From: Chelativorans alearensis
Lineage (GTDB): Bacteria > Pseudomonadota > Alphaproteobacteria > Rhizobiales > Rhizobiaceae
Length of the DNA: 64,000 nt
Direction of reading: 5' to 3'
Assembly: GCF_010993735.1 (NCBI RefSeq)
Contig: NZ_WQNI01000001.1
Coordinates: forward strand, 310,001-374,000
The notes under the pieces are model-generated. The model did no database searches. It was not told where the DNA came from and saw only the letters and a list, made by a program, of their open reading frames with translations. A program made the position numbers and the translations under genes. Shown piece after piece: positions 1 through 64,000 of this stretch. The first letter of the stretch is position 1, and every line of letters begins with the position of its first letter.

Positions 1-263
1 AGCCGCTACGCCTCTTGCCGAAGGGCAAGAAGCGCGTGCTGCCGGGCTTCATCACCACCAAGGTACCCGACCTCGAGCCTCTCGACGACTTGAGGCGCAA
101 GTTCGACCAGGCAGGCAAATATGCCGATCTCGACCAGCTTGGCATCGCCCCGCAATGCGGCTTCGCCTCGACGGAGGAAGGCAATCTCATCACCGAGGAC
201 GACCAGAAGCGCAAGCTGGAGCTGGTGGTGAAGACTGCGGAGGCGATCTGGGGAGAGGTGTGA
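1..263 (+). CDS. MetE-like cobalamin-independent methionine synthase family protein, C-terminal fragment
   Basis: The frame is open from the left edge to a TGA at 261-263, so only about 86 C-terminal residues are present. They match the end of the UROD/MetE-like barrel: a TTKVPDLEPLDDL stretch, then GIAPQCGFAS. The Cys there is the last zinc ligand that activates the thiol substrate in this family, and the helix after it (KRKLELVVKTAEAIW) is typical. Family members move a methyl group from a folate or other donor to a thiol. Many rhizobial copies are stand-alone C-terminal-domain proteins whose substrate is unknown. The start lies outside the window. A strong hairpin follows the stop. Family assignment is fairly secure; the exact reaction is not. 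Confidence 0.75.
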   Translation, partial: PLRLLPKGKKRVLPGFITTKVPDLEPLDDLRRKFDQAGKYADLDQLGIAPQCGFASTEEGNLITEDDQKRKLELVVKTAEAIWGEV

Positions 264-289
264 GCAGCACCCCTCCGCTGGCAAAGTGG

Positions 290-325
290 AAAAGCGCTCT
301 CATTCAGCCGAACGAGAGCGCTTTT
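290..325. terminator. bidirectional rho-independent terminator
   Basis: A perfect 12-bp inverted repeat, AAAAGCGCTCTC (290-301) and GAGAGCGCTTTT (314-325), surrounds a 12-nt loop. It lies between two convergent genes, with A/T runs on both sides, so it can end transcripts from either strand. Confidence 0.85.
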
Positions 326-354
326 ATAAGATTGAGGGTAAACCGGCGGCGTGC

Positions 355-1485
355 TTATTCGCTCGCGACGAGTTCCTCGTCCCTCGGCGGTTCCTCGCTT
401 TCCAGCACGGTACGGACCTCATCGATCTTGCCATGGGCATCGCCGACGCCGAGGAGATCCTTCGCCCAGTCCAGCATCTCCTGGTCGACGTAGTTCTCCG
501 CACCATACTGCTCGACGCGGTTCGGGTTGGCGCCGGCAAGCAGAGCTTCCTCGAGCGCCTCATCGGTGACCGCGCCTTCAAGCTCGGTCAGGTCCGTCTC
601 CAGCTCGATCGCTTCGGCTTCGGCCGCCTGGAAAGCCTCCAGCTCCTCGCTGGCGAGTGCCGTTTGCAGGTCTTGGCGTTCGGCTTCCAGTATGGCGATC
701 TCGTCGACGGTCAACCCCGTGGTGTCGATCGTCTGAAGAGCGTCCAGCCGGTCGTGCAGCTCTTCGACCGTAAGGTCGTCATAGCTGAAACCATCGTAAG
801 GCTCGATGCCGCCGACAAGCGCGGCGAAAGCCTCCGCGGCGGCGGCGAGCTCGATCTGAAGTGCGGCCAGATCCTCGGTGGCGATTTCGTACTCGGCTGA
901 AGCCAAGACGTAGTCCTGGATGGCGGCCATCTTCGGATCATTGGCGTTGAGATAGGCGTGGTAATTGCGGTTGAGCGAGTTGAGCCCGGCCAGCTTGGCA
1001 TGGAAATTCGACTCATGGTCCGGCCTCGGCTGCGGTACCGGGATCGGCTTGTGGGCAAGTACGCGGTTGCCCGCCGCTGGGCCATTGCCGCGCACCTTGC
1101 CTGTCGAACGGCTTTCACTTTTCGCCGTCTTGCGGCCGACGCCCAAGGCATTGCGCGCCGCACCGAACACACCGCCAACAAACTCTCCCAGATTCCGTGG
1201 CCCGCCGCTGCCCTGGCCTCCACGCTTCGTGGAGCGGTGTTCGATGCCGGCGGTCGAGCGCGCTTTGCCGCCAGATTTGTGGCCGTTGCCATTGCTTGCT
1301 TTGCTGCTCTTGCCGCCGGCATTTCCGCCACCTCCGCCATTGCCGCCGCCGTTCCCGTTGCCACCGTTCTTGGCATGAGCGTCGATCGAGAGCGCGGCGG
1401 GCGAAAAGCCGGTTCCGGACGTCATGACGGGCGTCAGCGAAAGGGCCGTTGCACAGCCGGCGATGAGGAGTATGCGGGAAATCAT
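355..1485 (-). CDS. secreted Gly/Asn-rich hypothetical protein with acidic helical C-terminal half
   Basis: I do not recognise a family. The 376-residue product has a Sec-type signal peptide (MISRILLIAGCATALSL, cleavage probably near SIDAHA, about residue 37). A low-complexity basic Gly/Asn/Ser/Lys-rich stretch follows at about residues 38-115. From about residue 165 the protein is alanine- and glutamate-rich and predicted helical, possibly coiled coil (LAALQIELAAAAEAF, EAERQDLQTALASEELEAF). The ATG has a strong Shine-Dalgarno (GGGAGAGG). It stands alone, convergent with the MetE-like gene. A surface or periplasmic structural role is possible but unsupported. Confidence 0.7.
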   Translation of the reverse strand: MISRILLIAGCATALSLTPVMTSGTGFSPAALSIDAHAKNGGNGNGGGNGGGGGNAGGKSSKASNGNGHKSGGKARSTAGIEHRSTKRGGQGSGGPRNLGEFVGGVFGAARNALGVGRKTAKSESRSTGKVRGNGPAAGNRVLAHKPIPVPQPRPDHESNFHAKLAGLNSLNRNYHAYLNANDPKMAAIQDYVLASAEYEIATEDLAALQIELAAAAEAFAALVGGIEPYDGFSYDDLTVEELHDRLDALQTIDTTGLTVDEIAILEAERQDLQTALASEELEAFQAAEAEAIELETDLTELEGAVTDEALEEALLAGANPNRVEQYGAENYVDQEMLDWAKDLLGVGDAHGKIDEVRTVLESEEPPRDEELVASE

Positions 1486-1641
1486 GATGCCTCTCCCTTG
1501 AATCGTTTTTCTTCTACTTCTTCGAGGGATCGTACCCGCGATCAGGTAACCGCCGAAATAACAAATTGTTCTGAATGCGTTTCAAAAGCCGACTTCAGGT
1601 GCGGCGAGTTTGGCAGCGACGTACGCGCGGGCGTGCCTGTC

Positions 1642-1977
1642 CTACGAAGGCTGGATCGACGTGACGTTTCCCTCGCCATCGATGATGCAGCTCATCCTGC
1701 TGCCGGCGGCATCGAGTTCGACCTGGTAGTTGCCGGCGTCAAGCTGTTGCGAACTGACCGGGAGCACCCTGGCACCCTCTACCCCCACGGAGTTCGCCGC
1801 GGCACTCGCACACAAAAGCTGTAAGTCGGCGGGTGCCGTCTGATGACTGGACCGGGCCATCTCCTGTGGCGCGGGTTCGGGGCTCGAAGCACACCCGGCA
1901 AGCAGTATCAGGCTTGCCATGAAGACTCCGGTGGCGGACACACCTGGGCCCCTGAACTGAAGCGGCGACATCAGCAT
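1642..1977 (-). CDS. small putative lipoprotein
   Basis: A 111-residue product with a hydrophobic N-terminus and a lipobox, LLAGC, with Cys at about residue 29. This predicts export, lipid attachment and placement in the outer or inner membrane. The mature part is about 80 residues and ends with a short beta-rich segment (YQVELDAAGSRMSCIIDGEGNVTSI) resembling small PepSY-like or inhibitor-like folds, but no family is certain. The start at 1977 is chosen because a strong GGAGAGGGG ribosome-binding site precedes it; a downstream in-frame ATG (MASLILLAGC) would also give a lipoprotein. It lies between the secreted hypothetical gene and the transpeptidase gene on the same strand. Confidence 0.6.
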   Translation of the reverse strand: MLMSPLQFRGPGVSATGVFMASLILLAGCASSPEPAPQEMARSSHQTAPADLQLLCASAAANSVGVEGARVLPVSSQQLDAGNYQVELDAAGSRMSCIIDGEGNVTSIQPS

Positions 1978-2022
1978 TGTTTCCCCTCTCCAATATGACG
2001 TCCCCTTCGAACGTCCTTGTTC

Positions 2023-2739
2023 TCAAACACCCTTGTAGAGCGCTGCGCCTTGCATCAGCACAATCACTTTGGCCCCCACCGCAATGCGGGAATGCAGGTC
2101 GATAACGTCGTCGTTGTTCATGCGGATACAGCCCGACGATACATCAAGCCCGATCGTCCAAGGCTCGGGTGTACCGTGGATGCGGTAGATTGTATCCTGG
2201 TCGCCTTCATAAAGATAAAGCGCCCGCGCACCGAGAGGATTGTCCGGACCGCCGGGCATGCCGGCCGCCCATTGCCGGGCATTGGGATCACGCTCGACCA
2301 TCTCCGCCGGCGGTGTCCAGGTCGGCCACTCCGCCGTCCGCCCTACCCTGACTATACCGGCCCATCCGAATCCCTCCCGCCCGACGCCGATGCCGTAGCG
2401 GATCGCTTGGTGATTGGGCTGAACCAGATAGAGGAAATGCTGGTTGCCGTCGATGATGATCGTGCCCGGTTCCTCCGCGGTGCGGAACTTGACGACCTGA
2501 CGGCGAAAGGCTTCCGGCGGCTGCTTGTTGCGGGCGAAATATCTCGTCGCCGTCTGCCGGTCATATTTCACCCATTTGCGGGTTTGCGGATCGAATATCT
2601 GCGTTTCGGCATGGGTGGGCGTGGTTCCAAGACCGAAGGCCACCAGAAGCACGGCCGCGAAGATCCGACGATGCAAATGGGCGTTGCGCGTAACGGGGGA
2701 AGCCGCGGAGCGTTTTTCCATCGCCTTCTTCCCTGTCAT
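2023..2739 (-). CDS. L,D-transpeptidase (YkuD domain)
   Basis: A 238-residue periplasmic enzyme expected to form 3-3 peptidoglycan cross-links or attach proteins to peptidoglycan. After a basic N-terminus and signal segment (FAAVLLVAFGLGTTPTHA, about residues 27-45), the YkuD domain shows HFLYLVQPNHQAIRYGIGVGREGF and ends with the catalytic block YRIHGT ... SSGCIRMNNDDVIDL. The Cys is the nucleophile and the His its partner. ATG at 2739 overlaps the TGA of the upstream binding-protein gene (ATGA), so the two are translationally coupled. Longer in-frame starts would run back through that gene and are rejected. The family is certain; the link with a betaine-type binding protein is unusual. Confidence 0.9.
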   Translation of the reverse strand: MTGKKAMEKRSAASPVTRNAHLHRRIFAAVLLVAFGLGTTPTHAETQIFDPQTRKWVKYDRQTATRYFARNKQPPEAFRRQVVKFRTAEEPGTIIIDGNQHFLYLVQPNHQAIRYGIGVGREGFGWAGIVRVGRTAEWPTWTPPAEMVERDPNARQWAAGMPGGPDNPLGARALYLYEGDQDTIYRIHGTPEPWTIGLDVSSGCIRMNNDDVIDLHSRIAVGAKVIVLMQGAALYKGV

Positions 2740-3695
2740 GGCTTCACCCATTCTTCGACGCGCGCCCCATTGTCGGCGACCCATTTCTTCGCATAGTCGT
2801 GCGGATCCTGGCGCTCGACCTGGAGCGCATAGGTCATGGCGTTCACCTCCGCCGACCTGAAATTGACCTTTTCCAAGAATGCCGCCACATCCGGGTGTTC
2901 TTCGCCGAACTTCGTCGAATAGGCGATGTGGAAATGCGAGATGCCCCAGGCCACGGACGCGCTTGACTTGGAGATCCAAAGCGGGTCATCCGCGGGCGCG
3001 ATTTTCCATTTCGACCGGTCGTGCGCCGGCTCCGTGAGCCGGACGATGTCATGGAGCTTGAAAACGTGGTGCGGCGCATAGCACGCAAAAACCATGGGCT
3101 GCCCGGTCGCCACGGCTGCATCGACCGCGGCCATCCCCACGTCCTCTTCGGCCTCGACGAGTGTCAGGGTCTCTGCATAGCCGTAGCTGTTGGCCCTGAC
3201 CCGCTCGATGCCTGTCGAAGACCATGTCGACGCGCCGATCCACATCTCGCCTCGCCCGTCGCCATCCGTGTCGAGCGCGGCCGCCTTTTCCGGGTCGCTA
3301 AGATCCGCCACATCCTTGATGCCAAGCTCGGTGGCGGCTTCCGGGGTCGCGCAAAGACCCTGCCATGCCGGCACACCGACCAGGCTGACGATCACGCTTC
3401 CCTTGTCGCTCTCATATTTCCTGATCAAGTCATCAAGATTGGGACGCCAGACCTCGGGATGAATGTCCACTTCGCCAGAATCCAGCCCGCCGAATGCCGA
3501 CAGCGTGCCCATCGCGCGGACCTCGGCATCAAGTCCAAACTTCTCTGCGATACTGACCTTGAGGATATTGGCCGTTGCCTGGCCGGACGGCCAGTTGGGC
3601 ATTGCGATCACCAGATCCGCCGCCCGTGCTGAAGCAAGTGTTGTGATCACCGCCGCAGCGGTCAAGACTGTTCGGGCGATGCCGCATAACTGCAT
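2736..3695 (-). CDS. glycine betaine/proline-type ABC transporter substrate-binding protein (OpuAC/ProX family)
   Basis: A 319-residue periplasmic binding protein with a signal peptide cleaved near ASARA-ADL (about residue 26). The fold matches OpuAC/ProX: LVIAMPNWPSGQATANILK at the start, GEVDIHPEVWRPNLDDL, then GASTWSSTGIERVRAN and VFACYAPHHVFKLHDIVRL. Aromatic residues likely to cage a quaternary amine are present (Trp in NWPSG, Trp in PEVWRP, Tyr/His in CYAPHH). No permease or ATPase gene adjoins it; the next gene is an L,D-transpeptidase joined by a 4-bp overlap. Two GTATAC motifs lie 45-70 bp upstream of the ATG. The ligand is probably a methylated amine such as betaine or choline, but this is inferred. 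Confidence 0.8.
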   Translation of the reverse strand: MQLCGIARTVLTAAAVITTLASARAADLVIAMPNWPSGQATANILKVSIAEKFGLDAEVRAMGTLSAFGGLDSGEVDIHPEVWRPNLDDLIRKYESDKGSVIVSLVGVPAWQGLCATPEAATELGIKDVADLSDPEKAAALDTDGDGRGEMWIGASTWSSTGIERVRANSYGYAETLTLVEAEEDVGMAAVDAAVATGQPMVFACYAPHHVFKLHDIVRLTEPAHDRSKWKIAPADDPLWISKSSASVAWGISHFHIAYSTKFGEEHPDVAAFLEKVNFRSAEVNAMTYALQVERQDPHDYAKKWVADNGARVEEWVKP

Positions 3696-3739
3696 CTGTT
3701 GTCCCCTCTGGCATTTTCGCCACCTAGATAATCATAGTC

Positions 3740-3767
3740 TGTATACAAAAGCATAACCCGTATACAA
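3740..3767 (-). promoter_or_regulatory. paired GTATAC operator half-sites, likely for the neighbouring GntR/FCD protein
   Basis: Two copies of GTATACAAAA start at 3741 and 3760, 19 bp apart (about two helical turns), 45-72 bp upstream of the binding-protein ATG. The same TGTATACA/GTATAC core lies upstream of the GntR gene (4951-4958) and the MetF-like gene (7399-7404), which suggests one regulon. Confidence 0.55.
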
Positions 3768-3905
3768 AATGAAGTCATTTCATCCTGCCGCGAGCTCACT
3801 ACGGCGCGTTTGGAGCGCGCCTCGCTCTCAGCCTCCTCCGGGCACCCAAGCTCGTGGCAACCGTAAGGGGAAATGCCGGCTGTGAACACGTTGTCTTACT
3901 GGCAG

Positions 3906-3932
3906 AAAAAAGCCGGGCACAGCGGCCCGGCC
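3906..3932 (-). terminator. rho-independent terminator
   Basis: Read on the minus strand, a GC-rich stem (GCCGGGC paired with GCCCGGC around a short loop) is followed by six T. It lies about 225 bp beyond the GntR stop and upstream of the binding-protein promoter, separating the two units. The rest of 3768-4155 holds no gene that I can support. Confidence 0.75.
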
Positions 3933-4155
3933 AAGATGAAGGTCAGAAAACCTCCAGAGGGGAACCATCAGCGAAATGGGAGGAGAACGCTGATGCATAT
4001 TCGAGATAGGTAGGCAACTCGCGTGCTGCATGGAGCCATGCCGTTGCATCGATTGGACCAGTCGGAACAGCGCAACCGCCGATTTCGCGCCGCCCCCACT
4101 TCAATTTCTCAGCGTCTTCTTTCCTCGTCTCTCGCCCGCGCGGGGCTCTTGCAAA

Positions 4156-4899
4156 TCAAGCCGAAACCAGCGCCAGCCCCGGCACACGGGGGATCAGGCT
4201 TCGGTCCTCGTCCAGCACGAACTCCATGTTCTGGCGCGCCAGCCGCGCGTGCTCGCGCGCCAGCGCCTCCGCGCGCCCACCTTCGCGCATCTCGATGGCT
4301 GAGACGATCTCCCGATGCTGGCGCTGGGCGTGCACCAAGGAAAGGCGGAAGGCGAGCACATCCTCCTGCTTTTCCAGGAAGGCGCTGGGCGAGGCGAAGG
4401 GAAGGTGCGCGGCCCGCTCCACCTCGCGCCGCATCATTTCGCTTCCCGGAAGCGTTGCCAGCATGGCGTGGAACTCGGCGTTGAGCTCCACATACTGGTC
4501 GAACAGCATGTCCTCCGGGCGGCCGCGAAAGGTCTTGTCGAGCTCGGACACAAGCTGCTTGATGGCCTTCATCCGAGCTGGCGGGACGCCGCGCTCGGCG
4601 GCAAGCCGCGCGGCCGTGCCTTCCAGAACGCCGCGCAGCTCGATGGCGTCGAAGACGTCGGCCATGGTGAAGCTGCGGGCCGCGTAGCCGCCGGAGGGGA
4701 TTTGCTCCAGGAGCCCCTCTTGCTCAAGGCGCGCAAGGGCGGCGCGCAGCGGCGTTCGCGAGATGCCGAGCCGCTCGGCAAGAACCGCCTCCGACAGCCG
4801 CTCGCCCGGCGGCACCGCACCGCCCAGCACGAGCTCGCGCACGCCGAGCAGCGCCTTGAAGGTCTGGCTGTCCCGCTTCTTGTCCGCCGTGCGTCTCAT
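4156..4899 (-). CDS. GntR family transcriptional regulator, FCD subfamily
   Basis: A 247-residue regulator. The N-terminal winged helix (about residues 10-75) shows GGAVPPGERLSEAVLAERLGISRTPLRAAL and an LEQEGLLEQIPSGGYAARSF wing. The C-terminal FCD ligand-binding domain shows DAIELRGVLEGTAARLAAER, FHAMLATLPGS and HREIVSAIEMREG, with the Asp/His residues that bind a metal in this fold. A TTG start at 4959 would overlap the TGTATACA motif, so ATG at 4899 is preferred. The motif then sits 52-59 bp upstream, suggesting autoregulation. It precedes the demethylase/MetF-like pair, which it probably represses until a methylated substrate or product binds. The inducer is unknown. Confidence 0.88.
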   Translation of the reverse strand: MRRTADKKRDSQTFKALLGVRELVLGGAVPPGERLSEAVLAERLGISRTPLRAALARLEQEGLLEQIPSGGYAARSFTMADVFDAIELRGVLEGTAARLAAERGVPPARMKAIKQLVSELDKTFRGRPEDMLFDQYVELNAEFHAMLATLPGSEMMRREVERAAHLPFASPSAFLEKQEDVLAFRLSLVHAQRQHREIVSAIEMREGGRAEALAREHARLARQNMEFVLDEDRSLIPRVPGLALVSA

Positions 4900-4950
4900 C
4901 GCCCTCGCCCTGATCTTCGCAGCTTGTTCGGTGGGCCCAAGAATACCTTC

Positions 4951-4958
4951 TGTATACA
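4951..4958 (-). promoter_or_regulatory. TGTATACA operator upstream of the GntR gene
   Basis: The perfect palindrome TGTATACA fits the usual FCD-type operator shape (TnGT..ACnA). It lies 52-59 bp upstream of the regulator ATG, the same distance range as the equivalent sites at 3740-3767 and 7399-7404. Confidence 0.55.
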
Positions 4959-5019
4959 ACGGCTTGTCAAGCGTATTCCCTCCCCTGGGGCTAGACGCTC
5001 TCCAGGGGAGGGAAATGGG

Positions 5020-7349
<2,330 letters not shown>

Positions 7350-7735
7350 CAATCGCTCCTCATCTGCAAGACATGTCGGGTACCGATGCATCCTAGCGGT
7401 ATACAATCTGCATTTCTTCCCAGGCCCTGTCAATCGTGCTTAGAACTCGAAAACAGAGTTGACCACTCCGTCCACAAGTGCGTCCTAAAGCACCTCTAGT
7501 GCCAAATTTCCTTTGTAACTATGACTTCTGGAGTGGAGCGCGCTTGAAAAATATGCCAACGCGGAAACGCTTCACACCGCGCCGAAGTTCCAGACCTCGC
7601 ACACGATCGCTTCACCGGCCGATTTTCAGTATACCGGATGATCGATTCTGCTTATCTCTGGAATATCCGTTACGGATCAATGCTCTAGAGTGTCTTCGGA
7701 CCGCAAGTAGCGGGGCGCATCCATCGCCCCTCCCC
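7350..7735. other. intergenic region, 386 bp, lower GC
   Basis: No supported gene. It holds the promoter and operator of the MetF-like operon at its left end (GTATAC at 7399) and a second GTATAC at 7629. The 7440-7690 part is clearly more A/T-rich than its surroundings and has no convincing ribosome-binding site. A long plus-strand open frame here is a shadow of the amidohydrolase gene. Confidence 0.5.
7398..7406 (-). promoter_or_regulatory. GTATACAA operator upstream of the MetF-like/LigM-like operon
   Basis: GGTATACAA lies 50-55 bp upstream of the MetF-like ATG. It repeats the core found at the GntR gene and at the betaine-type binding-protein gene. A further GTATAC is at 7629-7634, farther upstream in the same gap. 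Confidence 0.5.
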
Positions 7736-8752
7736 TCAGATGGTCAATCCAAGAAGCTCGACGGCATTGTCCTGGTAGAGTTTCCTGCGTGTCGCCTCGG
7801 ACACGTCGAGCGTGTCCAGGATGCCGATCGTTTCGCGGATATACATCGGCCCGCCCTCGGGATCGAAAGGCGCATCGGAGGCGAAGAGCACGTGATCCTC
7901 TCCGAAAAACGCGATCGCGTGCTCGATGGCCTTGCGCGAGCCGAAAGACGCCGTGTCGGCGTAGAAGGCCTTGAAATAGTCGAGATGCGGCCGCTTCAGC
8001 GCCTTCAAGGCGGCAGCAAGATCGCGGTCGGTGGTGCGCTTGCCCATCTGGTCCCAGCCGGGGCCGACGCGCCCCTCGAAGAAGGGCACCATGCCGCCGG
8101 CGTGATGGGTAATGACCTTGAGGCCGGGATATCTGTCGAAGATGCCGGAGAAGACGAGACGCGCCATGGCGGCGGACGTCTCGTAGGGCCAACCGAAGGT
8201 CCACCAGATCTCATATTCGGAACGGCTCTCAGACTGATAGTCGGGGAAGCTCTCGCCCCGCGCGGGGTGCATCCACACGGGCTTCCCGGTCGAGGCCATA
8301 TAGTCGAAGAAGGGCTCGAACTCGGGCAGGTCGAGCGGCTTTCCGGCGATGTTGGTGAATATCTGCATGCCGACCGCGCCGAGCGTCTCGACGGCGCGTC
8401 TCGATTCTTCAACCAGTGCGTCGGGATTGTTCATCGGCGCCGTGCCGATGAAGGCGGGGAACCTCTCCGGATATCGTTCGCAAAGCTCGGCCATGGAGTC
8501 GGAGCCGATGCGGGAAAGCTCCAGCGCCTTTTCCGGCCCGGCGATCTTCTCCAAGGGCGGCGAGGCGAGCGAGAGGACCTGGCGATAGTCCTCGCCGAAC
8601 ATGTCCATGACCTCGAAGCGCCGGTCGAGCTCCGTCATCATCGGCACCGCGCCCGAGCGCATGGTGATGTCGGTCATCTCGCCGACATGCGCGATCAGCG
8701 CCTCGAAGAAAGGTTTCGGCCAGATGTGGTTGAAAATGTCGATCTTCTTCAT
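7736..8752 (-). CDS. ACMSD-like amidohydrolase family protein (amidohydrolase 2)
   Basis: A 338-residue TIM-barrel protein related to aminocarboxymuconate-semialdehyde decarboxylase and other metal-dependent decarboxylases or hydrolases. Metal-site blocks: the start MKKIDIFNHIWP, WMHPAR (H162), VITHHAGG (H216/H217) and LFASDAPFDPEGG (D293). In the first motif the expected HxH is FNH, so one usual metal ligand is Phe7. ATG at 8752 follows GAGGACC; an upstream in-frame start would overlap the operator. A palindrome matching the one before the TRAP importer lies 63-79 bp upstream, so it probably belongs to the same IclR regulon and acts on the imported acid or its product. Substrate unknown. Confidence 0.82.
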   Translation of the reverse strand: MKKIDIFNHIWPKPFFEALIAHVGEMTDITMRSGAVPMMTELDRRFEVMDMFGEDYRQVLSLASPPLEKIAGPEKALELSRIGSDSMAELCERYPERFPAFIGTAPMNNPDALVEESRRAVETLGAVGMQIFTNIAGKPLDLPEFEPFFDYMASTGKPVWMHPARGESFPDYQSESRSEYEIWWTFGWPYETSAAMARLVFSGIFDRYPGLKVITHHAGGMVPFFEGRVGPGWDQMGKRTTDRDLAAALKALKRPHLDYFKAFYADTASFGSRKAIEHAIAFFGEDHVLFASDAPFDPEGGPMYIRETIGILDTLDVSEATRRKLYQDNAVELLGLTI

Positions 8753-8814
8753 GGGTCCTCGCTCGCCGGTTGCCGGGGCAAGGATGCGTGGCGAACCATG
8801 TGAAGTCAACAATC

Positions 8815-8831
8815 ATCTCACTAAATGAGAT
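8815..8831 (-). promoter_or_regulatory. ATCTCA-N5-TGAGAT palindrome, candidate IclR operator
   Basis: A perfect 6-bp inverted repeat with a 5-bp spacer (ATCTCA CTAAA TGAGAT) lies 63-79 bp upstream of the amidohydrolase ATG and directly after the IclR stop. The same arm and spacer lengths recur before the TAXI binding-protein gene (12538-12554). Confidence 0.6.
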
Positions 8832-8836
8832 AACTG

Positions 8837-9616
8837 TCAGCCAACCTTCCCATTCTCCCGCTCCAGCGACAGCGCCTCGCTGATCTCCCGGCCTGCCTGG
8901 CGCACATGGGCGCTGATCTCGTCGATGTCGTTGCCGTTGACGAGGTGGCCGGCAATCGTCACGCATACGCTGGCGACGGGGCTGCGGCCGGCATCGTAGA
9001 CCGGCGCGGCGATGCCGACCACGCCGGGCGTCACCTCGCCGAAGGCCACGGCGTAGCCGGCTCGCTTTACCCGCCGCAGGCTTTCGTAGACCTCTTCCAC
9101 CGTGTTGCCGAGACCGATGGAGCGCAGATCCTCCATGTGCCGCTCGATCATGGGGACAAGCTGGCGGCGCGGCAGGAAGGCCATCAGCGAGCGGGCGATG
9201 GCGCCGCGGCCGAGCGGCATGGGCCGGCCGCGCGGATAGCTGCTGCGCGGGTTGGCGACCGAGCGTTCCGAGGCCACGCACAGGATGCGGCCGCCATAGC
9301 GCCGCACAAGAAGTGCGGTGCAGGCGTATCTTTCCGTGAGATTCTTGAGATGCTTTTGGCCGTTGAGAATGAGTGCGTCGGACTTGCGCAGGAGGAAGTC
9401 CATCTCCACCACCTTGGGACCCAGCGTGAAGCCGGCATTGGCGGAGGAACTCAGAAGGCCGGCTTCCCGCAGCGTCTTGAGGTAGCGGTAGAGCGTCGGC
9501 CGGCTGTAGCCCAGCTTCTCCATCAGCTCCTCCGGCGTCCATTCCAGGCGATCCTCGGAGAACACTTCCAGGATGGCCAGGCCGCGCTTGAGACTGTTGC
9601 CCGCGTTTTCGGTCAA
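8837..9616 (-). CDS. IclR family transcriptional regulator
   Basis: A 259-residue regulator. The N-terminal winged helix is at about residues 8-70 (SLKRGLAILEVF, WTPEELMEKLGYSRPTLYRYLKTLREAGLL). The C-terminal IclR effector domain shows LGPKVVEMDFLL, RSSYPRGRPMPLGRGAIARSLMAFLP and GYAVAFGEVTPGVVGIAAPVYD. The start is TTG at 9616, overlapping the TGA of the TRAP permease gene (TTGA) with AAGG upstream, so it is the third gene of the importer operon. Two matched palindromes nearby, before the importer and before the amidohydrolase, are its likely targets. The effector is unknown, probably the imported organic acid. Confidence 0.9.
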   Translation of the reverse strand: MTENAGNSLKRGLAILEVFSEDRLEWTPEELMEKLGYSRPTLYRYLKTLREAGLLSSSANAGFTLGPKVVEMDFLLRKSDALILNGQKHLKNLTERYACTALLVRRYGGRILCVASERSVANPRSSYPRGRPMPLGRGAIARSLMAFLPRRQLVPMIERHMEDLRSIGLGNTVEEVYESLRRVKRAGYAVAFGEVTPGVVGIAAPVYDAGRSPVASVCVTIAGHLVNGNDIDEISAHVRQAGREISEALSLERENGKVG

Positions 9617-11529
9617 GATAGCGCCTTCTTCCTCTGTTCGCGGGCACGGTAGGCCTCGACGGCTAGCAAGGCCGCACCGCCGCCAACCCCGACGACATCA
9701 CTGTAGATTGCGCCGGCAAAGGCCCCCGCCGGCACCAGCGCCATGAGACCCGCAAGACCGAACAGAACCCGCATCGGCATCGACAGCCTGGTGGCGACAT
9801 AGCCGGCGAGCGCGGCCGAGACAAGCCACACGCCCGCACCCGCGGTGACGACGGCAAAGACGATGTCCAGCGGCTCACCGATCAGAAGCAGCGTCGGCGA
9901 AAAGACGAACAGAAACGGCACGATGAAGGCCGACCAGCCGAACTTGGCCGAGGCGAAGCCGGTCTTCATCGCCGGCGCGTGAGCGATGCTGGCGGCAGCG
10001 AATGCGGCGATGGCGATGGGCGGCGTGATCATCGACATCATGCCGAAATAAAGCACGAAGAGGTGTGCGGCGATCGGCTCGATGCCCACCGCCACCAGTG
10101 CCGGCGCCACGAGTGCTGCCAGAAGCACATAGACGCCGAGCGTCGGCAGCCCCATGCCGAGCACGATGCACACCACCGCCGAAAGCACCAGAAGCACCGG
10201 CGCGCTGCCGCCGCCGATCTGCACCAGCGCATAGGTGAGGTTGAAGGAGAGCCCCGTGACGTTGAGCACGCCGATGACCAGCCCGGCGGCGGCCGAAATG
10301 ACGATGATCTCAACAACCGCCCTGCCGGTCTCCTCGAAGGAGGAAAGCAGCCTGCCGATGCCCGGCCGCACCGATTGATAGCCGAACAGAAGCGAGGTCG
10401 CGACGACGGTGAGCGCGGCTGCGAGCGCGGAACGCTCCGGCTGCCAGCGCAGCGAGAACAGCGCGCCGATGAGCACCACGAAGGCAAGGACGAAGTGCAG
10501 ACCCGCCAGCACCGGCTTCAACGGCGGAATCTCGGATTTCGGCACCGGCGCAATGCCGAGCCGTGCTGCCTCGAGATCCGCCTGGATGAAGAGTGCCACA
10601 TAATAGAGCAGCGCCGGCACGAGGGCTGCAAGCGCCACCTGCGCATAAGAGATCTGCAGGAATTCGGCCATGAGGAAGGCCGCCGCTCCCATGACCGGCG
10701 GCATGAGCTGACCGCCCGTGGAGGCGACTGCCTCGATGGCACCCGCCTTGTGGGCCGGATAGCCGTCACGCTTGATCATCGGGATGGTGACGATGCCGGT
10801 GGCGGTGACGTTGGCCACGGCCGAGCCCGAGATGGAGCCGAACAGGCCGGAGGCCAGAACCGCGATCTTCATGGAGCCGCCGCGAAAGCGCCCCATGAGA
10901 AGCAGCGAGGCATCGGTGAAGAAACGCGAACCTCCGGTAAGGCTGAGGAGGTTGCCAAACAGGATAAAGGCCACCACCACGGTGGCGGCCACGGCCATTG
11001 GAATGCCCAATATGCCGTTGGAATCGAAGGCCATGTAGCCGGTAAGCATCCGCCAGTCCTGGGCGCGCCCGGCAAGCCGCCCCGGCACATGGTCGCCGAA
11101 CATGGCATAGACGAGGAAGACGGCGATGATCACGACAAGGGCCCACCCCGTCGTGCGGCGCAGCGCCTCGAGTAGAAGCAGGATGATGACGAGGCCGGGC
11201 ACATAGGCGCTGGGCGGCCGTGAGAAGATGAAATTGACCACCTGCGGATAGCGCAGCGCCACGTAGGCCACGGCCGCGAAGGCGGCGAGCGCGAGGAGGC
11301 AGTCGTACCAGGGTGCGACCTCGCGCGCCGCCCCACGTCGCGCCGGCAGCATGAGGAAGACGATCGGCAGGGCGAACGCCAGGACGACCGCCAGGAACTG
11401 CTGCGGATAGAACGCCATGCCAAAGCTGCGCGGCAGGTTGAGCGACCATGCCACCGCCGTGAGCGTCAGGCAGACAGAAAGGACGCCCGCGATCGGGCGC
11501 CAGATGCCGGGCGGAAGGCCGGGCGTCAT
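9613..11529 (-). CDS. TRAP transporter fused permease (4TM/12TM, DctQM-type), TAXI system
   Basis: A 638-residue inner-membrane protein joining the small 4-helix (DctQ) part (about residues 1-150) to the large DctM transporter part. DctM hallmarks are visible: GSISGSAVANVTATGIVTIPMIKRDGYPAHKAGAIEAVASTGGQ split over two conserved blocks, LMPPVMGAAAFLMAEF, GMGLPTLGVYVLLAALVAPAL and LYFGMMSMITPPIAIAAFAAASIA. Fused permeases pair with TAXI-type binding proteins, and one is encoded 7 bp upstream. The system uses the ion gradient to import organic acids. The gene is followed by the coupled IclR gene. Confidence 0.93.
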   Translation of the reverse strand: MTPGLPPGIWRPIAGVLSVCLTLTAVAWSLNLPRSFGMAFYPQQFLAVVLAFALPIVFLMLPARRGAAREVAPWYDCLLALAAFAAVAYVALRYPQVVNFIFSRPPSAYVPGLVIILLLLEALRRTTGWALVVIIAVFLVYAMFGDHVPGRLAGRAQDWRMLTGYMAFDSNGILGIPMAVAATVVVAFILFGNLLSLTGGSRFFTDASLLLMGRFRGGSMKIAVLASGLFGSISGSAVANVTATGIVTIPMIKRDGYPAHKAGAIEAVASTGGQLMPPVMGAAAFLMAEFLQISYAQVALAALVPALLYYVALFIQADLEAARLGIAPVPKSEIPPLKPVLAGLHFVLAFVVLIGALFSLRWQPERSALAAALTVVATSLLFGYQSVRPGIGRLLSSFEETGRAVVEIIVISAAAGLVIGVLNVTGLSFNLTYALVQIGGGSAPVLLVLSAVVCIVLGMGLPTLGVYVLLAALVAPALVAVGIEPIAAHLFVLYFGMMSMITPPIAIAAFAAASIAHAPAMKTGFASAKFGWSAFIVPFLFVFSPTLLLIGEPLDIVFAVVTAGAGVWLVSAALAGYVATRLSMPMRVLFGLAGLMALVPAGAFAGAIYSDVVGVGGGAALLAVEAYRAREQRKKALS

Positions 11530-11536
11530 CGCGTCC

Positions 11537-12490
11537 CTACTCGCTCCAGAGGCCGGCTTCCCGATAGAAGCGGATGGCGCCTGGATGGTACTCGGTCGGC
11601 GCCGTGTCGCCCACCATATCCTGCGGGTCGAACTGGTTGAAGGGCGGGAAGGTCTCGGCCATCACCTCCTTGCTCTCGTGCAGGATCCTGGTCATTTCGT
11701 AGACGACGTCCTCCGGCGCGTTCGCGTGGGTGAAGACGAGCTGCGGATAGGCCATGTAGTGGGCCTTTTCCAAGACACCCGGCGCCTCGCCCGGCTCCAC
11801 CTCGACAAGGAAGGCCACCGGCCAGTGCTCGCGTATGGCGGCCAGCGTCTCCTCGTTGTTTTCCACCGGCAGCGCCCTCAGCCCACCGACGGCGGCATCG
11901 GCCTCGCGCACCTTGCCGGCGCCATGGGCGAAGATGAAGCCGACTGAATCCCCGGCGATGAAAGCATCCGCGCCGGCGACCACGCTTGGCACCTGCACCG
12001 GCTGCATGTCGTCGCGCGTCAGCCCGACTGAGGCATACATCGCGTCGAGCTGCGGCAGGATGGTGTTCTGCGCCGTATATCCGTCCACCATCGGCTTGCC
12101 TTTCAGGTCGGCGATCGTCTCGATGTCGGAATCGGCGCGCACGAAGATCGCTTCCCTGAGCGGCATGATGAGCCCGACCACCCTCAGATCCGGATTGGCG
12201 TTGCCCTCGAACCACGCCTCTCCTTCGAGCGCGTAGTTCACCTCCTGCAAATTGGCGACACCGAACTCGATGCCGCCCGAGGCCACGAAGGGGATATACT
12301 GGTTGGGACTGGTCGCCGGCTGGATGGTGGCGTTGAGGCCGCCCTTGTTGGCCGCGTTGGCGACCGCCGTGCCGATGTTGTGGAAGAGCGATCCAGGGTT
12401 GGATGTGGCGATGCCCACCGTCTGCGCCGCCGCGGCGCCGCTGAAGGCGAAGCCGGCCGCAAGCACGGCCGAAGCGATAAAGCGTCTCAT
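11537..12490 (-). CDS. TAXI family TRAP transporter solute-binding protein
   Basis: A 317-residue periplasmic protein with signal peptide MRRFIASAVLAAGFAFSGAAAAQ, cleaved after about residue 22. The mature part opens with TVGIATSNPGSLFHNIGTAVANAANK, the TAXI ligand-site start, then has SGGIEFGVANLQEV and ADLKGKPMVDGYTAQ. ATG at 12490 follows GGAGGAG; a longer in-frame start is not needed. It is the first gene of the operon (binding protein, fused permease, IclR) and has the ATCTCA-type palindrome 48-64 bp upstream. The ligand is unknown. The nearby ThDP enzyme and ACMSD-like hydrolase suggest an alpha-keto or aromatic acid. Confidence 0.9.
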   Translation of the reverse strand: MRRFIASAVLAAGFAFSGAAAAQTVGIATSNPGSLFHNIGTAVANAANKGGLNATIQPATSPNQYIPFVASGGIEFGVANLQEVNYALEGEAWFEGNANPDLRVVGLIMPLREAIFVRADSDIETIADLKGKPMVDGYTAQNTILPQLDAMYASVGLTRDDMQPVQVPSVVAGADAFIAGDSVGFIFAHGAGKVREADAAVGGLRALPVENNEETLAAIREHWPVAFLVEVEPGEAPGVLEKAHYMAYPQLVFTHANAPEDVVYEMTRILHESKEVMAETFPPFNQFDPQDMVGDTAPTEYHPGAIRFYREAGLWSE

Positions 12491-12537
12491 AATTCTCCTC
12501 CGCTGCTGCTTGTAGGTCGCCGGCAAAGGCGACATAA

Positions 12538-12554
12538 ATCCCTAAAAATGAGAT
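12538..12554 (-). promoter_or_regulatory. ATCCCT-N5-TGAGAT palindrome, candidate IclR operator
   Basis: An imperfect inverted repeat (ATCCCT AAAAA TGAGAT) with the same 6-5-6 geometry as the site at 8815-8831. It lies 48-64 bp upstream of the TAXI binding-protein ATG, in the divergent region shared with the ThDP enzyme gene (12709), and could control both directions. Confidence 0.55.
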
Positions 12555-12708
12555 TATTGTTTCATCATGCACTTGCGCTCGCCGATTTTTCAAGCGCATT
12601 CTGGTCCGGATCGCCCGCCGCCATGGCCCTTCCATATTCTGAAACGGGCCGGCGACGCTGAAACCGCGGGTATCCGTATCGATTTATGAGAATCGCAAGG
12701 AGGATGCG

Positions 12709-14433
12709 ATGGCGCCCGACCAGGCGGCAGGAAAGAGGGAAGCGGAAGGTCGGACAGGCGCGGAAGACCTCCTCCTCGGGCTGAAGCGCGCCGGCATCGA
12801 TTTCATCTTCGCCAACGCGGGAACCGATTTCCCGCCCATCATCGAGGCCTTCGCGGCGCTGGACGAGAGCGCCGTGCCGGTGCCCGTCACCGTGCCGCAC
12901 GAGACGGCGAGCGTGGCCATGGCGCATGGCTACTACCTCCTCACCGGCCGGCCACAGGCCACCATGGTCCATGTCAATGTCGGGCTTGCCAATTCCGCCA
13001 TGGGCGTCATCAACGCCGCCAGCGACAACATCCCCGTCCTCGTCATGTCCGGCCGCACGCCGATTACCGAGCACGGGCGGCGCGGCGCCCGCGTCTCGCC
13101 CATCCAATACGGGCAGGAGATGTACGACCAGTCCTCGCTGGTGAGCGACGTCGTCAAGTTCCACTACGAGATGCGCTATCCCGAGCAAGGTGGCTTGCTC
13201 GCCGCGCGCGCCGCGGCACTCGCCATGAGCGAGCCGAAAGGTCCGGTCTATATCAGCCTGCCGCGCGAGGCGCTGATGGACACCGTGCCGTCCTCCGCCA
13301 CCGATGGCGCTCGCCCGCAGATGCCGGCAACGGTGCCCTACCCCGATCCAGTGGCCATCGCACAAGCCGCGCAATGGCTTTCGGTGGCGAAAAGCCCGCT
13401 GATCGTTTGCCAGCGCGGCGATCCCGATGGACGCGTTGGTACCGCCCTTGCCGAACTGGCGGAGACCTTCGCCATTCCTATCGTCGAGCCTTTCTCGATC
13501 CGCAACGTGATGGCCTCCGACCACCCGATGTTCCTCGGCTACGACATCAAGCAGCCGCTGGCCGAGGCAGACGTGGTGCTGGTGGTCGACAGCGGCGTGC
13601 CATGGATCGAATCGCTGCACCGCCCGGCTACGGAGACGAAGATCGTCCATCTCGGCCCTGACCCGAATTTCCAGCGCATGCCCGTTCGCGGCTACCAGGC
13701 CGACCTCGCCATCGCCAGCGATGCCGCCGCCGGGCTCAGAGCGCTTGCGGCCGCCATCGCGCCGGCGGCGGGCGTGGGCGAGGAGCGGCGTTCCCGCTGC
13801 GCGCGGCTGAGCCGGGAGCGGCTGGAGAGGGCGGACGAGGACGCGGCGGCGGGTTGCAACAGTCCCATAAGCACGGAATGGATGAGCCATTGTGTTTCCG
13901 CGATCATGGGCGAGAGCGCGGTAATCTTCAGCGAACTCGGCATCCTGCCAGGCTCGATGCGCGTGAAAGGGCCGAACCGCATCTTCAGCAATCCGCACTC
14001 GGGCGGCCTCGGCTGGGCCCTGCCGGCGGCCCTCGGCGCTCAGCTTGCCGACCGCGAGCGGCTGGTCATCGCTTGCATGGGCGACGGCTCCTATATGTTC
14101 GCCAATCCGGTCGCCTGCCACCAGATCGCCGAGGCGCTGGAACTGCCGGTGCTCACCATCGTCAAGAACAACGGCATGTGGAACGCGGTACGCCGCTCCG
14201 TCGTCAACAGCTATCCGGGTGGTGCCGCCGCAAAGGCGAACCTTATGCCGCTCATATCGCTGGAGCCCTCTCCCGACTACACCCAGGTGGCCGCCGCCAG
14301 CCGCGCCTACACGGAGCGCGTGGAGCACGGCGCGGACTTGCCTGCCGCGCTTGGGCGAGCGGTGGAGGTGATCCGCAAGGAGCGGCGGCAGGTTGTGCTG
14401 GACCTGAAGGTCGCCGTTTCCGACAGGTACTAG
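12709..14433 (+). CDS. thiamine-diphosphate-dependent enzyme, acetolactate synthase/benzoylformate decarboxylase superfamily
   Basis: A 574-residue cytoplasmic ThDP enzyme with the usual PYR, central and PP domains. PYR domain: FIFANAGTDFPPIIEAF and VTVPHETASVAMAHGYYLLTGRPQ, where the Glu activates ThDP. Central domain: KSPLIVCQRGDPDGRVGTALAEL. PP domain: GWALPAALGAQLA, then the metal/diphosphate motif GDGSYMF ... VKNNGMW (GDG-N26-NN type). ATG at 12709 follows AAGGAGG. It is divergent from the TAXI-TRAP operon with a candidate IclR operator between them, so it may act on the imported compound, for example by decarboxylating a 2-keto acid. A TauE/SafE permease gene follows. The exact reaction cannot be read from sequence. 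Confidence 0.85.
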   Translation: MAPDQAAGKREAEGRTGAEDLLLGLKRAGIDFIFANAGTDFPPIIEAFAALDESAVPVPVTVPHETASVAMAHGYYLLTGRPQATMVHVNVGLANSAMGVINAASDNIPVLVMSGRTPITEHGRRGARVSPIQYGQEMYDQSSLVSDVVKFHYEMRYPEQGGLLAARAAALAMSEPKGPVYISLPREALMDTVPSSATDGARPQMPATVPYPDPVAIAQAAQWLSVAKSPLIVCQRGDPDGRVGTALAELAETFAIPIVEPFSIRNVMASDHPMFLGYDIKQPLAEADVVLVVDSGVPWIESLHRPATETKIVHLGPDPNFQRMPVRGYQADLAIASDAAAGLRALAAAIAPAAGVGEERRSRCARLSRERLERADEDAAAGCNSPISTEWMSHCVSAIMGESAVIFSELGILPGSMRVKGPNRIFSNPHSGGLGWALPAALGAQLADRERLVIACMGDGSYMFANPVACHQIAEALELPVLTIVKNNGMWNAVRRSVVNSYPGGAAAKANLMPLISLEPSPDYTQVAAASRAYTERVEHGADLPAALGRAVEVIRKERRQVVLDLKVAVSDRY

Positions 14434-14579
14434 GATGGGATTCACATTGCGCTTCCCAACCATGTGTCCCCCAGGTGGAACCGAGGGTTGCCGCGCTGAA
14501 CGCTTTCCTGGTTTAACCAGATCGATTTTCGGGTAATGAACCCAAACCGACCACGATCCCCCAAGAACGGACCCGCCAC

Positions 14580-15329
14580 GTGGCTTTCGAACCGGTGCAA
14601 CTCGCCATCATCTTCGCCTGTCTGGCGGGCGGCGGAATTCTCAAAGGGGCGACCGGCGCTGGTGCACCGGTGCTGGCGGTGCCGGCGCTGGCGATGATGT
14701 TCGACGTGAAGTTTGCCGTGGTGGTGATGATCATGCCGAACCTGCTCACCAATATCTGGCAGGGGTGGCTTTTCCGCCGACACCGTCTGCCGGCCTCCTT
14801 CGTCTGGGGTTTTGCCGCCGCAGGTGCGGCGGGCGTCCTCGCCGGCACGCTGATGCTCGCCTTCTTCTCCCAGAGGCTCCTTTCGCTCATGGTGGCGGCG
14901 GCGGTTTTCGGCTACGTACTTCTGCGGCTTGCGCGGCCGGACTGGAAAATCGCCTACCCGCTGGCCAGCCGGCTGCGCCTGCCAGCTGGCCTCACCGCCG
15001 GTGTGCTGCAGGGCGCCTCCGGCATCTCGGCGCCCGTCTCCATCACCTTCCTCAATGCGATGCGGCTGGAAAGGCCGGTCTTCATCTCCACCGTTTCAAT
15101 CTTTTTCGCGGTCATGACCGTGCTACAGATTCCCGCACTCGGTTATTTCGGCATCCTGTCGGGGCACGGCGCCCTGATCAGCCTCGCCGCCATCTTCCCG
15201 ATCCTCGCCTTCATGCCCGTCGGCTCAGTGCTGGCAAGGCGCCTGTCGAAGGAAAACTTCGACCGCGTCATCCTCGTCCTGCTCAGCATGCTGGCGCTGA
15301 AGCTGGTCTACGACGCCCTGGCGGGCTGA
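14580..15329 (+). CDS. sulfite exporter TauE/SafE family membrane protein (TSUP)
   Basis: A 249-residue polytopic inner-membrane protein with seven to eight predicted helices. TauE/SafE features: GGGILKGATGAGAPVLAVPALAMMF near the start, MIMPNLLTNIWQGWLFRR, and the second repeat LTAGVLQGASGISAPVSITFLNAM. Members move sulfur-containing or other small organic anions. The start is GTG at 14580; no strong ribosome-binding site is visible. It lies 146 bp after the ThDP enzyme gene on the same strand. A role in exporting an anion made by that enzyme, or importing its substrate, is possible but unproved. Confidence 0.85.
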   Translation: MAFEPVQLAIIFACLAGGGILKGATGAGAPVLAVPALAMMFDVKFAVVVMIMPNLLTNIWQGWLFRRHRLPASFVWGFAAAGAAGVLAGTLMLAFFSQRLLSLMVAAAVFGYVLLRLARPDWKIAYPLASRLRLPAGLTAGVLQGASGISAPVSITFLNAMRLERPVFISTVSIFFAVMTVLQIPALGYFGILSGHGALISLAAIFPILAFMPVGSVLARRLSKENFDRVILVLLSMLALKLVYDALAG

Positions 15330-15344
15330 ACCGGCACCATAGGT

Positions 15345-16823
15345 TCAACTCACCTTCGCCTCGGCGAAGTAGATGTGTCTCTTGCCGCCCTTCAGCGCCT
15401 CTTCGGCCCTGATGTCGAAATGGGCTTCAAGCAACGCGCGGAAGATTTCCGGGTGATAGTCGTTGTACTGGTCCTCGCGGTTGGCGAGCAGCGTCTGCAC
15501 CATCTCGTCGTCGCGGCCGACGAATTCGATCACCACCGCCGTCCCGAGCCCCGCCAGCCACTCGATGAAATCGGCGAGCGGGATGTTGGCGGTGATCACG
15601 ATGTGGTGGATGAGCGCCAGGCACAGCGTCAGCTCCGGCCGGCCACGCTCGGCGATGCCCTTACGCTCCGCGCCGCGCCAGCCCTGGTTGGGCGAGGCGT
15701 CGGCCAGGTTGACGACCAGCGGCAGGATGGACTTCGACGCCGCCCCGGCCTTCTCACGGCGGTAGAAGTGCTCGATGGCCATCCAGTCGCCGTCCATGGC
15801 CACCACGTAGTCGGCGTGCTCGGCGGCAATGCGCGAGAAGGTTCCGGTGTTGCAGCCGAGATCCCAGGCTAGCCGCCAGCGGCGGCTTGCCGCCGCCTGG
15901 TGCACGAAATCGGCTTTCCGCGCAAGCTCCGCGTCTTCGTAGGAATGGGTGCGATCGTATTCGGACCACTCGGTTTTCGTGCGTGCGGGCTCCAGCTTCG
16001 AGACGAGGGCTGTCAGCTTCTCCACGTTCCGCTCGATCAGTGCCTTGCCGAAGCCGGCATCGGCAAGCGCGCCGCGCATGTCCTGCCTGCCGCCGGCATA
16101 GCGTTTCTGCAGCGCACTTTGCGCGGCCACGTGCAGGAACACGCCGGGCCGCATGAGATCGCGCGCCGACATCAGGGCACGCATCTCTTCTGCAGGGATA
16201 CCGTCGATGCGCCCGCGCAGCCAGGGGCGGAAGTCGATGCCCTTATAGGCGGCGAGCATCAGCGGATAGAGGAAGAGTTCGCAGAACTGCCGGTAACCCA
16301 CCCACGGCTCGCCTTGTCTGAGCGGCTCGAAGGAAGGAACGTCGATGAAGACCGGGTGCACGCCGTTCCACTGGATGTTGTAGGGCGAGGAATCCTTCAG
16401 GATCATGTCCGCGCGAAGCGCGCTGCGCATCAGGTCGAGATGCAGCAGCGCGGCGTCCTTCAGCATGCCGAAGGTCCACTCGTAGGGGTAGGAGATATAG
16501 GGGACGCGGGCATGCTCCAGAACGCCCGCCCAGGCGCCAAGGGCGATGTTCTCTTTCCGCGGGTCGGCCAGGCTCGTCTCAATGATCCGGCCCCCGCTGC
16601 GGAAGCCTTCGAAGAAAGGCGCTTCCCGCAGGTGCCGCCAGTTCTCCAGCGCCCGCTCGCTCACATAGCGGAACACCCGCCCGTCACGATAGAAGACGGC
16701 ACCGTTGCGATCGCGATAGGAACCGGGCTCCAGTTCGCCCGCTCCATCGGAAGGCGCGCCGCCGGGCCCGCCGGCCTCGGCTCGGTTCGGCGCCTCGGCT
16801 TTCAGCGCGTGGGTCTCGTTCAC
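15345..16823 (-). CDS. class I SAM-dependent methyltransferase with kinase-like N-terminal region
   Basis: A 492-residue protein. The C-terminal half holds a Rossmann methyltransferase: WDLGCNTGTFSRIAAEHA (motif I, about residues 309-326), VVAMDGDW (acidic motif II) and LTLCLALIHHIVI (motif IV). The N-terminal half (about residues 35-260) has LKDSSPYNIQWNGVHPVFIDVPSFE, which resembles a kinase-like catalytic loop followed by a DFG-like strand. It may be a remnant or an active phosphotransferase. The layout recalls NoeA-type nodulation methyltransferases, a weak match from memory. The GTG start at 16823 overlaps the TGA of the small membrane-protein gene (GTGA), so the two are coupled. Probably acts on a surface glycan or lipid. 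Confidence 0.72.
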   Translation of the reverse strand: MNETHALKAEAPNRAEAGGPGGAPSDGAGELEPGSYRDRNGAVFYRDGRVFRYVSERALENWRHLREAPFFEGFRSGGRIIETSLADPRKENIALGAWAGVLEHARVPYISYPYEWTFGMLKDAALLHLDLMRSALRADMILKDSSPYNIQWNGVHPVFIDVPSFEPLRQGEPWVGYRQFCELFLYPLMLAAYKGIDFRPWLRGRIDGIPAEEMRALMSARDLMRPGVFLHVAAQSALQKRYAGGRQDMRGALADAGFGKALIERNVEKLTALVSKLEPARTKTEWSEYDRTHSYEDAELARKADFVHQAAASRRWRLAWDLGCNTGTFSRIAAEHADYVVAMDGDWMAIEHFYRREKAGAASKSILPLVVNLADASPNQGWRGAERKGIAERGRPELTLCLALIHHIVITANIPLADFIEWLAGLGTAVVIEFVGRDDEMVQTLLANREDQYNDYHPEIFRALLEAHFDIRAEEALKGGKRHIYFAEAKVS

Positions 16824-17092
16824 CTATCGGCCCGCGGTTGCGACTCCGCAACAGGCTCGTCCTCCGCCTCGTCCGTCTGAGGCGGGTCTTGTCTCAGCCC
16901 GACGAGCGAAAGGAATTTGTGCCAGTAGAGCTTGCCGGCGATCAGCAGACCCGCAATACCCCCCAGAAGCACCTGGAGGATCATGCTGCCTGTGCCGGCA
17001 TCCAGATAGGCATGTGCGCCGGAAGCGGACATGCCGAGGAACAAAGTAGAGAGGGTAAGCGGAAAGAGACGAGAGAAAAATCTAACGTGCAT
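16820..17092 (-). CDS. small membrane protein, YLDxGTGSMILQ family
   Basis: A 90-residue protein with an N-terminal hydrophobic segment or signal (FPLTLSTLFLGMSASGAHA), then AYLDAGTGSMILQVLLGGIAGLLIAG, a glycine-rich membrane helix, and a charged cytoplasmic tail (DEAEDEPVAE). This short YLDxGTGS pattern is found in small proteins encoded near extracellular polysaccharide and sulfatase-type genes, but I know of no defined role. It is translationally coupled to the methyltransferase gene and divergent from the sulfatase-fold gene, so a shared function in cell-surface modification is plausible. Confidence 0.7.
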   Translation of the reverse strand: MHVRFFSRLFPLTLSTLFLGMSASGAHAYLDAGTGSMILQVLLGGIAGLLIAGKLYWHKFLSLVGLRQDPPQTDEAEDEPVAESQPRADR

Positions 17093-17289
17093 CGAAGCTC
17101 CCTTTCGTCGGACCGGAGACGAACGCGGTTGACGGCTGTCAACGTGGTCGAGCAGAAGACGTTCCTTGTTGCTTCAAAAAAGTGACATAAATCTGTCATA
17201 AACGCTGACCGGTAGCAGATCGAAGGCTGGGATCGCTCCCGAACGCATTCCCGGAATCATGGAGCGCCGCGCCGAACGGAGGTGCTTTG

Positions 17290-18999
17290 ATGGCCGTGGG
17301 TTCAGACGCGGGAGCAACAGCCGGCGACCCTCGCCCTCACGAGCGCCGTCGGAAAGTCTGGGACGGGAGCTATCCACTCCATCCTTTTCTCCTCGCCGCC
17401 GCCGCGGTCTTCGCCCTCATGGCGAGGAACCTAAACTTCACCTCGTTTGCCGACGTCGCGCCCTCTCTCCTGGGTTCCCTCGCCTTTGCACTCGCGGTCT
17501 ACCTGGCGGTCGCGGCGATGCGCCGGCGCTTTGATGCGGCCGGCGCGGTGGTCGCCAGCATCTGGGTTGCCGGCAGTCTCTTCTATCTCGGGCTGTTCGG
17601 CCGCCTCAACGACATGGTGGCAGGCGGCTTTCCGATGGTGAAGTCGCTACCCCTCGCGCTCGCCATCCTGGCGCTTCTAACGCTCGTTGCGCTGCGCCTT
17701 CCCGGCCTCACCCGGCTGGCCCATAGCATTCTCAACGGTGTCGCGCTGGTTCTGTTGGCAACGCCGCTTTGGCAGGTCGGCGTCTACGAATGGCGCAACG
17801 GCGCGGCACGCGCCGCCTACGATGCCGAACAGGCCCTTGCGGAGATTCGACAGTATTTCCCTTCCGAAGAAAGCGCTGCCCGGCCGCCGGACATCTATCA
17901 TTTCGTGTTCGACCGCTACACCTCGGAGGATATCCTCGAACGCCACTACGACCTCGACAACCGCGCCATCGGCCGCTTCCTGGAGGAGCGGGGCTTTTAC
18001 GTCGCCCGTCGCAGCAACTCCAACTACCAGAAGACCGGCCATTCCGTCGCCTCGACCTTCCATATGAACTACCTCGATTTCCTGGAAGACGATGCGCGGG
18101 TCACGGGCGCCAACTGGCATCCGATCTACGAGATGCTGGGCGACCATCGCGTGGGGCGGGCCTTGAAGTCGCGCGGGTACGACTTCATCCAGTTCGGCGC
18201 CTGGTGGGTCGGCACCTACAACAGCCCGCTTGCCGACGAGAACCGGCCGCATGGCTTCAGCGAATTCGCCATGCTCTATCTGCGGCGCACGATCCTGCGC
18301 CCGATCTTCCACGCCCTGCCCGATACGGCGCTGACGATGCGGCTCGACTGGGACAATGCTCAGTGCCAGCGCGTCGCCGCCCAGGTGGAGGAGATCAAGG
18401 CCATCGGCGCGCGTGAGCGGCCGGTCTACGTCTTCGCCCACTTCCTGGTGCCGCACGGCCCTTATGCCTTTGCCGCCGACGGGCGCTGCCTCAGCCAAAA
18501 GGAAGCGGCCAAGCGCGGCGACAAGCAGGGCTTCGTCGACCAGGTCGCCTATGCCAATCGCATCATCGAGGATATCGTAACCACGCTCCAGGCGGACGGC
18601 CGGGAGCCGCCGATCATCCTGCTGCAGGCGGATGAAGGCCCCTTTCCCCAGCGCGATTCACGGGTCCCCTGGCAGGATGCGCCGGCCGAGGAGTTGCGGA
18701 TCAAGACCGGCATCCTCAACGCCTATTATTTTCCCGGGAAAGAGTACCGCCAGCTTACCGACGACATCACGCCGGTGAACAGCTACCGCGTGCTGTTCAA
18801 CACCTATTTCGATGCGAAGTTTCCGCTACTCGCCGACCGCATCTACGCCTTCCCGAATGACGGCACGATCTATGAGTTCCACGACGTGACGGACAAGGTT
18901 CGCGAGCCGGCAAGCATCGCCGACACGATGCCGGGCGCGCGCGCCGGTCCCGTTAATCAGGACACCTTGATCCAGCCACCGCCTCCCGCCGCGCGGTAG
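17290..18999 (+). CDS. membrane-anchored sulfatase/alkaline-phosphatase-fold protein
   Basis: A 569-residue inner-membrane protein. Four or five helices occupy about residues 25-165 (PFLLAAAAVFALMA, LLGSLAFALAVYLAVAA, SLPLALAILALLTLVAL, ILNGVALVLLATPLW). A periplasmic domain then starts with PPDIYHFVFDRYTSEDILERHY, where the first Asp is the metal ligand of this fold. A likely Thr nucleophile region is NYQKTGHSVASTFHMNY; FAHFLVPHGPY and ILLQADEGPF follow the pattern of lipoteichoic-acid-synthase or phosphoethanolamine-transferase relatives. ATG at 17290 follows GGAGG. Its 3' end overlaps the convergent dehydrogenase gene by 43 bp. Probable role: transfer or removal of a phospho- or sulfo-group on a surface polymer. 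Confidence 0.75.
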   Translation: MAVGSDAGATAGDPRPHERRRKVWDGSYPLHPFLLAAAAVFALMARNLNFTSFADVAPSLLGSLAFALAVYLAVAAMRRRFDAAGAVVASIWVAGSLFYLGLFGRLNDMVAGGFPMVKSLPLALAILALLTLVALRLPGLTRLAHSILNGVALVLLATPLWQVGVYEWRNGAARAAYDAEQALAEIRQYFPSEESAARPPDIYHFVFDRYTSEDILERHYDLDNRAIGRFLEERGFYVARRSNSNYQKTGHSVASTFHMNYLDFLEDDARVTGANWHPIYEMLGDHRVGRALKSRGYDFIQFGAWWVGTYNSPLADENRPHGFSEFAMLYLRRTILRPIFHALPDTALTMRLDWDNAQCQRVAAQVEEIKAIGARERPVYVFAHFLVPHGPYAFAADGRCLSQKEAAKRGDKQGFVDQVAYANRIIEDIVTTLQADGREPPIILLQADEGPFPQRDSRVPWQDAPAEELRIKTGILNAYYFPGKEYRQLTDDITPVNSYRVLFNTYFDAKFPLLADRIYAFPNDGTIYEFHDVTDKVREPASIADTMPGARAGPVNQDTLIQPPPPAAR

Positions 19000-20075
19000 A
19001 TCGCCTCGAGCGTGCGCTGCACCTCCAGCCCCTCGCGGAAATCGGCATGGCCGGTCTCCTCGCCGGCGATCGCCCGCAAGAGGTCGCGCACCTCTATGGT
19101 CTTCAGGTCGTTGAAGCCGAGCTGGTGGCCCGGCGCCACGCAGAACGCGCCATAGGGCTCGTTGGCGGGCCCGGCCAGTATCTTGCGGAAACCGTCGCGG
19201 CCCGGCTTATCGGAGGCCACGTAAAGGTCGAGCTCGTTCATGCGTTCGCCGCAATAGGCAATGGAGCCGCGCGAGCCGGTGATCTCGAAATCCTGCCGCA
19301 TCTTGCGTCCCCCGGCGATCCAGCTCGCCTCCAGAACGCCGCTGCAGCCGTTCTCGAAGCGCAGAAAGGCGCGGCCGATATCCTCCACCTCGACGGGCTT
19401 TCGATTAGTCGAGCCGGCGCCGTCCGGGCGCGTGGCGACCAGCGTTGCCACCTCCCCGCACACCTCGGCCACAGGCCCGACAAGATAGCGCGCGGCGGCG
19501 ATCAGGTGGCTGCCGAGGTCGGCCAGTGCCCCACCGCCGCCGGCCGGGTCCAGCCGCCATGTCCACGGCACCTCGGCATCTATCATGAAATCCTCGGCGT
19601 GGACGCCGCTGAAGGCGCGGATTTCGCCAATCTCGCCGCTGTCGATGATCTCCTTGGCAAGACGCATCATCGGGTTCTTCAGGTAGTTGAAGCCGACCGC
19701 GGTGACGACGCCCTTCGCCTCGGCCGCCCGCACCATCTCCTCGGCGTCGCTCACCTTCGGCGCCAGTGGCTTCTCGCAGTAGACATGCTTACCGGCGGCA
19801 ATGGCTGCCAGCGCCATCTCCTTATGTAGGAGATTGGGTGAGGTGACGGAAACGATATGGATGCGCGGATCGGCGACGAGGCGGCGCCAGTCGGCCGTCG
19901 ATTCGGCAAAGCCGAAAGCCGCTGCCGCACGCGCGGCCTGCTCCTCCCCGACGTCGGCCAGCATGACCGGCCGCACCTTCACCGGCAAATCGAATACGCG
20001 GGCGACATTGTTGAACGCGAAGGCGTGCGTCCTGCCCATGAAACCCGAGCCGATCAGCCCCAGTCCCAGCTCCAT
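18957..20075 (-). CDS. Gfo/Idh/MocA family NAD(P)-dependent dehydrogenase
   Basis: A 372-residue oxidoreductase. Rossmann domain: LGLGLIGSGFMGRTHAFAF (dinucleotide loop) and the EKPLAPKVSDAEEM block with the conserved Lys of the active site. C-terminal domain: RAFSGVHAEDFMIDAEVPWTWRLDPAGGGGALADLGSHLI, containing the conserved D..H-type catalytic residues. Members oxidise sugars or inositols. ATG at 20075 follows GGAGAACC. It is divergent from the ytfQ-type operon, so its substrate is probably the sugar imported there. The 3' end overlaps the sulfatase-fold gene antisense by 43 bp. Confidence 0.88.
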   Translation of the reverse strand: MELGLGLIGSGFMGRTHAFAFNNVARVFDLPVKVRPVMLADVGEEQAARAAAAFGFAESTADWRRLVADPRIHIVSVTSPNLLHKEMALAAIAAGKHVYCEKPLAPKVSDAEEMVRAAEAKGVVTAVGFNYLKNPMMRLAKEIIDSGEIGEIRAFSGVHAEDFMIDAEVPWTWRLDPAGGGGALADLGSHLIAAARYLVGPVAEVCGEVATLVATRPDGAGSTNRKPVEVEDIGRAFLRFENGCSGVLEASWIAGGRKMRQDFEITGSRGSIAYCGERMNELDLYVASDKPGRDGFRKILAGPANEPYGAFCVAPGHQLGFNDLKTIEVRDLLRAIAGEETGHADFREGLEVQRTLEAIYRAAGGGGWIKVS

Positions 20076-20265
20076 CCCGGTTCTCCACGCAAATCTATGA
20101 TTTTCGACCAATGGCGGCCACCATTAACGACGCGTGTAGACCGTTGCCGCCCTGTCGTAAAGGAGGGGTTTCATCCGCGCGCTACGGCATGAACCGCGGG
20201 GACTTCGCGGCGGGCTGGGGGGAGGCCGGCACGCTCGGCCGAGGCTTCTCCAACACCCGCTTTAC

Positions 20266-20288
20266 AAAAGTCATACTATATGATTTTT
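20266..20288. promoter_or_regulatory. palindromic operator candidate, TCATA-N3-TATGA
   Basis: TCATA (20271-20275) and TATGA (20279-20283) form an inverted repeat, extended by AAAA on the left and TTTT on the right with one unmatched base on each side. It lies about 43-65 bp upstream of the ytfQ ATG and about 190 bp from the divergent dehydrogenase ATG. The shape suits the FCD regulator encoded at the end of the operon. Confidence 0.5.
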
Positions 20289-20330
20289 TCTCCTTCGCTG
20301 CTTCGCAGCCTAGCAACTGGGAGGAACATA

Positions 20331-21290
20331 ATGCTCAAGTCAGCTCTTGCTGGCGCGACTGCGCTCGCGTCGGTTATCCTTACTACATCCGTCGCCTCCG
20401 CCGTGACGGTCGGCTTTTCGCAGATCGGCTCCGAATCCGGCTGGCGCGCCGCCGAGACGACGGTCACCAGACAGGAAGCCGAAACGCGCGGCATCGACCT
20501 GAAATTCGCCGACGCCCAGCAGAAACAGGAAAACCAGATCAAGGCGCTGCGCTCCTTCATCGCCCAAGGCGTGGATGCGATCCTGCTCGCACCGGTGGTG
20601 GAGACAGGTTGGGACTCCGTGCTGGAAGAGGCGAAGGATGCGGAGATCCCCGTCATCCTCCTCGACCGTACCGTTGCCGCCTCGGACGATCTCTACCTCA
20701 CCGCCGTCACCTCCGACCTCGTGCACGAGGGCCGGGTGGCCGGCGAGTGGCTGGTCGAGAATGCCGGCGATGAAGACTGCTCGATCGTCGAACTTCAGGG
20801 CACCACGGGCTCCTCGCCCGCCATTGCCCGCAAGAAGGGGTTTGAGGAAGCGATCGCCGGCCACGACAATTTCAAGATCATCCGCAGCCAGACGGGCGAC
20901 TTCACCCGTACCAAGGGCAAGGAGGTGATGGAGAGCTTCCTGAAGGCCGAGAATGGCGGCGCCGACATCTGCGCGCTTTATGCCCACAACGACGACATGG
21001 CGCTGGGCGCCATCCAGGCCATCAAGGAGGCCGGGCTGAAGCCAGGCGAGGACATCCTCGTTGTTTCCATCGACGCCGTGCCGGACATCTTCCAGGCACT
21101 CGCCGCCGGCGAGGCCAACGCCACGGTCGAATTGACGCCGAACATGGCCGGCCCCGCCTTCGACGTGCTGGAAGCCTATCTGTCCGACGGCACCGCGCCG
21201 CCGAAGTGGATCCAGACCGAGTCCAAGCTCTACACGCAGGCCGACGACCCGATGAAGGTCTACGAGGAAAAGAAGAACCTCGGTTACTAG
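20331..21290 (+). CDS. ytfQ: sugar ABC transporter substrate-binding protein, YtfQ family (galactofuranose type)
   Basis: A 319-residue periplasmic protein with a signal peptide cleaved near SVASA-VTV (about residue 24). The mature sequence follows E. coli YtfQ closely: VTVGFSQIGSESGWRAAET, QQKQENQIKALRSFIAQGVDAI, AEIPVILLDRTVA, VELQGTTGSSPAIARKKGF, KIIRSQTGDFTR, YAHNDDMALGAIQAIK and ELTPNMAGPAFD. E. coli YtfQ binds galactofuranose. ATG at 20331 follows GGAGG. It is the first gene of a binding protein, ATPase, permease, permease, regulator operon. Ligand assignment (galactofuranose or another furanose/pentose) comes from the family. Confidence 0.88.
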   Translation: MLKSALAGATALASVILTTSVASAVTVGFSQIGSESGWRAAETTVTRQEAETRGIDLKFADAQQKQENQIKALRSFIAQGVDAILLAPVVETGWDSVLEEAKDAEIPVILLDRTVAASDDLYLTAVTSDLVHEGRVAGEWLVENAGDEDCSIVELQGTTGSSPAIARKKGFEEAIAGHDNFKIIRSQTGDFTRTKGKEVMESFLKAENGGADICALYAHNDDMALGAIQAIKEAGLKPGEDILVVSIDAVPDIFQALAAGEANATVELTPNMAGPAFDVLEAYLSDGTAPPKWIQTESKLYTQADDPMKVYEEKKNLGY

Positions 21291-21406
21291 TGGTGCGATC
21301 CTGACAGATGGTCCATCTGTCAGGACAAATCGCCCCACCAGATTAATGGCTTGTGGGCTGACTTCTCCAAACAGATGGGTATCATCTGTTTGGGTCAGAT
21401 CACTAG
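21287..21406. repeat. 120-bp double-palindrome intergenic repeat
   Basis: CTAGTG and CACTAG form terminal inverted repeats. Inside lie two hairpins: a 12-bp stem CCTGACAGATGG/CCATCTGTCAGG (21300-21324) and an 11-bp stem CCAAACAGATG/CATCTGTTTGG (21367-21393), both with a CAGATG core. GATC and TGAC pairs sit near the outer ends. The left end coincides with the ytfQ stop codon. Size and two-palindrome layout resemble rhizobial intergenic mosaic elements. Confidence 0.7.
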
Positions 21407-21420
21407 GGGGCGGGGGGACA

Positions 21421-21450
21421 GGCGGGCCTTCGCGGGCCCGCCTTCTCTTC
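21421..21450 (+). terminator. attenuator-type hairpin between ytfQ and ytfR
   Basis: A GC stem GGCGGGCC/GGCCCGCC with a 6-nt loop is followed by a T-rich TTCTCTT. Placed after the binding-protein gene, it probably lowers ATPase and permease expression relative to the binding protein. Confidence 0.65.
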
Positions 21451-21506
21451 CGGCTGCAGCAACCGGTGTCCCTTAAGGGCACTCGGTTCCTTTTCGGGGA
21501 AATGCC

Positions 21507-23030
21507 GTGGAAAAGCCTCAGGAACCGCTGCTGAGCGTGGCAAGCCTTACCAAGAGCTTCCCTGGCGCGCTGGCGCTCGACGGCGTCGACTTCACCTTGC
21601 GGGCGGGGGAGGTGCACGCGCTTCTGGGCGAGAACGGCGCCGGCAAGTCCACCCTCATCAAGTGCCTCACCGGCGCCTACCGGCGCGACAGCGGCGATAT
21701 CCGGCTTTCCGGGCGCCAGGTCGACCCGCGCGACACGTTCGAGGCGCAGGCGCTTGGCATCGGCACCGTCTACCAGGAGGTCAACCTCCTGCCCAACCTG
21801 ACGGTGGCGCAAAACCTCTATCTCGGCCGCCAGCCAACGCGCTTCGGCATGGTTGGCACGCGGCGGATGAATGCCGGGGCCCAGGCGCTGCTCTCCCAAT
21901 ACGGCCTCGATATCGATGTGACGCGGGAGCTTTCCTCCTACTCCGTCGCCGTCCAGCAGATCATCGCCATCGCCCGCGCGGTCGATCTGTCCGGCAAGAT
22001 CCTCATCCTCGACGAGCCGACCGCCAGCCTCGACGCGCAGGAGGTGCGCATGGTGTTCGACATCGTGCGGGCGCTGCGCGAGCGGGGGCTGGGCATCATC
22101 TTCATCACCCATTTCCTCAACCAGGTGTTCGAGATTTCCGATCGCATCACCGTTTTACGCAACGGCCGGCTGGTCGGCACGCGCAATGCCGTCGACATCG
22201 AGCGCCTCGACCTTGTGACCATGATGCTTGGCCACGAGCTTTCGCAGGAGACCATCGCCCACAGGGCAGCCCACAAGAGCGAGGGTGAGGTTGCCTACCG
22301 CTTCCGCGATTTCGGCCGCGCCGGCACGATCGAGCCTTTCAACCTCGAGGTCCGCCGTGGCGAGGTGGTCGGCGTTGCCGGGCTCCTCGGCTCCGGGCGC
22401 ACCGAGACCGCCGAGGCGATCTTCGGCGTGCGCCCGCACGCCAGCGGCAGCGCCGAGAAGAACAGCAGGCAGCTCGAACTCAGCGGGCCGCGCAAGGCGA
22501 TCGCCGCGGGCCTCGGCTTCTGTCCCGAGGACCGCAAGACCGACGGCATCGTTGGCGACCTCTCGGTGCGCGAGAACATCGTCCTGGCACTGCAGGCGCG
22601 GCGCGGCTGGGCGCGGCCGCTGCCGAGGCAAGAGCAGATCGAGATCGCCGACCGCTTCATCGACGCTCTCGACATCCGCACGACGGACCGCGAGAAGCCG
22701 CTCAGGCTTCTGTCCGGCGGCAACCAGCAAAAGGCGATCCTCGCCCGCTGGCTGGCGACCAACCCCGAGTTCCTTATCCTCGACGAGCCGACGCGCGGCA
22801 TCGATGTCGGCGCCCACGCGGAGATCATCCGGCTGATCGAGCGCCTGTGCGAGGACGGCGTGTCGCTGCTCGTCATCTCCTCGGAGCTGGAGGAACTGGT
22901 CGCCTATTCGCATCGCGTGATCGTGGTGCGCGACCGGGAGCATGTGTCGGAACTGACGGGCGAGGAGATCAACACCGACAACATTGTCCGCGCCATCGCC
23001 GCCGACAGCCAGCCGGAGCAAGCCCGATGA
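21507..23030 (+). CDS. ytfR: sugar ABC transporter ATP-binding protein, YtfR family
   Basis: A 507-residue ATPase with two ABC domains in tandem, as in CUT2 sugar importers. First domain: Walker A GENGAGKST (about residues 40-48) and Walker B LILDEPTASLD; the signature is weak there (YSVAVQQ). Second domain: GLLGSGRTE as a degenerate Walker A, signature LSGGNQQKA and LILDEPTRGID. It supplies energy for the two permeases encoded next. The start is GTG at 21507, with GGGGAAA upstream. Its TGA overlaps the next ATG (ATGA). Confidence 0.92.
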   Translation: MEKPQEPLLSVASLTKSFPGALALDGVDFTLRAGEVHALLGENGAGKSTLIKCLTGAYRRDSGDIRLSGRQVDPRDTFEAQALGIGTVYQEVNLLPNLTVAQNLYLGRQPTRFGMVGTRRMNAGAQALLSQYGLDIDVTRELSSYSVAVQQIIAIARAVDLSGKILILDEPTASLDAQEVRMVFDIVRALRERGLGIIFITHFLNQVFEISDRITVLRNGRLVGTRNAVDIERLDLVTMMLGHELSQETIAHRAAHKSEGEVAYRFRDFGRAGTIEPFNLEVRRGEVVGVAGLLGSGRTETAEAIFGVRPHASGSAEKNSRQLELSGPRKAIAAGLGFCPEDRKTDGIVGDLSVRENIVLALQARRGWARPLPRQEQIEIADRFIDALDIRTTDREKPLRLLSGGNQQKAILARWLATNPEFLILDEPTRGIDVGAHAEIIRLIERLCEDGVSLLVISSELEELVAYSHRVIVVRDREHVSELTGEEINTDNIVRAIAADSQPEQAR

Positions 23031-24061
23031 ACGGCGAAAGCAGCGCCGCCCTCCGCCGCTTCCTGCCCCAGGTCCTGACGCTTCTCGTCATCCTGGCGTT
23101 GATCACGGCGGTCTTCCCGAATTTCCTGAACCTGACGTGGCAGAACGGCCGCTTTTACGGCAGCCTGATCGACATCCTCAATCGCGGCGCGCCCGTGGCT
23201 CTTCTGTCGATCGGCATGACGCTGGTCATCGCCACCAAGGGCATCGACCTTTCCGTCGGCGCGGTGATGGCGATCTGCGGCGCGGTGGCGGCCTCCACCG
23301 TCGCCGGCGGCGGCAGCGCGGCGACAGCCCTCCTCTTCGCCCTCGCCGTGGGCGTGGCCTGCGGCGCCTGGAACGGTTTCCTCGTCGCCGTGCTCGGCAT
23401 TCAGCCCATTGTCGCAACGCTGATCCTGATGGTGGCCGGACGCGGCATCGCCCAGCTCATCACCGAAGGCATCATCGTCACCTTCAACAACGCGGGTCTC
23501 GCCTTCTTCGGCAGCGGCGCGCTTCTCGGCCTGCCGGTGCCCGTCCTCCTGTGGGTGGCCACCGGCATTGCCGCGGCCCTCATCGTGCGCAGGACGGCGC
23601 TCGGACTTCTGATCGAGGCGATCGGCATCAACCGCCGCGCCAGCACGCTTTCCGGCGTCAACAGCGGTGTGCTGCTGGTGACGGTCTATATGGTCTCGGG
23701 CCTGTGCGCGGCCATCGCCGGGATCATCGTCACCGCCGATATCCGCGGCGCGGACGCCAACAATGCCGGCCTGTGGCTGGAACTCGATGCGATCCTCGCC
23801 GTCGTTCTGGGCGGCACGTCGCTGCTCGGCGGCCGCTTCACCATCCTCGGCTCGCTGATCGGCGCCATGATCATCCAGTCGATCAACACGGGCATCCTGC
23901 TCTCCGGCTTTCCGCCAGAGTTCAACCTGATCATCAAGGCCGTCATCATCATGCTGATCCTTATCATCCAGTCGCCGGCCCTGCGCATGGCGACGGTGTT
24001 CTGGCGTGGCCGGACGGCGGAGCCGATGGCCGCGGAAGGCAAGGAGCGGTCGGCACCATGA
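23027..24061 (+). CDS. ytfT: sugar ABC transporter permease, YtfT family
   Basis: A 344-residue inner-membrane permease of the CUT2/RbsC type with eight to ten predicted helices. Conserved blocks: GMTLVIATKGIDLSVGAVMAICG, GAWNGFLVAVLGIQPIVATL and LDAILAVVLGGTSLLGGRFTILGSLIGA. It pairs with the second permease to form a heterodimeric channel. ATG at 23027 overlaps the ytfR stop. Longer upstream frames would be buried in ytfR and are rejected. Confidence 0.92.
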   Translation: MNGESSAALRRFLPQVLTLLVILALITAVFPNFLNLTWQNGRFYGSLIDILNRGAPVALLSIGMTLVIATKGIDLSVGAVMAICGAVAASTVAGGGSAATALLFALAVGVACGAWNGFLVAVLGIQPIVATLILMVAGRGIAQLITEGIIVTFNNAGLAFFGSGALLGLPVPVLLWVATGIAAALIVRRTALGLLIEAIGINRRASTLSGVNSGVLLVTVYMVSGLCAAIAGIIVTADIRGADANNAGLWLELDAILAVVLGGTSLLGGRFTILGSLIGAMIIQSINTGILLSGFPPEFNLIIKAVIIMLILIIQSPALRMATVFWRGRTAEPMAAEGKERSAP

Positions 24062-25044
24062 AGTCCCGTTATCTGCCGCTGGCGGCAACCATCCTCATCT
24101 TCGTCCTGGCCTACGCGCTGTGCTACGCGCAGTTCCCATCCATGCTGTCGACCCGCGTCATCGGCAACCTCCTGACCGACAATGCCTTTCTCGGCATCGT
24201 CGCCGTCGGCATGACCTTTGTCATCCTCTCGGGCGGCATCGACCTTTCCGTCGGCTCGGTCATCGCCTTCACCAGCGTCTTCATCGCCGTGGTTCTGGCG
24301 AATACGGGCCTGCACCCGCTTGCCGTTTTCGCCCTTGCGCTCCTCATCGCCACGGCCTTCGGCGCGGCAATGGGCGCGGTGATCCACTATCTGGAGATGC
24401 CGCCCTTCATCGTCACGCTGGCCGGCATGTTCCTGGCGCGCGGCATGGCCTTCGTACTGTCGATCGATTCCATCCCCGTCACGCATCCCTTCTACGACAC
24501 TTTGCAGTCGTTCTACTGGCGCATGCCGGGCGGCGGGCGCCTGACGCTGATCGGCGGGCTCCTGCTGCTCGTCTTCGCGGTCGGCATCCTGATCGCCCAC
24601 CGCACGCGCTTCGGCGCCAACATCTATGCCCTCGGCGGCGACGCCACGACCGCACGGTTGATGGGCGTCTCCGTCGGCCGCACCACCATCGGCATCTATG
24701 CGCTGTCCGGCCTGCTGGCGGGCCTTTCCGGCATCGTCTTCTCGCTCTACACCACTGCCGGCTATTCGCTTTCCGCCGTCGGCGTCGAACTCGACGCCAT
24801 CGCGGCGGTCGTCATCGGGGGCACGCTGCTTACGGGCGGCAGCGGCTTTGTCGCCGGCACCTTCGTTGGTATTCTGATCATGGGTCTGATACAGACCTAC
24901 ATCATCTTCGACGGTACGCTGTCGAGCTGGTGGACGAAGATCGTGGTCGGAGTCCTTTTGTTCGTCTTCATCTTCCTGCAGAAGGGAATTCTCTGGCTTT
25001 CTGCCAGGAAGGCGGCGGCGCTGCACCACGCGCATGGAAGCTGA
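24058..25044 (+). CDS. yjfF: sugar ABC transporter permease, YjfF family
   Basis: A 328-residue second CUT2 permease. Conserved blocks: GMTFVILSGGIDLSVGSVIAFTS, MPPFIVTLAGMFLARGMAFVL and LDAIAAVVIGGTLLTGGSGFVAGTFVG. Like its partner it has the ATG/TGA 4-bp overlap with the gene before it. Two distinct permeases with a YtfQ-like binding protein in this order is the diagnostic layout of ytfQRT-yjfF systems. Confidence 0.92.
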   Translation: MKSRYLPLAATILIFVLAYALCYAQFPSMLSTRVIGNLLTDNAFLGIVAVGMTFVILSGGIDLSVGSVIAFTSVFIAVVLANTGLHPLAVFALALLIATAFGAAMGAVIHYLEMPPFIVTLAGMFLARGMAFVLSIDSIPVTHPFYDTLQSFYWRMPGGGRLTLIGGLLLLVFAVGILIAHRTRFGANIYALGGDATTARLMGVSVGRTTIGIYALSGLLAGLSGIVFSLYTTAGYSLSAVGVELDAIAAVVIGGTLLTGGSGFVAGTFVGILIMGLIQTYIIFDGTLSSWWTKIVVGVLLFVFIFLQKGILWLSARKAAALHHAHGS

Positions 25045-25781
25045 TGGGTCTGCTTGAAACCGCCATATCCGGCAGCGCCCGGCGCACGAGCCACTCCCAT
25101 GTGGTGAACGAACTGGGCAAGGCGATCATCGGCGGCACCTATCCCGTTGGCAGCATCCTGCCCGGCGACAGCGAGCTGGCCGCGCGCTTCCACGTCTCGC
25201 GCACCGTTCTGCGGGAGGCGATGAAAACGCTCTCGGCCAAGGGGCTCATCGTGGCGCGGGCGCGCATCGGCACGCGCGTGACGGAGCGCAGCGAGTGGAA
25301 CCTTTTCGACGCCGACGTGCTCACCTGGCATCTGGAGCGCGGCGTCGACCGCACCTTTCTCGTCCACTTGAGCGAGATGCGCCTTTCCTTCGAACCCTAT
25401 GCGGCGGGGCTGGCGGCGGAACGTGCCGGGCCGGAGACGGCCCGCCGCCTCCTGCGGCTGGCCGGAGACATGGCCTCGGCTCCCTCGCACGAAGAGCTTA
25501 TCCTGGCCGACCTGCGCTTCCATCTGGCCGTTCTGCAGGCTTCCGAGAACCCTTTCATGTACGGCGTCGGCACCCTTATCGAGGCGGCCCTCGTCGCCGC
25601 CTTCGGCCTCAGCTCCCCCAACGTCCCCTCGCGTGAGCTGGAAAGGATCGGCGCTTCCCACAAGGCGATCGCCGAGGCTATTGCCCGCGGCGACGCTGAG
25701 GCGGCCTCCAAGACCATGAGAGAGGTCATCCTGACCGGCCGCGCCCAGGCGCTCGACCGGATCGACGAGAAAGGCGGCTAG
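25044..25781 (+). CDS. FadR-type GntR/FCD transcriptional regulator
   Basis: A 245-residue regulator. Winged helix at about residues 20-85: VVNELGKAIIGGTYPVGSILPGDSELAARFHVSRTVLREAMKTL split over its helices, with the wing LIVARARIGTRVTE. The FCD domain shows LSEMRLSFEPYAAGLAAERA, DLRFHLAVLQASENPF and SHKAIAEAIARGD; the D..H..H pattern binds a metal and a sugar-acid-type ligand in this fold. ATG shares one base with the yjfF stop (TGATG), so it is the last gene of the operon. It probably represses at the TCATA-N3-TATGA site before ytfQ. Confidence 0.88.
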   Translation: MGLLETAISGSARRTSHSHVVNELGKAIIGGTYPVGSILPGDSELAARFHVSRTVLREAMKTLSAKGLIVARARIGTRVTERSEWNLFDADVLTWHLERGVDRTFLVHLSEMRLSFEPYAAGLAAERAGPETARRLLRLAGDMASAPSHEELILADLRFHLAVLQASENPFMYGVGTLIEAALVAAFGLSSPNVPSRELERIGASHKAIAEAIARGDAEAASKTMREVILTGRAQALDRIDEKGG

Positions 25782-26511
25782 GCGCCTCGAGGCGGTATAG
25801 GCCATGCGCCCCGCATGCCGCCCTCCCCTTCGAGGAGCTTGCCCTTCGGCAAGCTCAGGGTTGGGAAGGCGCGACAGACATGCTTATCCGTTGCCGCGCT
25901 TCATCCGAAGCCGGGCTATGTCAAAGAACCGGGAAGACGGGCGGCCTTCGTGTCGCCAGTCAATTTTTTTTTCGCGACCCTCGGGCCGCCCGTCCGGCGT
26001 TCTTAAGTCTCCGCCCGTTCCGCTTCCACGAAGCCGGATCCGGAAGGCCTTGAGCCTTCCACGACAGGGCGCTCCGCGCCCCCGTCTCCCCGGCTCCCTT
26101 TTAAAGTGCACCGTCCGGCACGCGCCGCCCGTAGTGGCGGCAGGGGAACCCTTGGGCGGAGCCTCCCCGGGCCGGCCGCCACGTTAGCGGCCCGCCGGAG
26201 GCGCCGGCCCCTCCCCGCGAGACCGCCGTCGCGATCCACGTTCCCGCGGGAGGGACGGGCACAGGATAAGGGCGGCTTGGGCAGCGGGGATAAAATGCGC
26301 GGTTGGGCGGGGCAAAAAAATGATAAGCGATTGTTTTGGAACGAATGTTTTTTTGAGGGGGCGGAAGTTTATCCCCGCGGAAACAGTGTGATCGACCGCT
26401 GCCCGTCAAGCTCCGTCGCGCCGTTGGCCGTTGCTTGACAGTAACCCGGGAATCCGTGAGTGCTTGGCATTTTTAGGACTGGCGAGGATTCAGGCGCATG
26501 GATGGCGGCAT
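25782..26511. other. 730-bp structured non-coding region
   Basis: No gene is supported. The region holds several inverted repeats: GAGCTTGCC/GGCAAGCTC (25835-25856), ACGGGCGGCC paired with GGCCGCCCGT (about 25934-25995), GGAAGGC/GCCTTCC (26042-26060), GGGCGC/GCGCCC (about 26067-26081), and GGCCGGC/GCCGGCC pairs around 26165-26215. A-runs and T-runs interrupt very GC-rich blocks, and 26300-26360 is A/T-rich. Open frames here are low-complexity Arg/Gly-rich and lack ribosome-binding sites. It could contain a structured RNA or be decayed sequence; no known RNA class was recognised. Confidence 0.5.
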
Positions 26512-27801
26512 ATGAAGGTGCTCGTTACAGGCGCCAGCGGCCTTATCGGCTCGGCCGTCTGCGCCCGGCTTTCCGCTGAAGGTCACGAGATCGTTGCCGC
26601 TATACGGCCGGGAAGCGGCCCGCTGCCCATGGCCGCCCGTGAAGCCGTCGAGATCGATATGGCGCATGCCGGCGGTCCGGAGGCGTGGGCGCCGCACCTG
26701 AAGAGTGTCGGGGCGGTGGTCAACTGCGCCGGCGTGTTCCAGGACAATCCTCGCGACAGCACCCAGGGCGTTCACGTCACCGGCGCGGACGCCCTGTTCC
26801 GTGCCTGTGAGAATGGAGGCGTCCGCCGTGTGATCCATGTCTCGGCGCTCGGTGTGGACCAGGAGCGGCCAACCGCCTTCTCGGCCACCAAGCGCCAAGG
26901 CGACACCCTGCTCATGGCGCGGAACCTGGACTGGGTGATCCTGCGGCCCTCGGTGGTGCTTGGGCGATCCGCCTTCGGCGGCAGCGCCATGATGCGCGGC
27001 CTTGCCGCTCTCCCGGTCATGCCGGCGATGCGGCACACCGGTCAGTTGCAGGTGGTGCAGCTCGACGAGGTGGCCGATACGGTCGCCTTCTTCCTCGCCC
27101 CGTCGGCACCCTCCCGGCTGGCGCTGGAGCTTGCAGGACCGGAGCGGCTGTCGATGAGCGAGGTGGTTGCCGTCTATCGCAAGTGGCTCGGCTGGGGGCC
27201 GGCGCGAAGCTTCACGCTGCCCGACACGCCGGCCCACCTCCTTTATCGCCTGGGCGACCTCGCGGGCCGGCTCGGTTGGCGCCCGGCCATCCGCAGCACG
27301 ACCGAGAAGGAGATCGCGCTCGGCTCCGTGGGCGATCCCGCGCGCTGGAGCGAAGTGACGGGGATCCGCCCGACCGCCCTTGCTACGGCGCTAGAGAGGC
27401 AGCCGGCGGGCGTGCAGGAGCGGTGGTTCGCCAAGCTCTTTTTCCTGAAACCGATCATCTTCGTTGTCCTCGCCGTCTTCTGGATCGGCACCGGCATCGT
27501 CTCGCTCACTGCCGGCTTCCGCGAGGGTGTCGATCTGCTCCTGCGGACGGGTGCCGGCACGCTTGCCGCTCCGGGCGTTGTCGCCGGCGCGCTTGCGGAC
27601 ATCGCCGTTGGTCTCGCCATCGCCTGGCGCCCCACGGCACGGCTGGGACTTTACGGCGCGATGGCACTGTCCCTCCTCTATGTCACCGCCGGCACGCTCT
27701 TCATGCCGTCGCTGTGGGGGGAACCGCTCGGGCCGTTGATGAAGGTCGTGCCCATTCTCGTCCTGCACCTGGTGGCACTCGCCATCCTGGAAGAGCGCTG
27801 A
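26512..27801 (+). CDS. SDR (NAD(P)-binding) protein fused to DoxX-like membrane domain
   Basis: A 429-residue fusion. Residues 1-290 form an atypical extended SDR/NmrA-like domain: MKVLVTGASGLIGSAV (dinucleotide loop), VVNCAGVF, RRVIHVSALGVDQERP and FSATKRQGDTLL, with Lys in the YxxxK position but Phe in place of Tyr. Residues about 315-429 hold four helices of the DoxX-like type (IIFVVLAVFWIGTGIVSL, VVAGALADIAVGLAIAWRP, LYGAMALSLLYVTAGTLF, VVPILVLHLVALAIL). ATG at 26512 is the best start before the GxxGxxG loop. A DUF2269-like gene overlaps its stop by one base. Substrate unknown; possibly a membrane quinone-linked reductase. Confidence 0.8.
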   Translation: MKVLVTGASGLIGSAVCARLSAEGHEIVAAIRPGSGPLPMAAREAVEIDMAHAGGPEAWAPHLKSVGAVVNCAGVFQDNPRDSTQGVHVTGADALFRACENGGVRRVIHVSALGVDQERPTAFSATKRQGDTLLMARNLDWVILRPSVVLGRSAFGGSAMMRGLAALPVMPAMRHTGQLQVVQLDEVADTVAFFLAPSAPSRLALELAGPERLSMSEVVAVYRKWLGWGPARSFTLPDTPAHLLYRLGDLAGRLGWRPAIRSTTEKEIALGSVGDPARWSEVTGIRPTALATALERQPAGVQERWFAKLFFLKPIIFVVLAVFWIGTGIVSLTAGFREGVDLLLRTGAGTLAAPGVVAGALADIAVGLAIAWRPTARLGLYGAMALSLLYVTAGTLFMPSLWGEPLGPLMKVVPILVLHLVALAILEER

Positions 27802-28274
27802 TGCTCTACTTCTTCCTCAAATACCTGCATATCATCGGCGCCGCCGTGCTTTTCGGCACCGGCGCGGGCATCGCCTTCTTCATGCTTCTGGCCCATCGCA
27901 CCGGCAATGCCGCAGTCATCGCCGCCGTGGCGCGCATCGTCGTCATCGCCGACTTCCTGTTCACCGCGACCGCTGTCGTCGCGCAGCCGGTCACCGGCAT
28001 GGCGCTCGTCTGGCATCTGGGCTATCCCCCCGGCGAAGACTGGATCGTTTTGTCGATCCTGCTTTATCTCCTCACCGGCGCCTTCTGGCTTCCCGTGGTG
28101 TGGATGCAGATGGAGATGCGCCGCCTTGCCGCTGCCGCCGCCGAGCAAGGTACCCCGCTGCCCAAACGCTACCACCGCCTCTTCCGCCTCTGGTTCGCCT
28201 TCGGCTTTCCCGCTTTCGCCGCCGTGCTCGGCATTTTCTGGCTGATGATCGCCCGTCCTGTAGATATCTGGTAA
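27801..28274 (+). CDS. DUF2269-like integral membrane protein
   Basis: A 157-residue protein with four predicted helices: LYFFLKYLHIIGAAVLFGTGAGIAFFM, VVIADFLFTATAVVAQPVTGMALV, WIVLSILLYLLTGAFWLPVVWMQ and LWFAFGFPAFAAVLGIFWLM. The early KYLHIIGA with a membrane His is typical of DUF2269 proteins, possibly a heme or quinone ligand. ATG shares a base with the TGA of the SDR-DoxX gene, a pairing that suggests one membrane redox unit. Function unknown. Confidence 0.78.
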   Translation: MLYFFLKYLHIIGAAVLFGTGAGIAFFMLLAHRTGNAAVIAAVARIVVIADFLFTATAVVAQPVTGMALVWHLGYPPGEDWIVLSILLYLLTGAFWLPVVWMQMEMRRLAAAAAEQGTPLPKRYHRLFRLWFAFGFPAFAAVLGIFWLMIARPVDIW

Positions 28275-28315
28275 GGAACGGGCGCCGGACTATCTGATGA
28301 ACAAGGAGATGTCGG

Positions 28316-29485
28316 ATGACCAAGGCACAGATCGTCGGCTGGGCGCATGCGCCCTTCGGAAAATCCGAGATGGAAGACACCGAGGCGCTGATGGCCTCGG
28401 TCGCCACCCCGGCGCTCGACCATGCCGGCGTCGAGACCGGCGATGTGGACGGCATCTTCGTCGGCGTCATGAACAACGGCTTTTCCAGGCAGGATTTCCA
28501 GGGCTCGCTCGTCGCCATGGGCAACGAGGCGCTGGCCCATGTGCCGGCGGTGCGGCTGGAGAACGCCTGCGCCACCGGCTCGGCCGCCATCTATACGGCC
28601 ATGGACTTCATCGAATCAGGCCGCGGCCGCATCGCCCTCGTGGTGGGGGCGGAGAAGATGACAGCGACGCCGACCGCGCAAGTGGGCGACATCCTGCTCG
28701 GCGCCAGCTACCGTAAGGAGGAAGCGGACGTGGATGGCGGCTTCGCCGGCCTCTTCGCCCGCATCGCCCAAAACTATTTCCAGCGCTATGGCGACCGCTC
28801 GGAAGAGCTCGCAATGATTGCGGCGAAGAACCATGCCAATGGCATGGCCAATCCCTACGCCCACATGCGCAAGGACTTCGGCTTCGACTTCTGCAACACG
28901 GTCTCGGACAAGAACCCTTATGTGGCCGAGCCGCTCAGGCGCACCGATTGCTCGCTGATCTCCGACGGCGCGGCTGCCCTGGTGCTGGCCGATGCCGAGA
29001 CCGCGGCAAGCCTGGAGCGGGCGATCGCCTTCCGTGCGCGCCGGCATGTGAACGACCTCCTGGCGATGAGCCGGCGCGACGTGACCGCCTTCGAAGGCGC
29101 GCGGCGCGCCTGGGCCGGCGCGCTGGAAGACGCCGGCGCATCGCTCGACGACCTGTCGCTGGTCGAGACGCACGACTGCTTCACCATCGCCGAATTGATC
29201 GAATACGAGGCGATGGGCCTCGCCAAACCCGGCGAGGGCCACCGCGTGGTGCGCGACGGCATTGCGCAGAAGGACGGCAAGCTGCCGGTCAATCCCTCCG
29301 GCGGGCTCAAGGCCAAGGGGCATCCGATCGGCGCCACCGGGGTTTCCATGCACATCATGGCGGCCATGCAGCTCATGGGCGAGGCCGGCGACATGCAGAT
29401 CCTTGAGGCGCGCCTGGCCGGCGTCTTCAATATGGGCGGTGCCGCGGTCGCCAACTACGTCTCGCTTCTGGAGCGCGCCAGGTAG
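28316..29485 (+). CDS. SCP2-type thiolase (acetyl-CoA acetyltransferase family)
   Basis: A 389-residue thiolase-fold protein of the sterol-carrier/lipid-transfer type. The nucleophile Cys lies in LENACATGSAAIYTAM (about residue 85). ETHDCFTIAELIEYEAMGL and GHPIGATGVSMHIMAAMQL carry the other catalytic His/Cys-type blocks. Such enzymes cleave or condense acyl-CoAs in degradation pathways. ATG at 28316 follows AAGGAG. Many relatives are encoded beside a small DUF35 OB-fold partner, and none is seen here. It is followed by a beta-hydroxyacid dehydrogenase gene, so the pair may handle a short or branched hydroxy-acyl compound. Confidence 0.85.
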   Translation: MTKAQIVGWAHAPFGKSEMEDTEALMASVATPALDHAGVETGDVDGIFVGVMNNGFSRQDFQGSLVAMGNEALAHVPAVRLENACATGSAAIYTAMDFIESGRGRIALVVGAEKMTATPTAQVGDILLGASYRKEEADVDGGFAGLFARIAQNYFQRYGDRSEELAMIAAKNHANGMANPYAHMRKDFGFDFCNTVSDKNPYVAEPLRRTDCSLISDGAAALVLADAETAASLERAIAFRARRHVNDLLAMSRRDVTAFEGARRAWAGALEDAGASLDDLSLVETHDCFTIAELIEYEAMGLAKPGEGHRVVRDGIAQKDGKLPVNPSGGLKAKGHPIGATGVSMHIMAAMQLMGEAGDMQILEARLAGVFNMGGAAVANYVSLLERAR

Positions 29486-29558
29486 CACGCCCGGCACGTG
29501 ACGCCCCGCCGATTTCCGACTAACGTCCGGCACCGCACAGATTCTTCAGGAGGGATGA

Positions 29559-30458
29559 ATGAGCAAGGAACGGATCGGCTTTATCGGCGTCGGGCTGATG
29601 GGTCATGGCATGGCCAAGAACATCGCCGAGAAAGGCTGGCCGCTGACCGTGCTTGGCCATCGCAACCGCGAGCCGGTCGAAGACCTGAAACGCCGCGGTG
29701 CGGCGGAGGCGGAAAATGCGCGCGCCTTGGCGGAAGCGAGCGATATCGTCGTCATCTGCGTGACCGGCAGCCCGCAGGTTGAAGAGATCGTCAAGGGGCC
29801 GCAAGGCCTCGCCTCCGCCGGCAAGCCGCTTCTCATCTGCGACTGCTCCACCTCCGACCCCTCCTCCACGGTGAAGCTCGCCGCCGAGCTTGCCGCGCAG
29901 GACATCACGCTGATCGACGCCCCGCTCAGCCGCACGCCGAAGGATGCAGAGGAAGGCACGCTGGACGTGATGGTCGGCGGCGAGGAGGCGGCGGTCGACC
30001 GCATCTGGCCGGTGCTCGGGGCCTTCGGCGAGCGCATCGTCAGGACCGGGCCGACGGGCAGCGGCCACACGATGAAGCTGCTCAACAACTTCCTCTCCAT
30101 GGGCTATGCCGCCCTCTATTCCGAGGCCCTGGCGCTCGGGGCGAAGGCGGGCTTGACGCCGGCCGTTTTCGACAGCGTCATCAGCGGCGGCCGCATGGAC
30201 TGCGCCTTCTACCAGACCTTCTTCAAATGGGTGCTGGAGCGGGACCGCGACGCCCATAAATTCACGCTGAAGAATGGCCTCAAGGACATGTCCTACCTCG
30301 CCGCCTTCGCCAATGCGGCGGAGTTCTCCAATCCCCTGGGCGCGGCCGTGCGCAATTCCTTCGCGCTTGCCGTCGGCGCCGGGCGCGGCGAGGACTACGT
30401 GCCGATGCTGTCCGACATCGTGGCGGAGCTGAACGGGGTCAGCCTTACCGAGAAATAG
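29559..30458 (+). CDS. beta-hydroxyacid dehydrogenase (3-hydroxyisobutyrate dehydrogenase family)
   Basis: A 299-residue NAD(P)-dependent dehydrogenase. The Rossmann start is RIGFIGVGLMGHGMAKNI; the substrate-binding strand is LIDAPLSRTPKDAEEGTLDVMVGG; the catalytic Lys lies in GPTGSGHTMKLLNNFLSMGYAALYSEALAL (split here over two conserved blocks). Members reduce or oxidise 3-hydroxyisobutyrate, tartronate semialdehyde or related 3-hydroxy acids. In the usual APVSG motif the Val-Ser-Gly is Leu-Ser-Arg, so the substrate may differ. ATG at 29559 follows AGGAGG. It lies between the thiolase and SorC genes. Confidence 0.87.
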   Translation: MSKERIGFIGVGLMGHGMAKNIAEKGWPLTVLGHRNREPVEDLKRRGAAEAENARALAEASDIVVICVTGSPQVEEIVKGPQGLASAGKPLLICDCSTSDPSSTVKLAAELAAQDITLIDAPLSRTPKDAEEGTLDVMVGGEEAAVDRIWPVLGAFGERIVRTGPTGSGHTMKLLNNFLSMGYAALYSEALALGAKAGLTPAVFDSVISGGRMDCAFYQTFFKWVLERDRDAHKFTLKNGLKDMSYLAAFANAAEFSNPLGAAVRNSFALAVGAGRGEDYVPMLSDIVAELNGVSLTEK

Positions 30459-30493
30459 AAGGCGCATGTGCTGCGGACGGCGGGAGGTGACGG

Positions 30494-31447
30494 ATGGCCG
30501 TGAATGGCGGAAAGCTCGATGAGGCTGCGCGCGCCGCCTGGCTTTACTACGTCGCCGGCAATACGCAGGACCAGATCGCCGCAAAGCTGGGTGTCTCGCG
30601 CCAATCGGCCCAGCGGCTCGTCTCGCTCGCCGTCTCCGAAGGGCTGGTGAAGGTTCATATCGACTATCCGATCGCCCATTGCCTCGACCTTTCGAAGGCG
30701 CTGCGCGAAACCTATTCGCTCTCCTTCTGCGAGGTCGTGCCGACGGATCCGGGCTCGACCTCGACCACCCTCGGCGTGGCGCAGGCCACCGCGGCCGAGA
30801 TCGAAAACTGGCTCGGGCGGCCGGAGCCGCTCATCATGGGGATCGGCACGGGGCGCACGTTGCGGGCCGCCGTCGAGCACCTGAGCACCATGGAGTGCCC
30901 GCAGCACCGCATCGTTTCGCTTACGGGCAACATCGCTCCGGACGGCTCGGCGGCCTATTACAACGTCATCTTCACCATGGCGGACAAGGTGAAGGCACGT
31001 TTCTTCCCCATGCCGCTGCCTGTTATCGCCTCCTCGGAAAAGGAGCGCGAGACGTTGCATGCGCAGCCGATGATCCGCCCGACCCTGGAGCTGGCGGCCA
31101 AGGCGGACGTTACGTTTATCGGCATCGGCGAACTCGACGACGAGGCGCCGCTTTATGTCGACGGTTTCATTACGCGCGAGGAATTACAGGCACTTAGGCG
31201 GGCCGGCGCGGTGACGGAGATCATCGGCTGGACCTTCGATCCGCAGGGCCGGCTGGTCGAAGGCATCACCAACGAACGCGTTGCCAGCGCGCCTATTCCC
31301 AGCCGCGAAACCTCGCTCGTCATCGCCTCCGCCATGGGAAAGAAGAAGCTTCCGGGCATCCGCATCGCGCTGGAAGGCAAATTAATCAATGGCTTGGTGA
31401 CCGACGAGGCAACGGCGGAGGCGCTGCTCACGCCAAGCCTCCGGTAG
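30494..31447 (+). CDS. SorC family sugar-binding transcriptional regulator
   Basis: A 317-residue regulator. The N-terminal helix-turn-helix (about residues 12-50) reads AWLYYVAGNTQDQIAAKLGVSRQSAQRLVSLA in two helices. The C-terminal sugar-phosphate-binding domain shows IMGIGTGRTLRAAVEHL, VSLTGNIAPDG and FIGIGELDDEAPLYVDG, ending with IRIALEGKLINGLVTDEATAEALL. ATG at 30494 follows GGAGGTGA. It directly precedes the polyol ABC operon, as smoC-type regulators do in relatives. An inverted repeat 23-55 bp before the binding-protein ATG is its likely operator, probably released by a polyol or sugar phosphate. Confidence 0.88.
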   Translation: MAVNGGKLDEAARAAWLYYVAGNTQDQIAAKLGVSRQSAQRLVSLAVSEGLVKVHIDYPIAHCLDLSKALRETYSLSFCEVVPTDPGSTSTTLGVAQATAAEIENWLGRPEPLIMGIGTGRTLRAAVEHLSTMECPQHRIVSLTGNIAPDGSAAYYNVIFTMADKVKARFFPMPLPVIASSEKERETLHAQPMIRPTLELAAKADVTFIGIGELDDEAPLYVDGFITREELQALRRAGAVTEIIGWTFDPQGRLVEGITNERVASAPIPSRETSLVIASAMGKKKLPGIRIALEGKLINGLVTDEATAEALLTPSLR

Positions 31448-31591
31448 GCACCACTCCGACGTGTCACCGAGGGGTAGCCGAGGCGCAAATGCGCGTTTTA
31501 CGGGCCCTACCCGTCCCCTTCGGTTGTCCCCCTCCACTCCGCGAATATTGCGCCGCAGCGACGAAACCGCATTGACTCGGCGGCGCTATTG

Positions 31592-31624
31592 TGAGTAATT
31601 GCCCATAGCATTAGCATTTGCTCA
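31592..31624 (+). promoter_or_regulatory. TGAGnAAnTGC inverted repeat, candidate SorC operator
   Basis: TGAGTAATTGC (31592-31602) and GCATTTGCTCA (31614-31624) are inverted repeats matching at 9 of 11 positions, centred 22 bp apart, 23-55 bp upstream of the polyol binding-protein ATG. TTGACT at 31572-31577 may be the -35 box, which would place the operator over the -10 and start site. Confidence 0.55.
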
Positions 31625-31646
31625 ATCGCTCATGTGGGAGGAAATC

Positions 31647-32954
31647 ATGAGACTCAAGGCCCTGCTCCTTGGAACAAGCTTTCTTGCCGTCTCCGGGCTT
31701 ACCGCCGGCGCCGAGACGCTCACCATCGCCACGGTCAACAACGGCGACATGATCCGCATGCAGAAGCTGACGGACGACTTCAAGGCGAAGAACCCCGACA
31801 TCGATCTGGAGTGGGTGACGCTGGAAGAGAACGTCCTGCGCCAGCGGGTGACGACGGACATCGCCACCAAGGGCGGGCAGTACGACGTCCTGACCATCGG
31901 CACCTACGAGGTGCCGATCTGGGCCAAGCAGGACTGGCTCCTGCCGCTGGAAAACCTCGGTGAGGATTACGACGTCGACGACCTCCTGCCGCCGATCCGT
32001 GCCGGGCTGTCCTACGAGGACAAGCTCTATGCCGCGCCCTTCTACGGCGAGAGCTCCATGGTGATGTACCGCACCGACCTCTTCGAGGAGGCGGGGCTCG
32101 AGATGCCCGAGGCGCCGACCTGGGAGTTCGTCGCCGATGCGGCGCGCAAGATCACCGACAAGGACAACGAGATCTACGGCATCTGCCTGCGCGGTAAGGC
32201 GGGCTGGGGCGAGAACATGGCCTTCCTCACGGCCACCGCCAACTCCTTCGGCGCGCGCTGGTTCGACGAGAACTGGCAGCCGCAGTTCGACCAGCCGCAG
32301 TGGAAGGAGACGCTCGACTTCTACGTCAACCTGATGAAGGATGCCGGCCCTCCCGGAGCTTCCTCCAACGGGTTCAACGAGAACCTGGCGCTGTTCCAGT
32401 CCGGAAAATGCGGCATGTGGATCGACGCCACCGTGGCGGCCTCCTTCGTGACCGACCCGGAAGAATCCACCGTGGCCGACAAGGTGGGCTTCGCGCTGGC
32501 GCCGGACAACGGCCTCGGCAAGCGGGGCAACTGGCTGTGGGCCTGGTCGCTCGCCATTCCCGCCGGCACGCAGAAGGCGGAAGCGGCGGAGAAATTCATC
32601 GCCTGGGCGACCAGCAAGGATTATCTCGAGCTCGTCGCCGAGAAGGAAGGTTGGGCCAACGTGCCGCCCGGCACGAGAACCTCGCTCTACGAGAATCCCG
32701 AATACGCCAAGATCCCCTTTGCCAAGATGACGATCGACTCGATCAACACGGCCGACCCGAACAGCCCGACGGTCGATCCCGTGCCCTATGTCGGCGTTCA
32801 GTTCGTGGCGATCCCGGAGTTCCAGGGGCTTGGCACGGCCGTGGGACAGCAGTTTTCGGCGGCCCTTGCCGGGCAGGTGACGGTCGATCAGGCGCTGCAA
32901 AGCGCCCAGCAGCTCACCCAGCGTGAGATGATGAAGAGCGGCTACATCAAATAG
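31647..32954 (+). CDS. smoE: polyol ABC transporter substrate-binding protein (sorbitol/mannitol, SmoE type)
   Basis: A 435-residue CUT1 binding protein with a signal peptide cleaved near LTAGA-ETL (about residue 22). Mature features: LTIATVNNGDMIRMQKLTDDFKAKNPDIDL split at the start, YDVLTIGTYEVPIWAKQDWLLPL, PFYGESSMVMYRTDLFEEAGL and GKCGMWIDATVAASFV. ATG at 31647 follows GGGAGG; an upstream in-frame start at 31599 would overlap the operator. It heads an operon with two permeases, an ATPase, sorbitol dehydrogenase and mannitol dehydrogenase, the known smo/mtl layout of Rhodobacter and rhizobia. The ligand is very likely sorbitol, mannitol or both. Confidence 0.88.
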   Translation: MRLKALLLGTSFLAVSGLTAGAETLTIATVNNGDMIRMQKLTDDFKAKNPDIDLEWVTLEENVLRQRVTTDIATKGGQYDVLTIGTYEVPIWAKQDWLLPLENLGEDYDVDDLLPPIRAGLSYEDKLYAAPFYGESSMVMYRTDLFEEAGLEMPEAPTWEFVADAARKITDKDNEIYGICLRGKAGWGENMAFLTATANSFGARWFDENWQPQFDQPQWKETLDFYVNLMKDAGPPGASSNGFNENLALFQSGKCGMWIDATVAASFVTDPEESTVADKVGFALAPDNGLGKRGNWLWAWSLAIPAGTQKAEAAEKFIAWATSKDYLELVAEKEGWANVPPGTRTSLYENPEYAKIPFAKMTIDSINTADPNSPTVDPVPYVGVQFVAIPEFQGLGTAVGQQFSAALAGQVTVDQALQSAQQLTQREMMKSGYIK

Positions 32955-32967
32955 CCTCCTCCTCCCT

Positions 32968-33003
32968 GGGCCGCCTTCGGTAGCGCGGGGCGGCCCCCTT
33001 TTT
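32968..33003 (+). terminator. attenuator/terminator hairpin after smoE
   Basis: GGGCCGCC pairs with GGCGGCCC across a 13-nt loop, then C and five T. It lies just after the binding-protein stop, before the palindromic element and the permease genes, and would reduce read-through. Confidence 0.65.
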
Positions 33004-33018
33004 CACTCTTGGACGATG

Positions 33019-33178
33019 TCGATGGATTTTGAGTCCTTGCTCGGACCCCCACCCCTTACCCCTCCCCTCAAGGGGGAGGGGGACGCCGACGTCTCAGAAT
33101 CCCCCTCCCCCTTGAGGGGAGGGGTAAGGGGTGGGGGTTCGGCGAAGCCGGCAAGAATGACTCAAATGCGATAACCCT
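33019..33178 (+). repeat. GC-rich palindromic element, copy 1
   Basis: A 37-bp arm at 33046-33082 is perfectly inverted at 33101-33137, with an 18-bp loop. The arms are polypyrimidine/polypurine (CCCCCACCCC ... GGGGGAGGGGG). The outer ends (GATGGATTTTGAGTC left, TGACTCAAATGCGATAACCCT right) match the termini of three other copies in the window. It lies between smoE and the first permease gene, 17 bp before the latter's ATG. Confidence 0.85.
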
Positions 33179-33194
33179 ACCTGTGGAGAGCACG

Positions 33195-34067
33195 ATGGCC
33201 ACGCTGCACACCCAGTCGACCGCGCGCCTGATGATGGCGCCTGCCGTCGTGCTTCTGCTTCTGTGGATGCTCGTGCCGCTCGGCATGACCGTCTGGTTCT
33301 CCTTCCTGCGCTACAACCTCCTGATGCCGGGCATGGAGGAATGGAGCGGCTTCGACAACTACTATTATTTCCTCACCGACCCCGCCTTCGGCACGGCGCT
33401 GGTCAACACGCTGCTGCTCGTCGGAGGCGTGCTCCTGATCTCGGTCGGCGGCGGCGTTGCGCTTGCCCTTCTTCTCGATCAGCCCTTCTTCGGACAGGGC
33501 ATCGTGCGCCTTCTCGTCATCGCGCCCTTCTTCGTCATGCCGACCGTTTCCGCGCTGGTGTGGAAGAACATGTTCATGAACCCCGTCTACGGGCTGTTCG
33601 CGTGGGTGGCGAAATTCTTCGGGCTTCAGCCCATCGACTGGCTGGCCGAGGTGCCGCTCTTCTCCATCGTCCTCATCGTCGCCTGGCAGTGGCTGCCCTT
33701 TGCGACGCTGATCCTCCTGACGGCGCTGCAATCGCTGGACGAGGAGCAGAAGGAAGCGGCGGAGATGGATGGCGCCGGCCCGGTCTCGCGTTTCATCTAC
33801 ATCGTGCTTCCGCATCTTTCGCGCGCCATCACCGTCGTCATTCTCATCGAGACCATCTTCCTGCTGTCCGTCTTCGCGGAAATCCTCGTGACGACCAATG
33901 GCGGACCGGGGCTGGAAAGCACCAATCTCACCTACCTCGTCTATGCGCAGGCGCTGCTTCAGTTCGACGTCGGCGCGGCTTCGGCGGGCGGCATCGTGGC
34001 GGTGATCCTCGCCAACATCGTCGCCATCTTCCTGATGCGCATCATCGGCAAGAACCTGGACGCGTGA
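33195..34067 (+). CDS. smoF: polyol ABC transporter permease 1 (SmoF type)
   Basis: A 290-residue inner-membrane permease of the MalF/UgpA type with six helices: LMMAPAVVLLLLWMLVPLGMTVW, ALVNTLLLVGGVLLISVGGGVALALLL and later ones. The EAA loop, which contacts the ATPase, is EEQKEAAEMDGAGPVSRFIYIVLPHL. ATG at 33195 follows GGAG; a GTG at 33183 is possible. A palindromic element ends 17 bp upstream, so expression may depend on read-through past it. It works with the next permease as a heterodimer. Confidence 0.9.
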   Translation: MATLHTQSTARLMMAPAVVLLLLWMLVPLGMTVWFSFLRYNLLMPGMEEWSGFDNYYYFLTDPAFGTALVNTLLLVGGVLLISVGGGVALALLLDQPFFGQGIVRLLVIAPFFVMPTVSALVWKNMFMNPVYGLFAWVAKFFGLQPIDWLAEVPLFSIVLIVAWQWLPFATLILLTALQSLDEEQKEAAEMDGAGPVSRFIYIVLPHLSRAITVVILIETIFLLSVFAEILVTTNGGPGLESTNLTYLVYAQALLQFDVGAASAGGIVAVILANIVAIFLMRIIGKNLDA

Positions 34068-34077
34068 GGAGGCACCC

Positions 34078-34908
34078 ATGGCACGAGCGATCTCCCCGCG
34101 CAGGAAATGGACCATCACCGTCATCGCGTGGCTGTTGGGCCTCGCCATCTTCTTCCCGATCCTGTGGACGGTGCTGACCAGCTTCAAGACCGAGGGCGAA
34201 GCCATCGCCTCGCCGCCCTCCCTCGTCGCCTTCGACTGGACGCTCGCCAACTATTTCGAGGTGCAGGCGCGCTCGAACTATTTCAAGTATGTCGGCAATT
34301 CGATCGTCATCGCCGTGGGCTCGACGCTCCTCGGCCTTTTGATCGCCATCCCGGCGGCCTGGGCCATGGCCTTCTCGCCGACCAAACGCACCAAGGACGT
34401 GCTCATGTGGATGCTGTCCACGAAGATGCTGCCGCCCGTCGGCGTCCTGGTGCCGATCTACCTCATCTTCCGCGACACCGGTCTGCTTGACAGCCGCATC
34501 GGGCTTATCGGCGTGCTCACCATGATCAACCTGCCGATCATCGTATGGATGCTCTACACCTATTTCCGCGAGATCCCCGGCGAGATCCTGGAGGCCGCGC
34601 GCATGGACGGCGCCTCGCTCGCCAAGGAGATCGTCTACGTGCTGACGCCGATGGCGCTGCCGGGCATCGCCTCGACCATGCTTCTAAACATCATCCTGGC
34701 GTGGAACGAGGCCTTCTGGACGCTGAACCTCACCGCTTCGAGCGCTGCGCCTCTGACCGCCTTCATCGCCGCCTATTCGAGCCCGGAGGGTCTGTTCTGG
34801 GCCAAGCTGTCGGCCGCCTCGACGCTCGCCATCGCGCCGATCCTCATCATGGGCTGGTTCTCGCAGCGCCAACTCATCCGCGGCCTGACATTCGGCGCGG
34901 TTAAATAA
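34078..34908 (+). CDS. smoG: polyol ABC transporter permease 2 (SmoG type)
   Basis: A 276-residue MalG-type permease with six helices. EAA loop: [31 protein letters not shown]; first helix: [30 protein letters not shown] at 34078 follows GAGGAGG, 10 bp after the first permease stop. With SmoF it forms the channel for sorbitol/mannitol, powered by the ATPase encoded next. Confidence 0.9.
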
Positions 34909-34922
34909 AGGCTGGGGAGAAT

Positions 34923-35921
34923 ATGGGAAAGATAACGCTCGACAAAGTCTCGAAATCCTTCGGCCAGACCATCGTCATCCCGGAGATCGATCTCGTCATC
35001 GAGGACGGCGAGTTCGTCGTCTTCGTCGGCCCGTCCGGTTGCGGCAAGTCCACGCTGCTGCGCCTCATCGCCGGGCTAGAGGACACCTCGAAAGGCACGA
35101 TCAGCATCGATGGCGAGGACGTGACCGGGGCGCCGCCGGCAAAGCGCGGGCTTTCCATGGTTTTCCAGTCCTACGCGCTCTACCCGCACATGAGCGTGCG
35201 CCAGAACATCGCCTTTCCGCTCAAGATGGCGAACGAGGACAAAGAGGCGATCGCCAGGAAGGTGGAGGACGCAGCGCGCATCCTCAACCTGACCGACTAT
35301 CTGGAGCGCCGCCCGGGCCAGCTTTCCGGCGGCCAGCGCCAGCGCGTCGCCATCGGCCGGGCCATCGTGCGCCAGCCCAAGGCCTTTCTCTTCGACGAGC
35401 CGCTGTCGAACCTCGACGCGGCGCTGCGCGGCACCATGCGGCTGGAGATCAGTGAACTGCACCAGAGCCTGAAGACCACCATGGTTTACGTCACCCACGA
35501 CCAGGTGGAGGCGATGACCATGGCGGACAAAATCGTCGTGCTGCAGGCGGGCCGTGTCGAACAGGTGGGCTCGCCGCTGGAGCTCTACCGCAGCCCGCGC
35601 AACCTGTTCGTCGCCGGTTTCATCGGCGCGCCGAAGATGAACCTGATCGACGGTGCGGAAGCGATGAAGCACAGTGCGGCCACCATCGGCATCCGCCCCG
35701 AGCACATCCGGCTTTCGCCGGAAAGCGGGGAATGGACCGGCACGGTGGGCGTCACCGAGCATCTGGGGGCCGACACGCTCTTGCACGTTGCCGTCGACGG
35801 TGTCGGGCAGGTGACCGTGCGCGCCGACGGCGAATATCAGGTGCGCTCCGGCGACACGGTGCGGCTTACCCCGGCCCCCGACAAGCTCCACCGTTTCAAC
35901 GCGCAAGGAGAAGCATTCTGA
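34923..35921 (+). CDS. smoK: polyol ABC transporter ATP-binding protein (SmoK/MalK type)
   Basis: A 332-residue ATPase. Walker [10 protein letters not shown] (about residues 36-44), Q-loop [14 protein letters not shown], signature [14 protein letters not shown], Walker [12 protein letters not shown] and switch THDQVEAMT. The C-terminal part (about residues 235-332) has the MalK-type regulatory OB fold ([30 protein letters not shown]). It lies 14 bp after smoG and its TGA shares a base with the next ATG. The C-terminal domain may bind a regulator. Confidence 0.92.
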
Positions 35922-36694
35922 TGGGCAGGCTCGAAGGCAAGACCGCCATCATCACGGGTGCGGCGCGCGGCATCGGCCGCGCCTTCGCCGCGCGCTACGC
36001 CGAGGAAGGCGCGCGGGTTGCCATCGCCGACATCAACACGGAAGCCGCGGAGAAGACGGCCGCCGAGATCGGCAGGGGCGCCATTGCGGTGCATCTCGAC
36101 GTTACCGATCAGGCCTCGATCGATGAGGCGGTGCGGGAGACGGAGGAGCGGCTCGGCGGCATCGATATCCTCATCAACAATGCGGCGCTCTTCGATCTCG
36201 CCCCTATCGTCGAGATCACCCGCGAGAGCTACGAGCGCCTGTTCTCCATCAATGTCGCAGGTACACTCTTCACGATGCAGGCCGTCGCCCGGTCGATGAT
36301 CGCGCGCGGGCGCGGCGGCAGGATCATCAACATGGCGAGCCAGGCCGGCCGGCGCGGCGAGCCACTGGTCGCCATCTACTGCGCCACCAAGGCCGCCGTC
36401 ATCAGCCTCACCCAGTCGGCTGGGCTCGACCTCATCAAGCACCGCATCAATGTGAACGCCATCGCCCCCGGCGTGGTCGACGGAGAGCACTGGGACGGCG
36501 TCGACGCGCTCTTTGCCAAGTACGAGAACCGCCCGCTCGGAGAGAAGAAGCGGCTGGTGGGAGAGGCGGTGCCCTATGGCCGCATGGGCCGGCCGGAGGA
36601 CCTGACGGGCATGGCCGTGTTCCTCGCCTCCGATGAGGCCGAATACATCGTCGCCCAGACCTACAACGTCGACGGCGGCAACTGGATGAGCTGA
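35921..36694 (+). CDS. smoS: sorbitol dehydrogenase, short-chain type (SmoS)
   Basis: A 257-residue classical SDR. NAD site TGAARGIGRAFA (about residues 12-23), NNAALF motif, catalytic Ser in NMASQAGRRG, and Tyr/Lys in AIYCATKAAVISL. RINVNAIAPGVVDGEHWDGVDALF and the C-terminal YNVDGGNWMS match polyol dehydrogenases of the SmoS group, which oxidise sorbitol to fructose with NAD+. Its start overlaps the ATPase stop by one base. It works in the cytoplasm on the sugar alcohol imported by the preceding ABC system. Confidence 0.9.
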   Translation: MGRLEGKTAIITGAARGIGRAFAARYAEEGARVAIADINTEAAEKTAAEIGRGAIAVHLDVTDQASIDEAVRETEERLGGIDILINNAALFDLAPIVEITRESYERLFSINVAGTLFTMQAVARSMIARGRGGRIINMASQAGRRGEPLVAIYCATKAAVISLTQSAGLDLIKHRINVNAIAPGVVDGEHWDGVDALFAKYENRPLGEKKRLVGEAVPYGRMGRPEDLTGMAVFLASDEAEYIVAQTYNVDGGNWMS

Positions 36695-36738
36695 GGCCTT
36701 TGCGCCTTGAACGAAAGAGCCGGAACGGGACCGAAACA

Positions 36739-38217
36739 ATGACCATAAGGCTTCGTGCCGACGCGCTGGACACGATTGCATGGCGTGCCGCCGTGCCGGC
36801 TTACGACCGGAAAAGGCTCTCCCCCGGCATTGTCCATTTCGGTGTCGGCAATTTCCACCGCGCGCACCAGGCCGTCTATCTCGACGATCTGTTCAACAAG
36901 GGCCGCGACCATGATTGGGCAATCGTCGGTGCCGGCGTCCTGGCCGCCGACGGGGCGATGCGCGAGCGGCTTGCCGCGCAGGATTTTCTCACGACCGTTG
37001 TCGAGCAGGAGGCCGACCGCAGCACGGCGCGCGTGACCGGCCCCATGATCGACTATCTGCGGACGGAGGACAGGGCGGCGATCGTCGACCGGCTGGCGGA
37101 CCCGGCGGTGCGCATCGTCTCGCTCACCATCACCGAAGGCGGCTATTTCATCGATCCGGCTTCCGGCACCTTCGACCCGGAGCACCCGGACATCGCCGCC
37201 GACGGCGCGATGCCCGATGCGCCGCGCACCGTCTTCGGCCTGATCGCGGCGGGGTTGAAGAGGCGAAAGGCCGAAGGCACCCTCCCCTTCACCGTCATGT
37301 CCTGCGACAACATTCCTCACAACGGTACCGTCACCCGCAACGCCGTTACCGGCCTTGCCGGGCTCTCCGACCCCGGCTTTGCGGGGTGGATCGCGGAGGC
37401 TGTCTCTTTCCCCAACGGCATGGTCGACCGCATCACGCCGGCGACGGGCGATCGGGAGCGGCGGATTTGCGCCGAGGAATACGGCATCGAGGACACCTCT
37501 CCCGTCTTCTGCGAGGGCTTCAAGCAATGGGTGCTGGAGGACGATTTCCCGGCCGGGCGGCCGGCACTGGAAGAGGTGGGCGTCGAGTTCGTGCCCGATG
37601 TCACGCCTTACGAGCACATGAAGATCCGCATCCTCAACGGCGGCCATGCGGTGATCGCCTATCCGGCGGGCCTGATGGACATCCACTTCGTGCACGAGGC
37701 GATGGAGCACCCGCTGGTCGGCGCTTTTCTCAAGAAGGTCGAAGAAGAGGAGATCATCCCCGTCGTGCCGCCGGTGCCCGGCACCGACCTTGGCGGCTAC
37801 TACCGGCAGATCGAGGCGCGCTTCGCCAACCCCAAGATCGGCGACACGGTGCGCCGGCTGTGCCTCGACGGCTCCAACCGGCAGCCGAAATTCATCGTCC
37901 CCTCCATCGCCGACCGGCTGGAGCGCGGCGCGGGGATTGCCGGCCTGGCGCTGGAATCGGCGCTTTGGTGCCGCTATTGCTTCGGCACGACGGAGAGCGG
38001 TAAGGAGATCGCGCCCAACGATCCCGCCTGGGGGCGGCTGCGGGCACAGGCGCAGAAGGCCAGGAACGATCCTCTCGCCTGGCTCGAGATGGAGGACATC
38101 TATGGACGTGTGGCGCAAGCGGGTGTCTTCCGCGAAGCCTTCACTGGAGCCCTTGCCGCGCTTTGGCGGGACGGTACGGAGAGGGTGCTCGCCCGCTATC
38201 TGGAAGGCCGCCTTTAG
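36739..38217 (+). CDS. mtlK: mannitol 2-dehydrogenase, long-chain polyol dehydrogenase
   Basis: A 492-residue NAD-dependent dehydrogenase that oxidises mannitol to fructose. N-terminal domain: IVHFGVGNFHRAHQAVYLDDL (dinucleotide site). Then SLTITEGGYF, VMSCDNIPHNGTVTRNAV, and the family catalytic block KIRILNGGHAVIAYPAG with the K-x4-N-x2-H pattern (about residue 295). ATG at 36739 has only a weak purine-rich leader; a longer GTG/ATG-type start at 36700 is less likely. The stop codon falls inside the terminal repeat of a 105-bp intergenic element. A complete set for sorbitol and mannitol is thus present. Confidence 0.92.
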   Translation: MTIRLRADALDTIAWRAAVPAYDRKRLSPGIVHFGVGNFHRAHQAVYLDDLFNKGRDHDWAIVGAGVLAADGAMRERLAAQDFLTTVVEQEADRSTARVTGPMIDYLRTEDRAAIVDRLADPAVRIVSLTITEGGYFIDPASGTFDPEHPDIAADGAMPDAPRTVFGLIAAGLKRRKAEGTLPFTVMSCDNIPHNGTVTRNAVTGLAGLSDPGFAGWIAEAVSFPNGMVDRITPATGDRERRICAEEYGIEDTSPVFCEGFKQWVLEDDFPAGRPALEEVGVEFVPDVTPYEHMKIRILNGGHAVIAYPAGLMDIHFVHEAMEHPLVGAFLKKVEEEEIIPVVPPVPGTDLGGYYRQIEARFANPKIGDTVRRLCLDGSNRQPKFIVPSIADRLERGAGIAGLALESALWCRYCFGTTESGKEIAPNDPAWGRLRAQAQKARNDPLAWLEMEDIYGRVAQAGVFREAFTGALAALWRDGTERVLARYLEGRL

Positions 38218-38319
38218 AGCAGTTCATCGTTTCGTGGAATCAATGGACTGCTCTAACTCCTTGTTTTTTCGCAATTCCAGACGGAAAACCGGTTTCCACT
38301 TTTCCTGGAATTGCTCTAG
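38215..38319. repeat. 105-bp rhizobial intergenic repeat with two palindromes (RIME-like)
   Basis: TAGAGCA at the left end and TGCTCTA at the right form terminal inverted repeats. Hairpin 1 pairs AGAGCAGTTCAT with ATGGACTGCTCT (11 of 12). Hairpin 2 pairs GCAATTCCAG with CTGGAATTGC. I recognise the GCAATTCCAGnnGGAAAACC sequence as a very common intergenic repeat of Hyphomicrobiales genomes. It supplies the mtlK stop codon. Confidence 0.8.
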
Positions 38320-38328
38320 GCTCGACGC

Positions 38329-39018
38329 ATGAAGAACGGCCGCCTCGTCATCTTCGACTGCGACGGTGTTCTGGTCGACAGCGAGCCTATTTCCATCGCC
38401 GTTCTGGTGGAGATCATTGCCGAGGCCGGGGTGGCGATCGAGCCGGCGGTCGCCTATCGCCGCTTCCTCGGCCGCTCCATGGCGAGCATCGCCAAGGCGG
38501 TGGAGGAGGAATGCGGCCTTGCCATGACGGACGGACATCTGGAAGAGATGCGGGCGCGGCTCTATGAGCGCTTCCGCCGGGAGTTGAAGCCCATTCCCGG
38601 CCTCGCGGAGGCGCTTGCCGGACTTACGGCCGCGCGCTGCGTCGCCTCCTCCAGCCAGCCCGAGCGCATCCGGCTTTCCCTGGGTGTGACGGGCTTGCTT
38701 CCCCATTTCGAGCCGCACATCTACAGCGCCACGATGGTGGCGAACGGCAAGCCGGCGCCGGACCTTTTCCTCCACGCCGCAAATATGATGGGGGTGGAGC
38801 CGGCCGGGTGCGTCGTCGTCGAGGACAGCCCCGCCGGCATCGAGGCGGCGCGGCGCGCCGGCATGCAGGTGGTGGCTTTCGCCGGCGGCTCCCACGCCGC
38901 CCCCGCCGGCCTCAAGGCCGCATTCGAGACGCTCGGGCCTGACCACATCCTCGAAGACATGCGCGAGCTTCCATCGCTGCTTGCAGGGCTTGGCGATGGG
39001 TGGGCGGGATCAGGATAG
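38329..39018 (+). CDS. HAD superfamily hydrolase, beta-phosphoglucomutase-like
   Basis: A 229-residue HAD phosphatase. Motif I is [13 protein letters not shown] (nucleophile Asp and general-acid Asp); a helical cap follows ([19 protein letters not shown]). Motif II is [10 protein letters not shown], motif III the Lys of [14 protein letters not shown] and motif [20 protein letters not shown]. Likely substrates are sugar or polyol phosphates. It follows the mannitol dehydrogenase gene after the 105-bp repeat, so it may remove phosphate from by-products of polyol metabolism. ATG at 38329 has no strong ribosome-binding site. The 3' end overlaps the convergent gene by 9 bp. Confidence 0.85.
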
Positions 39019-41697
39019 AACCGGCGCGGCGATCTCGCGGACCAGCGGCTCCAGGCCGGGATTGGGGAAGACGAAGGGGGTGCCGTCGACGGATAGCCCC
39101 CGCGCGTAATCGAGGACCAGCGTTGCCCTGCCGGTGCGGGTGAGCGTGGCGCGCATGGCGCCGGCGTCGAATGCGAGGGAGGTGCCGGTGAGGGTCTTTG
39201 CCACGGTGGAGGTATCGGCGCCCTGGGGCAGTTCTCCCACCAGCGCCGCCCAGGCGACTTTCCTCCCGTAGGCGCGGTACTCGCACCCGGCCCCCGGGCC
39301 TTCGCTCACCTTTACGATGGGTGCGGAGGCGGTGAGGGCGGCGAAGCCGCGGCCGGCGCGCAGGATGAGCCAGTTGTCCTTCAGAACGCGTTCGTCGAAG
39401 CCGTCCTCCGGGGCGTAGACGTGGGTGAAATCCACCCGCGCGCCCTTAAGGTCGTAAAGCATGAGAAGTGCGTCCTCATGGCTCCCGACGCGCGGCATGA
39501 CGCCGTTGCCGGCCCAATAGGAGGGGCGGTGATGGCCCCAGGGGTCGTCCTCGCCGGGATGGTTGATCCAGGCGCGCGCGAAGGGATGGCTCGCGAACAG
39601 GATATCCATGACGTGCTGCTGGTGGCCGTGCTGGCCGGGCGTGCCGTCGACGGAAGCGGAAAGCTGCACGGCGGCGCGCTTGTAGAGCGCGAGCTTGGCC
39701 GCGTTGTCGTAGCCCTGGACGTAATGCGCGATGAGCGCCCTCCCCTCGGGCGGAGAGGCATAGCGGGAAAGCCCTTGCGGCGGCGTGTAGTTGCCTGCCG
39801 CGAACATCGGCAGGGCGGCGACGCCGTTGTTGAGCCAGCCCGTGCCGAAGGCGACAGTGGCAAAGGGGGAAAGCTCGGTGAGCGGGCCGGCGCGCAACTC
39901 CTTGTCGTAGGCGCGGCCCATGGTGCCGGCGGATACACCGCCGAGCGTGTGCAGGGCGATCATGGTGAAGAGGCGGTCGAGCAGCTTTTCCGTGCGCTCC
40001 CTGAGCGCGCCGTCCGCCCAGTGCTGCAGCGCCAGAAGGCCGATGAAATCGATCGGGTAGTAGGCCGCCGAGTTCCATTCGGCGAGGCCGTGCGCCTCGA
40101 CCGAGCCGAACCATTTGCCGAGCCGCTCCGCCGCCAGCGCCGCCTGCTCGCGGCCGGTGCGTCCTGAGGCGGTGAAGGTGTCTTCGGGCAAGAGTCGGCC
40201 GGCGAGATATTGCGAGACGTGGAAGCACAGGACGTGGTTCTCGCTCCAGAACCACATGACGTCGTTGCCCGGCTCGTCGACCCAGTAGCGGTAGTCGAGC
40301 ACGGAGCGGCGGATGCGCGCGGCCGTCGCCGCCGGCAGGGCCTCACCGTATGCACCGTAAAGCCACAAGAGCGGGACCATGACGAAGTCGGAGCAGTCGC
40401 GCCGCTCGTCGATCATCGTCAGCGTGTCCGAGACTATCGAGACAAGGGTGTCATCCGCCTTTCCGCCCAGGGCTATCGCATATGAGTCATTTTTGCTGGC
40501 TTCGCCGGAACCCCCACCCCTCACCCCTCCCCTCAAGGGGGAGGGGGGCGCCAACGTTTCAGTATCCCCCTCCCCCTTGAGGGGAGGGGTGGGGGGTGGG
40601 GGTTCGAGCAAGGACTCAGAATCCATATGCGATAGCCCTGCCTCTCCGCCCATGGCCAGCATGGCGAGCGCCCGGCCGACCCTGAGATCGCCGTGGGCGG
40701 CGGCGAAGGCCAGCGCCTCGCGCTTGCGGCCTTGCAGATCGGCGGCGCGAGCAGGCGGCACCGTCTCGCGCAGGAGCGCGAAGCCGACATGCCGCTCCAC
40801 CCGCGCCTCGCCGATCTCGAAGGTGAGGTCGAGCGGGTGGTAACCGCCCGCAAGCCCCTCCAGCCCGGCGAGCGCCACTTGGGTACCGCCCGCGTCCAGC
40901 ACCGCCCTGGCGGTGAAGAGCGGCGGCTTGTGGCGCATATGGACGCTCTGCTGAACCTTGGCCGTCACCGTCACATCGCTTGCTGCCGGCGTGTCGAAGG
41001 CAAGGACGAGCGGACCGCCGGTGAAGACCTCGCGCTCGGGGCGGACATCGGCCGCAAGCCGCATCAGCGTCGCGAGGTCAGCGGCATTTGCCCCGCCGGG
41101 CACGCCGGCCTGAAGCGCCTCATCGCAGAGCGAGGTCAGCTCGACGTACCAGTTGGTGTCGCGCTCGGCGAGGTCCTCCGACAGCATGACGACCTCGCTG
41201 CCGCCGGATTTGAGCGGCAGGACGATCTCCGTCGCTTGCTCCTCGTTGCGGGTAAAGGGTTCGAACTTGATCGCGAGCACGCCGTCCACCCAGATGTGGA
41301 CGCCGCCGCAGGTGGCGAGACGGAAGCGGCAGTCGCCACCCTCGGGCGGCACGAGGACCGTGCAGCACCAGCGCCTGAGCCGCGTCGGGCGGTGCCAGAA
41401 ACCGGAGAACTCCAGCCGCCGGTTGAAGCCGGGCAGGTTGACGGTATCGACCGGCCAATCCGTCTCAAGCTCCACCTTGCGGGTTTTGACCTCCGCCCAC
41501 CAGGCGACCCGGCAAGGCAGATCGCCTACGTCCACGAAACCGTTGATGAAGCGGTAATTGACGCGGTCTTCGGCGGGCGCCGGCTTGCCGGGATAATAGG
41601 CGGTGTCGAGCGGCGACAGCGCCCAGGCGGTCACCGTCTCGCCGGGCCCGACCGGGAAGAACGCCATGCCGTCGTTGCCCTTCGCACGCGCGCTCAT
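39010..41697 (-). CDS. 895-residue protein of unknown family, carrying an in-frame palindromic-element insertion
   Basis: I do not recognise a named family. The N-terminal 300 residues look beta-rich ([40 protein letters not shown], like a carbohydrate-binding sandwich). Residues about 415-800 look like an alpha/alpha-toroid ([81 protein letters not shown]), with many Trp, His and acidic residues as in glycosidases or lyases. A beta-rich tail follows. No signal peptide is evident. Residues 353-410 ([11 protein letters not shown] ... SYAIAL) are encoded by a palindromic element. ATG overlaps the HAD gene stop (ATGA), tying it to the mannosidase/importer locus. A novel glycan-active enzyme is my inference. 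Confidence 0.75.
40469..40639 (-). repeat. GC-rich palindromic element, copy 2, inserted in frame within a gene
   Basis: The terminal inverted repeats AGGGCTATCGCATATG (40469-40484) and its exact complement (40624-40639) enclose the same polypyrimidine/polypurine palindrome as the other copies. The flanks GCCTTTCCGCCC (40457-40468) and GCCTCTCCGCCC (40640-40651) are near-perfect 12-bp direct repeats, as expected for target duplication. The element is 171 bp and the added total is 183 bp, both multiples of three, so the host frame stays open. Confidence 0.9.
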
Positions 41698-42992
41698 GCT
41701 TCGGCTCCGGCAGCCTCACGGTGTTCCCTCACGTTCTGTTGCTGCATCGCCGCCTCGATCTCGTGAAGCAGCGGGAGAACGTCGGAAGGTGTAAAGACCG
41801 AATAGTCGGGCCGCTCGCTTTCGTCGGCGGGCTCGTGCGTGCGCCGGCGCGACCGGCCGAAGAAGATGCTGGGAATGCCGAAGGCGTTGGCACCCTTGAT
41901 GTCGCGGGAGAGATTGTTGCCGATCATCACGGTCGAGCGGGCATCGGACCCCCGCAAACCGAGCCGCTCCAAGGCGGCCGCGAACATCTTCGGCGAAGGC
42001 TTCAGCTCGCCGACCTCCCCTGAAATGATGTGAGCCTCGAAGAGGCCCCAGAGGCCAGCCGGTTTCAGGATGTTCTCGAAGGTTTCGCGCGGGCCGTCGG
42101 CCACGAGCGCGAGGCGGTAGCCGGCGGCAGCGATGTGGCGCACCATGTCCGCCGCACCCGGGATCAGCTCGGCGCGCACCACCACTTCGCTGCCCGGCAG
42201 CTTTTCTTCCGTTGCCTCATCGGCGATCGTGTCGCCGCAGTCGAACAGGACGGCGCGGATGTGCGGGATCTCCAGCGGCAACTCGGCGATCAGCCGGGCC
42301 ACCCGCGCCGGTATCCAGCGCTCGAGCGCCTCCCACGGGACGAGCGAGACGCCCTCCCCTTCATCGCTGTTCCGGGTGAAGGCGAAAGAGGGATCGAAGG
42401 CATCCGCCTTCATCTTGAGCTTGGCCAGCCTGTGATCGAAGGCGGTGGGGGCAATCCTTCCGCTCTGGCAGAAGACATTGCCGAGATGCACGCCCTCCCA
42501 TGCCGCAAGCTCGTTGCACAACACGGAGATGAGCCGGCCGGCCTTCTCCTCCATCTCGGCGGGGTCGGCCCAATGGGCGTGCTTGCCGGCCTCCGCATAG
42601 AGCACGGGGCGGCCCCTAGGCATCCGGCAAAGCCTGCCGTCGGCCGTCATCGCAAGACGCCTTCCGTGGCGGGAGGCCTCCACCCTTTCGACTTTGCCGG
42701 TTCCATCGAGATAGACCCACACATGTTCCAGATCGTACATGTGCCCGATGTCCCAATCGTACCAGACCGCGTATTCGATCACGGCACCGCCAAGCGGCCT
42801 CACCTGGAATTTCGAGGACGGCGACTGACCAGGCTCCCGGAAAACCGTATAGCCCATCGCAAGCGGCGGATAGGGCTCGTGGGCATCCAGCATTAGAAGA
42901 GGCATATGGGCGCGCGCCAGAGCGTAATCGGCGCCGGCCGCACCCCGCCGTAGTTTTTCCAGCGTACCGCTCATCCCATCATTTTGGCTCAT
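41694..42992 (-). CDS. HAD-family hydrolase with extra N-terminal domain
   Basis: A 432-residue two-part protein. The N-terminal 230 residues show [60 protein letters not shown] and AGKHAHW. The Y-x-DW-x-H-x-DLEH pattern recalls the VPS62/NPP1-type fold that binds a metal, though I cannot confirm it. The C-terminal part is a HAD phosphatase: [13 protein letters not shown] (motif I, variant DxGDT as in HDHD3-like proteins), [24 protein letters not shown] and [18 protein letters not shown]. The start overlaps the ABC ATPase stop (ATGA), and its own stop overlaps the 895-residue gene start. Possible role: dephosphorylating or de-esterifying an imported glycan product. Confidence 0.75.
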
Positions 42993-44026
42993 GCTTCCAC
43001 CCCGGCGAGATCGAGCTCCTCGGCGTGGTGGCAGCGCACCTGCCGGCCGCCGAGGGGACGCAGATCCGGCACCTCTTTCTTGCAGAGATCGGTCGCGTAC
43101 GGGCAGCGCGGGTGGAAGGCGCAGCCGGCGGGCGGGTTGGCCGGATCAGCGATCTCGCCTTTGAGGACGATGCGCCGGCCGCTGGCACGGCGGCGCGGGT
43201 CGGGCTGCGGCACCGCCGAGAGGAGCGCCTCGGTGTAGGGATGCAGCGGCTTCTTGAAGATCTCCGCCGTATCGCCCAATTCGACCATGCGCCCCACATA
43301 CATCACGCCGATGCGGTCGGAGATGTGCTCCACCATGCCGAGGTCGTGCGTGATGAAGAGGTAGGTGAGGCCGAACTTTTCCTGCAGGTCCTGCAGGAGG
43401 TTGATGTTCTGCGCGGCGACGGAGACATCGAGGGCGGAGACCGCTTCGTCGGCGGCGATGAAGCTCGGATTGAGCGCCAGCGCCCTGGCGATGCCGATGC
43501 GCTGGCGCTGCCCCCCGGAAAAGGCGTGCGGATAGCGGGTCGCGTATTCAGGCCTCAGGCCCACCAGCCCCAGAAGCTCGCCCACGCGATCGCTTATCTC
43601 GCCCCTGGAGCCGACGCCGTGGATCACCAACGGCTCGCCGACGATGTCGAGCAGCGTCATGCGCGGATCGAGCGAGGAATAGGGATCCTGGAAGATCATC
43701 TGCATCTCGCGCCGGATGGGGCGCAGTTCGCGGTCGGAGAGGTCCGTCAGGTCGGTGACGCTGCCGTCGACGCGGCGGAACTTGATGGAGCCGCCGGTGA
43801 GCATGTAGGCGCGCAGGATCAGCCGGGCGACGGTCGACTTGCCCGAGCCGCTCTCGCCCACCAATCCGAACGTCTCGCCACGCCTGATGTCGAAGCTGAT
43901 GTCGTCGACGGCCTTGACCTCGCCGACCTTCCTTTGCAGCCAACCGCGCGTGACGGGGAAGTATTTCTTCAGGCTTGAGACCGAGATCAGCGCGTCCTCG
44001 GGCATCGTGTCCGTTGTCCCGCTCAC
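42989..44026 (-). CDS. peptide/oligosaccharide ABC transporter ATP-binding protein 2 (OppF/DppF type)
   Basis: A 345-residue ATPase. Walker [10 protein letters not shown] (about residues 54-62), Q-loop [16 protein letters not shown], signature [15 protein letters not shown], Walker [14 protein letters not shown] and switch THDLGMVEH. The C-terminal oligopeptide-transporter domain shows [14 protein letters not shown], with Cys residues that can form an iron-sulfur or structural site. The start is GTG at 44026, overlapping the previous TGA (GTGA) with GGAGGAA upstream, rather than ATG at 44005, which has no ribosome-binding site. Context suggests glycan rather than peptide uptake. Confidence 0.92.
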
Positions 44027-45060
44027 AGCGCTTCCTCCGGCAATTCCCCGGCAAGATGGCAGCGCGCCGATTGGTCGCCCGGGAAAAGGCTCACCTCCGG
44101 GACGAGCGTGTCGCAGCGGCCGGGGACCGCATAGGCACAGCGCGGATGAAAGGCGCAGCCGGCCGGCGCGTTGAAGGGATCGGGCACCATGCCCGGAATG
44201 GTTTTCAAGCGCCGCACCGGCGCCTGCCCGAGCCGCGGGATCGATTGCAGCAATGCCCGCGTGTAGGGGTGTTTCGGCTGGTAGAAGATGTCGTCGACGC
44301 TGCCGGTCTCGGCGATGCGGCCCAGATACATCACCGCGACCCGGTCGGCGATGTCCGCCACCACGCCGAAATTGTGCGTGATGAAGACGATGGCCATTCC
44401 CATCTCCGCCTGGAGCGATTTGAGAAGTTCCAGAATCTGGGCTTCCGTCGTCACGTCCAGCGCTGTCGTCGGCTCGTCCGCGATGAGAAGCGCCGGATCG
44501 CATGAGAGCGCCAGGGCGATCATCGCCCGCTGGCGCATGCCGCCGGAGAGCTGGTGCGGATAGCGCTCGATCATCTCCGTCGGCTTCGGCAACTGCACGC
44601 GCTCCAGAAGCTCGATGGCGCGGGCGCGCGCCGCCTCCTTGCCGACGCGCCGGTGCAGCATGACCGTGCGCATGATCTGCGTGCCGATGGAGTGGACGGG
44701 CGAAAGCGCCGTCATCGGCTCCTGAAAGATCATGCCGATATGCCCGCCGCGCAATTCGCGCACCTGGCGGCCGTCGCGCGGCAGGCTGGAGATCTCGACC
44801 TCCTTGCCCGGCTCGGGACGGAAGCGGATGCGCCCGCCCGCTTCTATCGCGTTCTTGGACAGAAGGCGCATGATAGCGCGGGCGGTGACCGACTTGCCGG
44901 AGCCCGACTCGCCGACAATGCCCAGAACCTCGCCACGGTCGACGTGGTAGGAGACGCCGTTGACGGCCCGGACGAGCCCCTCGCGCATGGAGAAATGCAC
45001 GTGCACGTCGTCCAGTTGCAGCAAGCGCTCGGGCGGCATGGGGGTGGTGTTGACGCTCAC
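44023..45060 (-). CDS. peptide/oligosaccharide ABC transporter ATP-binding protein 1 (OppD/DppD type)
   Basis: A 345-residue ATPase. Walker [11 protein letters not shown]-loop [16 protein letters not shown], signature [15 protein letters not shown], Walker [15 protein letters not shown] and switch [10 protein letters not shown]-terminal block: [16 protein letters not shown]. The start is GTG at 45060, following GGAGG; the in-frame ATG at MPPERL lacks a ribosome-binding site. A palindromic element (45077-45258) separates it from the permease gene upstream and may affect the operon's message. Confidence 0.92.
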
Positions 45061-45076
45061 TGTTTGCCTCCGCGCC

Positions 45077-45258
45077 AATCGCATATGGATTCTGAGTCTT
45101 TGATCGGACCCCCACCCCTCACCCCTCCCCTCAAGGGGGAGGGGGATTCTGAAAGGTCGGCGCCCCCTTCCCCCTTGAGGGGAGGGGTGAGGGGTGGGGG
45201 TTCCGGCGAAGCCGGCAAAAATAGTTCATAGGCAAAAGCGCTTTCCATACGATTCCCC
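45077..45258 (+). repeat. GC-rich palindromic element, copy 3
   Basis: The left end AATCGCATATGGATTCTGAGTC and right end CCATACGATTCCCCT are related to the copy 2 termini, with the same central CCCCCACCCC ... GGGGTGGGGG palindrome. It fills the gap between the permease stop (45259) and the first ATPase GTG. The right end has drifted, with some 20 bp of extra sequence. Confidence 0.8.
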
Positions 45259-46395
45259 TCACCGCCCATAAGGATCGGCGGCATCGCGCAGGCCGTCGCC
45301 CATGAAATTGAAGGAGAGCACCACCAGGACCACCGCGGCACCCGGCGCGAGCAGCCAGGGGGCGAGCGAGATGGTGCGCAGGTTCTGCGCCTCCTGCAGA
45401 AGCACACCCCAGCTCACTACCGGAGGTCTCAGCCCCAGGCCGAGGAAGGAGAGCGCCGTCTCGCCGAGGATCATTTCCGGCACGGCGAGCGTCATGGCGG
45501 CGATGATGTAGCTCGTCATGGCCGGCAGCATATGCTTGGTGATGACGCGGTACTCGGAGGCGCCGGCGAGCCTTGCCGCCAGAACGTAGTCTTCCGTCTT
45601 CAGCGAAAAGAAGCGGCCGCGCACGACGCGGGCCAGGTGCGTCCAGCCGATCAGCGACAGGATGATGGTGATCAGCACGTAGACGAAGAGCGGGTCCCAG
45701 GCGATGGGAAGTGCCGCCGCAAGGCCCATCCACAACGGGATCGTGGGGATCGAGCGGATGAACTCCATCAGGCGCTGGATCCCCGCGTCGAGCCAGCCGC
45801 CGTAGTAGCCGGAGACGGCACCGAGCGCGAGGCCGATGACGAAGGAGAAAGCGACGCCGACAAGGCCCGCCGAAAGCGTGACCCGCGCCCCGTAGAGGAG
45901 CCGGGTGAAGAGGTCACGGCCGAGCGAATCCGTACCGAGAAGGTTGATCCTCTGCCGCCGGTGATCGACCCCGAAAAGATGCAGGTCCGTCGGCACGAGG
46001 CCAAGGAACCTGTAGGGCTCGCCGTGGACGAAAAGGCGGATTGGCAGGATCTCCTCGCGATCCGCCTCGTAGGTGACGCGTGCCGTCTCCGGATCGCGCG
46101 TGCGCTTGAGCGCGTAGACGAACGGCCCCTTGAACGCGCCCTCGTGGAAGAGATGGACAGCGCGCGGCGGCGAGAACGTGTTGAGCCGATCGATGGAAGA
46201 GGGCGTGTAGGGCGAGATGAAATCGGCGAAGATCGCCGCCACGCACAAAAGCACCAGGAAGACCAGCGAAGCGACCGCCAGCCGGTGCTGCCGGAACCGC
46301 CACCAGATGAGCGTCCAGGGTTTTGCGGTATAAAGCTGCTCCTCGCGGCCGGGTGCCGCCTCGGTGGCGGGAGCTTCCAGTGTCTCGATTGCCAT
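45259..46395 (-). CDS. peptide/oligosaccharide ABC transporter permease 2 (OppC/DppC type)
   Basis: A 378-residue inner-membrane permease. First helix: LAVASLVFLVLLCVAAIFADFISPY. A large periplasmic loop follows (about residues 60-170), longer than in typical DppC and usual for glycan-type OppC proteins: FVHGEPYRFLGLVPTDLHLFGVDHRRQRINLLGTDSLGRD (split). EAA loop: EDYVLAARLAGASEYRVITKHMLPAM. ATG at 46395 follows GAGGGG, 11 bp after the first permease gene. The long loop supports a non-peptide substrate. Confidence 0.9.
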   Translation of the reverse strand: MAIETLEAPATEAAPGREEQLYTAKPWTLIWWRFRQHRLAVASLVFLVLLCVAAIFADFISPYTPSSIDRLNTFSPPRAVHLFHEGAFKGPFVYALKRTRDPETARVTYEADREEILPIRLFVHGEPYRFLGLVPTDLHLFGVDHRRQRINLLGTDSLGRDLFTRLLYGARVTLSAGLVGVAFSFVIGLALGAVSGYYGGWLDAGIQRLMEFIRSIPTIPLWMGLAAALPIAWDPLFVYVLITIILSLIGWTHLARVVRGRFFSLKTEDYVLAARLAGASEYRVITKHMLPAMTSYIIAAMTLAVPEMILGETALSFLGLGLRPPVVSWGVLLQEAQNLRTISLAPWLLAPGAAVVLVVLSFNFMGDGLRDAADPYGR

Positions 46396-46406
46396 CGGTC
46401 GGCCCC

Positions 46407-47393
46407 TCACGCGTAACGGATGCGCGGATCGGACCACGCGAGCAGAACATCGGAGACCAGCGTGCCGACGACCGTGAACACGCTGAGGATGAGGATGAAG
46501 CTGCCGGCGAGATACATGTCCTGCATCTTGAGCGCCTGGAGAAGCAGCGGGCCGGTGGTCGGCAGGTTGAGCACCACGGCCGTGATCACGTCGCCGGAAA
46601 AGAGCGCCGGCAGCGCCCAGCCGACGGTGGAGATGAACGGGTTGAGCGCCACGCGCACGGGATAGCCCCAGACCACCTGGCGCTCGGAGAGGCCCTGCGC
46701 ATAGGCGGTCTCCACATAGGGCTTTCCCATCTCGTCGAGCATGTTGGCGCGCATGACGCGGATGAGGCCGGCGGCACCGCCCGTTGCCAGAACGACGACG
46801 GGTATCCACAGATGCGACAAAAGATTGAGCACCTTGTCGAATGTCCAGGGCGCCGATTCATAGCGCGGCGACAACAGGCCGCCGACGTCCATGTTAAGCC
46901 AGGTGAAGCCGAGCCACATCAGGATGAGCGCCAGCAGGAAATCCGGAATGCCTTTGCCGAGGAAGCCGAAGACGGTGAAGAGATAGTCGAACAGGGAATA
47001 TTGCCGGGTCGCGGCGTAAACGCCGACGGGGATGGCGATGATCCAGGTGAAAACCATCGACAGCGTCGAGATGGCGAGCGTCAGCCCAAGCCGCTCCCAG
47101 ATGAGCGAGGAGACAGGCGCGTTCCATTCGAGCGAATGGCCGAAATCGCCGCGAAAGAGGATGTTCGAGATCCAGCGCCAGTATTGCACCAGTATCGGGT
47201 CGTTGAGGCCGTATTGCTGGCGCATGGCCGCTTCCTGCGCCTCGGTCAGATATTCCCCGCCGTGGCGGAGCTGCGCGGCGTAGGCGGTAATATAGTCGCC
47301 GGGCGGCAACTGGATGATCACGAAGGAGATGAAGGACACGAAGACGAGCGTCGGGATCGCCCAAAGCGCGCGTTTGGTGATGTAACCGACCAT
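46407..47393 (-). CDS. peptide/oligosaccharide ABC transporter permease 1 (OppB/DppB type)
   Basis: A 328-residue inner-membrane permease starting VGYITKRALWAIPTLVFVSFISFVIIQLPPGDYI, the typical OppB opening. Loop: ILVQYWRWISNILFRGDFGHSLEW; EAA loop: KPYVETAYAQGLSERQVVWGYPVRVALNPF. ATG at 47393 follows GGAGGAC; an upstream frame to 47462 is rejected. It lies about 300 bp after the binding-protein gene, a gap filled by repeats. Confidence 0.92.
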   Translation of the reverse strand: MVGYITKRALWAIPTLVFVSFISFVIIQLPPGDYITAYAAQLRHGGEYLTEAQEAAMRQQYGLNDPILVQYWRWISNILFRGDFGHSLEWNAPVSSLIWERLGLTLAISTLSMVFTWIIAIPVGVYAATRQYSLFDYLFTVFGFLGKGIPDFLLALILMWLGFTWLNMDVGGLLSPRYESAPWTFDKVLNLLSHLWIPVVVLATGGAAGLIRVMRANMLDEMGKPYVETAYAQGLSERQVVWGYPVRVALNPFISTVGWALPALFSGDVITAVVLNLPTTGPLLLQALKMQDMYLAGSFILILSVFTVVGTLVSDVLLAWSDPRIRYA

Positions 47394-47690
47394 GTCCTCC
47401 GCTCCCTTCGGATTTAGAAAATGTGCATGGCGTCCCGCCCTCGTGGTTCGACTGCTCGACAAGCTCGCAGCTCACCTTGAGGGCTAGTGTTTGAGCCTAC
47501 CCCCCGACGTCGAGCCATACACGGCGCCAGTGTTCCTTCACCCTCAATCCTTCCCGGTTTGTCGGGGGGTGAAGGACGAGGGCTGGCGGCTGCGCTACCT
47601 TTCGGCATCGAAGCTGGCACGAGGCCGATGTGCCTTCGCCCTCATGGTGAGCTTGTCGAACCACGAGAGCGAAGGCATGCACCGCCAGTC
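47394..47690. repeat. repeat-filled gap between binding-protein and permease genes
   Basis: Two inverted copies of a CCTCGTGGTTCGACaAGCTC-type sequence lie at 47437-47484 and 47632-47676. The second reads GCCCTCATGGTGAGCTTGTC and then GAACCACGAG; the first is its rough complement with an internal duplication (CGACTGCTCGACAAGCTC). GGCTTCG-poor sequence lies between them (CCTTCACCC/GGGTGAAGG hairpin near 47537-47575). No gene is supported. This sequence type is common between rhizobial genes. Confidence 0.6.
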
Positions 47691-49595
47691 CTACTGCTTG
47701 ATCCACATCTGCTGCGGTTGGCTGAGGCCGACGCCGCGGGTAACGTCGTCTTCCACCTTGCCGTCCACGAAGTTCATGAAGTTGTTGGAGACGATCGCGG
47801 GCACGGCCTCCTCGCCGACGAGGCCGATCACCCAGCCTTCCGTGACGAAGGTCTCGATCATCTCGTTGACGGCCGCATCGGCTTCTTCGAGCGAACTTGC
47901 GGTGGACGCCTTGTCCCAGGCCGCCCAGACCTGCCGGATGGGATGGTCGGCCGGCGGCTCGATGCCGGATGCGCCATCGGTCGAGTACCACACATAGTAC
48001 TGGTGGGCGTAGCTGTCGTTGCCCATCATGATGCGCGGGTCGGCCGGCACGACGGAGAGGCGGTCGAAGGTGTAAAGATGAACCTGGAAATCGTTGTTAT
48101 CCCGGTTCGCATCCCACTGCGTGCGGTCGATGATGCGCGGCAGGAGCTCGATGCCCACATCGCGAAGATTGTCGGCTGCGAGTTCCAGGACCGTCGATTT
48201 GTCGGGATGTGCGCTCTCGACCACAATGGCGAGACGCTGGCCGTCCGGCCGCAGGCGGAAGCCCCCGCTGTCGCGCTCGGTGAGGCCCAAGCCGTCAAGC
48301 AGCTCGTTGGCGGCATCCGGGTCGTATTCAGCCCAGTGCTTTTCCAGATCCTCCCGGTAATAGGGCGAGCCGGAGATGGGTGCGGCCTGACGCCCCTCGG
48401 CCAGGCCCGAGAATGCCAGCTCGTTGATCAGCTCGCGGTCGATGGCGAGGTTCAGGGCATGGCGGAAATCCTTCTCCTCGAAGAGCTTCCGCAGCACCTC
48501 ATCCTTCATGTTGTAGTTGGGCACAAGCGACCAGGTGGTGGCGGAGATGCTGTTGCCGACCCGGAAGTTCCCCTTTTCCTCGTTCTCCTTGTAGAAGGTG
48601 AAGTCGGCTGTGCTGGCATAACGCATCTGCATGTCGATCTGCCCCTGAACGACCATGAGATTGAAGCTCTCCTGCTCCTGGAACAGCTTGTGCTCGATGC
48701 GGTCGATATAGGGGAGCTGGTTCCCCTCCTGGTCGACGGCATAGTAGTACGGGTTGCGCACCATGGTGACGACGTCGCCGGGGGCCGGCCTTTCGATCTT
48801 CCAGGCGGTGATGACGGGCAGGTCGGGGTTCGACCACCAGGCGGTTATCAAGCCCTTGGAGCCCCACAAATCCGTCCACTTCTCGGCGCCGTACTTCTTC
48901 GCCGCCGCTTCAAGCTCCTCCTTTGAGGCGTATTTGTCGTTGAACTGGGCGAGGTAGTGCTTGGGGAACAGGAAGCTCGGCCGGTCGAGGCTCGGCTCGC
49001 CGGTCGAATCCTTCGCCAGGATCTGCAGGAAATACACATAGGGCTCGGCGAACTTCACCTTGAAGGTCCGCTCGTCGACGATCTCGACCTCCATCGGCTT
49101 GCCGCCGGGTGAGAAGGTGGGGTCGATCACCGGCACGATCTCGGGGTTGAGGAAGATGTCCTCGTACCAGAAGCGTACGTCCTCGGTGGTTACCGGCTCA
49201 CCGTCCGACCACTTCAGGCCCGCAAGCAGCGTGAAGGTGTATTCGGTCGAATCCTCGTTGACCTCGTAGGATTCGATATAGGCCGGCACCAGCCGGAGCA
49301 CGCCGTCATCGCCCTGCTCCCATTTGAGCACGCGCTCTTCCATCAGCTTGGTGGGGCCCCAACGGTCGCCCGGGCCCTTGTAGGCGCGATGCCAGGTGCC
49401 GCCGTATTGGCCCACCTCCACCGCCTCCAGCACGGTGGGATTCTCCGGCAGCCGCTCGTCGACCGGCGGCAGCTCGCCCGCAGCCACCTCCTCGGCGAGC
49501 ATGGGGGCCTCCTGAAACGCGTGCGCGGATGCCAGGAAGGAGACCGAGGAGATCAGGCCGATCGCGAGCGCGGCAAGTGTGCGTTTGGCACTCAT
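47691..49595 (-). CDS. ABC transporter substrate-binding protein, family 5 (peptide/oligosaccharide type)
   Basis: A 634-residue periplasmic protein with a signal peptide cleaved near SAHA-FQE (about residue 26). Family 5 features: ESYEVNEDSTEYTFTLLAGLKWSDGEPVTTEDVRFWYEDI (split), GTWHRAYKGPGDRWG at the ligand-site start, LPYIDRIEHKLFQEQESFNLMVVQGQIDM and DFRHALNLAIDRELINELAF. Length and many Trp/Tyr residues match members that bind oligosaccharides, as in some mannan- or cellobiose-uptake systems. ATG at 49595 (or 49601) follows GTGAGG. It is the first transporter gene after lacI, and a small palindrome upstream may be the operator. Confidence 0.88.
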   Translation of the reverse strand: MSAKRTLAALAIGLISSVSFLASAHAFQEAPMLAEEVAAGELPPVDERLPENPTVLEAVEVGQYGGTWHRAYKGPGDRWGPTKLMEERVLKWEQGDDGVLRLVPAYIESYEVNEDSTEYTFTLLAGLKWSDGEPVTTEDVRFWYEDIFLNPEIVPVIDPTFSPGGKPMEVEIVDERTFKVKFAEPYVYFLQILAKDSTGEPSLDRPSFLFPKHYLAQFNDKYASKEELEAAAKKYGAEKWTDLWGSKGLITAWWSNPDLPVITAWKIERPAPGDVVTMVRNPYYYAVDQEGNQLPYIDRIEHKLFQEQESFNLMVVQGQIDMQMRYASTADFTFYKENEEKGNFRVGNSISATTWSLVPNYNMKDEVLRKLFEEKDFRHALNLAIDRELINELAFSGLAEGRQAAPISGSPYYREDLEKHWAEYDPDAANELLDGLGLTERDSGGFRLRPDGQRLAIVVESAHPDKSTVLELAADNLRDVGIELLPRIIDRTQWDANRDNNDFQVHLYTFDRLSVVPADPRIMMGNDSYAHQYYVWYSTDGASGIEPPADHPIRQVWAAWDKASTASSLEEADAAVNEMIETFVTEGWVIGLVGEEAVPAIVSNNFMNFVDGKVEDDVTRGVGLSQPQQMWIKQ

Positions 49596-49803
49596 GTGCA
49601 TTGCCTCACTGGTTTTGAGAAGAAGAACGCGCGTATGCGCGGGCGCGCGGCGATCCGCCGGCGCTGGCTCTGCCCGATATTCGGGCGGCAAACATAACGA
49701 AAAAATTTTCATGTCCTCCCTTTTGCTGCTTTCTTCTCCCGCAGCCGAAGCAGCCTTGCTTTCTTATCACCGCCTCATGCATGCGCCACTTGTTAGAATA
49801 TAC

Positions 49804-49816
49804 AATTGCGACAATT
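49804..49816. promoter_or_regulatory. AATTG-CGA-CAATT palindrome, candidate LacI-family operator
   Basis: A perfect inverted repeat with a central CG step, typical of LacI-type sites, in the 333-bp A/T-rich gap (49596-49928) between the lacI stop and the binding-protein start. The rest of that gap holds no gene; its A/T content near 49790-49920 fits a promoter region. Confidence 0.4.
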
Positions 49817-49928
49817 TCGCTACGAATCAACAGAAAATATTTGCACGAGCCTCCACGCCGGCGGGTAGCCATCCCAGTGAAAAGGCCGAAAAAGAGAACG
49901 CAAATTTTTCAATTGATTAGCGCAACCC

Positions 49929-50981
49929 TCACCCACTGAGCGTGGCGACGCTCTTGCGGATGACAAGTTTGCAGCCGAGTTCGAGCCGATGCGCGGCGCG
50001 CTCGGTGGTATTGGCGAGCACACGCTGCTCGAGAAGGTGCAGCGCCTCCGGGCCCATCTGGTTGAGCGGCACATAGACGGTGGTCAGCGGCGGCGTCACC
50101 AGTTCGCCGAGCGCCACGCCGTCGAAACCCATGACGGAAACATCCTCGGGGATGCGGATACCCACTGCTGCGAGCGCCCGCATGGCGCCAAGGGCGAGGT
50201 TGTCGGCGGCACAGAAGATCGCCGTCACGCCGTCGAGCCCCCCGCTTTCGGCAAGCCAGTGGGCGATCGCCTTTTCGCCGAGCTTCGGCTCGTACCCGCC
50301 GGTATAAAGCACGCGCGCGTCGGCCAGGGGCAGATCATTTGCCTTGAACGCGTCGATGAACCCGTCGCGGCGGCGCCGGATGGTCGTGCGCCCCTCCCAG
50401 GTAAGGTGCAGAATGGTGCGGTGCCCCTGCGAGATCAGCCAGTTGGTCGCCAGTTGCGCGGCAAAGCGGTTGCCGGGCGTGACGCTGTCGATCTTCATCT
50501 CCAGGTCTTCGCCGTTGATCAGTACCGCCGGAATGCCGGCATTGCCGATCCCATGCAAAACCTCGCGCCGGTCGTCGTTGAGAAGCAGAACGCCGTCGGC
50601 CGATTCCGCCTGGGCGGTCTCGACGATCTTGCGGGCCGTCAGCGAGCCGTTGCCGGTGAGCGGCACAAGCCGGACGCCCCGGCGCTCGCACTCGCGCGTC
50701 AGCCCGTTGAGCACGGTCCAGGAGAAGAGATTGATCTCGTTCTCCGGCATCGCGTCATCCGGCACGGCGAGCACCACCGTATCGAGCGCGGTGATCGTCG
50801 CCTTGGCCTGCCGCTCCGCCAGATAGCCGAGCCGGCGCGCCGCATCGACCACACGCGCCCGCACCTCGGCCGAGATGGGCGCCGTGCCGTTGAGCACGTG
50901 CGAGACCGTCGAGATGGCCACCCCCGCCTCGCGCGAGATGTCCTTTATGCCGACCTTCTTGCGTGGGGGCATGGGTTTCAT
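49929..50981 (-). CDS. LacI family transcriptional regulator
   Basis: A 350-residue regulator. The N-terminal helix-turn-helix and hinge are at about residues 9-65: VGIKDISREAGVAISTVSHVLNGTAPISAEVRARVVDAARRLGY (split), the canonical LacI head. The periplasmic-binding-protein-like effector domain follows (ADGVLLLNDDRRE, PGNRFAAQLATNWLISQGHR, AIFCAADNLALGAMRAL, VSVMGFDGVALGELVTPPLTTVYVPLNQMG, split). It lies within the mannosidase/importer locus on the same strand and probably represses it until a breakdown sugar binds. ATG at 50981 has only a weak leader; ATG at 50972 is an alternative. Confidence 0.9.
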   Translation of the reverse strand: MKPMPPRKKVGIKDISREAGVAISTVSHVLNGTAPISAEVRARVVDAARRLGYLAERQAKATITALDTVVLAVPDDAMPENEINLFSWTVLNGLTRECERRGVRLVPLTGNGSLTARKIVETAQAESADGVLLLNDDRREVLHGIGNAGIPAVLINGEDLEMKIDSVTPGNRFAAQLATNWLISQGHRTILHLTWEGRTTIRRRRDGFIDAFKANDLPLADARVLYTGGYEPKLGEKAIAHWLAESGGLDGVTAIFCAADNLALGAMRALAAVGIRIPEDVSVMGFDGVALGELVTPPLTTVYVPLNQMGPEALHLLEQRVLANTTERAAHRLELGCKLVIRKSVATLSG

Positions 50982-51008
50982 CCGGAGCGGCTGAGAGGGC
51001 TGCGTAGA

Positions 51009-51145
51009 GCCGCAACCACCGTCGTCATCCCGGAAAGCTGCAGGCTTGTCCGGGACCCATTCCGTGACCAGTTCACCTTCCGGAATGGGTCCCGGACAGC
51101 CTCCGCTATCTCTCCGGCTTCCGGGATGACGGCGGTGGTGGCGGC
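51009..51145. repeat. 137-bp cruciform-type intergenic repeat
   Basis: The outer arms GCCGCAACCACCGTCGTCAT (51009) and ATGACGGCGGTGGTGGCGGC (ending 51145) are inverted, as are the inner arms GTCCGGGACCCATTCC (51048-51063) and its exact complement (51082-51097). The whole unit can fold on itself. It fills the gap between the PHP hydrolase stop and the lacI start. Confidence 0.75.
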
Positions 51146-51169
51146 TGGATACACTGGATGCATCTCGCG

Positions 51170-52408
51170 CTACTCCCCATAGAACGGGTTGGTGAAAAGT
51201 CGCGGCTCCTGGCCGTGCCAGACCTCGAAGCGCGCAAACCGCCCATCCATCCGCCCTTCTTTCGTCATTTTCGTTTGCCCCGGCTCGACCCGCAGGGCCT
51301 CGACCGTCCCCCGTTCGGTGACGAGCCGCACTTCATCGCCCGCCGCAAGCCCCGAAAACCGCACCGCGTAGGGCGCACCGGAGGGCACGCGCTCTCCGAA
51401 CATGGCGGCGCCGTCGAGCGGCTCGGCCATCGTCGTTTCCGGCCCGAAGCACACCACGTTGCGCCCGGCCCTGACGGCGTCGAGCACGTCGGCCACCGCT
51501 TCGCCATAGGCGAGGAGCCTGTTCGACGGGCGGCCGTGCCGGCGCCGGTTCTTCAGGTGAAAGTCGCTGCCGCCGGTCGCCGGGACGATCCTTCCGGCGG
51601 CCAAAAGCTCCTGCCAGAAGTGAAGGGCATCCGCATTCAGGGGCGACCAATGGCCGTTCCAGATCTCGATAGCGTCGAAATCGAGGTCGAGCCCGCACTG
51701 CCACTTGCCGCCCGCCGAGCCCTGGAAAGGATGGTTGATGACGATGGTCGCTCCGTTCGCTCGCGCCTCGGCCATGCGTTCGGCCACGTCTTCCGGCCGG
51801 CGGCAGCGCCAATCCTCCACGGGGTCGGCGACGCCCAGGAAATTCGTGTGGCCCCAGTAGCTGGTCAACTCCATGCCGGGGATCACCAGCATGCCCGGAT
51901 CGTCCGGCCGCACGCGGTTCTGCGCGGTGGTGTTGTGGTCGGTCAGGGCCACGAAGTCGAGGCGGGCGGTGCGTGCCCGGTGGATCGCGTCGCCCACCGG
52001 CACGCCGCCGTCGGAATGCTCGGTGTGGGAATGGATGTCGCCGGTGAGCCAGCGGGCGCTGCGCGGGATCAGCCTTATCGTCACGTCGACCCGGCAATCC
52101 GGCCCGACCTTGACGATACCCAACACCACGTCCCAGCGCCCGGCGAGCGGGCCCGGGTGGTAGCCGGGCGTCGCCCTGTCGGCGGCGATCGTGATGTGGC
52201 CGTACTCCGATCCGGTCCAGCCGCGCATGCGCCCTTCGTGCGCCATGCCGAGATCGATCACGCTACCGCCGCTGCCGGCCGGGAAAAGGTAGGAAACCTC
52301 GATCCGCTCGACCTCCGGCCCGACGTGGAAGGGAATCTCGACGAAGGATTTTTCGCCGCCGGGAAAGTCGGTGACGGTGTGAATGAAATGGTGCTGCTGG
52401 TTTCCCAC
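51170..52408 (-). CDS. CehA/McbA family metallohydrolase (PHP domain)
   Basis: A 412-residue protein. The N-terminal 120 residues look beta-rich (EIPFHVGPEVERIEVSYLF, ITIAADRATPGYHPG). The PHP domain follows with its metal motifs in order: LTGDIHSHTEHSDGG, FVALTDHNTTAQNR, LVIPGMELTSYWGHTNFLG, IVINHPFQ and TGGSDFHLKNRRRHG. CehA/McbA members hydrolyse phospho- or ester bonds; some act on carbaryl, others probably on phosphorylated glycans. No obvious signal peptide. It lies between the GH38 mannosidase and lacI genes on the same strand, which favours a sugar-phosphate or glycan phosphodiester substrate. Confidence 0.85.
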   Translation of the reverse strand: MGNQQHHFIHTVTDFPGGEKSFVEIPFHVGPEVERIEVSYLFPAGSGGSVIDLGMAHEGRMRGWTGSEYGHITIAADRATPGYHPGPLAGRWDVVLGIVKVGPDCRVDVTIRLIPRSARWLTGDIHSHTEHSDGGVPVGDAIHRARTARLDFVALTDHNTTAQNRVRPDDPGMLVIPGMELTSYWGHTNFLGVADPVEDWRCRRPEDVAERMAEARANGATIVINHPFQGSAGGKWQCGLDLDFDAIEIWNGHWSPLNADALHFWQELLAAGRIVPATGGSDFHLKNRRRHGRPSNRLLAYGEAVADVLDAVRAGRNVVCFGPETTMAEPLDGAAMFGERVPSGAPYAVRFSGLAAGDEVRLVTERGTVEALRVEPGQTKMTKEGRMDGRFARFEVWHGQEPRLFTNPFYGE

Positions 52409-52439
52409 GACTACCCTCTCCCCAGTCGAGCCAAGGTCA

Positions 52440-52603
52440 ACGCATATGAGTTATTTTTGCCGGCTTCGCCGGGACCCCCACCCCTCACCCCTCCCCTCAA
52501 GGGGGAGGGGGGCGCCGACGCCTCAGAATCCCCCTCCCCCTTGAGGGGAGGGGTAAGGGGTGGGGGTCCGAGCAAGAAATCACAATCCATATGCGATTGC
52601 CCT
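52440..52603 (-). repeat. GC-rich palindromic element, copy 4
   Basis: The ends ACGCATATGAG and CCATATGCGATTGCCCT match copy 2, with the same central palindrome. Its right end overlaps the 3' end of the alpha-mannosidase gene and encodes the last codons (AIAYGL) and stop. The short repeat CTCCCCAG occurs just outside both ends (52418-52425 and 52602-52609). Confidence 0.85.
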
Positions 52604-55600
52604 CCCCAGCCGGATGGTGCGGATCTGAAACGGGGCGAAGTCCAGCCTTACCTTGCCATCCGTCAAGGGAAGCGCTTCGGGGGAGCGCTCCAGAAGGTCG
52701 ACCTCGGCCGCCTCGGCAAAACCGTTCGGAAGGATGAGCGCGGCTTCCGCTCTGCGCCCATGCGTCTCCCACAGGCGGAGGACGATCGCCTCGCTTTCCT
52801 CCGCCTTTTTCACGCTCTCGACGGTGACGCCCTCCCCTTCCACCTCGAGAAGCGAGAGGGAAGCGCCCGCCGCGCCTTCACCGCCTTCCAGCAGCCGGAG
52901 CGGCATGTTGAAGGCTTCCGCCGCGGCCGGCGCGCCCTCGCCCGCAAAGGTGCCGTGATGGACGAGAATGCCGTAGCGGAAACGGTGCTCGCCCTGGTCC
53001 GCTTCCGCCCAGGGCCATGTCGGCGAGCGCAGGAGGGTGAGCCTGAGCGTCGTGCCTTTCGCGTCGTAGCCGTATTTGCAGTCGTTCAGGAGGGCGGCGC
53101 CGAAATCGGGCTCCGAGACATCCAGCCAGCGGTGCATGGCGCATTCGAACCGCGCCGTATCCCACGACGTATTGCGATGGGTCGGCCGCCGCACATGGCC
53201 GAACTGGATCTCGGCATTGACCGCGTCCGCGCGGATGTCGAGAGGAAATGCCGCTTTCACCAGCGTGTGCTGCTCTTGCCAGTCGACGAAGGTGTCGAAA
53301 TCGAGCCGGGCCGTCCCGGCTTCCAGCGCCACCACCTGGACGATGCGCGAGCGCTCGTAGCGCCATTCGAAGCGGATAGCGGCGCGATAGGGGCCAGTCT
53401 CGACCACCTTGGCCGAGACGAGATCGTCGATCTCCCACGCCTGGTCCTCGAAATCGGGATCGATCTCCCAGGCGTCGAAGGCAACCGGCATGTCGCGGAA
53501 GGCCTGCAGCCGGTTTGCACTCTCGCCAGGCTTCAGGACCTCGCGCCCGTTGCGCTTGTCGCGGATCGAGACGATGCGCCCCTTCTCGTCGAAGGCCACC
53601 GTGAGAACCGCGTTCTCGATATGGCGCTCCGAGACCGATAGGTCGCCCGACCCTTCGGCCGGCGTGCCGTCCTCCACCCGCACGATGCGCGTTCCCAGCG
53701 CCGGCACGGCGGCGATGGGCGCGACCTGCTCCACCGCGCCGTCCGCCCGGTGCACGGTTTGCGTCGGCAGGCTTTTGTCGCCGTCGAGGATCGTCCTCGC
53801 CTCGGCGCCCGGCAGCGCGGCGAGCCCGCCGCGTGGCCGGCCGAGAGCGTTGAAGAGGAGATGTTCCCCCTTCCCCGCCAGCGCACCTGTGAGTTCCGCC
53901 GTCAGCGCCGCCGCCTCTTCGAAGAAGGCCGCATAGTCGCGGTCGCTATCCTCGTAGACGCCGCCGATGGAGGAGCCGGGCAGGATGTCGTGGAACTGGT
54001 TGAGAAGCACGATGCGCCAGAGCCGGTGCAGGCGTTCGGACGGATAGGGATGGGCGCGAGAGAGATTGGCAAGCACCGCCAGCGCCTCGATCTCCCTCAG
54101 CGCAATCTCCGCCAGGCGGTTGTTGCGCTTGTTCTTGGCGACCGAGGTCAGCGTGCCGCGGTGATATTCGAGGTAGAGTTCGCCGACCCAGGTGGGGAAA
54201 CGCTCGGGCGCGGCTGCCATCCTCTCCAGAAGCCGCTCGAAGAAGGGGCGCATCGCCTCGTGCCGCACCTTCGGGCAGCCGGGAATGCCGCGCTCCATGC
54301 GCCTGACATTCTCCAGCATCTCGCGCGTCGGCCCGCCGCCGCCGTCGCCGTGGCCGTAGACGAGTAAGATTTCCTCGTTCGCCGCCTGCTGCCCGTAGCG
54401 CCGCCACGCCCCCATCACGTGGCTTGGCTTCAGGTCGGGATTGTAGGTCGTGCCGATGCTCTTGGCATCGTAGGGCTGGGTGGTGAGGAAATAGGCGGCG
54501 ACGCTCGTGCCGTCGATGCCCTGCCAGTGGAAGGTGTCGTAAGGCATGCGGTTGGTGTCGTTCCACGACAGCTTGTGCGTGACGAACACGTCGAGACCTG
54601 AAAGCCGCATGAGCTGCGGCAGGGCCGCCGTATAGCCGAAGGTATCGGGCAGCCAGACGATGCGCGGACGCACGCCGAACTTTTCTTCGTGATAACGCAC
54701 CCCGTGCAGGATGTGCCGAACGAAGGATTCGCCGCCGGTGATGTTGGCGTCCGGCTCCAGCCACAAGGCGCCTTCGATCTCGAACCGGCCTTCACAAACG
54801 CGCTCGGCAAGGCGTGCGAAGAGCTCGGGATAATCCTCCTCCAGCCAGTCGAGGAGGACGCCCTGATTATACATGAAGCGGTAGTCGGGATACTCTTCCA
54901 TCAGGCGGAGCGCCGTCGCCATGGAGCGCGCCATCTTGCGCCGCGTGGCGGCCAGCCGCCAGAGCCAGGCGACGTCGATATGCGTGTGGCCGGTGGCGAC
55001 GACGGTGGGCTTCTTCTCGAAATCCGCCGCCTCGTAGATGCGCGCGGCGATGGCCTCGGCCGCCGCAAGGCTCGCCGTGAAGCGCGCGGCATCGCCCGGC
55101 CTGAAGTCTATCGCCGCGAGGGCGGCATCGACGCTGTTGAGGATGAGATGCTGTCGGGCGTCGTCCTCCGGCAGATGCCGCGCCACATCCACCGGCACGC
55201 GCAGATCGTAATAGACCTTCTGCGCAACGGCATCGTGCACGAGGAGCGCGGCGGAAAGGCCGAGCAGCCACCGGTCCTCGATCGTCTCCGCCTCGATGAC
55301 GATCTCGAAGCGCTCGCCAGCGGCGGCGTTTTCGGTCAGAAGCACCTCGCGGTGGTTGCCGTCCACACCTTGGGCGATGCGGTCGCCGATCCAGACGAGG
55401 CATTGCGGGTCGGAGCGCCCCATCGGGCGCCCGAACTCCGCCTCGACACCCAGGAAGACCCTGCGCCCGGCAGCAATCGCGGGAATCTCCGCCGTTCCGG
55501 CAAACTGGAAGCGCCGCTCCGGGCCGCCCCAGACGAGATCGTCCCGCATTTCCTGCCAGCCGCCTCCCGGCGCGGCGGCGTTCCCGCCATCGGACACTTG

Positions 55601-55693
55601 TCGGAACGACAACGGCACGTCGGCATCGAGCGGTTGGAAAATCCGCGCGCGGAGCGCTCCAAGGAGATGATCTATCTTGGCAATACGGTGCAT
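52580..55693 (-). CDS. alpha-mannosidase, glycoside hydrolase family 38
   Basis: A 1037-residue enzyme of usual GH38 length. The N-terminal 225 residues are a beta-rich domain. The catalytic part has the zinc site GHTHIDVAWLWRLAATRRK (H236, D240 region), YMFNQG-like FMYNQGVLLDWLEEDYPELF, the nucleophile Asp350 in RIVWLPDTFGYTAALPQ, LLNQFHDILPGSSIGGVYED, and a C-terminal beta-sandwich. It removes alpha-linked mannose from glycans. No signal peptide is seen, so it probably acts on imported oligosaccharides. ATG at 55693 has a weak leader. The last residues (GRAIAYGL) come from a palindromic element. It heads the minus-strand locus with PHP hydrolase, LacI and importer. Confidence 0.93.
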   Translation of the reverse strand: MHRIAKIDHLLGALRARIFQPLDADVPLSFRQVSDGGNAAAPGGGWQEMRDDLVWGGPERRFQFAGTAEIPAIAAGRRVFLGVEAEFGRPMGRSDPQCLVWIGDRIAQGVDGNHREVLLTENAAAGERFEIVIEAETIEDRWLLGLSAALLVHDAVAQKVYYDLRVPVDVARHLPEDDARQHLILNSVDAALAAIDFRPGDAARFTASLAAAEAIAARIYEAADFEKKPTVVATGHTHIDVAWLWRLAATRRKMARSMATALRLMEEYPDYRFMYNQGVLLDWLEEDYPELFARLAERVCEGRFEIEGALWLEPDANITGGESFVRHILHGVRYHEEKFGVRPRIVWLPDTFGYTAALPQLMRLSGLDVFVTHKLSWNDTNRMPYDTFHWQGIDGTSVAAYFLTTQPYDAKSIGTTYNPDLKPSHVMGAWRRYGQQAANEEILLVYGHGDGGGGPTREMLENVRRMERGIPGCPKVRHEAMRPFFERLLERMAAAPERFPTWVGELYLEYHRGTLTSVAKNKRNNRLAEIALREIEALAVLANLSRAHPYPSERLHRLWRIVLLNQFHDILPGSSIGGVYEDSDRDYAAFFEEAAALTAELTGALAGKGEHLLFNALGRPRGGLAALPGAEARTILDGDKSLPTQTVHRADGAVEQVAPIAAVPALGTRIVRVEDGTPAEGSGDLSVSERHIENAVLTVAFDEKGRIVSIRDKRNGREVLKPGESANRLQAFRDMPVAFDAWEIDPDFEDQAWEIDDLVSAKVVETGPYRAAIRFEWRYERSRIVQVVALEAGTARLDFDTFVDWQEQHTLVKAAFPLDIRADAVNAEIQFGHVRRPTHRNTSWDTARFECAMHRWLDVSEPDFGAALLNDCKYGYDAKGTTLRLTLLRSPTWPWAEADQGEHRFRYGILVHHGTFAGEGAPAAAEAFNMPLRLLEGGEGAAGASLSLLEVEGEGVTVESVKKAEESEAIVLRLWETHGRRAEAALILPNGFAEAAEVDLLERSPEALPLTDGKVRLDFAPFQIRTIRLGRAIAYGL

Positions 55694-55962
55694 CGGCTGT
55701 CACTGGGTAGAGGGAAACGGGCCAAGAGGAAGTGAAAGTTTTTCATGATTTGCCACATCTGAACCGAAAAACTATCGCGCCGCCGCCCTCTTCACAAGCC
55801 TTCATTCCCGCCCCTCCACCGCCGCTGCCTTCGCTCCCGGCCATGTGCCGCGACCGCGGCTTGCGCGATTCATGCTGAAAATAATTTCGTACGGGCGAAG
55901 GTGGCGCTCGCAGGGCCGGTGCGCGCCTTTCCCTATCGCCAGCGTGGTCGAAAGCCCGGCGC

Positions 55963-55991
55963 TTGACGTGGCTTTCATCATCGCACTATCA
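55963..55991 (+). promoter_or_regulatory. candidate sigma-70 promoter of the second peptide-type importer
   Basis: TTGACG (-35, 55963-55968), a 17-bp spacer and CTATCA (-10, 55986-55991). The IclR-like operator begins about 20 bp downstream, where bound protein would block transcription. Confidence 0.5.
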
Positions 55992-56010
55992 TCCCCTTAG
56001 AGGGAATAAA

Positions 56011-56030
56011 CATCATAATAATGGAATAAG
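56011..56030 (+). promoter_or_regulatory. candidate IclR operator, matching the site before the IclR gene
   Basis: Read on the minus strand, CTTATTCCATTATTATGATG matches CCTATTCCATGATTATGGAG (63933-63952, before the IclR gene) at 16 of 20 positions. It lies just before the ribosome-binding site (AGAGGAG) of the binding-protein gene. Confidence 0.6.
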
Positions 56031-56044
56031 AGGAGAAACGGATC

Positions 56045-57571
56045 ATGACGAAGCTACGGTCGTTCTTCACCGCAACGGCGCTCGCCGCGTCCTTCGGTGC
56101 CCTGTCCCTGCCTGCCCAGGCGGAAGGGGTGATCGACGTCGCCATCATCGGCGAGCCGGACACGCTCGACCCGATGATGTCGACCAAGGATGTGGTCAGC
56201 ACGGTGACGCAGCACTTCTACGAGACGCTGTTCACCTTCAACGGCAACTGGGAGGTCGTGCCGCTCCTGGCAGATGCGATGCCGGCCATCGCCGAGGAGG
56301 GCAAGCTCTACACCATCCCCATCCGCCAGGGCGTGACCTTCCACGATGGCTCGGCGATGGACGCAAATGACGTCGTCGATTCGCTGAAGCGCTGGACCGA
56401 GGTGGCCACCCGCGGCAAGGGCGTCGCCGACAAGATCGCCTCGATCGAGGCCACCGACGACTACACGGTCGAGATCCGGATGAACGAGGCCTATTCGCCG
56501 CTTCTGTCGCTGCTCGCCTTTTCCAACTCGGCCGCGGCCATCTATCCGCAGGAGAACATCTCCGAGACCATCGGGGAGGTGATCGGCACCGGTCCCTACA
56601 AGCTCGTCGAGCACCGCCCCGACCAGTTCATCCAGGTGGAGAGGTTCGAGGACTATGCCTCGCGTGACGAACCCTCGGACGCGGCCGCCGGCGCGCGCAA
56701 GCAGGTCCTCGACGAGATCCGCTTCGTGCCCGTCCCCGACCCCAACACGCGGCTCGAGGGGCTGATGTCCGGCCAGTACCACTTTGCCGAGGGTCTGGAG
56801 ACGGAAGCCTTTTCGCGGCTCGAGGGAAGCGAGACGGCCGAGCCGGTGCTCCTGCGCCCCTTCGGCTGGCCGGTCTTCGCCTTCAACCACCATGCCGGGC
56901 TGATGACCGACCTCAACGTCCGCCGCGCCGTGCAGGCGGCGCTCTCGCCGGACGATATGCTTTATGCCGCCTTCGGTGACGAGAACTTCTTCGTCGTCGA
57001 CGGGCCGCTTTATCCGGAAGGCTATGTCTGGCGCAACAAGGCGGGCATCGAGAACTACGCCCAGGCGGATGCCGAGCGCGCGGCGGAATATCTGGAAAAG
57101 GCCGGCTACGACGGAACGCCGCTCAGGATTCTGACCTCGCACCAGTACGAGTTCCACTTCAAGATGGCCGAGGTGGCGAAGGTCAACCTGGAGGCCGCCG
57201 GCTTCACCGTCGATATGCAGGTGGTCGACTGGGCAACGCTCGGCGAGCGCCGCAACGTGCCGGACCTGTGGGACATCTACATCACCCACTCGCCCTTCCT
57301 GCCGGAGCCGGCGTTGACCAGCCTCTACAATGCCACCGCCAACACCGGCTGGGCGGACGAGGAGAAGGAGAAGGTGCTCAACGCCTTCACCTCCGAGACC
57401 GACCCGGAGAAGCGCGCCGAACTGTTCACGGAGCTGCAGCGCCTCGTCTACGAGCAGGCAGCCTTCTACAAGGTCGGCGGCTTCAACGCCCTGATGGGCA
57501 AGAGCCGGAAGCTTGAAGGCATGGACGAAACGCCCTGGCCGTTCTTCTGGAACGCCTCGCTGGCCGAGTAG
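56045..57571 (+). CDS. ABC transporter substrate-binding protein, family 5 (dipeptide/opine type)
   Basis: A 508-residue periplasmic protein with a signal peptide cleaved near LPAQA-EGV (about residue 27). Family 5 features: VAIIGEPDTLDPMMSTKDVVSTVTQHFYETLF (split), YTIPIRQGVTFHDGSAMDANDVV, IGTGPYKLVEHRPDQFI and DLNVRRAVQAALSPDDML. ATG at 56045 follows AGAGGAG. It is the first gene of an operon with two permeases, an amidohydrolase, two ATPases and RidA. The ligand is probably an N-acylated or peptide-like compound, given the hydrolase in the same operon. Confidence 0.9.
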   Translation: MTKLRSFFTATALAASFGALSLPAQAEGVIDVAIIGEPDTLDPMMSTKDVVSTVTQHFYETLFTFNGNWEVVPLLADAMPAIAEEGKLYTIPIRQGVTFHDGSAMDANDVVDSLKRWTEVATRGKGVADKIASIEATDDYTVEIRMNEAYSPLLSLLAFSNSAAAIYPQENISETIGEVIGTGPYKLVEHRPDQFIQVERFEDYASRDEPSDAAAGARKQVLDEIRFVPVPDPNTRLEGLMSGQYHFAEGLETEAFSRLEGSETAEPVLLRPFGWPVFAFNHHAGLMTDLNVRRAVQAALSPDDMLYAAFGDENFFVVDGPLYPEGYVWRNKAGIENYAQADAERAAEYLEKAGYDGTPLRILTSHQYEFHFKMAEVAKVNLEAAGFTVDMQVVDWATLGERRNVPDLWDIYITHSPFLPEPALTSLYNATANTGWADEEKEKVLNAFTSETDPEKRAELFTELQRLVYEQAAFYKVGGFNALMGKSRKLEGMDETPWPFFWNASLAE

Positions 57572-57579
57572 ACCGAACC

Positions 57580-57602
57580 GGCGGGCGCCGTCCGCGCCCG
57601 CC
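57580..57602 (+). terminator. intra-operon hairpin after the binding-protein gene
   Basis: GGCGGGCG pairs with CGCCCGCC around a 7-nt loop, with no T-run. It probably protects the binding-protein message or lowers downstream expression rather than ending transcription fully. Confidence 0.5.
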
Positions 57603-57636
57603 ACTTAACGCCCGGCTTTATGCTTTCAGGCCTATC

Positions 57637-58578
57637 ATGCTGACTTATATCGTTAAACGCTTCGTCGGAATGGCCGTCGTCATGTTCATCGTGCTGACGG
57701 TGGTCTTCGTTATCGTCCGGTTGGCGCCGGGCGATCCGGCGGCCCTTATGCTGGGGCCGGAGGCAACGCCCGAGGACGCAATGGCGCTGCGCGAGAGGCT
57801 CGGCCTCAACCGGCCGATCTTCGTCCAGTATGTCGGCTTCCTGGGGCAGATCGCCTCGGGCGACCTCGGCTCGTCCCTCTTCTTCAACCGTCCCGTTCTC
57901 GACGTCCTGGCGGGGCGCGCCGAGCCGACCGTTTTCCTGAGCCTTTTCTCGCTGATCATCGCCATCGTGATCGCCCTGCCGATCGGCCTTGTCTCCGCCT
58001 ACACCCGCGGCTCTCTTTTCGACCAGGCGTCCGTGTCGACGGCGATGCTGGCGGCCTCCGTGCCCAGTTTCTGGACAGGACTCCTCTTCCAGCAATATCT
58101 CGCCACCAAGACGGGCTGGTTTCCGGTCGCCGGCTATGGCGGGCCGGACGCCGACTTCTTCGACCGGATGCGCCACCTCATCCTGCCGTCGGTCGTGCTC
58201 GGCATCGTCAACTCGGCACTCATCCTGCGCTTCTCGCGCGCCGCCATGCTCGACGTGCTCTCGGACGACTTCGTGCGCACCGCCCGTGCCAAGGGGATGA
58301 GCGAGTGGCGGGTGGTGCTGCGCCATGCGCTGAAGAACGCGCTGATCCCGATCGTCACCGTCGTCGGCCTTACCTTCGCGCTGCTGATCTCGGGTGCTGT
58401 GGTGACGGAGAGGGTCTTCAACCTTCCCGGCATCGGCTCGCTGGTCGTCGGCGCGGTGCTGCGCCGCGACTATCCCGTCATCCAGGGAACGCTGATCGTC
58501 GTCGCCGGGCTCTACGTCCTCATCAACTTCCTGGTCGATATGCTCTACCTCGCCATCGACCCTCGCGTGAAATACTGA
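57637..58578 (+). CDS. ABC transporter permease (DppB type)
   Basis: A 313-residue inner-membrane permease opening with LTYIVKRFVGMAVVMFIVLTVVFVIVRLAPGDPAALMLG (split), as in DppB. GLNRPIFVQYVGFLGQIASGDLGSSLFF and the EAA loop DDFVRTARAKGMSEWRVVLRHALKNALIPIVTVVG (split) are typical. It ends VDMLYLAIDPRVKY. It lies 65 bp after the binding-protein gene and pairs with the next permease. Confidence 0.93.
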   Translation: MLTYIVKRFVGMAVVMFIVLTVVFVIVRLAPGDPAALMLGPEATPEDAMALRERLGLNRPIFVQYVGFLGQIASGDLGSSLFFNRPVLDVLAGRAEPTVFLSLFSLIIAIVIALPIGLVSAYTRGSLFDQASVSTAMLAASVPSFWTGLLFQQYLATKTGWFPVAGYGGPDADFFDRMRHLILPSVVLGIVNSALILRFSRAAMLDVLSDDFVRTARAKGMSEWRVVLRHALKNALIPIVTVVGLTFALLISGAVVTERVFNLPGIGSLVVGAVLRRDYPVIQGTLIVVAGLYVLINFLVDMLYLAIDPRVKY

Positions 58579-58588
58579 GGGGCCGGCC

Positions 58589-59449
58589 ATGGCAGACACC
58601 ACGTCCATGCCCATGGAAGCGAGCCTCGCGAAGGTGCTGGTGCAGCGCCGTGCCGTCATGCTCGGCCTCGTCATCCTGGTCGTCTTCGGGGCGGCAGCCA
58701 TCCTCGCCCCCGTGATCACGCCTTTCGAGCCGGCCGCCATGTCGGTGCGCAACCGCCTGACGGCGCCGAATGCCACCTGGTGGCTCGGAACGGACGAGTT
58801 CGGCCGCGATATCTTCACCCGCCTGATCTACGCGGGCAGGGTCTCGCTGCTGGTCGGCGGCGGCGTCGCCATTATATCCTCTCTTATCGGCATCGCATTG
58901 GGTCTGGCGGGCGGCTTCTTCCGCCGCCTCGACGGCCCGGTGTCGCGGGTGATCGACGCCATGATGGCCTTCCCCGACATCCTTTTGGCGATCTCGCTGG
59001 TCGCCGCCCTCGGCGGCTCGCTTATCAACGTGGTCCTGGCGTTGTCGATCGTCTACGCGCCGCGCATTGCCCGCGTCGTGCGCGCCTCCACCCTCGTCAT
59101 CCGCGAGCTCGCCTATGTGGAGGCGGCCCGCGCGCTGGGTGTGGCCACCTGGCGCATCCTTGTCCATCACCTTTTGCGCAACATGGTATCGCCCATCATC
59201 GTCCAGGCAACCTTCATCTTCGCCTATGCGATGCTCGCCGAGGCGGGGCTTTCCTTCCTTGGCGTCGGCATCGACCCGGAGACCCCCACCTGGGGCACCA
59301 TGATCAACACCGGTCGCCAGTATATCGACACGGCCGGCTGGATGATCCTCTTCCCCGGCATCTCGATCACGCTGTGCGTGCTGGCGCTGCAACTCGTCGG
59401 CGACGGTCTGCGCGACGCGCTGGACCCGCGCATCTCCAAGGAGCTTTGA
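58589..59449 (+). CDS. ABC transporter permease (DppC type)
   Basis: A 286-residue inner-membrane permease. First helix: VMLGLVILVVFGAAAILAPVITPF. WWLGTDEFGRDIFTRLIYAGRVSL is the DppC hallmark; EAA loop: LAYVEAARALGVATWRILVHHLLRNM; the end is LVGDGLRDALDPRISKEL. It lies 10 bp after the first permease gene. The short periplasmic loop is the normal peptide-importer form, unlike the glycan-type permease at 45259-46395. Confidence 0.93.
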   Translation: MADTTSMPMEASLAKVLVQRRAVMLGLVILVVFGAAAILAPVITPFEPAAMSVRNRLTAPNATWWLGTDEFGRDIFTRLIYAGRVSLLVGGGVAIISSLIGIALGLAGGFFRRLDGPVSRVIDAMMAFPDILLAISLVAALGGSLINVVLALSIVYAPRIARVVRASTLVIRELAYVEAARALGVATWRILVHHLLRNMVSPIIVQATFIFAYAMLAEAGLSFLGVGIDPETPTWGTMINTGRQYIDTAGWMILFPGISITLCVLALQLVGDGLRDALDPRISKEL

Positions 59450-59451
59450 GA

Positions 59452-60577
59452 ATGGCGCTTCTCCTCAGGAATTTTCGCCTCGTCGGCTTCGGGGAAACAG
59501 GCGGCGTCAGCGAGATCGCCGTCGGCGCCGACGGCTCTATTGCCGCCAAGGCCGATGCGGATGCCAGGCTCGTCGACTGCGGCGGCGCCTGGCTCTCGCC
59601 CGGCTGGGCGGACCTTCACGTGCATGTCTGGCACGGCGGCACGGACATCTCCATCCGCGCCGACGAGGCCGGCCTGAAACGCGGCGTCACCGCCATGGCC
59701 GACGCGGGCTCTGCCGGCGAGGCGACGTTCCATGGCCTGCGCGAATATGTCATCGAGCGGCAGCAAGAGACGATCAAGGCCTTCGTCAACATCGGCTCCA
59801 TCGGCCTCGTCGCCTGCAACCGCGTGCCGGAACTGATCGACGAGCGCTTCATCGACGTCGACCGCACGCTCGACGTCATTGAAAAGAACCGCGACGTGGT
59901 ATGCGGGGTCAAGGTGCGCTCCAGCGGGGTCATCGTCGGCGCCTGGGGCATCACGCCGTTGCAGATCGGCAAGCGCGTGGCCGAGATCGCCGGGCTGCCG
60001 CTGATGGTGCATATCGGCGAGCCGCCGCCGGTGCTCGACCAGGTCCTCGACCTGCTGTCGCCGGGCGACGTGGTCACCCACTGCTTCAACGGCAAGCGCG
60101 GCGGCTCGATCGCCGACACGAAGGCCCTGTTCGACCAGGCGAAGAGGCTGGCGGAGGCCGGCGTTCGCATGGACATCGGCCATGGCGCGGCTTCCTACAG
60201 CTTCACTGTTGCAAAGGAGAGCATCCGCCAGGGCCTCAAGCCGTTCTCCATCTCCACCGACCTGCACGGTCACGATATCGACGGCCCGGTCTTCGACCTG
60301 GCGACCACCGCCTCCAAGCTTCTCGCCGCGGGCTTGAGCTTCGAGGAGTGCGTCGACGGTATCGCCGCCAACCCGCGCGCCTTCCTCGGCCTTAGTGCCG
60401 CACCCCTGGCGCCGGGCAGCCGTGCCGACTTCACGGTCTTCGACCTTGCCGACAGCGACGAAGAAGCGCGCGACAGCCAAGGCAACGTGTTGCAGCTTGA
60501 GAAGACGTTCGAGCCGAGGTTCACCATCCTCGGCGCCGTCGCAACACCCGCGGCGCGGGCCGAGCGGGAGGGCAGCG

Positions 60578-60585
<8 letters not shown>
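59452..60585 (+). CDS. amidohydrolase/deacetylase family metallohydrolase (Atu3266/EF0837 type)
   Basis: A 377-residue cytoplasmic hydrolase of the amidohydrolase superfamily. Metal ligands: HxH in [12 protein letters not shown] (H56, H58), a probable carboxylated Lys in CGVKVRSSG, His in [10 protein letters not shown], His in [11 protein letters not shown] and Asp in [10 protein letters not shown]. This matches the deacetylase group that includes Agrobacterium Atu3266, reported to hydrolyse acetyl-(R)-mandelate-like esters. ATG at 59452 lies 3 bp after the permease stop and the 3' end overlaps the ATPase gene by 8 bp. It probably deacylates what the importer brings in. Confidence 0.88.
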
Positions 60586-61626
<1,041 letters not shown>

Positions 61627-61627
<1 letters not shown>

Positions 61628-62598
61628 TGGGCGCGATGGAAAGACAGGACACTCTCCTCGCCGTCGAAGGTCTGTCTAAAACGTTTCAAACAGGCGCCGG
61701 CGACGTGCATGCGCTGAAAGATGTGAGCTTTTCCATCCCGCGCGGCAGCGTTGTGGGGCTCGTGGGGGAGTCCGGATCGGGCAAGACGACGCTCGGCCGC
61801 TGCCTCCTGCGCCTGGTGGAGCCCTCCGGTGGTGCCATCCGCTTCGACGGTACGGACCTTTTGGCGCTTGGGAGCGCTGAGATGAAGCGCATGCGAAAGC
61901 GCATGCAGATCATCTTCCAGGACCCCTTCTCCTCGCTCAACCCCCGGATGCGCGTGCGTGACATCATCGGCGAGGCGCTGGTTACCCACGGCATCGGCAA
62001 AAGCCGCACTGAGCGCCGCGACCTTACCGCGGGACTGCTCGAGGAGGTGGGGCTGAAGGCGGACCATCTGAGCCGCTTCCCGCATGAGTTCTCCGGCGGC
62101 CAGCGTCAGCGCATCGGCATCGCAAGGGCGCTCGCGGTCGAGCCGGAATTCATCGTCGCCGACGAGGCGGTCTCCGCGCTCGACGTCTCGGTACAGGCGC
62201 AGATCCTCAACCTGATGCAGGACCTCAAGGACCGGCGCAGCCTCACCATCCTCTTCATCGCCCATGATCTGTCCGTCGTCGAATATCTGTGCGAGGAGAT
62301 CGTCGTGCTCTATCTGGGGCGCGTGGTGGAGAGCGGCACGGCAAGGAAGCTCTATGCCGAGCCCGCGCATCCCTATACGCGGGCGCTGCTTTCGGCCGCC
62401 CCCGTGGCCGACCCGGATGCCGTGCGCAACAGGCAGGTGCTCAAGGGCGAGATCCCGAGCCCGCTGTCACCGCCGTCAGGCTGCGTCTTCCGTACCCGCT
62501 GCAGTTTCGCCGACGAGGCCTGTGCCATGCAGGTGCCTGGCGCTGTCGTCCTTTCCGAACACCAGACCTCCCATTGTTTGAAAGCAGGTAGCATTTGA
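61627..62598 (+). CDS. ABC transporter ATP-binding protein (DppF type)
   Basis: A 323-residue ATPase. Walker A GESGSGKTT, Q-loop IIFQDPFSSLNPRMRV, signature [15 protein letters not shown], Walker [14 protein letters not shown] and switch AHDLSVVEY. The C-terminal block is CVFRTRCSFADEAC. ATG at 61627 shares a base with the DppD stop (TGATG). It is the partner of DppD. Confidence 0.93.
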
Positions 62599-63086
62599 TG
62601 AGACAGGTAAACCGCGCGCTCGACACGCCCGAGAGCCGGCTCGCTTTGCGCGGGCTGACGCTGCCCGACCGGGCGCCCCGGCCGATCGGCAATTTCCGCA
62701 ACGTCATGCGGATCGGCTCGCTGCTCTACGTCTCGGGCCAGGGGCCGGTGGAAGCCGGCGGCGGCTTGAAAACCGGCAAGGTCGGCGGCGATGTGACGGC
62801 CGAGGAAGCGCGCCTCCACGCCGAGCTCGTCGGGCTCAACCTTCTCGCCGTCCTGAAGGATTATCTCGGCGACCTCGCCGAGGTGCGGCAGGTCATCAAG
62901 ATCTTCGGCATGGTCAATGCCGTGCCGGACTTTACCGACCACCCCCACGTCGTCAACGGCTGCTCGGACCTTCTGTGCTCGATCCTCGGCGAGCGCGGCA
63001 TTCACGCGCGGTCGGCGATCGGCGTCGGCTCGCTGCCCAACAACATCACGGTCGAGATCGAGGCCATCGTGGAGGCCGGCACATGA
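62598..63086 (+). CDS. RidA (YjgF/YER057c/UK114) family protein
   Basis: A 162-residue protein with the RidA fold: NVMRIGSLLYVSGQGPVE (strand entering the ligand cleft), VIKIFGMVNAVPDFTDHP and GIHARSAIGVGSLPNNITVEIEAIVEA. The Arg in HARSAIGV and the Glu near the end match the residues that bind enamine or imine intermediates in RidA. Members hydrolyse reactive imines. It has an N-terminal extension of about 20 residues. ATG shares a base with the DppF stop, so it belongs to the operon and may process amines released by the amidohydrolase. Confidence 0.85.
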   Translation: MRQVNRALDTPESRLALRGLTLPDRAPRPIGNFRNVMRIGSLLYVSGQGPVEAGGGLKTGKVGGDVTAEEARLHAELVGLNLLAVLKDYLGDLAEVRQVIKIFGMVNAVPDFTDHPHVVNGCSDLLCSILGERGIHARSAIGVGSLPNNITVEIEAIVEAGT

Positions 63087-63097
63087 AAAGAAGCGCT

Positions 63098-63907
63098 TCA
63101 GCCGGCCGTATGCCCGAGGGCGTTTTCGACCGCAGCGGCGGAGGCCTTGACCTGATCGGCGTAGAAATCGAGCTTCCGCCGCGCCTTTTCCTCCGCCAGC
63201 ACGATGGAGATGGTCGCGGCACAGGTGCCGGCCGCATCGCGGATCGGCGAGGCGATGCAGGCGACGGAGAACTCCGAAGCGCCAAGCTGCACGGCCAGCC
63301 GGTTCTGGAAATCCTCACCCGCCTGCTCGGCCAGCCGCACCGCATCAAGCTCCGCCCGGCCGGTCGGCGAGGGCTGCGAATAGCGCTCGAAGGCCGCACG
63401 ACGTTCCTTCAGCGGCAAATGCCCGAGAAGCAGCCGGCCGGAGGCCGTCCAGTTGACCGGGACCCTGGTGCCGACATCGGAAGAGATGCGGAAATGACTG
63501 TCGCCGTCGGCCATGGCGGTGACCACCATCATGCCCTCGTCGCGGCTGCAGATCTGCACCGTCTCGCCGATGGCGGCGCACAGCCGCACCATCTCGCGTT
63601 TGGCCTCGACCAGAAGATCGACCTTGGCCTGATAGGCAAGGCCGTAGCGAAGAAGCCGCGGCCCGAGCCAGATCAGCCCGCCTTCCACTTTGGTCAGCAT
63701 GCGGCGCGCGGTGAGCTCATCGACGATGGAATAGACGGTCGACATCGGCGCCTTGACAGACTTGGCGATGTCGTAGGCGCTCGCCGGCACACCCTTCTCG
63801 GTCAGCGCGTCGAGAATCTGGATGGAACGCTCGATGCCGCTGACGCGCGAACGCGGCGCCTTCGCGGCTTTTTCCCGAATGTTTCTGTCCTCTACCGCCT
63901 TGTCCAC
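63098..63907 (-). CDS. IclR family transcriptional regulator
   Basis: A 269-residue regulator. Winged helix at about residues 22-85: GIERSIQILDALTEKGVPASAYDIAKSVKAPMSTVYSIVDELTARRML (split). The effector domain has LGPRLLRYGLAYQ, VPVNWTASGRLLLGHLP and FSVACIASPIRDAAG. The start is uncertain: GTG at 63907 is preferred because a GTG at 63961 would place the palindrome 63932-63958 inside the gene. It is convergent with ridA, and its likely operator matches the one before the importer operon, so it probably controls both. Confidence 0.87.
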   Translation of the reverse strand: MDKAVEDRNIREKAAKAPRSRVSGIERSIQILDALTEKGVPASAYDIAKSVKAPMSTVYSIVDELTARRMLTKVEGGLIWLGPRLLRYGLAYQAKVDLLVEAKREMVRLCAAIGETVQICSRDEGMMVVTAMADGDSHFRISSDVGTRVPVNWTASGRLLLGHLPLKERRAAFERYSQPSPTGRAELDAVRLAEQAGEDFQNRLAVQLGASEFSVACIASPIRDAAGTCAATISIVLAEEKARRKLDFYADQVKASAAAVENALGHTAG

Positions 63908-63931
63908 TCTAGCATGTCCTGAATTAATGGA

Positions 63932-63958
63932 GCCTATTCCATGATTATGGAGATAGGC
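63932..63958 (-). promoter_or_regulatory. GCCTAT...ATAGGC palindrome, candidate IclR operator
   Basis: The arms GCCTATTCCAT and ATGGAgATAGGC are inverted around GATT with one bulged base. It lies 25-51 bp upstream of the preferred IclR start and matches the site before the importer binding-protein gene (56011-56030). Confidence 0.6.
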
Positions 63959-63971
63959 CACAAATCACAAG

Positions 63972-64000
63972 ATGGAAACCATGTCCATGTCTTCCGATAG
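63972..64000 (+). other. possible start of a rightward gene cut by the window edge
   Basis: An ATG at 63972 opens a frame with further ATGs at 63981 and 63987 that runs to the edge without a stop. Only about nine codons are visible and no clear ribosome-binding site is present, so this is a weak call. Confidence 0.2.

Follow-up and report, generated by a model that had tools for sequence, protein, structure and literature searches.

How does a long palindrome come to lie in frame inside a conserved protein-coding gene, and what becomes of the protein? The question arises in a stretch of 64,000 nucleotides from Chelativorans alearensis, here called the window, in which a gene of 895 codons (39010–41697, minus strand) contains a near-perfect (imperfect) palindrome of 173 bp at 40468–40640. 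The gene is conserved in Hyphomicrobiales without the insert, and its product matches no Pfam or NCBIfam family and has no convincing match in the PDB. The answer we favour, with a probability of about 0.75, is that the palindrome is a non-autonomous miniature inverted-repeat transposable element (MITE) that is mobilised by an ISAs1-family transposase, that its in-frame landings are tolerated and that its peptide is predicted to form part of the protein.

An inserted palindrome and its empty sites

The MITE (40468–40640, plus strand), delimited by flank statistics and by the palindrome itself, is bounded by 17-bp terminal inverted repeats, the left one at 40468–40484 on the plus strand (CAGGGCTATCGCATATG) and the right one, its exact reverse complement, at 40624–40640 on the minus strand. 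Between them lies a core palindrome (40508–40605) made of two 40-bp arms that are 98% complementary, with 18 bp between them. Folded as RNA, the element strand reaches −136.9 kcal/mol compared to −71.4 (s.d. 4.5) for shuffled sequences, which corresponds to a z score of −14.5, with none of 200 shuffles as good. Sites for CcrM (GANTC) stand beside the terminal repeats at 40484–40488, 40613–40617 and 40619–40623; across the family there are 2.24 such sites per copy compared to 0.58 in shuffles, and they might couple transposition to the cell cycle.

The palindrome lies where the original prediction had placed it, but its dimensions changed from 171 bp with 16-bp terminal repeats to 173 bp with 17-bp repeats, and with them changed the reading of its flanks. 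Direct repeats of 12 bp had been proposed as the target duplication, and these are present with one mismatch. The length of the duplication itself was taken from the 43 of 79 family copies that keep both ends. When the terminal C/G is assigned to the element, flank identity is maximal at 10 bp, with a mean of 0.60 compared to 0.40 for flanks paired across different copies, and 19 of the 43 copies have 10-bp flanks that are at least 70% identical (8.5% in the control). Defined as 171 bp plus 12 bp, the family shows its peak at 12 bp and a lower identity (0.54; 12 of 43 copies). No duplication at the 70% level is seen in the other 24 two-ended copies, many of which lie within palindromes and so leave direct repeats hard to distinguish from inverted ones. 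Taken singly, the window copy fits both readings; as the family flank statistics favour 10 bp, we prefer 10 bp over 12 as the length of the duplication. Its two copies, at 40458–40467 (CCTTTCCGCC) and 40641–40650 (CCTCTCCGCC) on the plus strand, differ by one mismatch and correspond to sequence that C. xinjiangense has only once at its empty site.

Element and duplication together (173 + 10) make 183 bp, exactly 61 codons, and the 895-residue frame stays open across the insertion, both as originally reported. The inserted codons (residues 353–413; 40458–40640, minus strand) number 61. As originally described, their peptide is in frame and rich in proline and glycine, which make up 33% of it, with 18% large hydrophobic residues. 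On both sides of the insert the best coding score falls in one and the same frame (27 versus 6 and 29 versus −12).

That the segment is missing elsewhere was borne out by comparison with orthologs. The DNA of both of the closest relatives found, C. xinjiangense (whose protein is 94% identical) and C. salis, shows an empty site, and in each of the best 80 of the 225 ortholog loci found, all of them named, the parts of the protein on either side of the insertion point join directly and come out 1–2 residues shorter than the window protein minus its insert. A separate alignment of 82 rows, two of which repeat genes already listed, places 3 residues opposite the 61 of the window protein in 74 rows, those in the right frame. 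Most of the insert is flanked by two nearly invariant residues, A345 and G411 (alignment of the window protein with 31 orthologs, n = 32). The insertion into the 895-codon gene is thereby confirmed.

The family and a candidate mobiliser

We collected 79 distinct copies of at least 90 aligned bp, 32 in the genome of C. alearensis, 42 in C. xinjiangense and 5 in C. salis, counted from the stretches fetched around matches in these three genomes only, the first of which is a draft of 36 contigs. In a DNA search of the C. alearensis genome in which 40 of 64 candidates were scored, at least 87 pieces matched, counting both strands. Four family copies lie inside the window. Besides the one in the 895-codon gene, these are a copy between two genes (33009–33178, minus strand), one just upstream of an oppD-like gene (45072–45242, minus strand) that is common to C. 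xinjiangense and not found in C. salis, and one at the 3′ end of a gene (52433–52603, plus strand), to which it gives the last residues (RAIAYGL) and the stop, and which is likewise present in C. xinjiangense and not in C. salis. The window also holds an ar15 family small RNA (Rfam RF02345) at 3908–3995 on the minus strand.

Thus the segment is absent from the compared orthologs and has relatives between genes, the reverse of the orthologs with the segment and the missing intergenic relatives that would have spoken for an ordinary part of the protein. The observations support an in-frame palindromic insertion with a target duplication that is without counterpart in orthologs and resembles many copies in the genome. 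With its terminal inverted repeats, target duplication, many copies and presence that is polymorphic between close relatives, and with no transposase gene, the element is a MITE.

Beyond these species the family thins out. Among 201 genomes searched with the 171-bp core of the element (40469–40639), with up to four candidates scored in each, whole-element matches were found only in C. alearensis, C. xinjiangense and C. salis, and matches at E ≤ 1 × 10−10 that include the core or parts of it in 27 genomes, those three included; other genera have a core that is very similar but lacks the outer ends. A plasmid collection contained no match to the element or its peptide. In C. alearensis, core arms also stand in outward-facing order about 150 bp apart (C1:145912–146060, C1:246880–247030 and C33:42355–42506), which may represent another kind of element, with the arm serving as its ends.

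The terminal repeat has a wider reach of its own. Exact matches occur in 10 viral contigs, all of which were scanned for terminal repeats, with open reading frames read in three (L250, L253 and L257) and contig ends in four. Other cores, too, are bounded by this terminal repeat: MITEs of 201–257 bp with 0–4 mismatches in their ends (L269–L274 and L251) were found in the genomes G120, G149 and G004 and in one viral-contig record. Three of these seven loci, all in G120, have perfect 10-bp duplications, the one in G004 has 9 of 10 positions identical, and three show none that is clear.

Through the terminal repeat we also found an insertion sequence of 1281 bp in C. xinjiangense (G002 C13:124975–126255). 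It is spanned by a 444-codon frame that matches the ISAs1 family profile NF033564 with 279.5 bits as well as the Pfam domains DDE_Tnp_1 and DDE_Tnp_1_assoc. Its right end equals the terminal repeat of the element at 17 of 17 positions and its left end, which stands in an 89-bp tandem duplication, at 14 of 17; the comparison covers the ends only, the interior of the MITE being a separate, widespread palindrome. The one full copy sits in a palindrome and has no clean 10-bp duplication (5 of 10 positions by eye). The terminus recurs at five contig ends, a pattern that fits a repeated insertion sequence collapsed in assembly. No relative of this transposase at E ≤ 1 × 10−15 was found in C. alearensis, C. 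salis, G004, G120 or G149, so that in the draft genome of C. alearensis the mobiliser would be missing or unassembled. ISAs1 elements make duplications of 8–10 bp. Among known systems, ISAs1 insertion sequences and the MITEs derived from insertion sequences come close: the element has its 17-bp terminal repeat in common with an ISAs1 element, is flanked by a 10-bp duplication and carries no transposase gene. The shared ends and duplications point to an ISAs1-family element as the likely mobiliser of the MITE, whose transposase would recognise the 17-bp ends in trans and insert the element through a 10-bp staggered cut, which would leave the 10-bp duplication, often within GC-rich palindromes.

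Open frames inside genes

We regarded a copy as in frame if the reading frame is open through it and has the best coding score of the six frames on both sides. Five of the 79 copies passed, which represent four events in three genes: the 895-codon gene, a nitrate-reductase-like gene (in C. alearensis and C. xinjiangense) and a HAD-type gene (two copies). A codon score over 300 nt missed the nitrate reductase copies and both copies in the HAD-type gene, which this longer-range test found. It detects open frames only and gives no rate of gene breakage; for this reason we dropped the statement that all intragenic events are in frame.

The nitrate-reductase-like gene, with molybdopterin domains, is open over 990 codons in C. 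alearensis and 1004 in C. xinjiangense. Its copies (G000 C16:44633–44806, L134; G002 C53:125689–125862, L217) are nested, in both species, within an outer CATCTCCCCC-type palindrome that in G008 also lies in frame in the same loop. Twelve of the 13 aligned loci were readable at this loop. C. salis has a different insert there, G011 a short remnant-like piece and G007 its own short segment; there is little or nothing in G003, G009, G010, G012, G029 and G032. Between the two species, the 52 codons of the element differ by 7 nonsynonymous and 1 synonymous changes, with no stop, compared to 31 nonsynonymous and 55 synonymous among 548 codons upstream and 22 and 25 among 337 downstream. Amino-acid change has been free in this one shared case: although the numbers are small, the frame is kept and the sequence is not, as would be the case for a tolerated passenger.

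In C. xinjiangense, a HAD-type gene stays open over 587 codons through two copies in opposite orientations (G002 C1:126306–126476 and 126749–126919, L177), both absent from C. alearensis and C. salis. The gene is orthologous to positions 41694–42992 of the window, next to the interrupted gene. The two copies use the two mirror frames of the palindrome; around the second, the flanking coding scores are low (−11 and 2), yet the best of six.

In another genus, the core without its outer ends lies in frame in hrpB of G223 (TIGR01970, 988 bits), and by alignment hrpB of G251 has an in-frame core too. At the same loop G253 and G254 have other Pro/Gly-rich segments, G045 is without about 36 residues and G252, a partial contig, has a short segment. 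This hrpB frame was the only one to pass among the 14 of 22 loci tested in other genera. One HrpB loop in the genus g31 (L337–L341) holds Pro/Gly-rich segments that differ between species; of the four species with a segment, at least two have one derived from a palindrome, and a fifth has almost nothing there.

Counting copies inside genes across the genome, as the original prediction had suggested, put the window copy in perspective: among the 32 copies located in C. alearensis, to which our survey of gene breakage applied, only 2 are known to lie in frame inside genes. Eight others, flanked on either side by same-strand coding sequence, lie at gene boundaries, with the upstream stop in a span from 57 bp ahead of the element start to 21 bp past it. 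The other 22 include 11 at which the stop of a neighbouring gene falls from 53 nt before to 29 nt after the element edge, 6 with no gene reading toward them by coding score and 5 at which a gene frame runs 47–279 nt past the edge (C23:322704, C33:30888, C1:155090, C5:86622 and C1:159511), which may be truncated or extended genes.

How readily would such an element leave a gene open? The palindrome has two mirror-image open frames, one per orientation, which all five in-frame copies use; they are open in 24 and 22 of 42 copies, compared to 1–6 of 42 for the other four frames. The mean number of open frames per copy is 1.40, against 1.21 after shuffling, and 28 of the 42 full-length copies have lengths that keep the frame with a 10-bp duplication, although the copies are related and their lengths not independent. 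When we simulated 12,600 insertions with the 42 copies, 16% were in frame and open, so that open landings need no special adaptation. If landings were harmless and random, in-frame copies would exceed the 2 of 32 seen, which suggests that most in-frame landings are harmful or that targets between genes are preferred. We thus picture a minority of genic landings that, because 183 bp are whole codons and one frame is open in each orientation, would not interrupt the reading frame and would lengthen the protein by about 61 Pro/Gly-rich residues. Selection on the host would then retain those whose extra loop the protein tolerates, in the present case one that separates the N- and C-terminal halves of the 895-residue product, and the peptide would most likely be an unconstrained passenger.

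A real insertion may nonetheless have effectively inactivated its gene, through the mRNA hairpin or the foreign loop, its open frame being a matter of chance in a young insertion. The insert may indeed be young, as both congeners lack it and little has changed in its ends and duplication; chance would produce an open frame in 16% of simulated cases, and a hairpin of −137 kcal/mol, which could stall ribosomes, is a possible block to making a working protein. Yet the gene flanks keep their best coding score in one frame, the nitrate reductase copy is still open in two species and one C. xinjiangense gene is open through two copies, and we consider inactivation possible but unlikely. We are more doubtful that the element itself has been selected as coding-compatible, with whole-codon lengths, a frame open in both orientations and genes as its safe sites. 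The lengths that keep the frame and the mirror pair, which alone is commonly open, would fit such a history; the relatedness of the copies, a number of open frames close to that of shuffled sequences and the two in-frame cases among 32 copies argue against it.

There is little to recommend the idea that the peptide is a useful loop or linker whose sequence selection has kept. Its Pro/Gly-rich composition with 18% large hydrophobic residues and the recurrence of inserts at one loop of nitrate reductase and one of HrpB across several species would suit a linker, but the excess of nonsynonymous over synonymous differences in the shared nitrate reductase copy speaks against conserved sequence, and relatives manage without the loop. 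Assembly error or contaminating sequence, conceivable in a draft of 36 contigs where repeats are prone to misassembly, has almost no probability left given a near-perfect duplication particular to this copy, an identity of 91–92% to the nearest relatives found and in-frame copies in an independent assembly. We therefore retain the reading of a transposed MITE with a tolerated in-frame peptide.

Relation to known coding palindromes

The original prediction compared the locus to the Rickettsia palindromic elements (RPE), and the parallel holds as an analogy of behaviour and not as membership by sequence. RPE are described as hairpin-forming repeats of 105–146 bp that, together with the Wolbachia palindromic elements, lie in frame in unrelated genes and also between genes (PMC10969869, PMC2229807, PMC4224334). 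The likeness consists of hairpin repeats in frame in unrelated protein genes, for which we have three genes and four events, and the core alone in hrpB; no relation of sequence is claimed. For RPE, a table in PMC2229807 gives '?' under target duplication; the present element has a duplication of 10 bp, its ends match those of a transposase-coding element, and its hosts are not Rickettsiales. By our analysis the element resembles RPE in behaviour, occurs in other hosts and comes with a candidate transposase and a duplication of measured length.

Other short repeats share single traits. ERIC, YPAL/RU-2 and QMITE are described as non-autonomous repeats whose open frames become joined in frame to genes (PMC2229807, PMC5896051), and QMITE are described there as forming the 3′ ends of functional annotated genes, with some lying mid-frame in hypothetical proteins (PMC5896051). 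Unlike these, the insertions reported here lie inside enzymes and in one case are nested. The CIR of Caulobacter and Brucella are alphaproteobacterial repeats tied to CcrM sites, and GANTC is frequent here too; they are described as strictly intergenic (PMC10969869), and a table gives their terminal repeats as '-', with a footnote (PMC2229807). In the titles and abstract openings searched, no ISAs1-type MITE is reported in protein genes. Nor did the literature covered, on in-frame MITEs of Rhizobiales, ISAs1 MITEs and target sites, Chelativorans repeats and coding palindromes of Rhizobium, contain a report of this element; most subscription journals lie outside that coverage.

A bolder reading, which we put forward tentatively and think more apt to fail than to hold, is that transposase-driven palindromes in Hyphomicrobiales repeatedly enter the same tolerant enzyme loops in frame, nest there and continually supply disordered loops, so that the frame-preserving length and the mirror frame would be adaptations to coding DNA. 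Protein-coding palindromes would then not be peculiar to intracellular Rickettsiales. Independently of this, the family provides a system comparable to RPE in which the ends are defined, the duplication can be measured, the transposase family is named, one insertion is nested and close genomes show empty sites. These features make it testable whether in-frame palindromes are survivors of selection or elements shaped for coding DNA, and also whether proteins tolerate such loops or use them.
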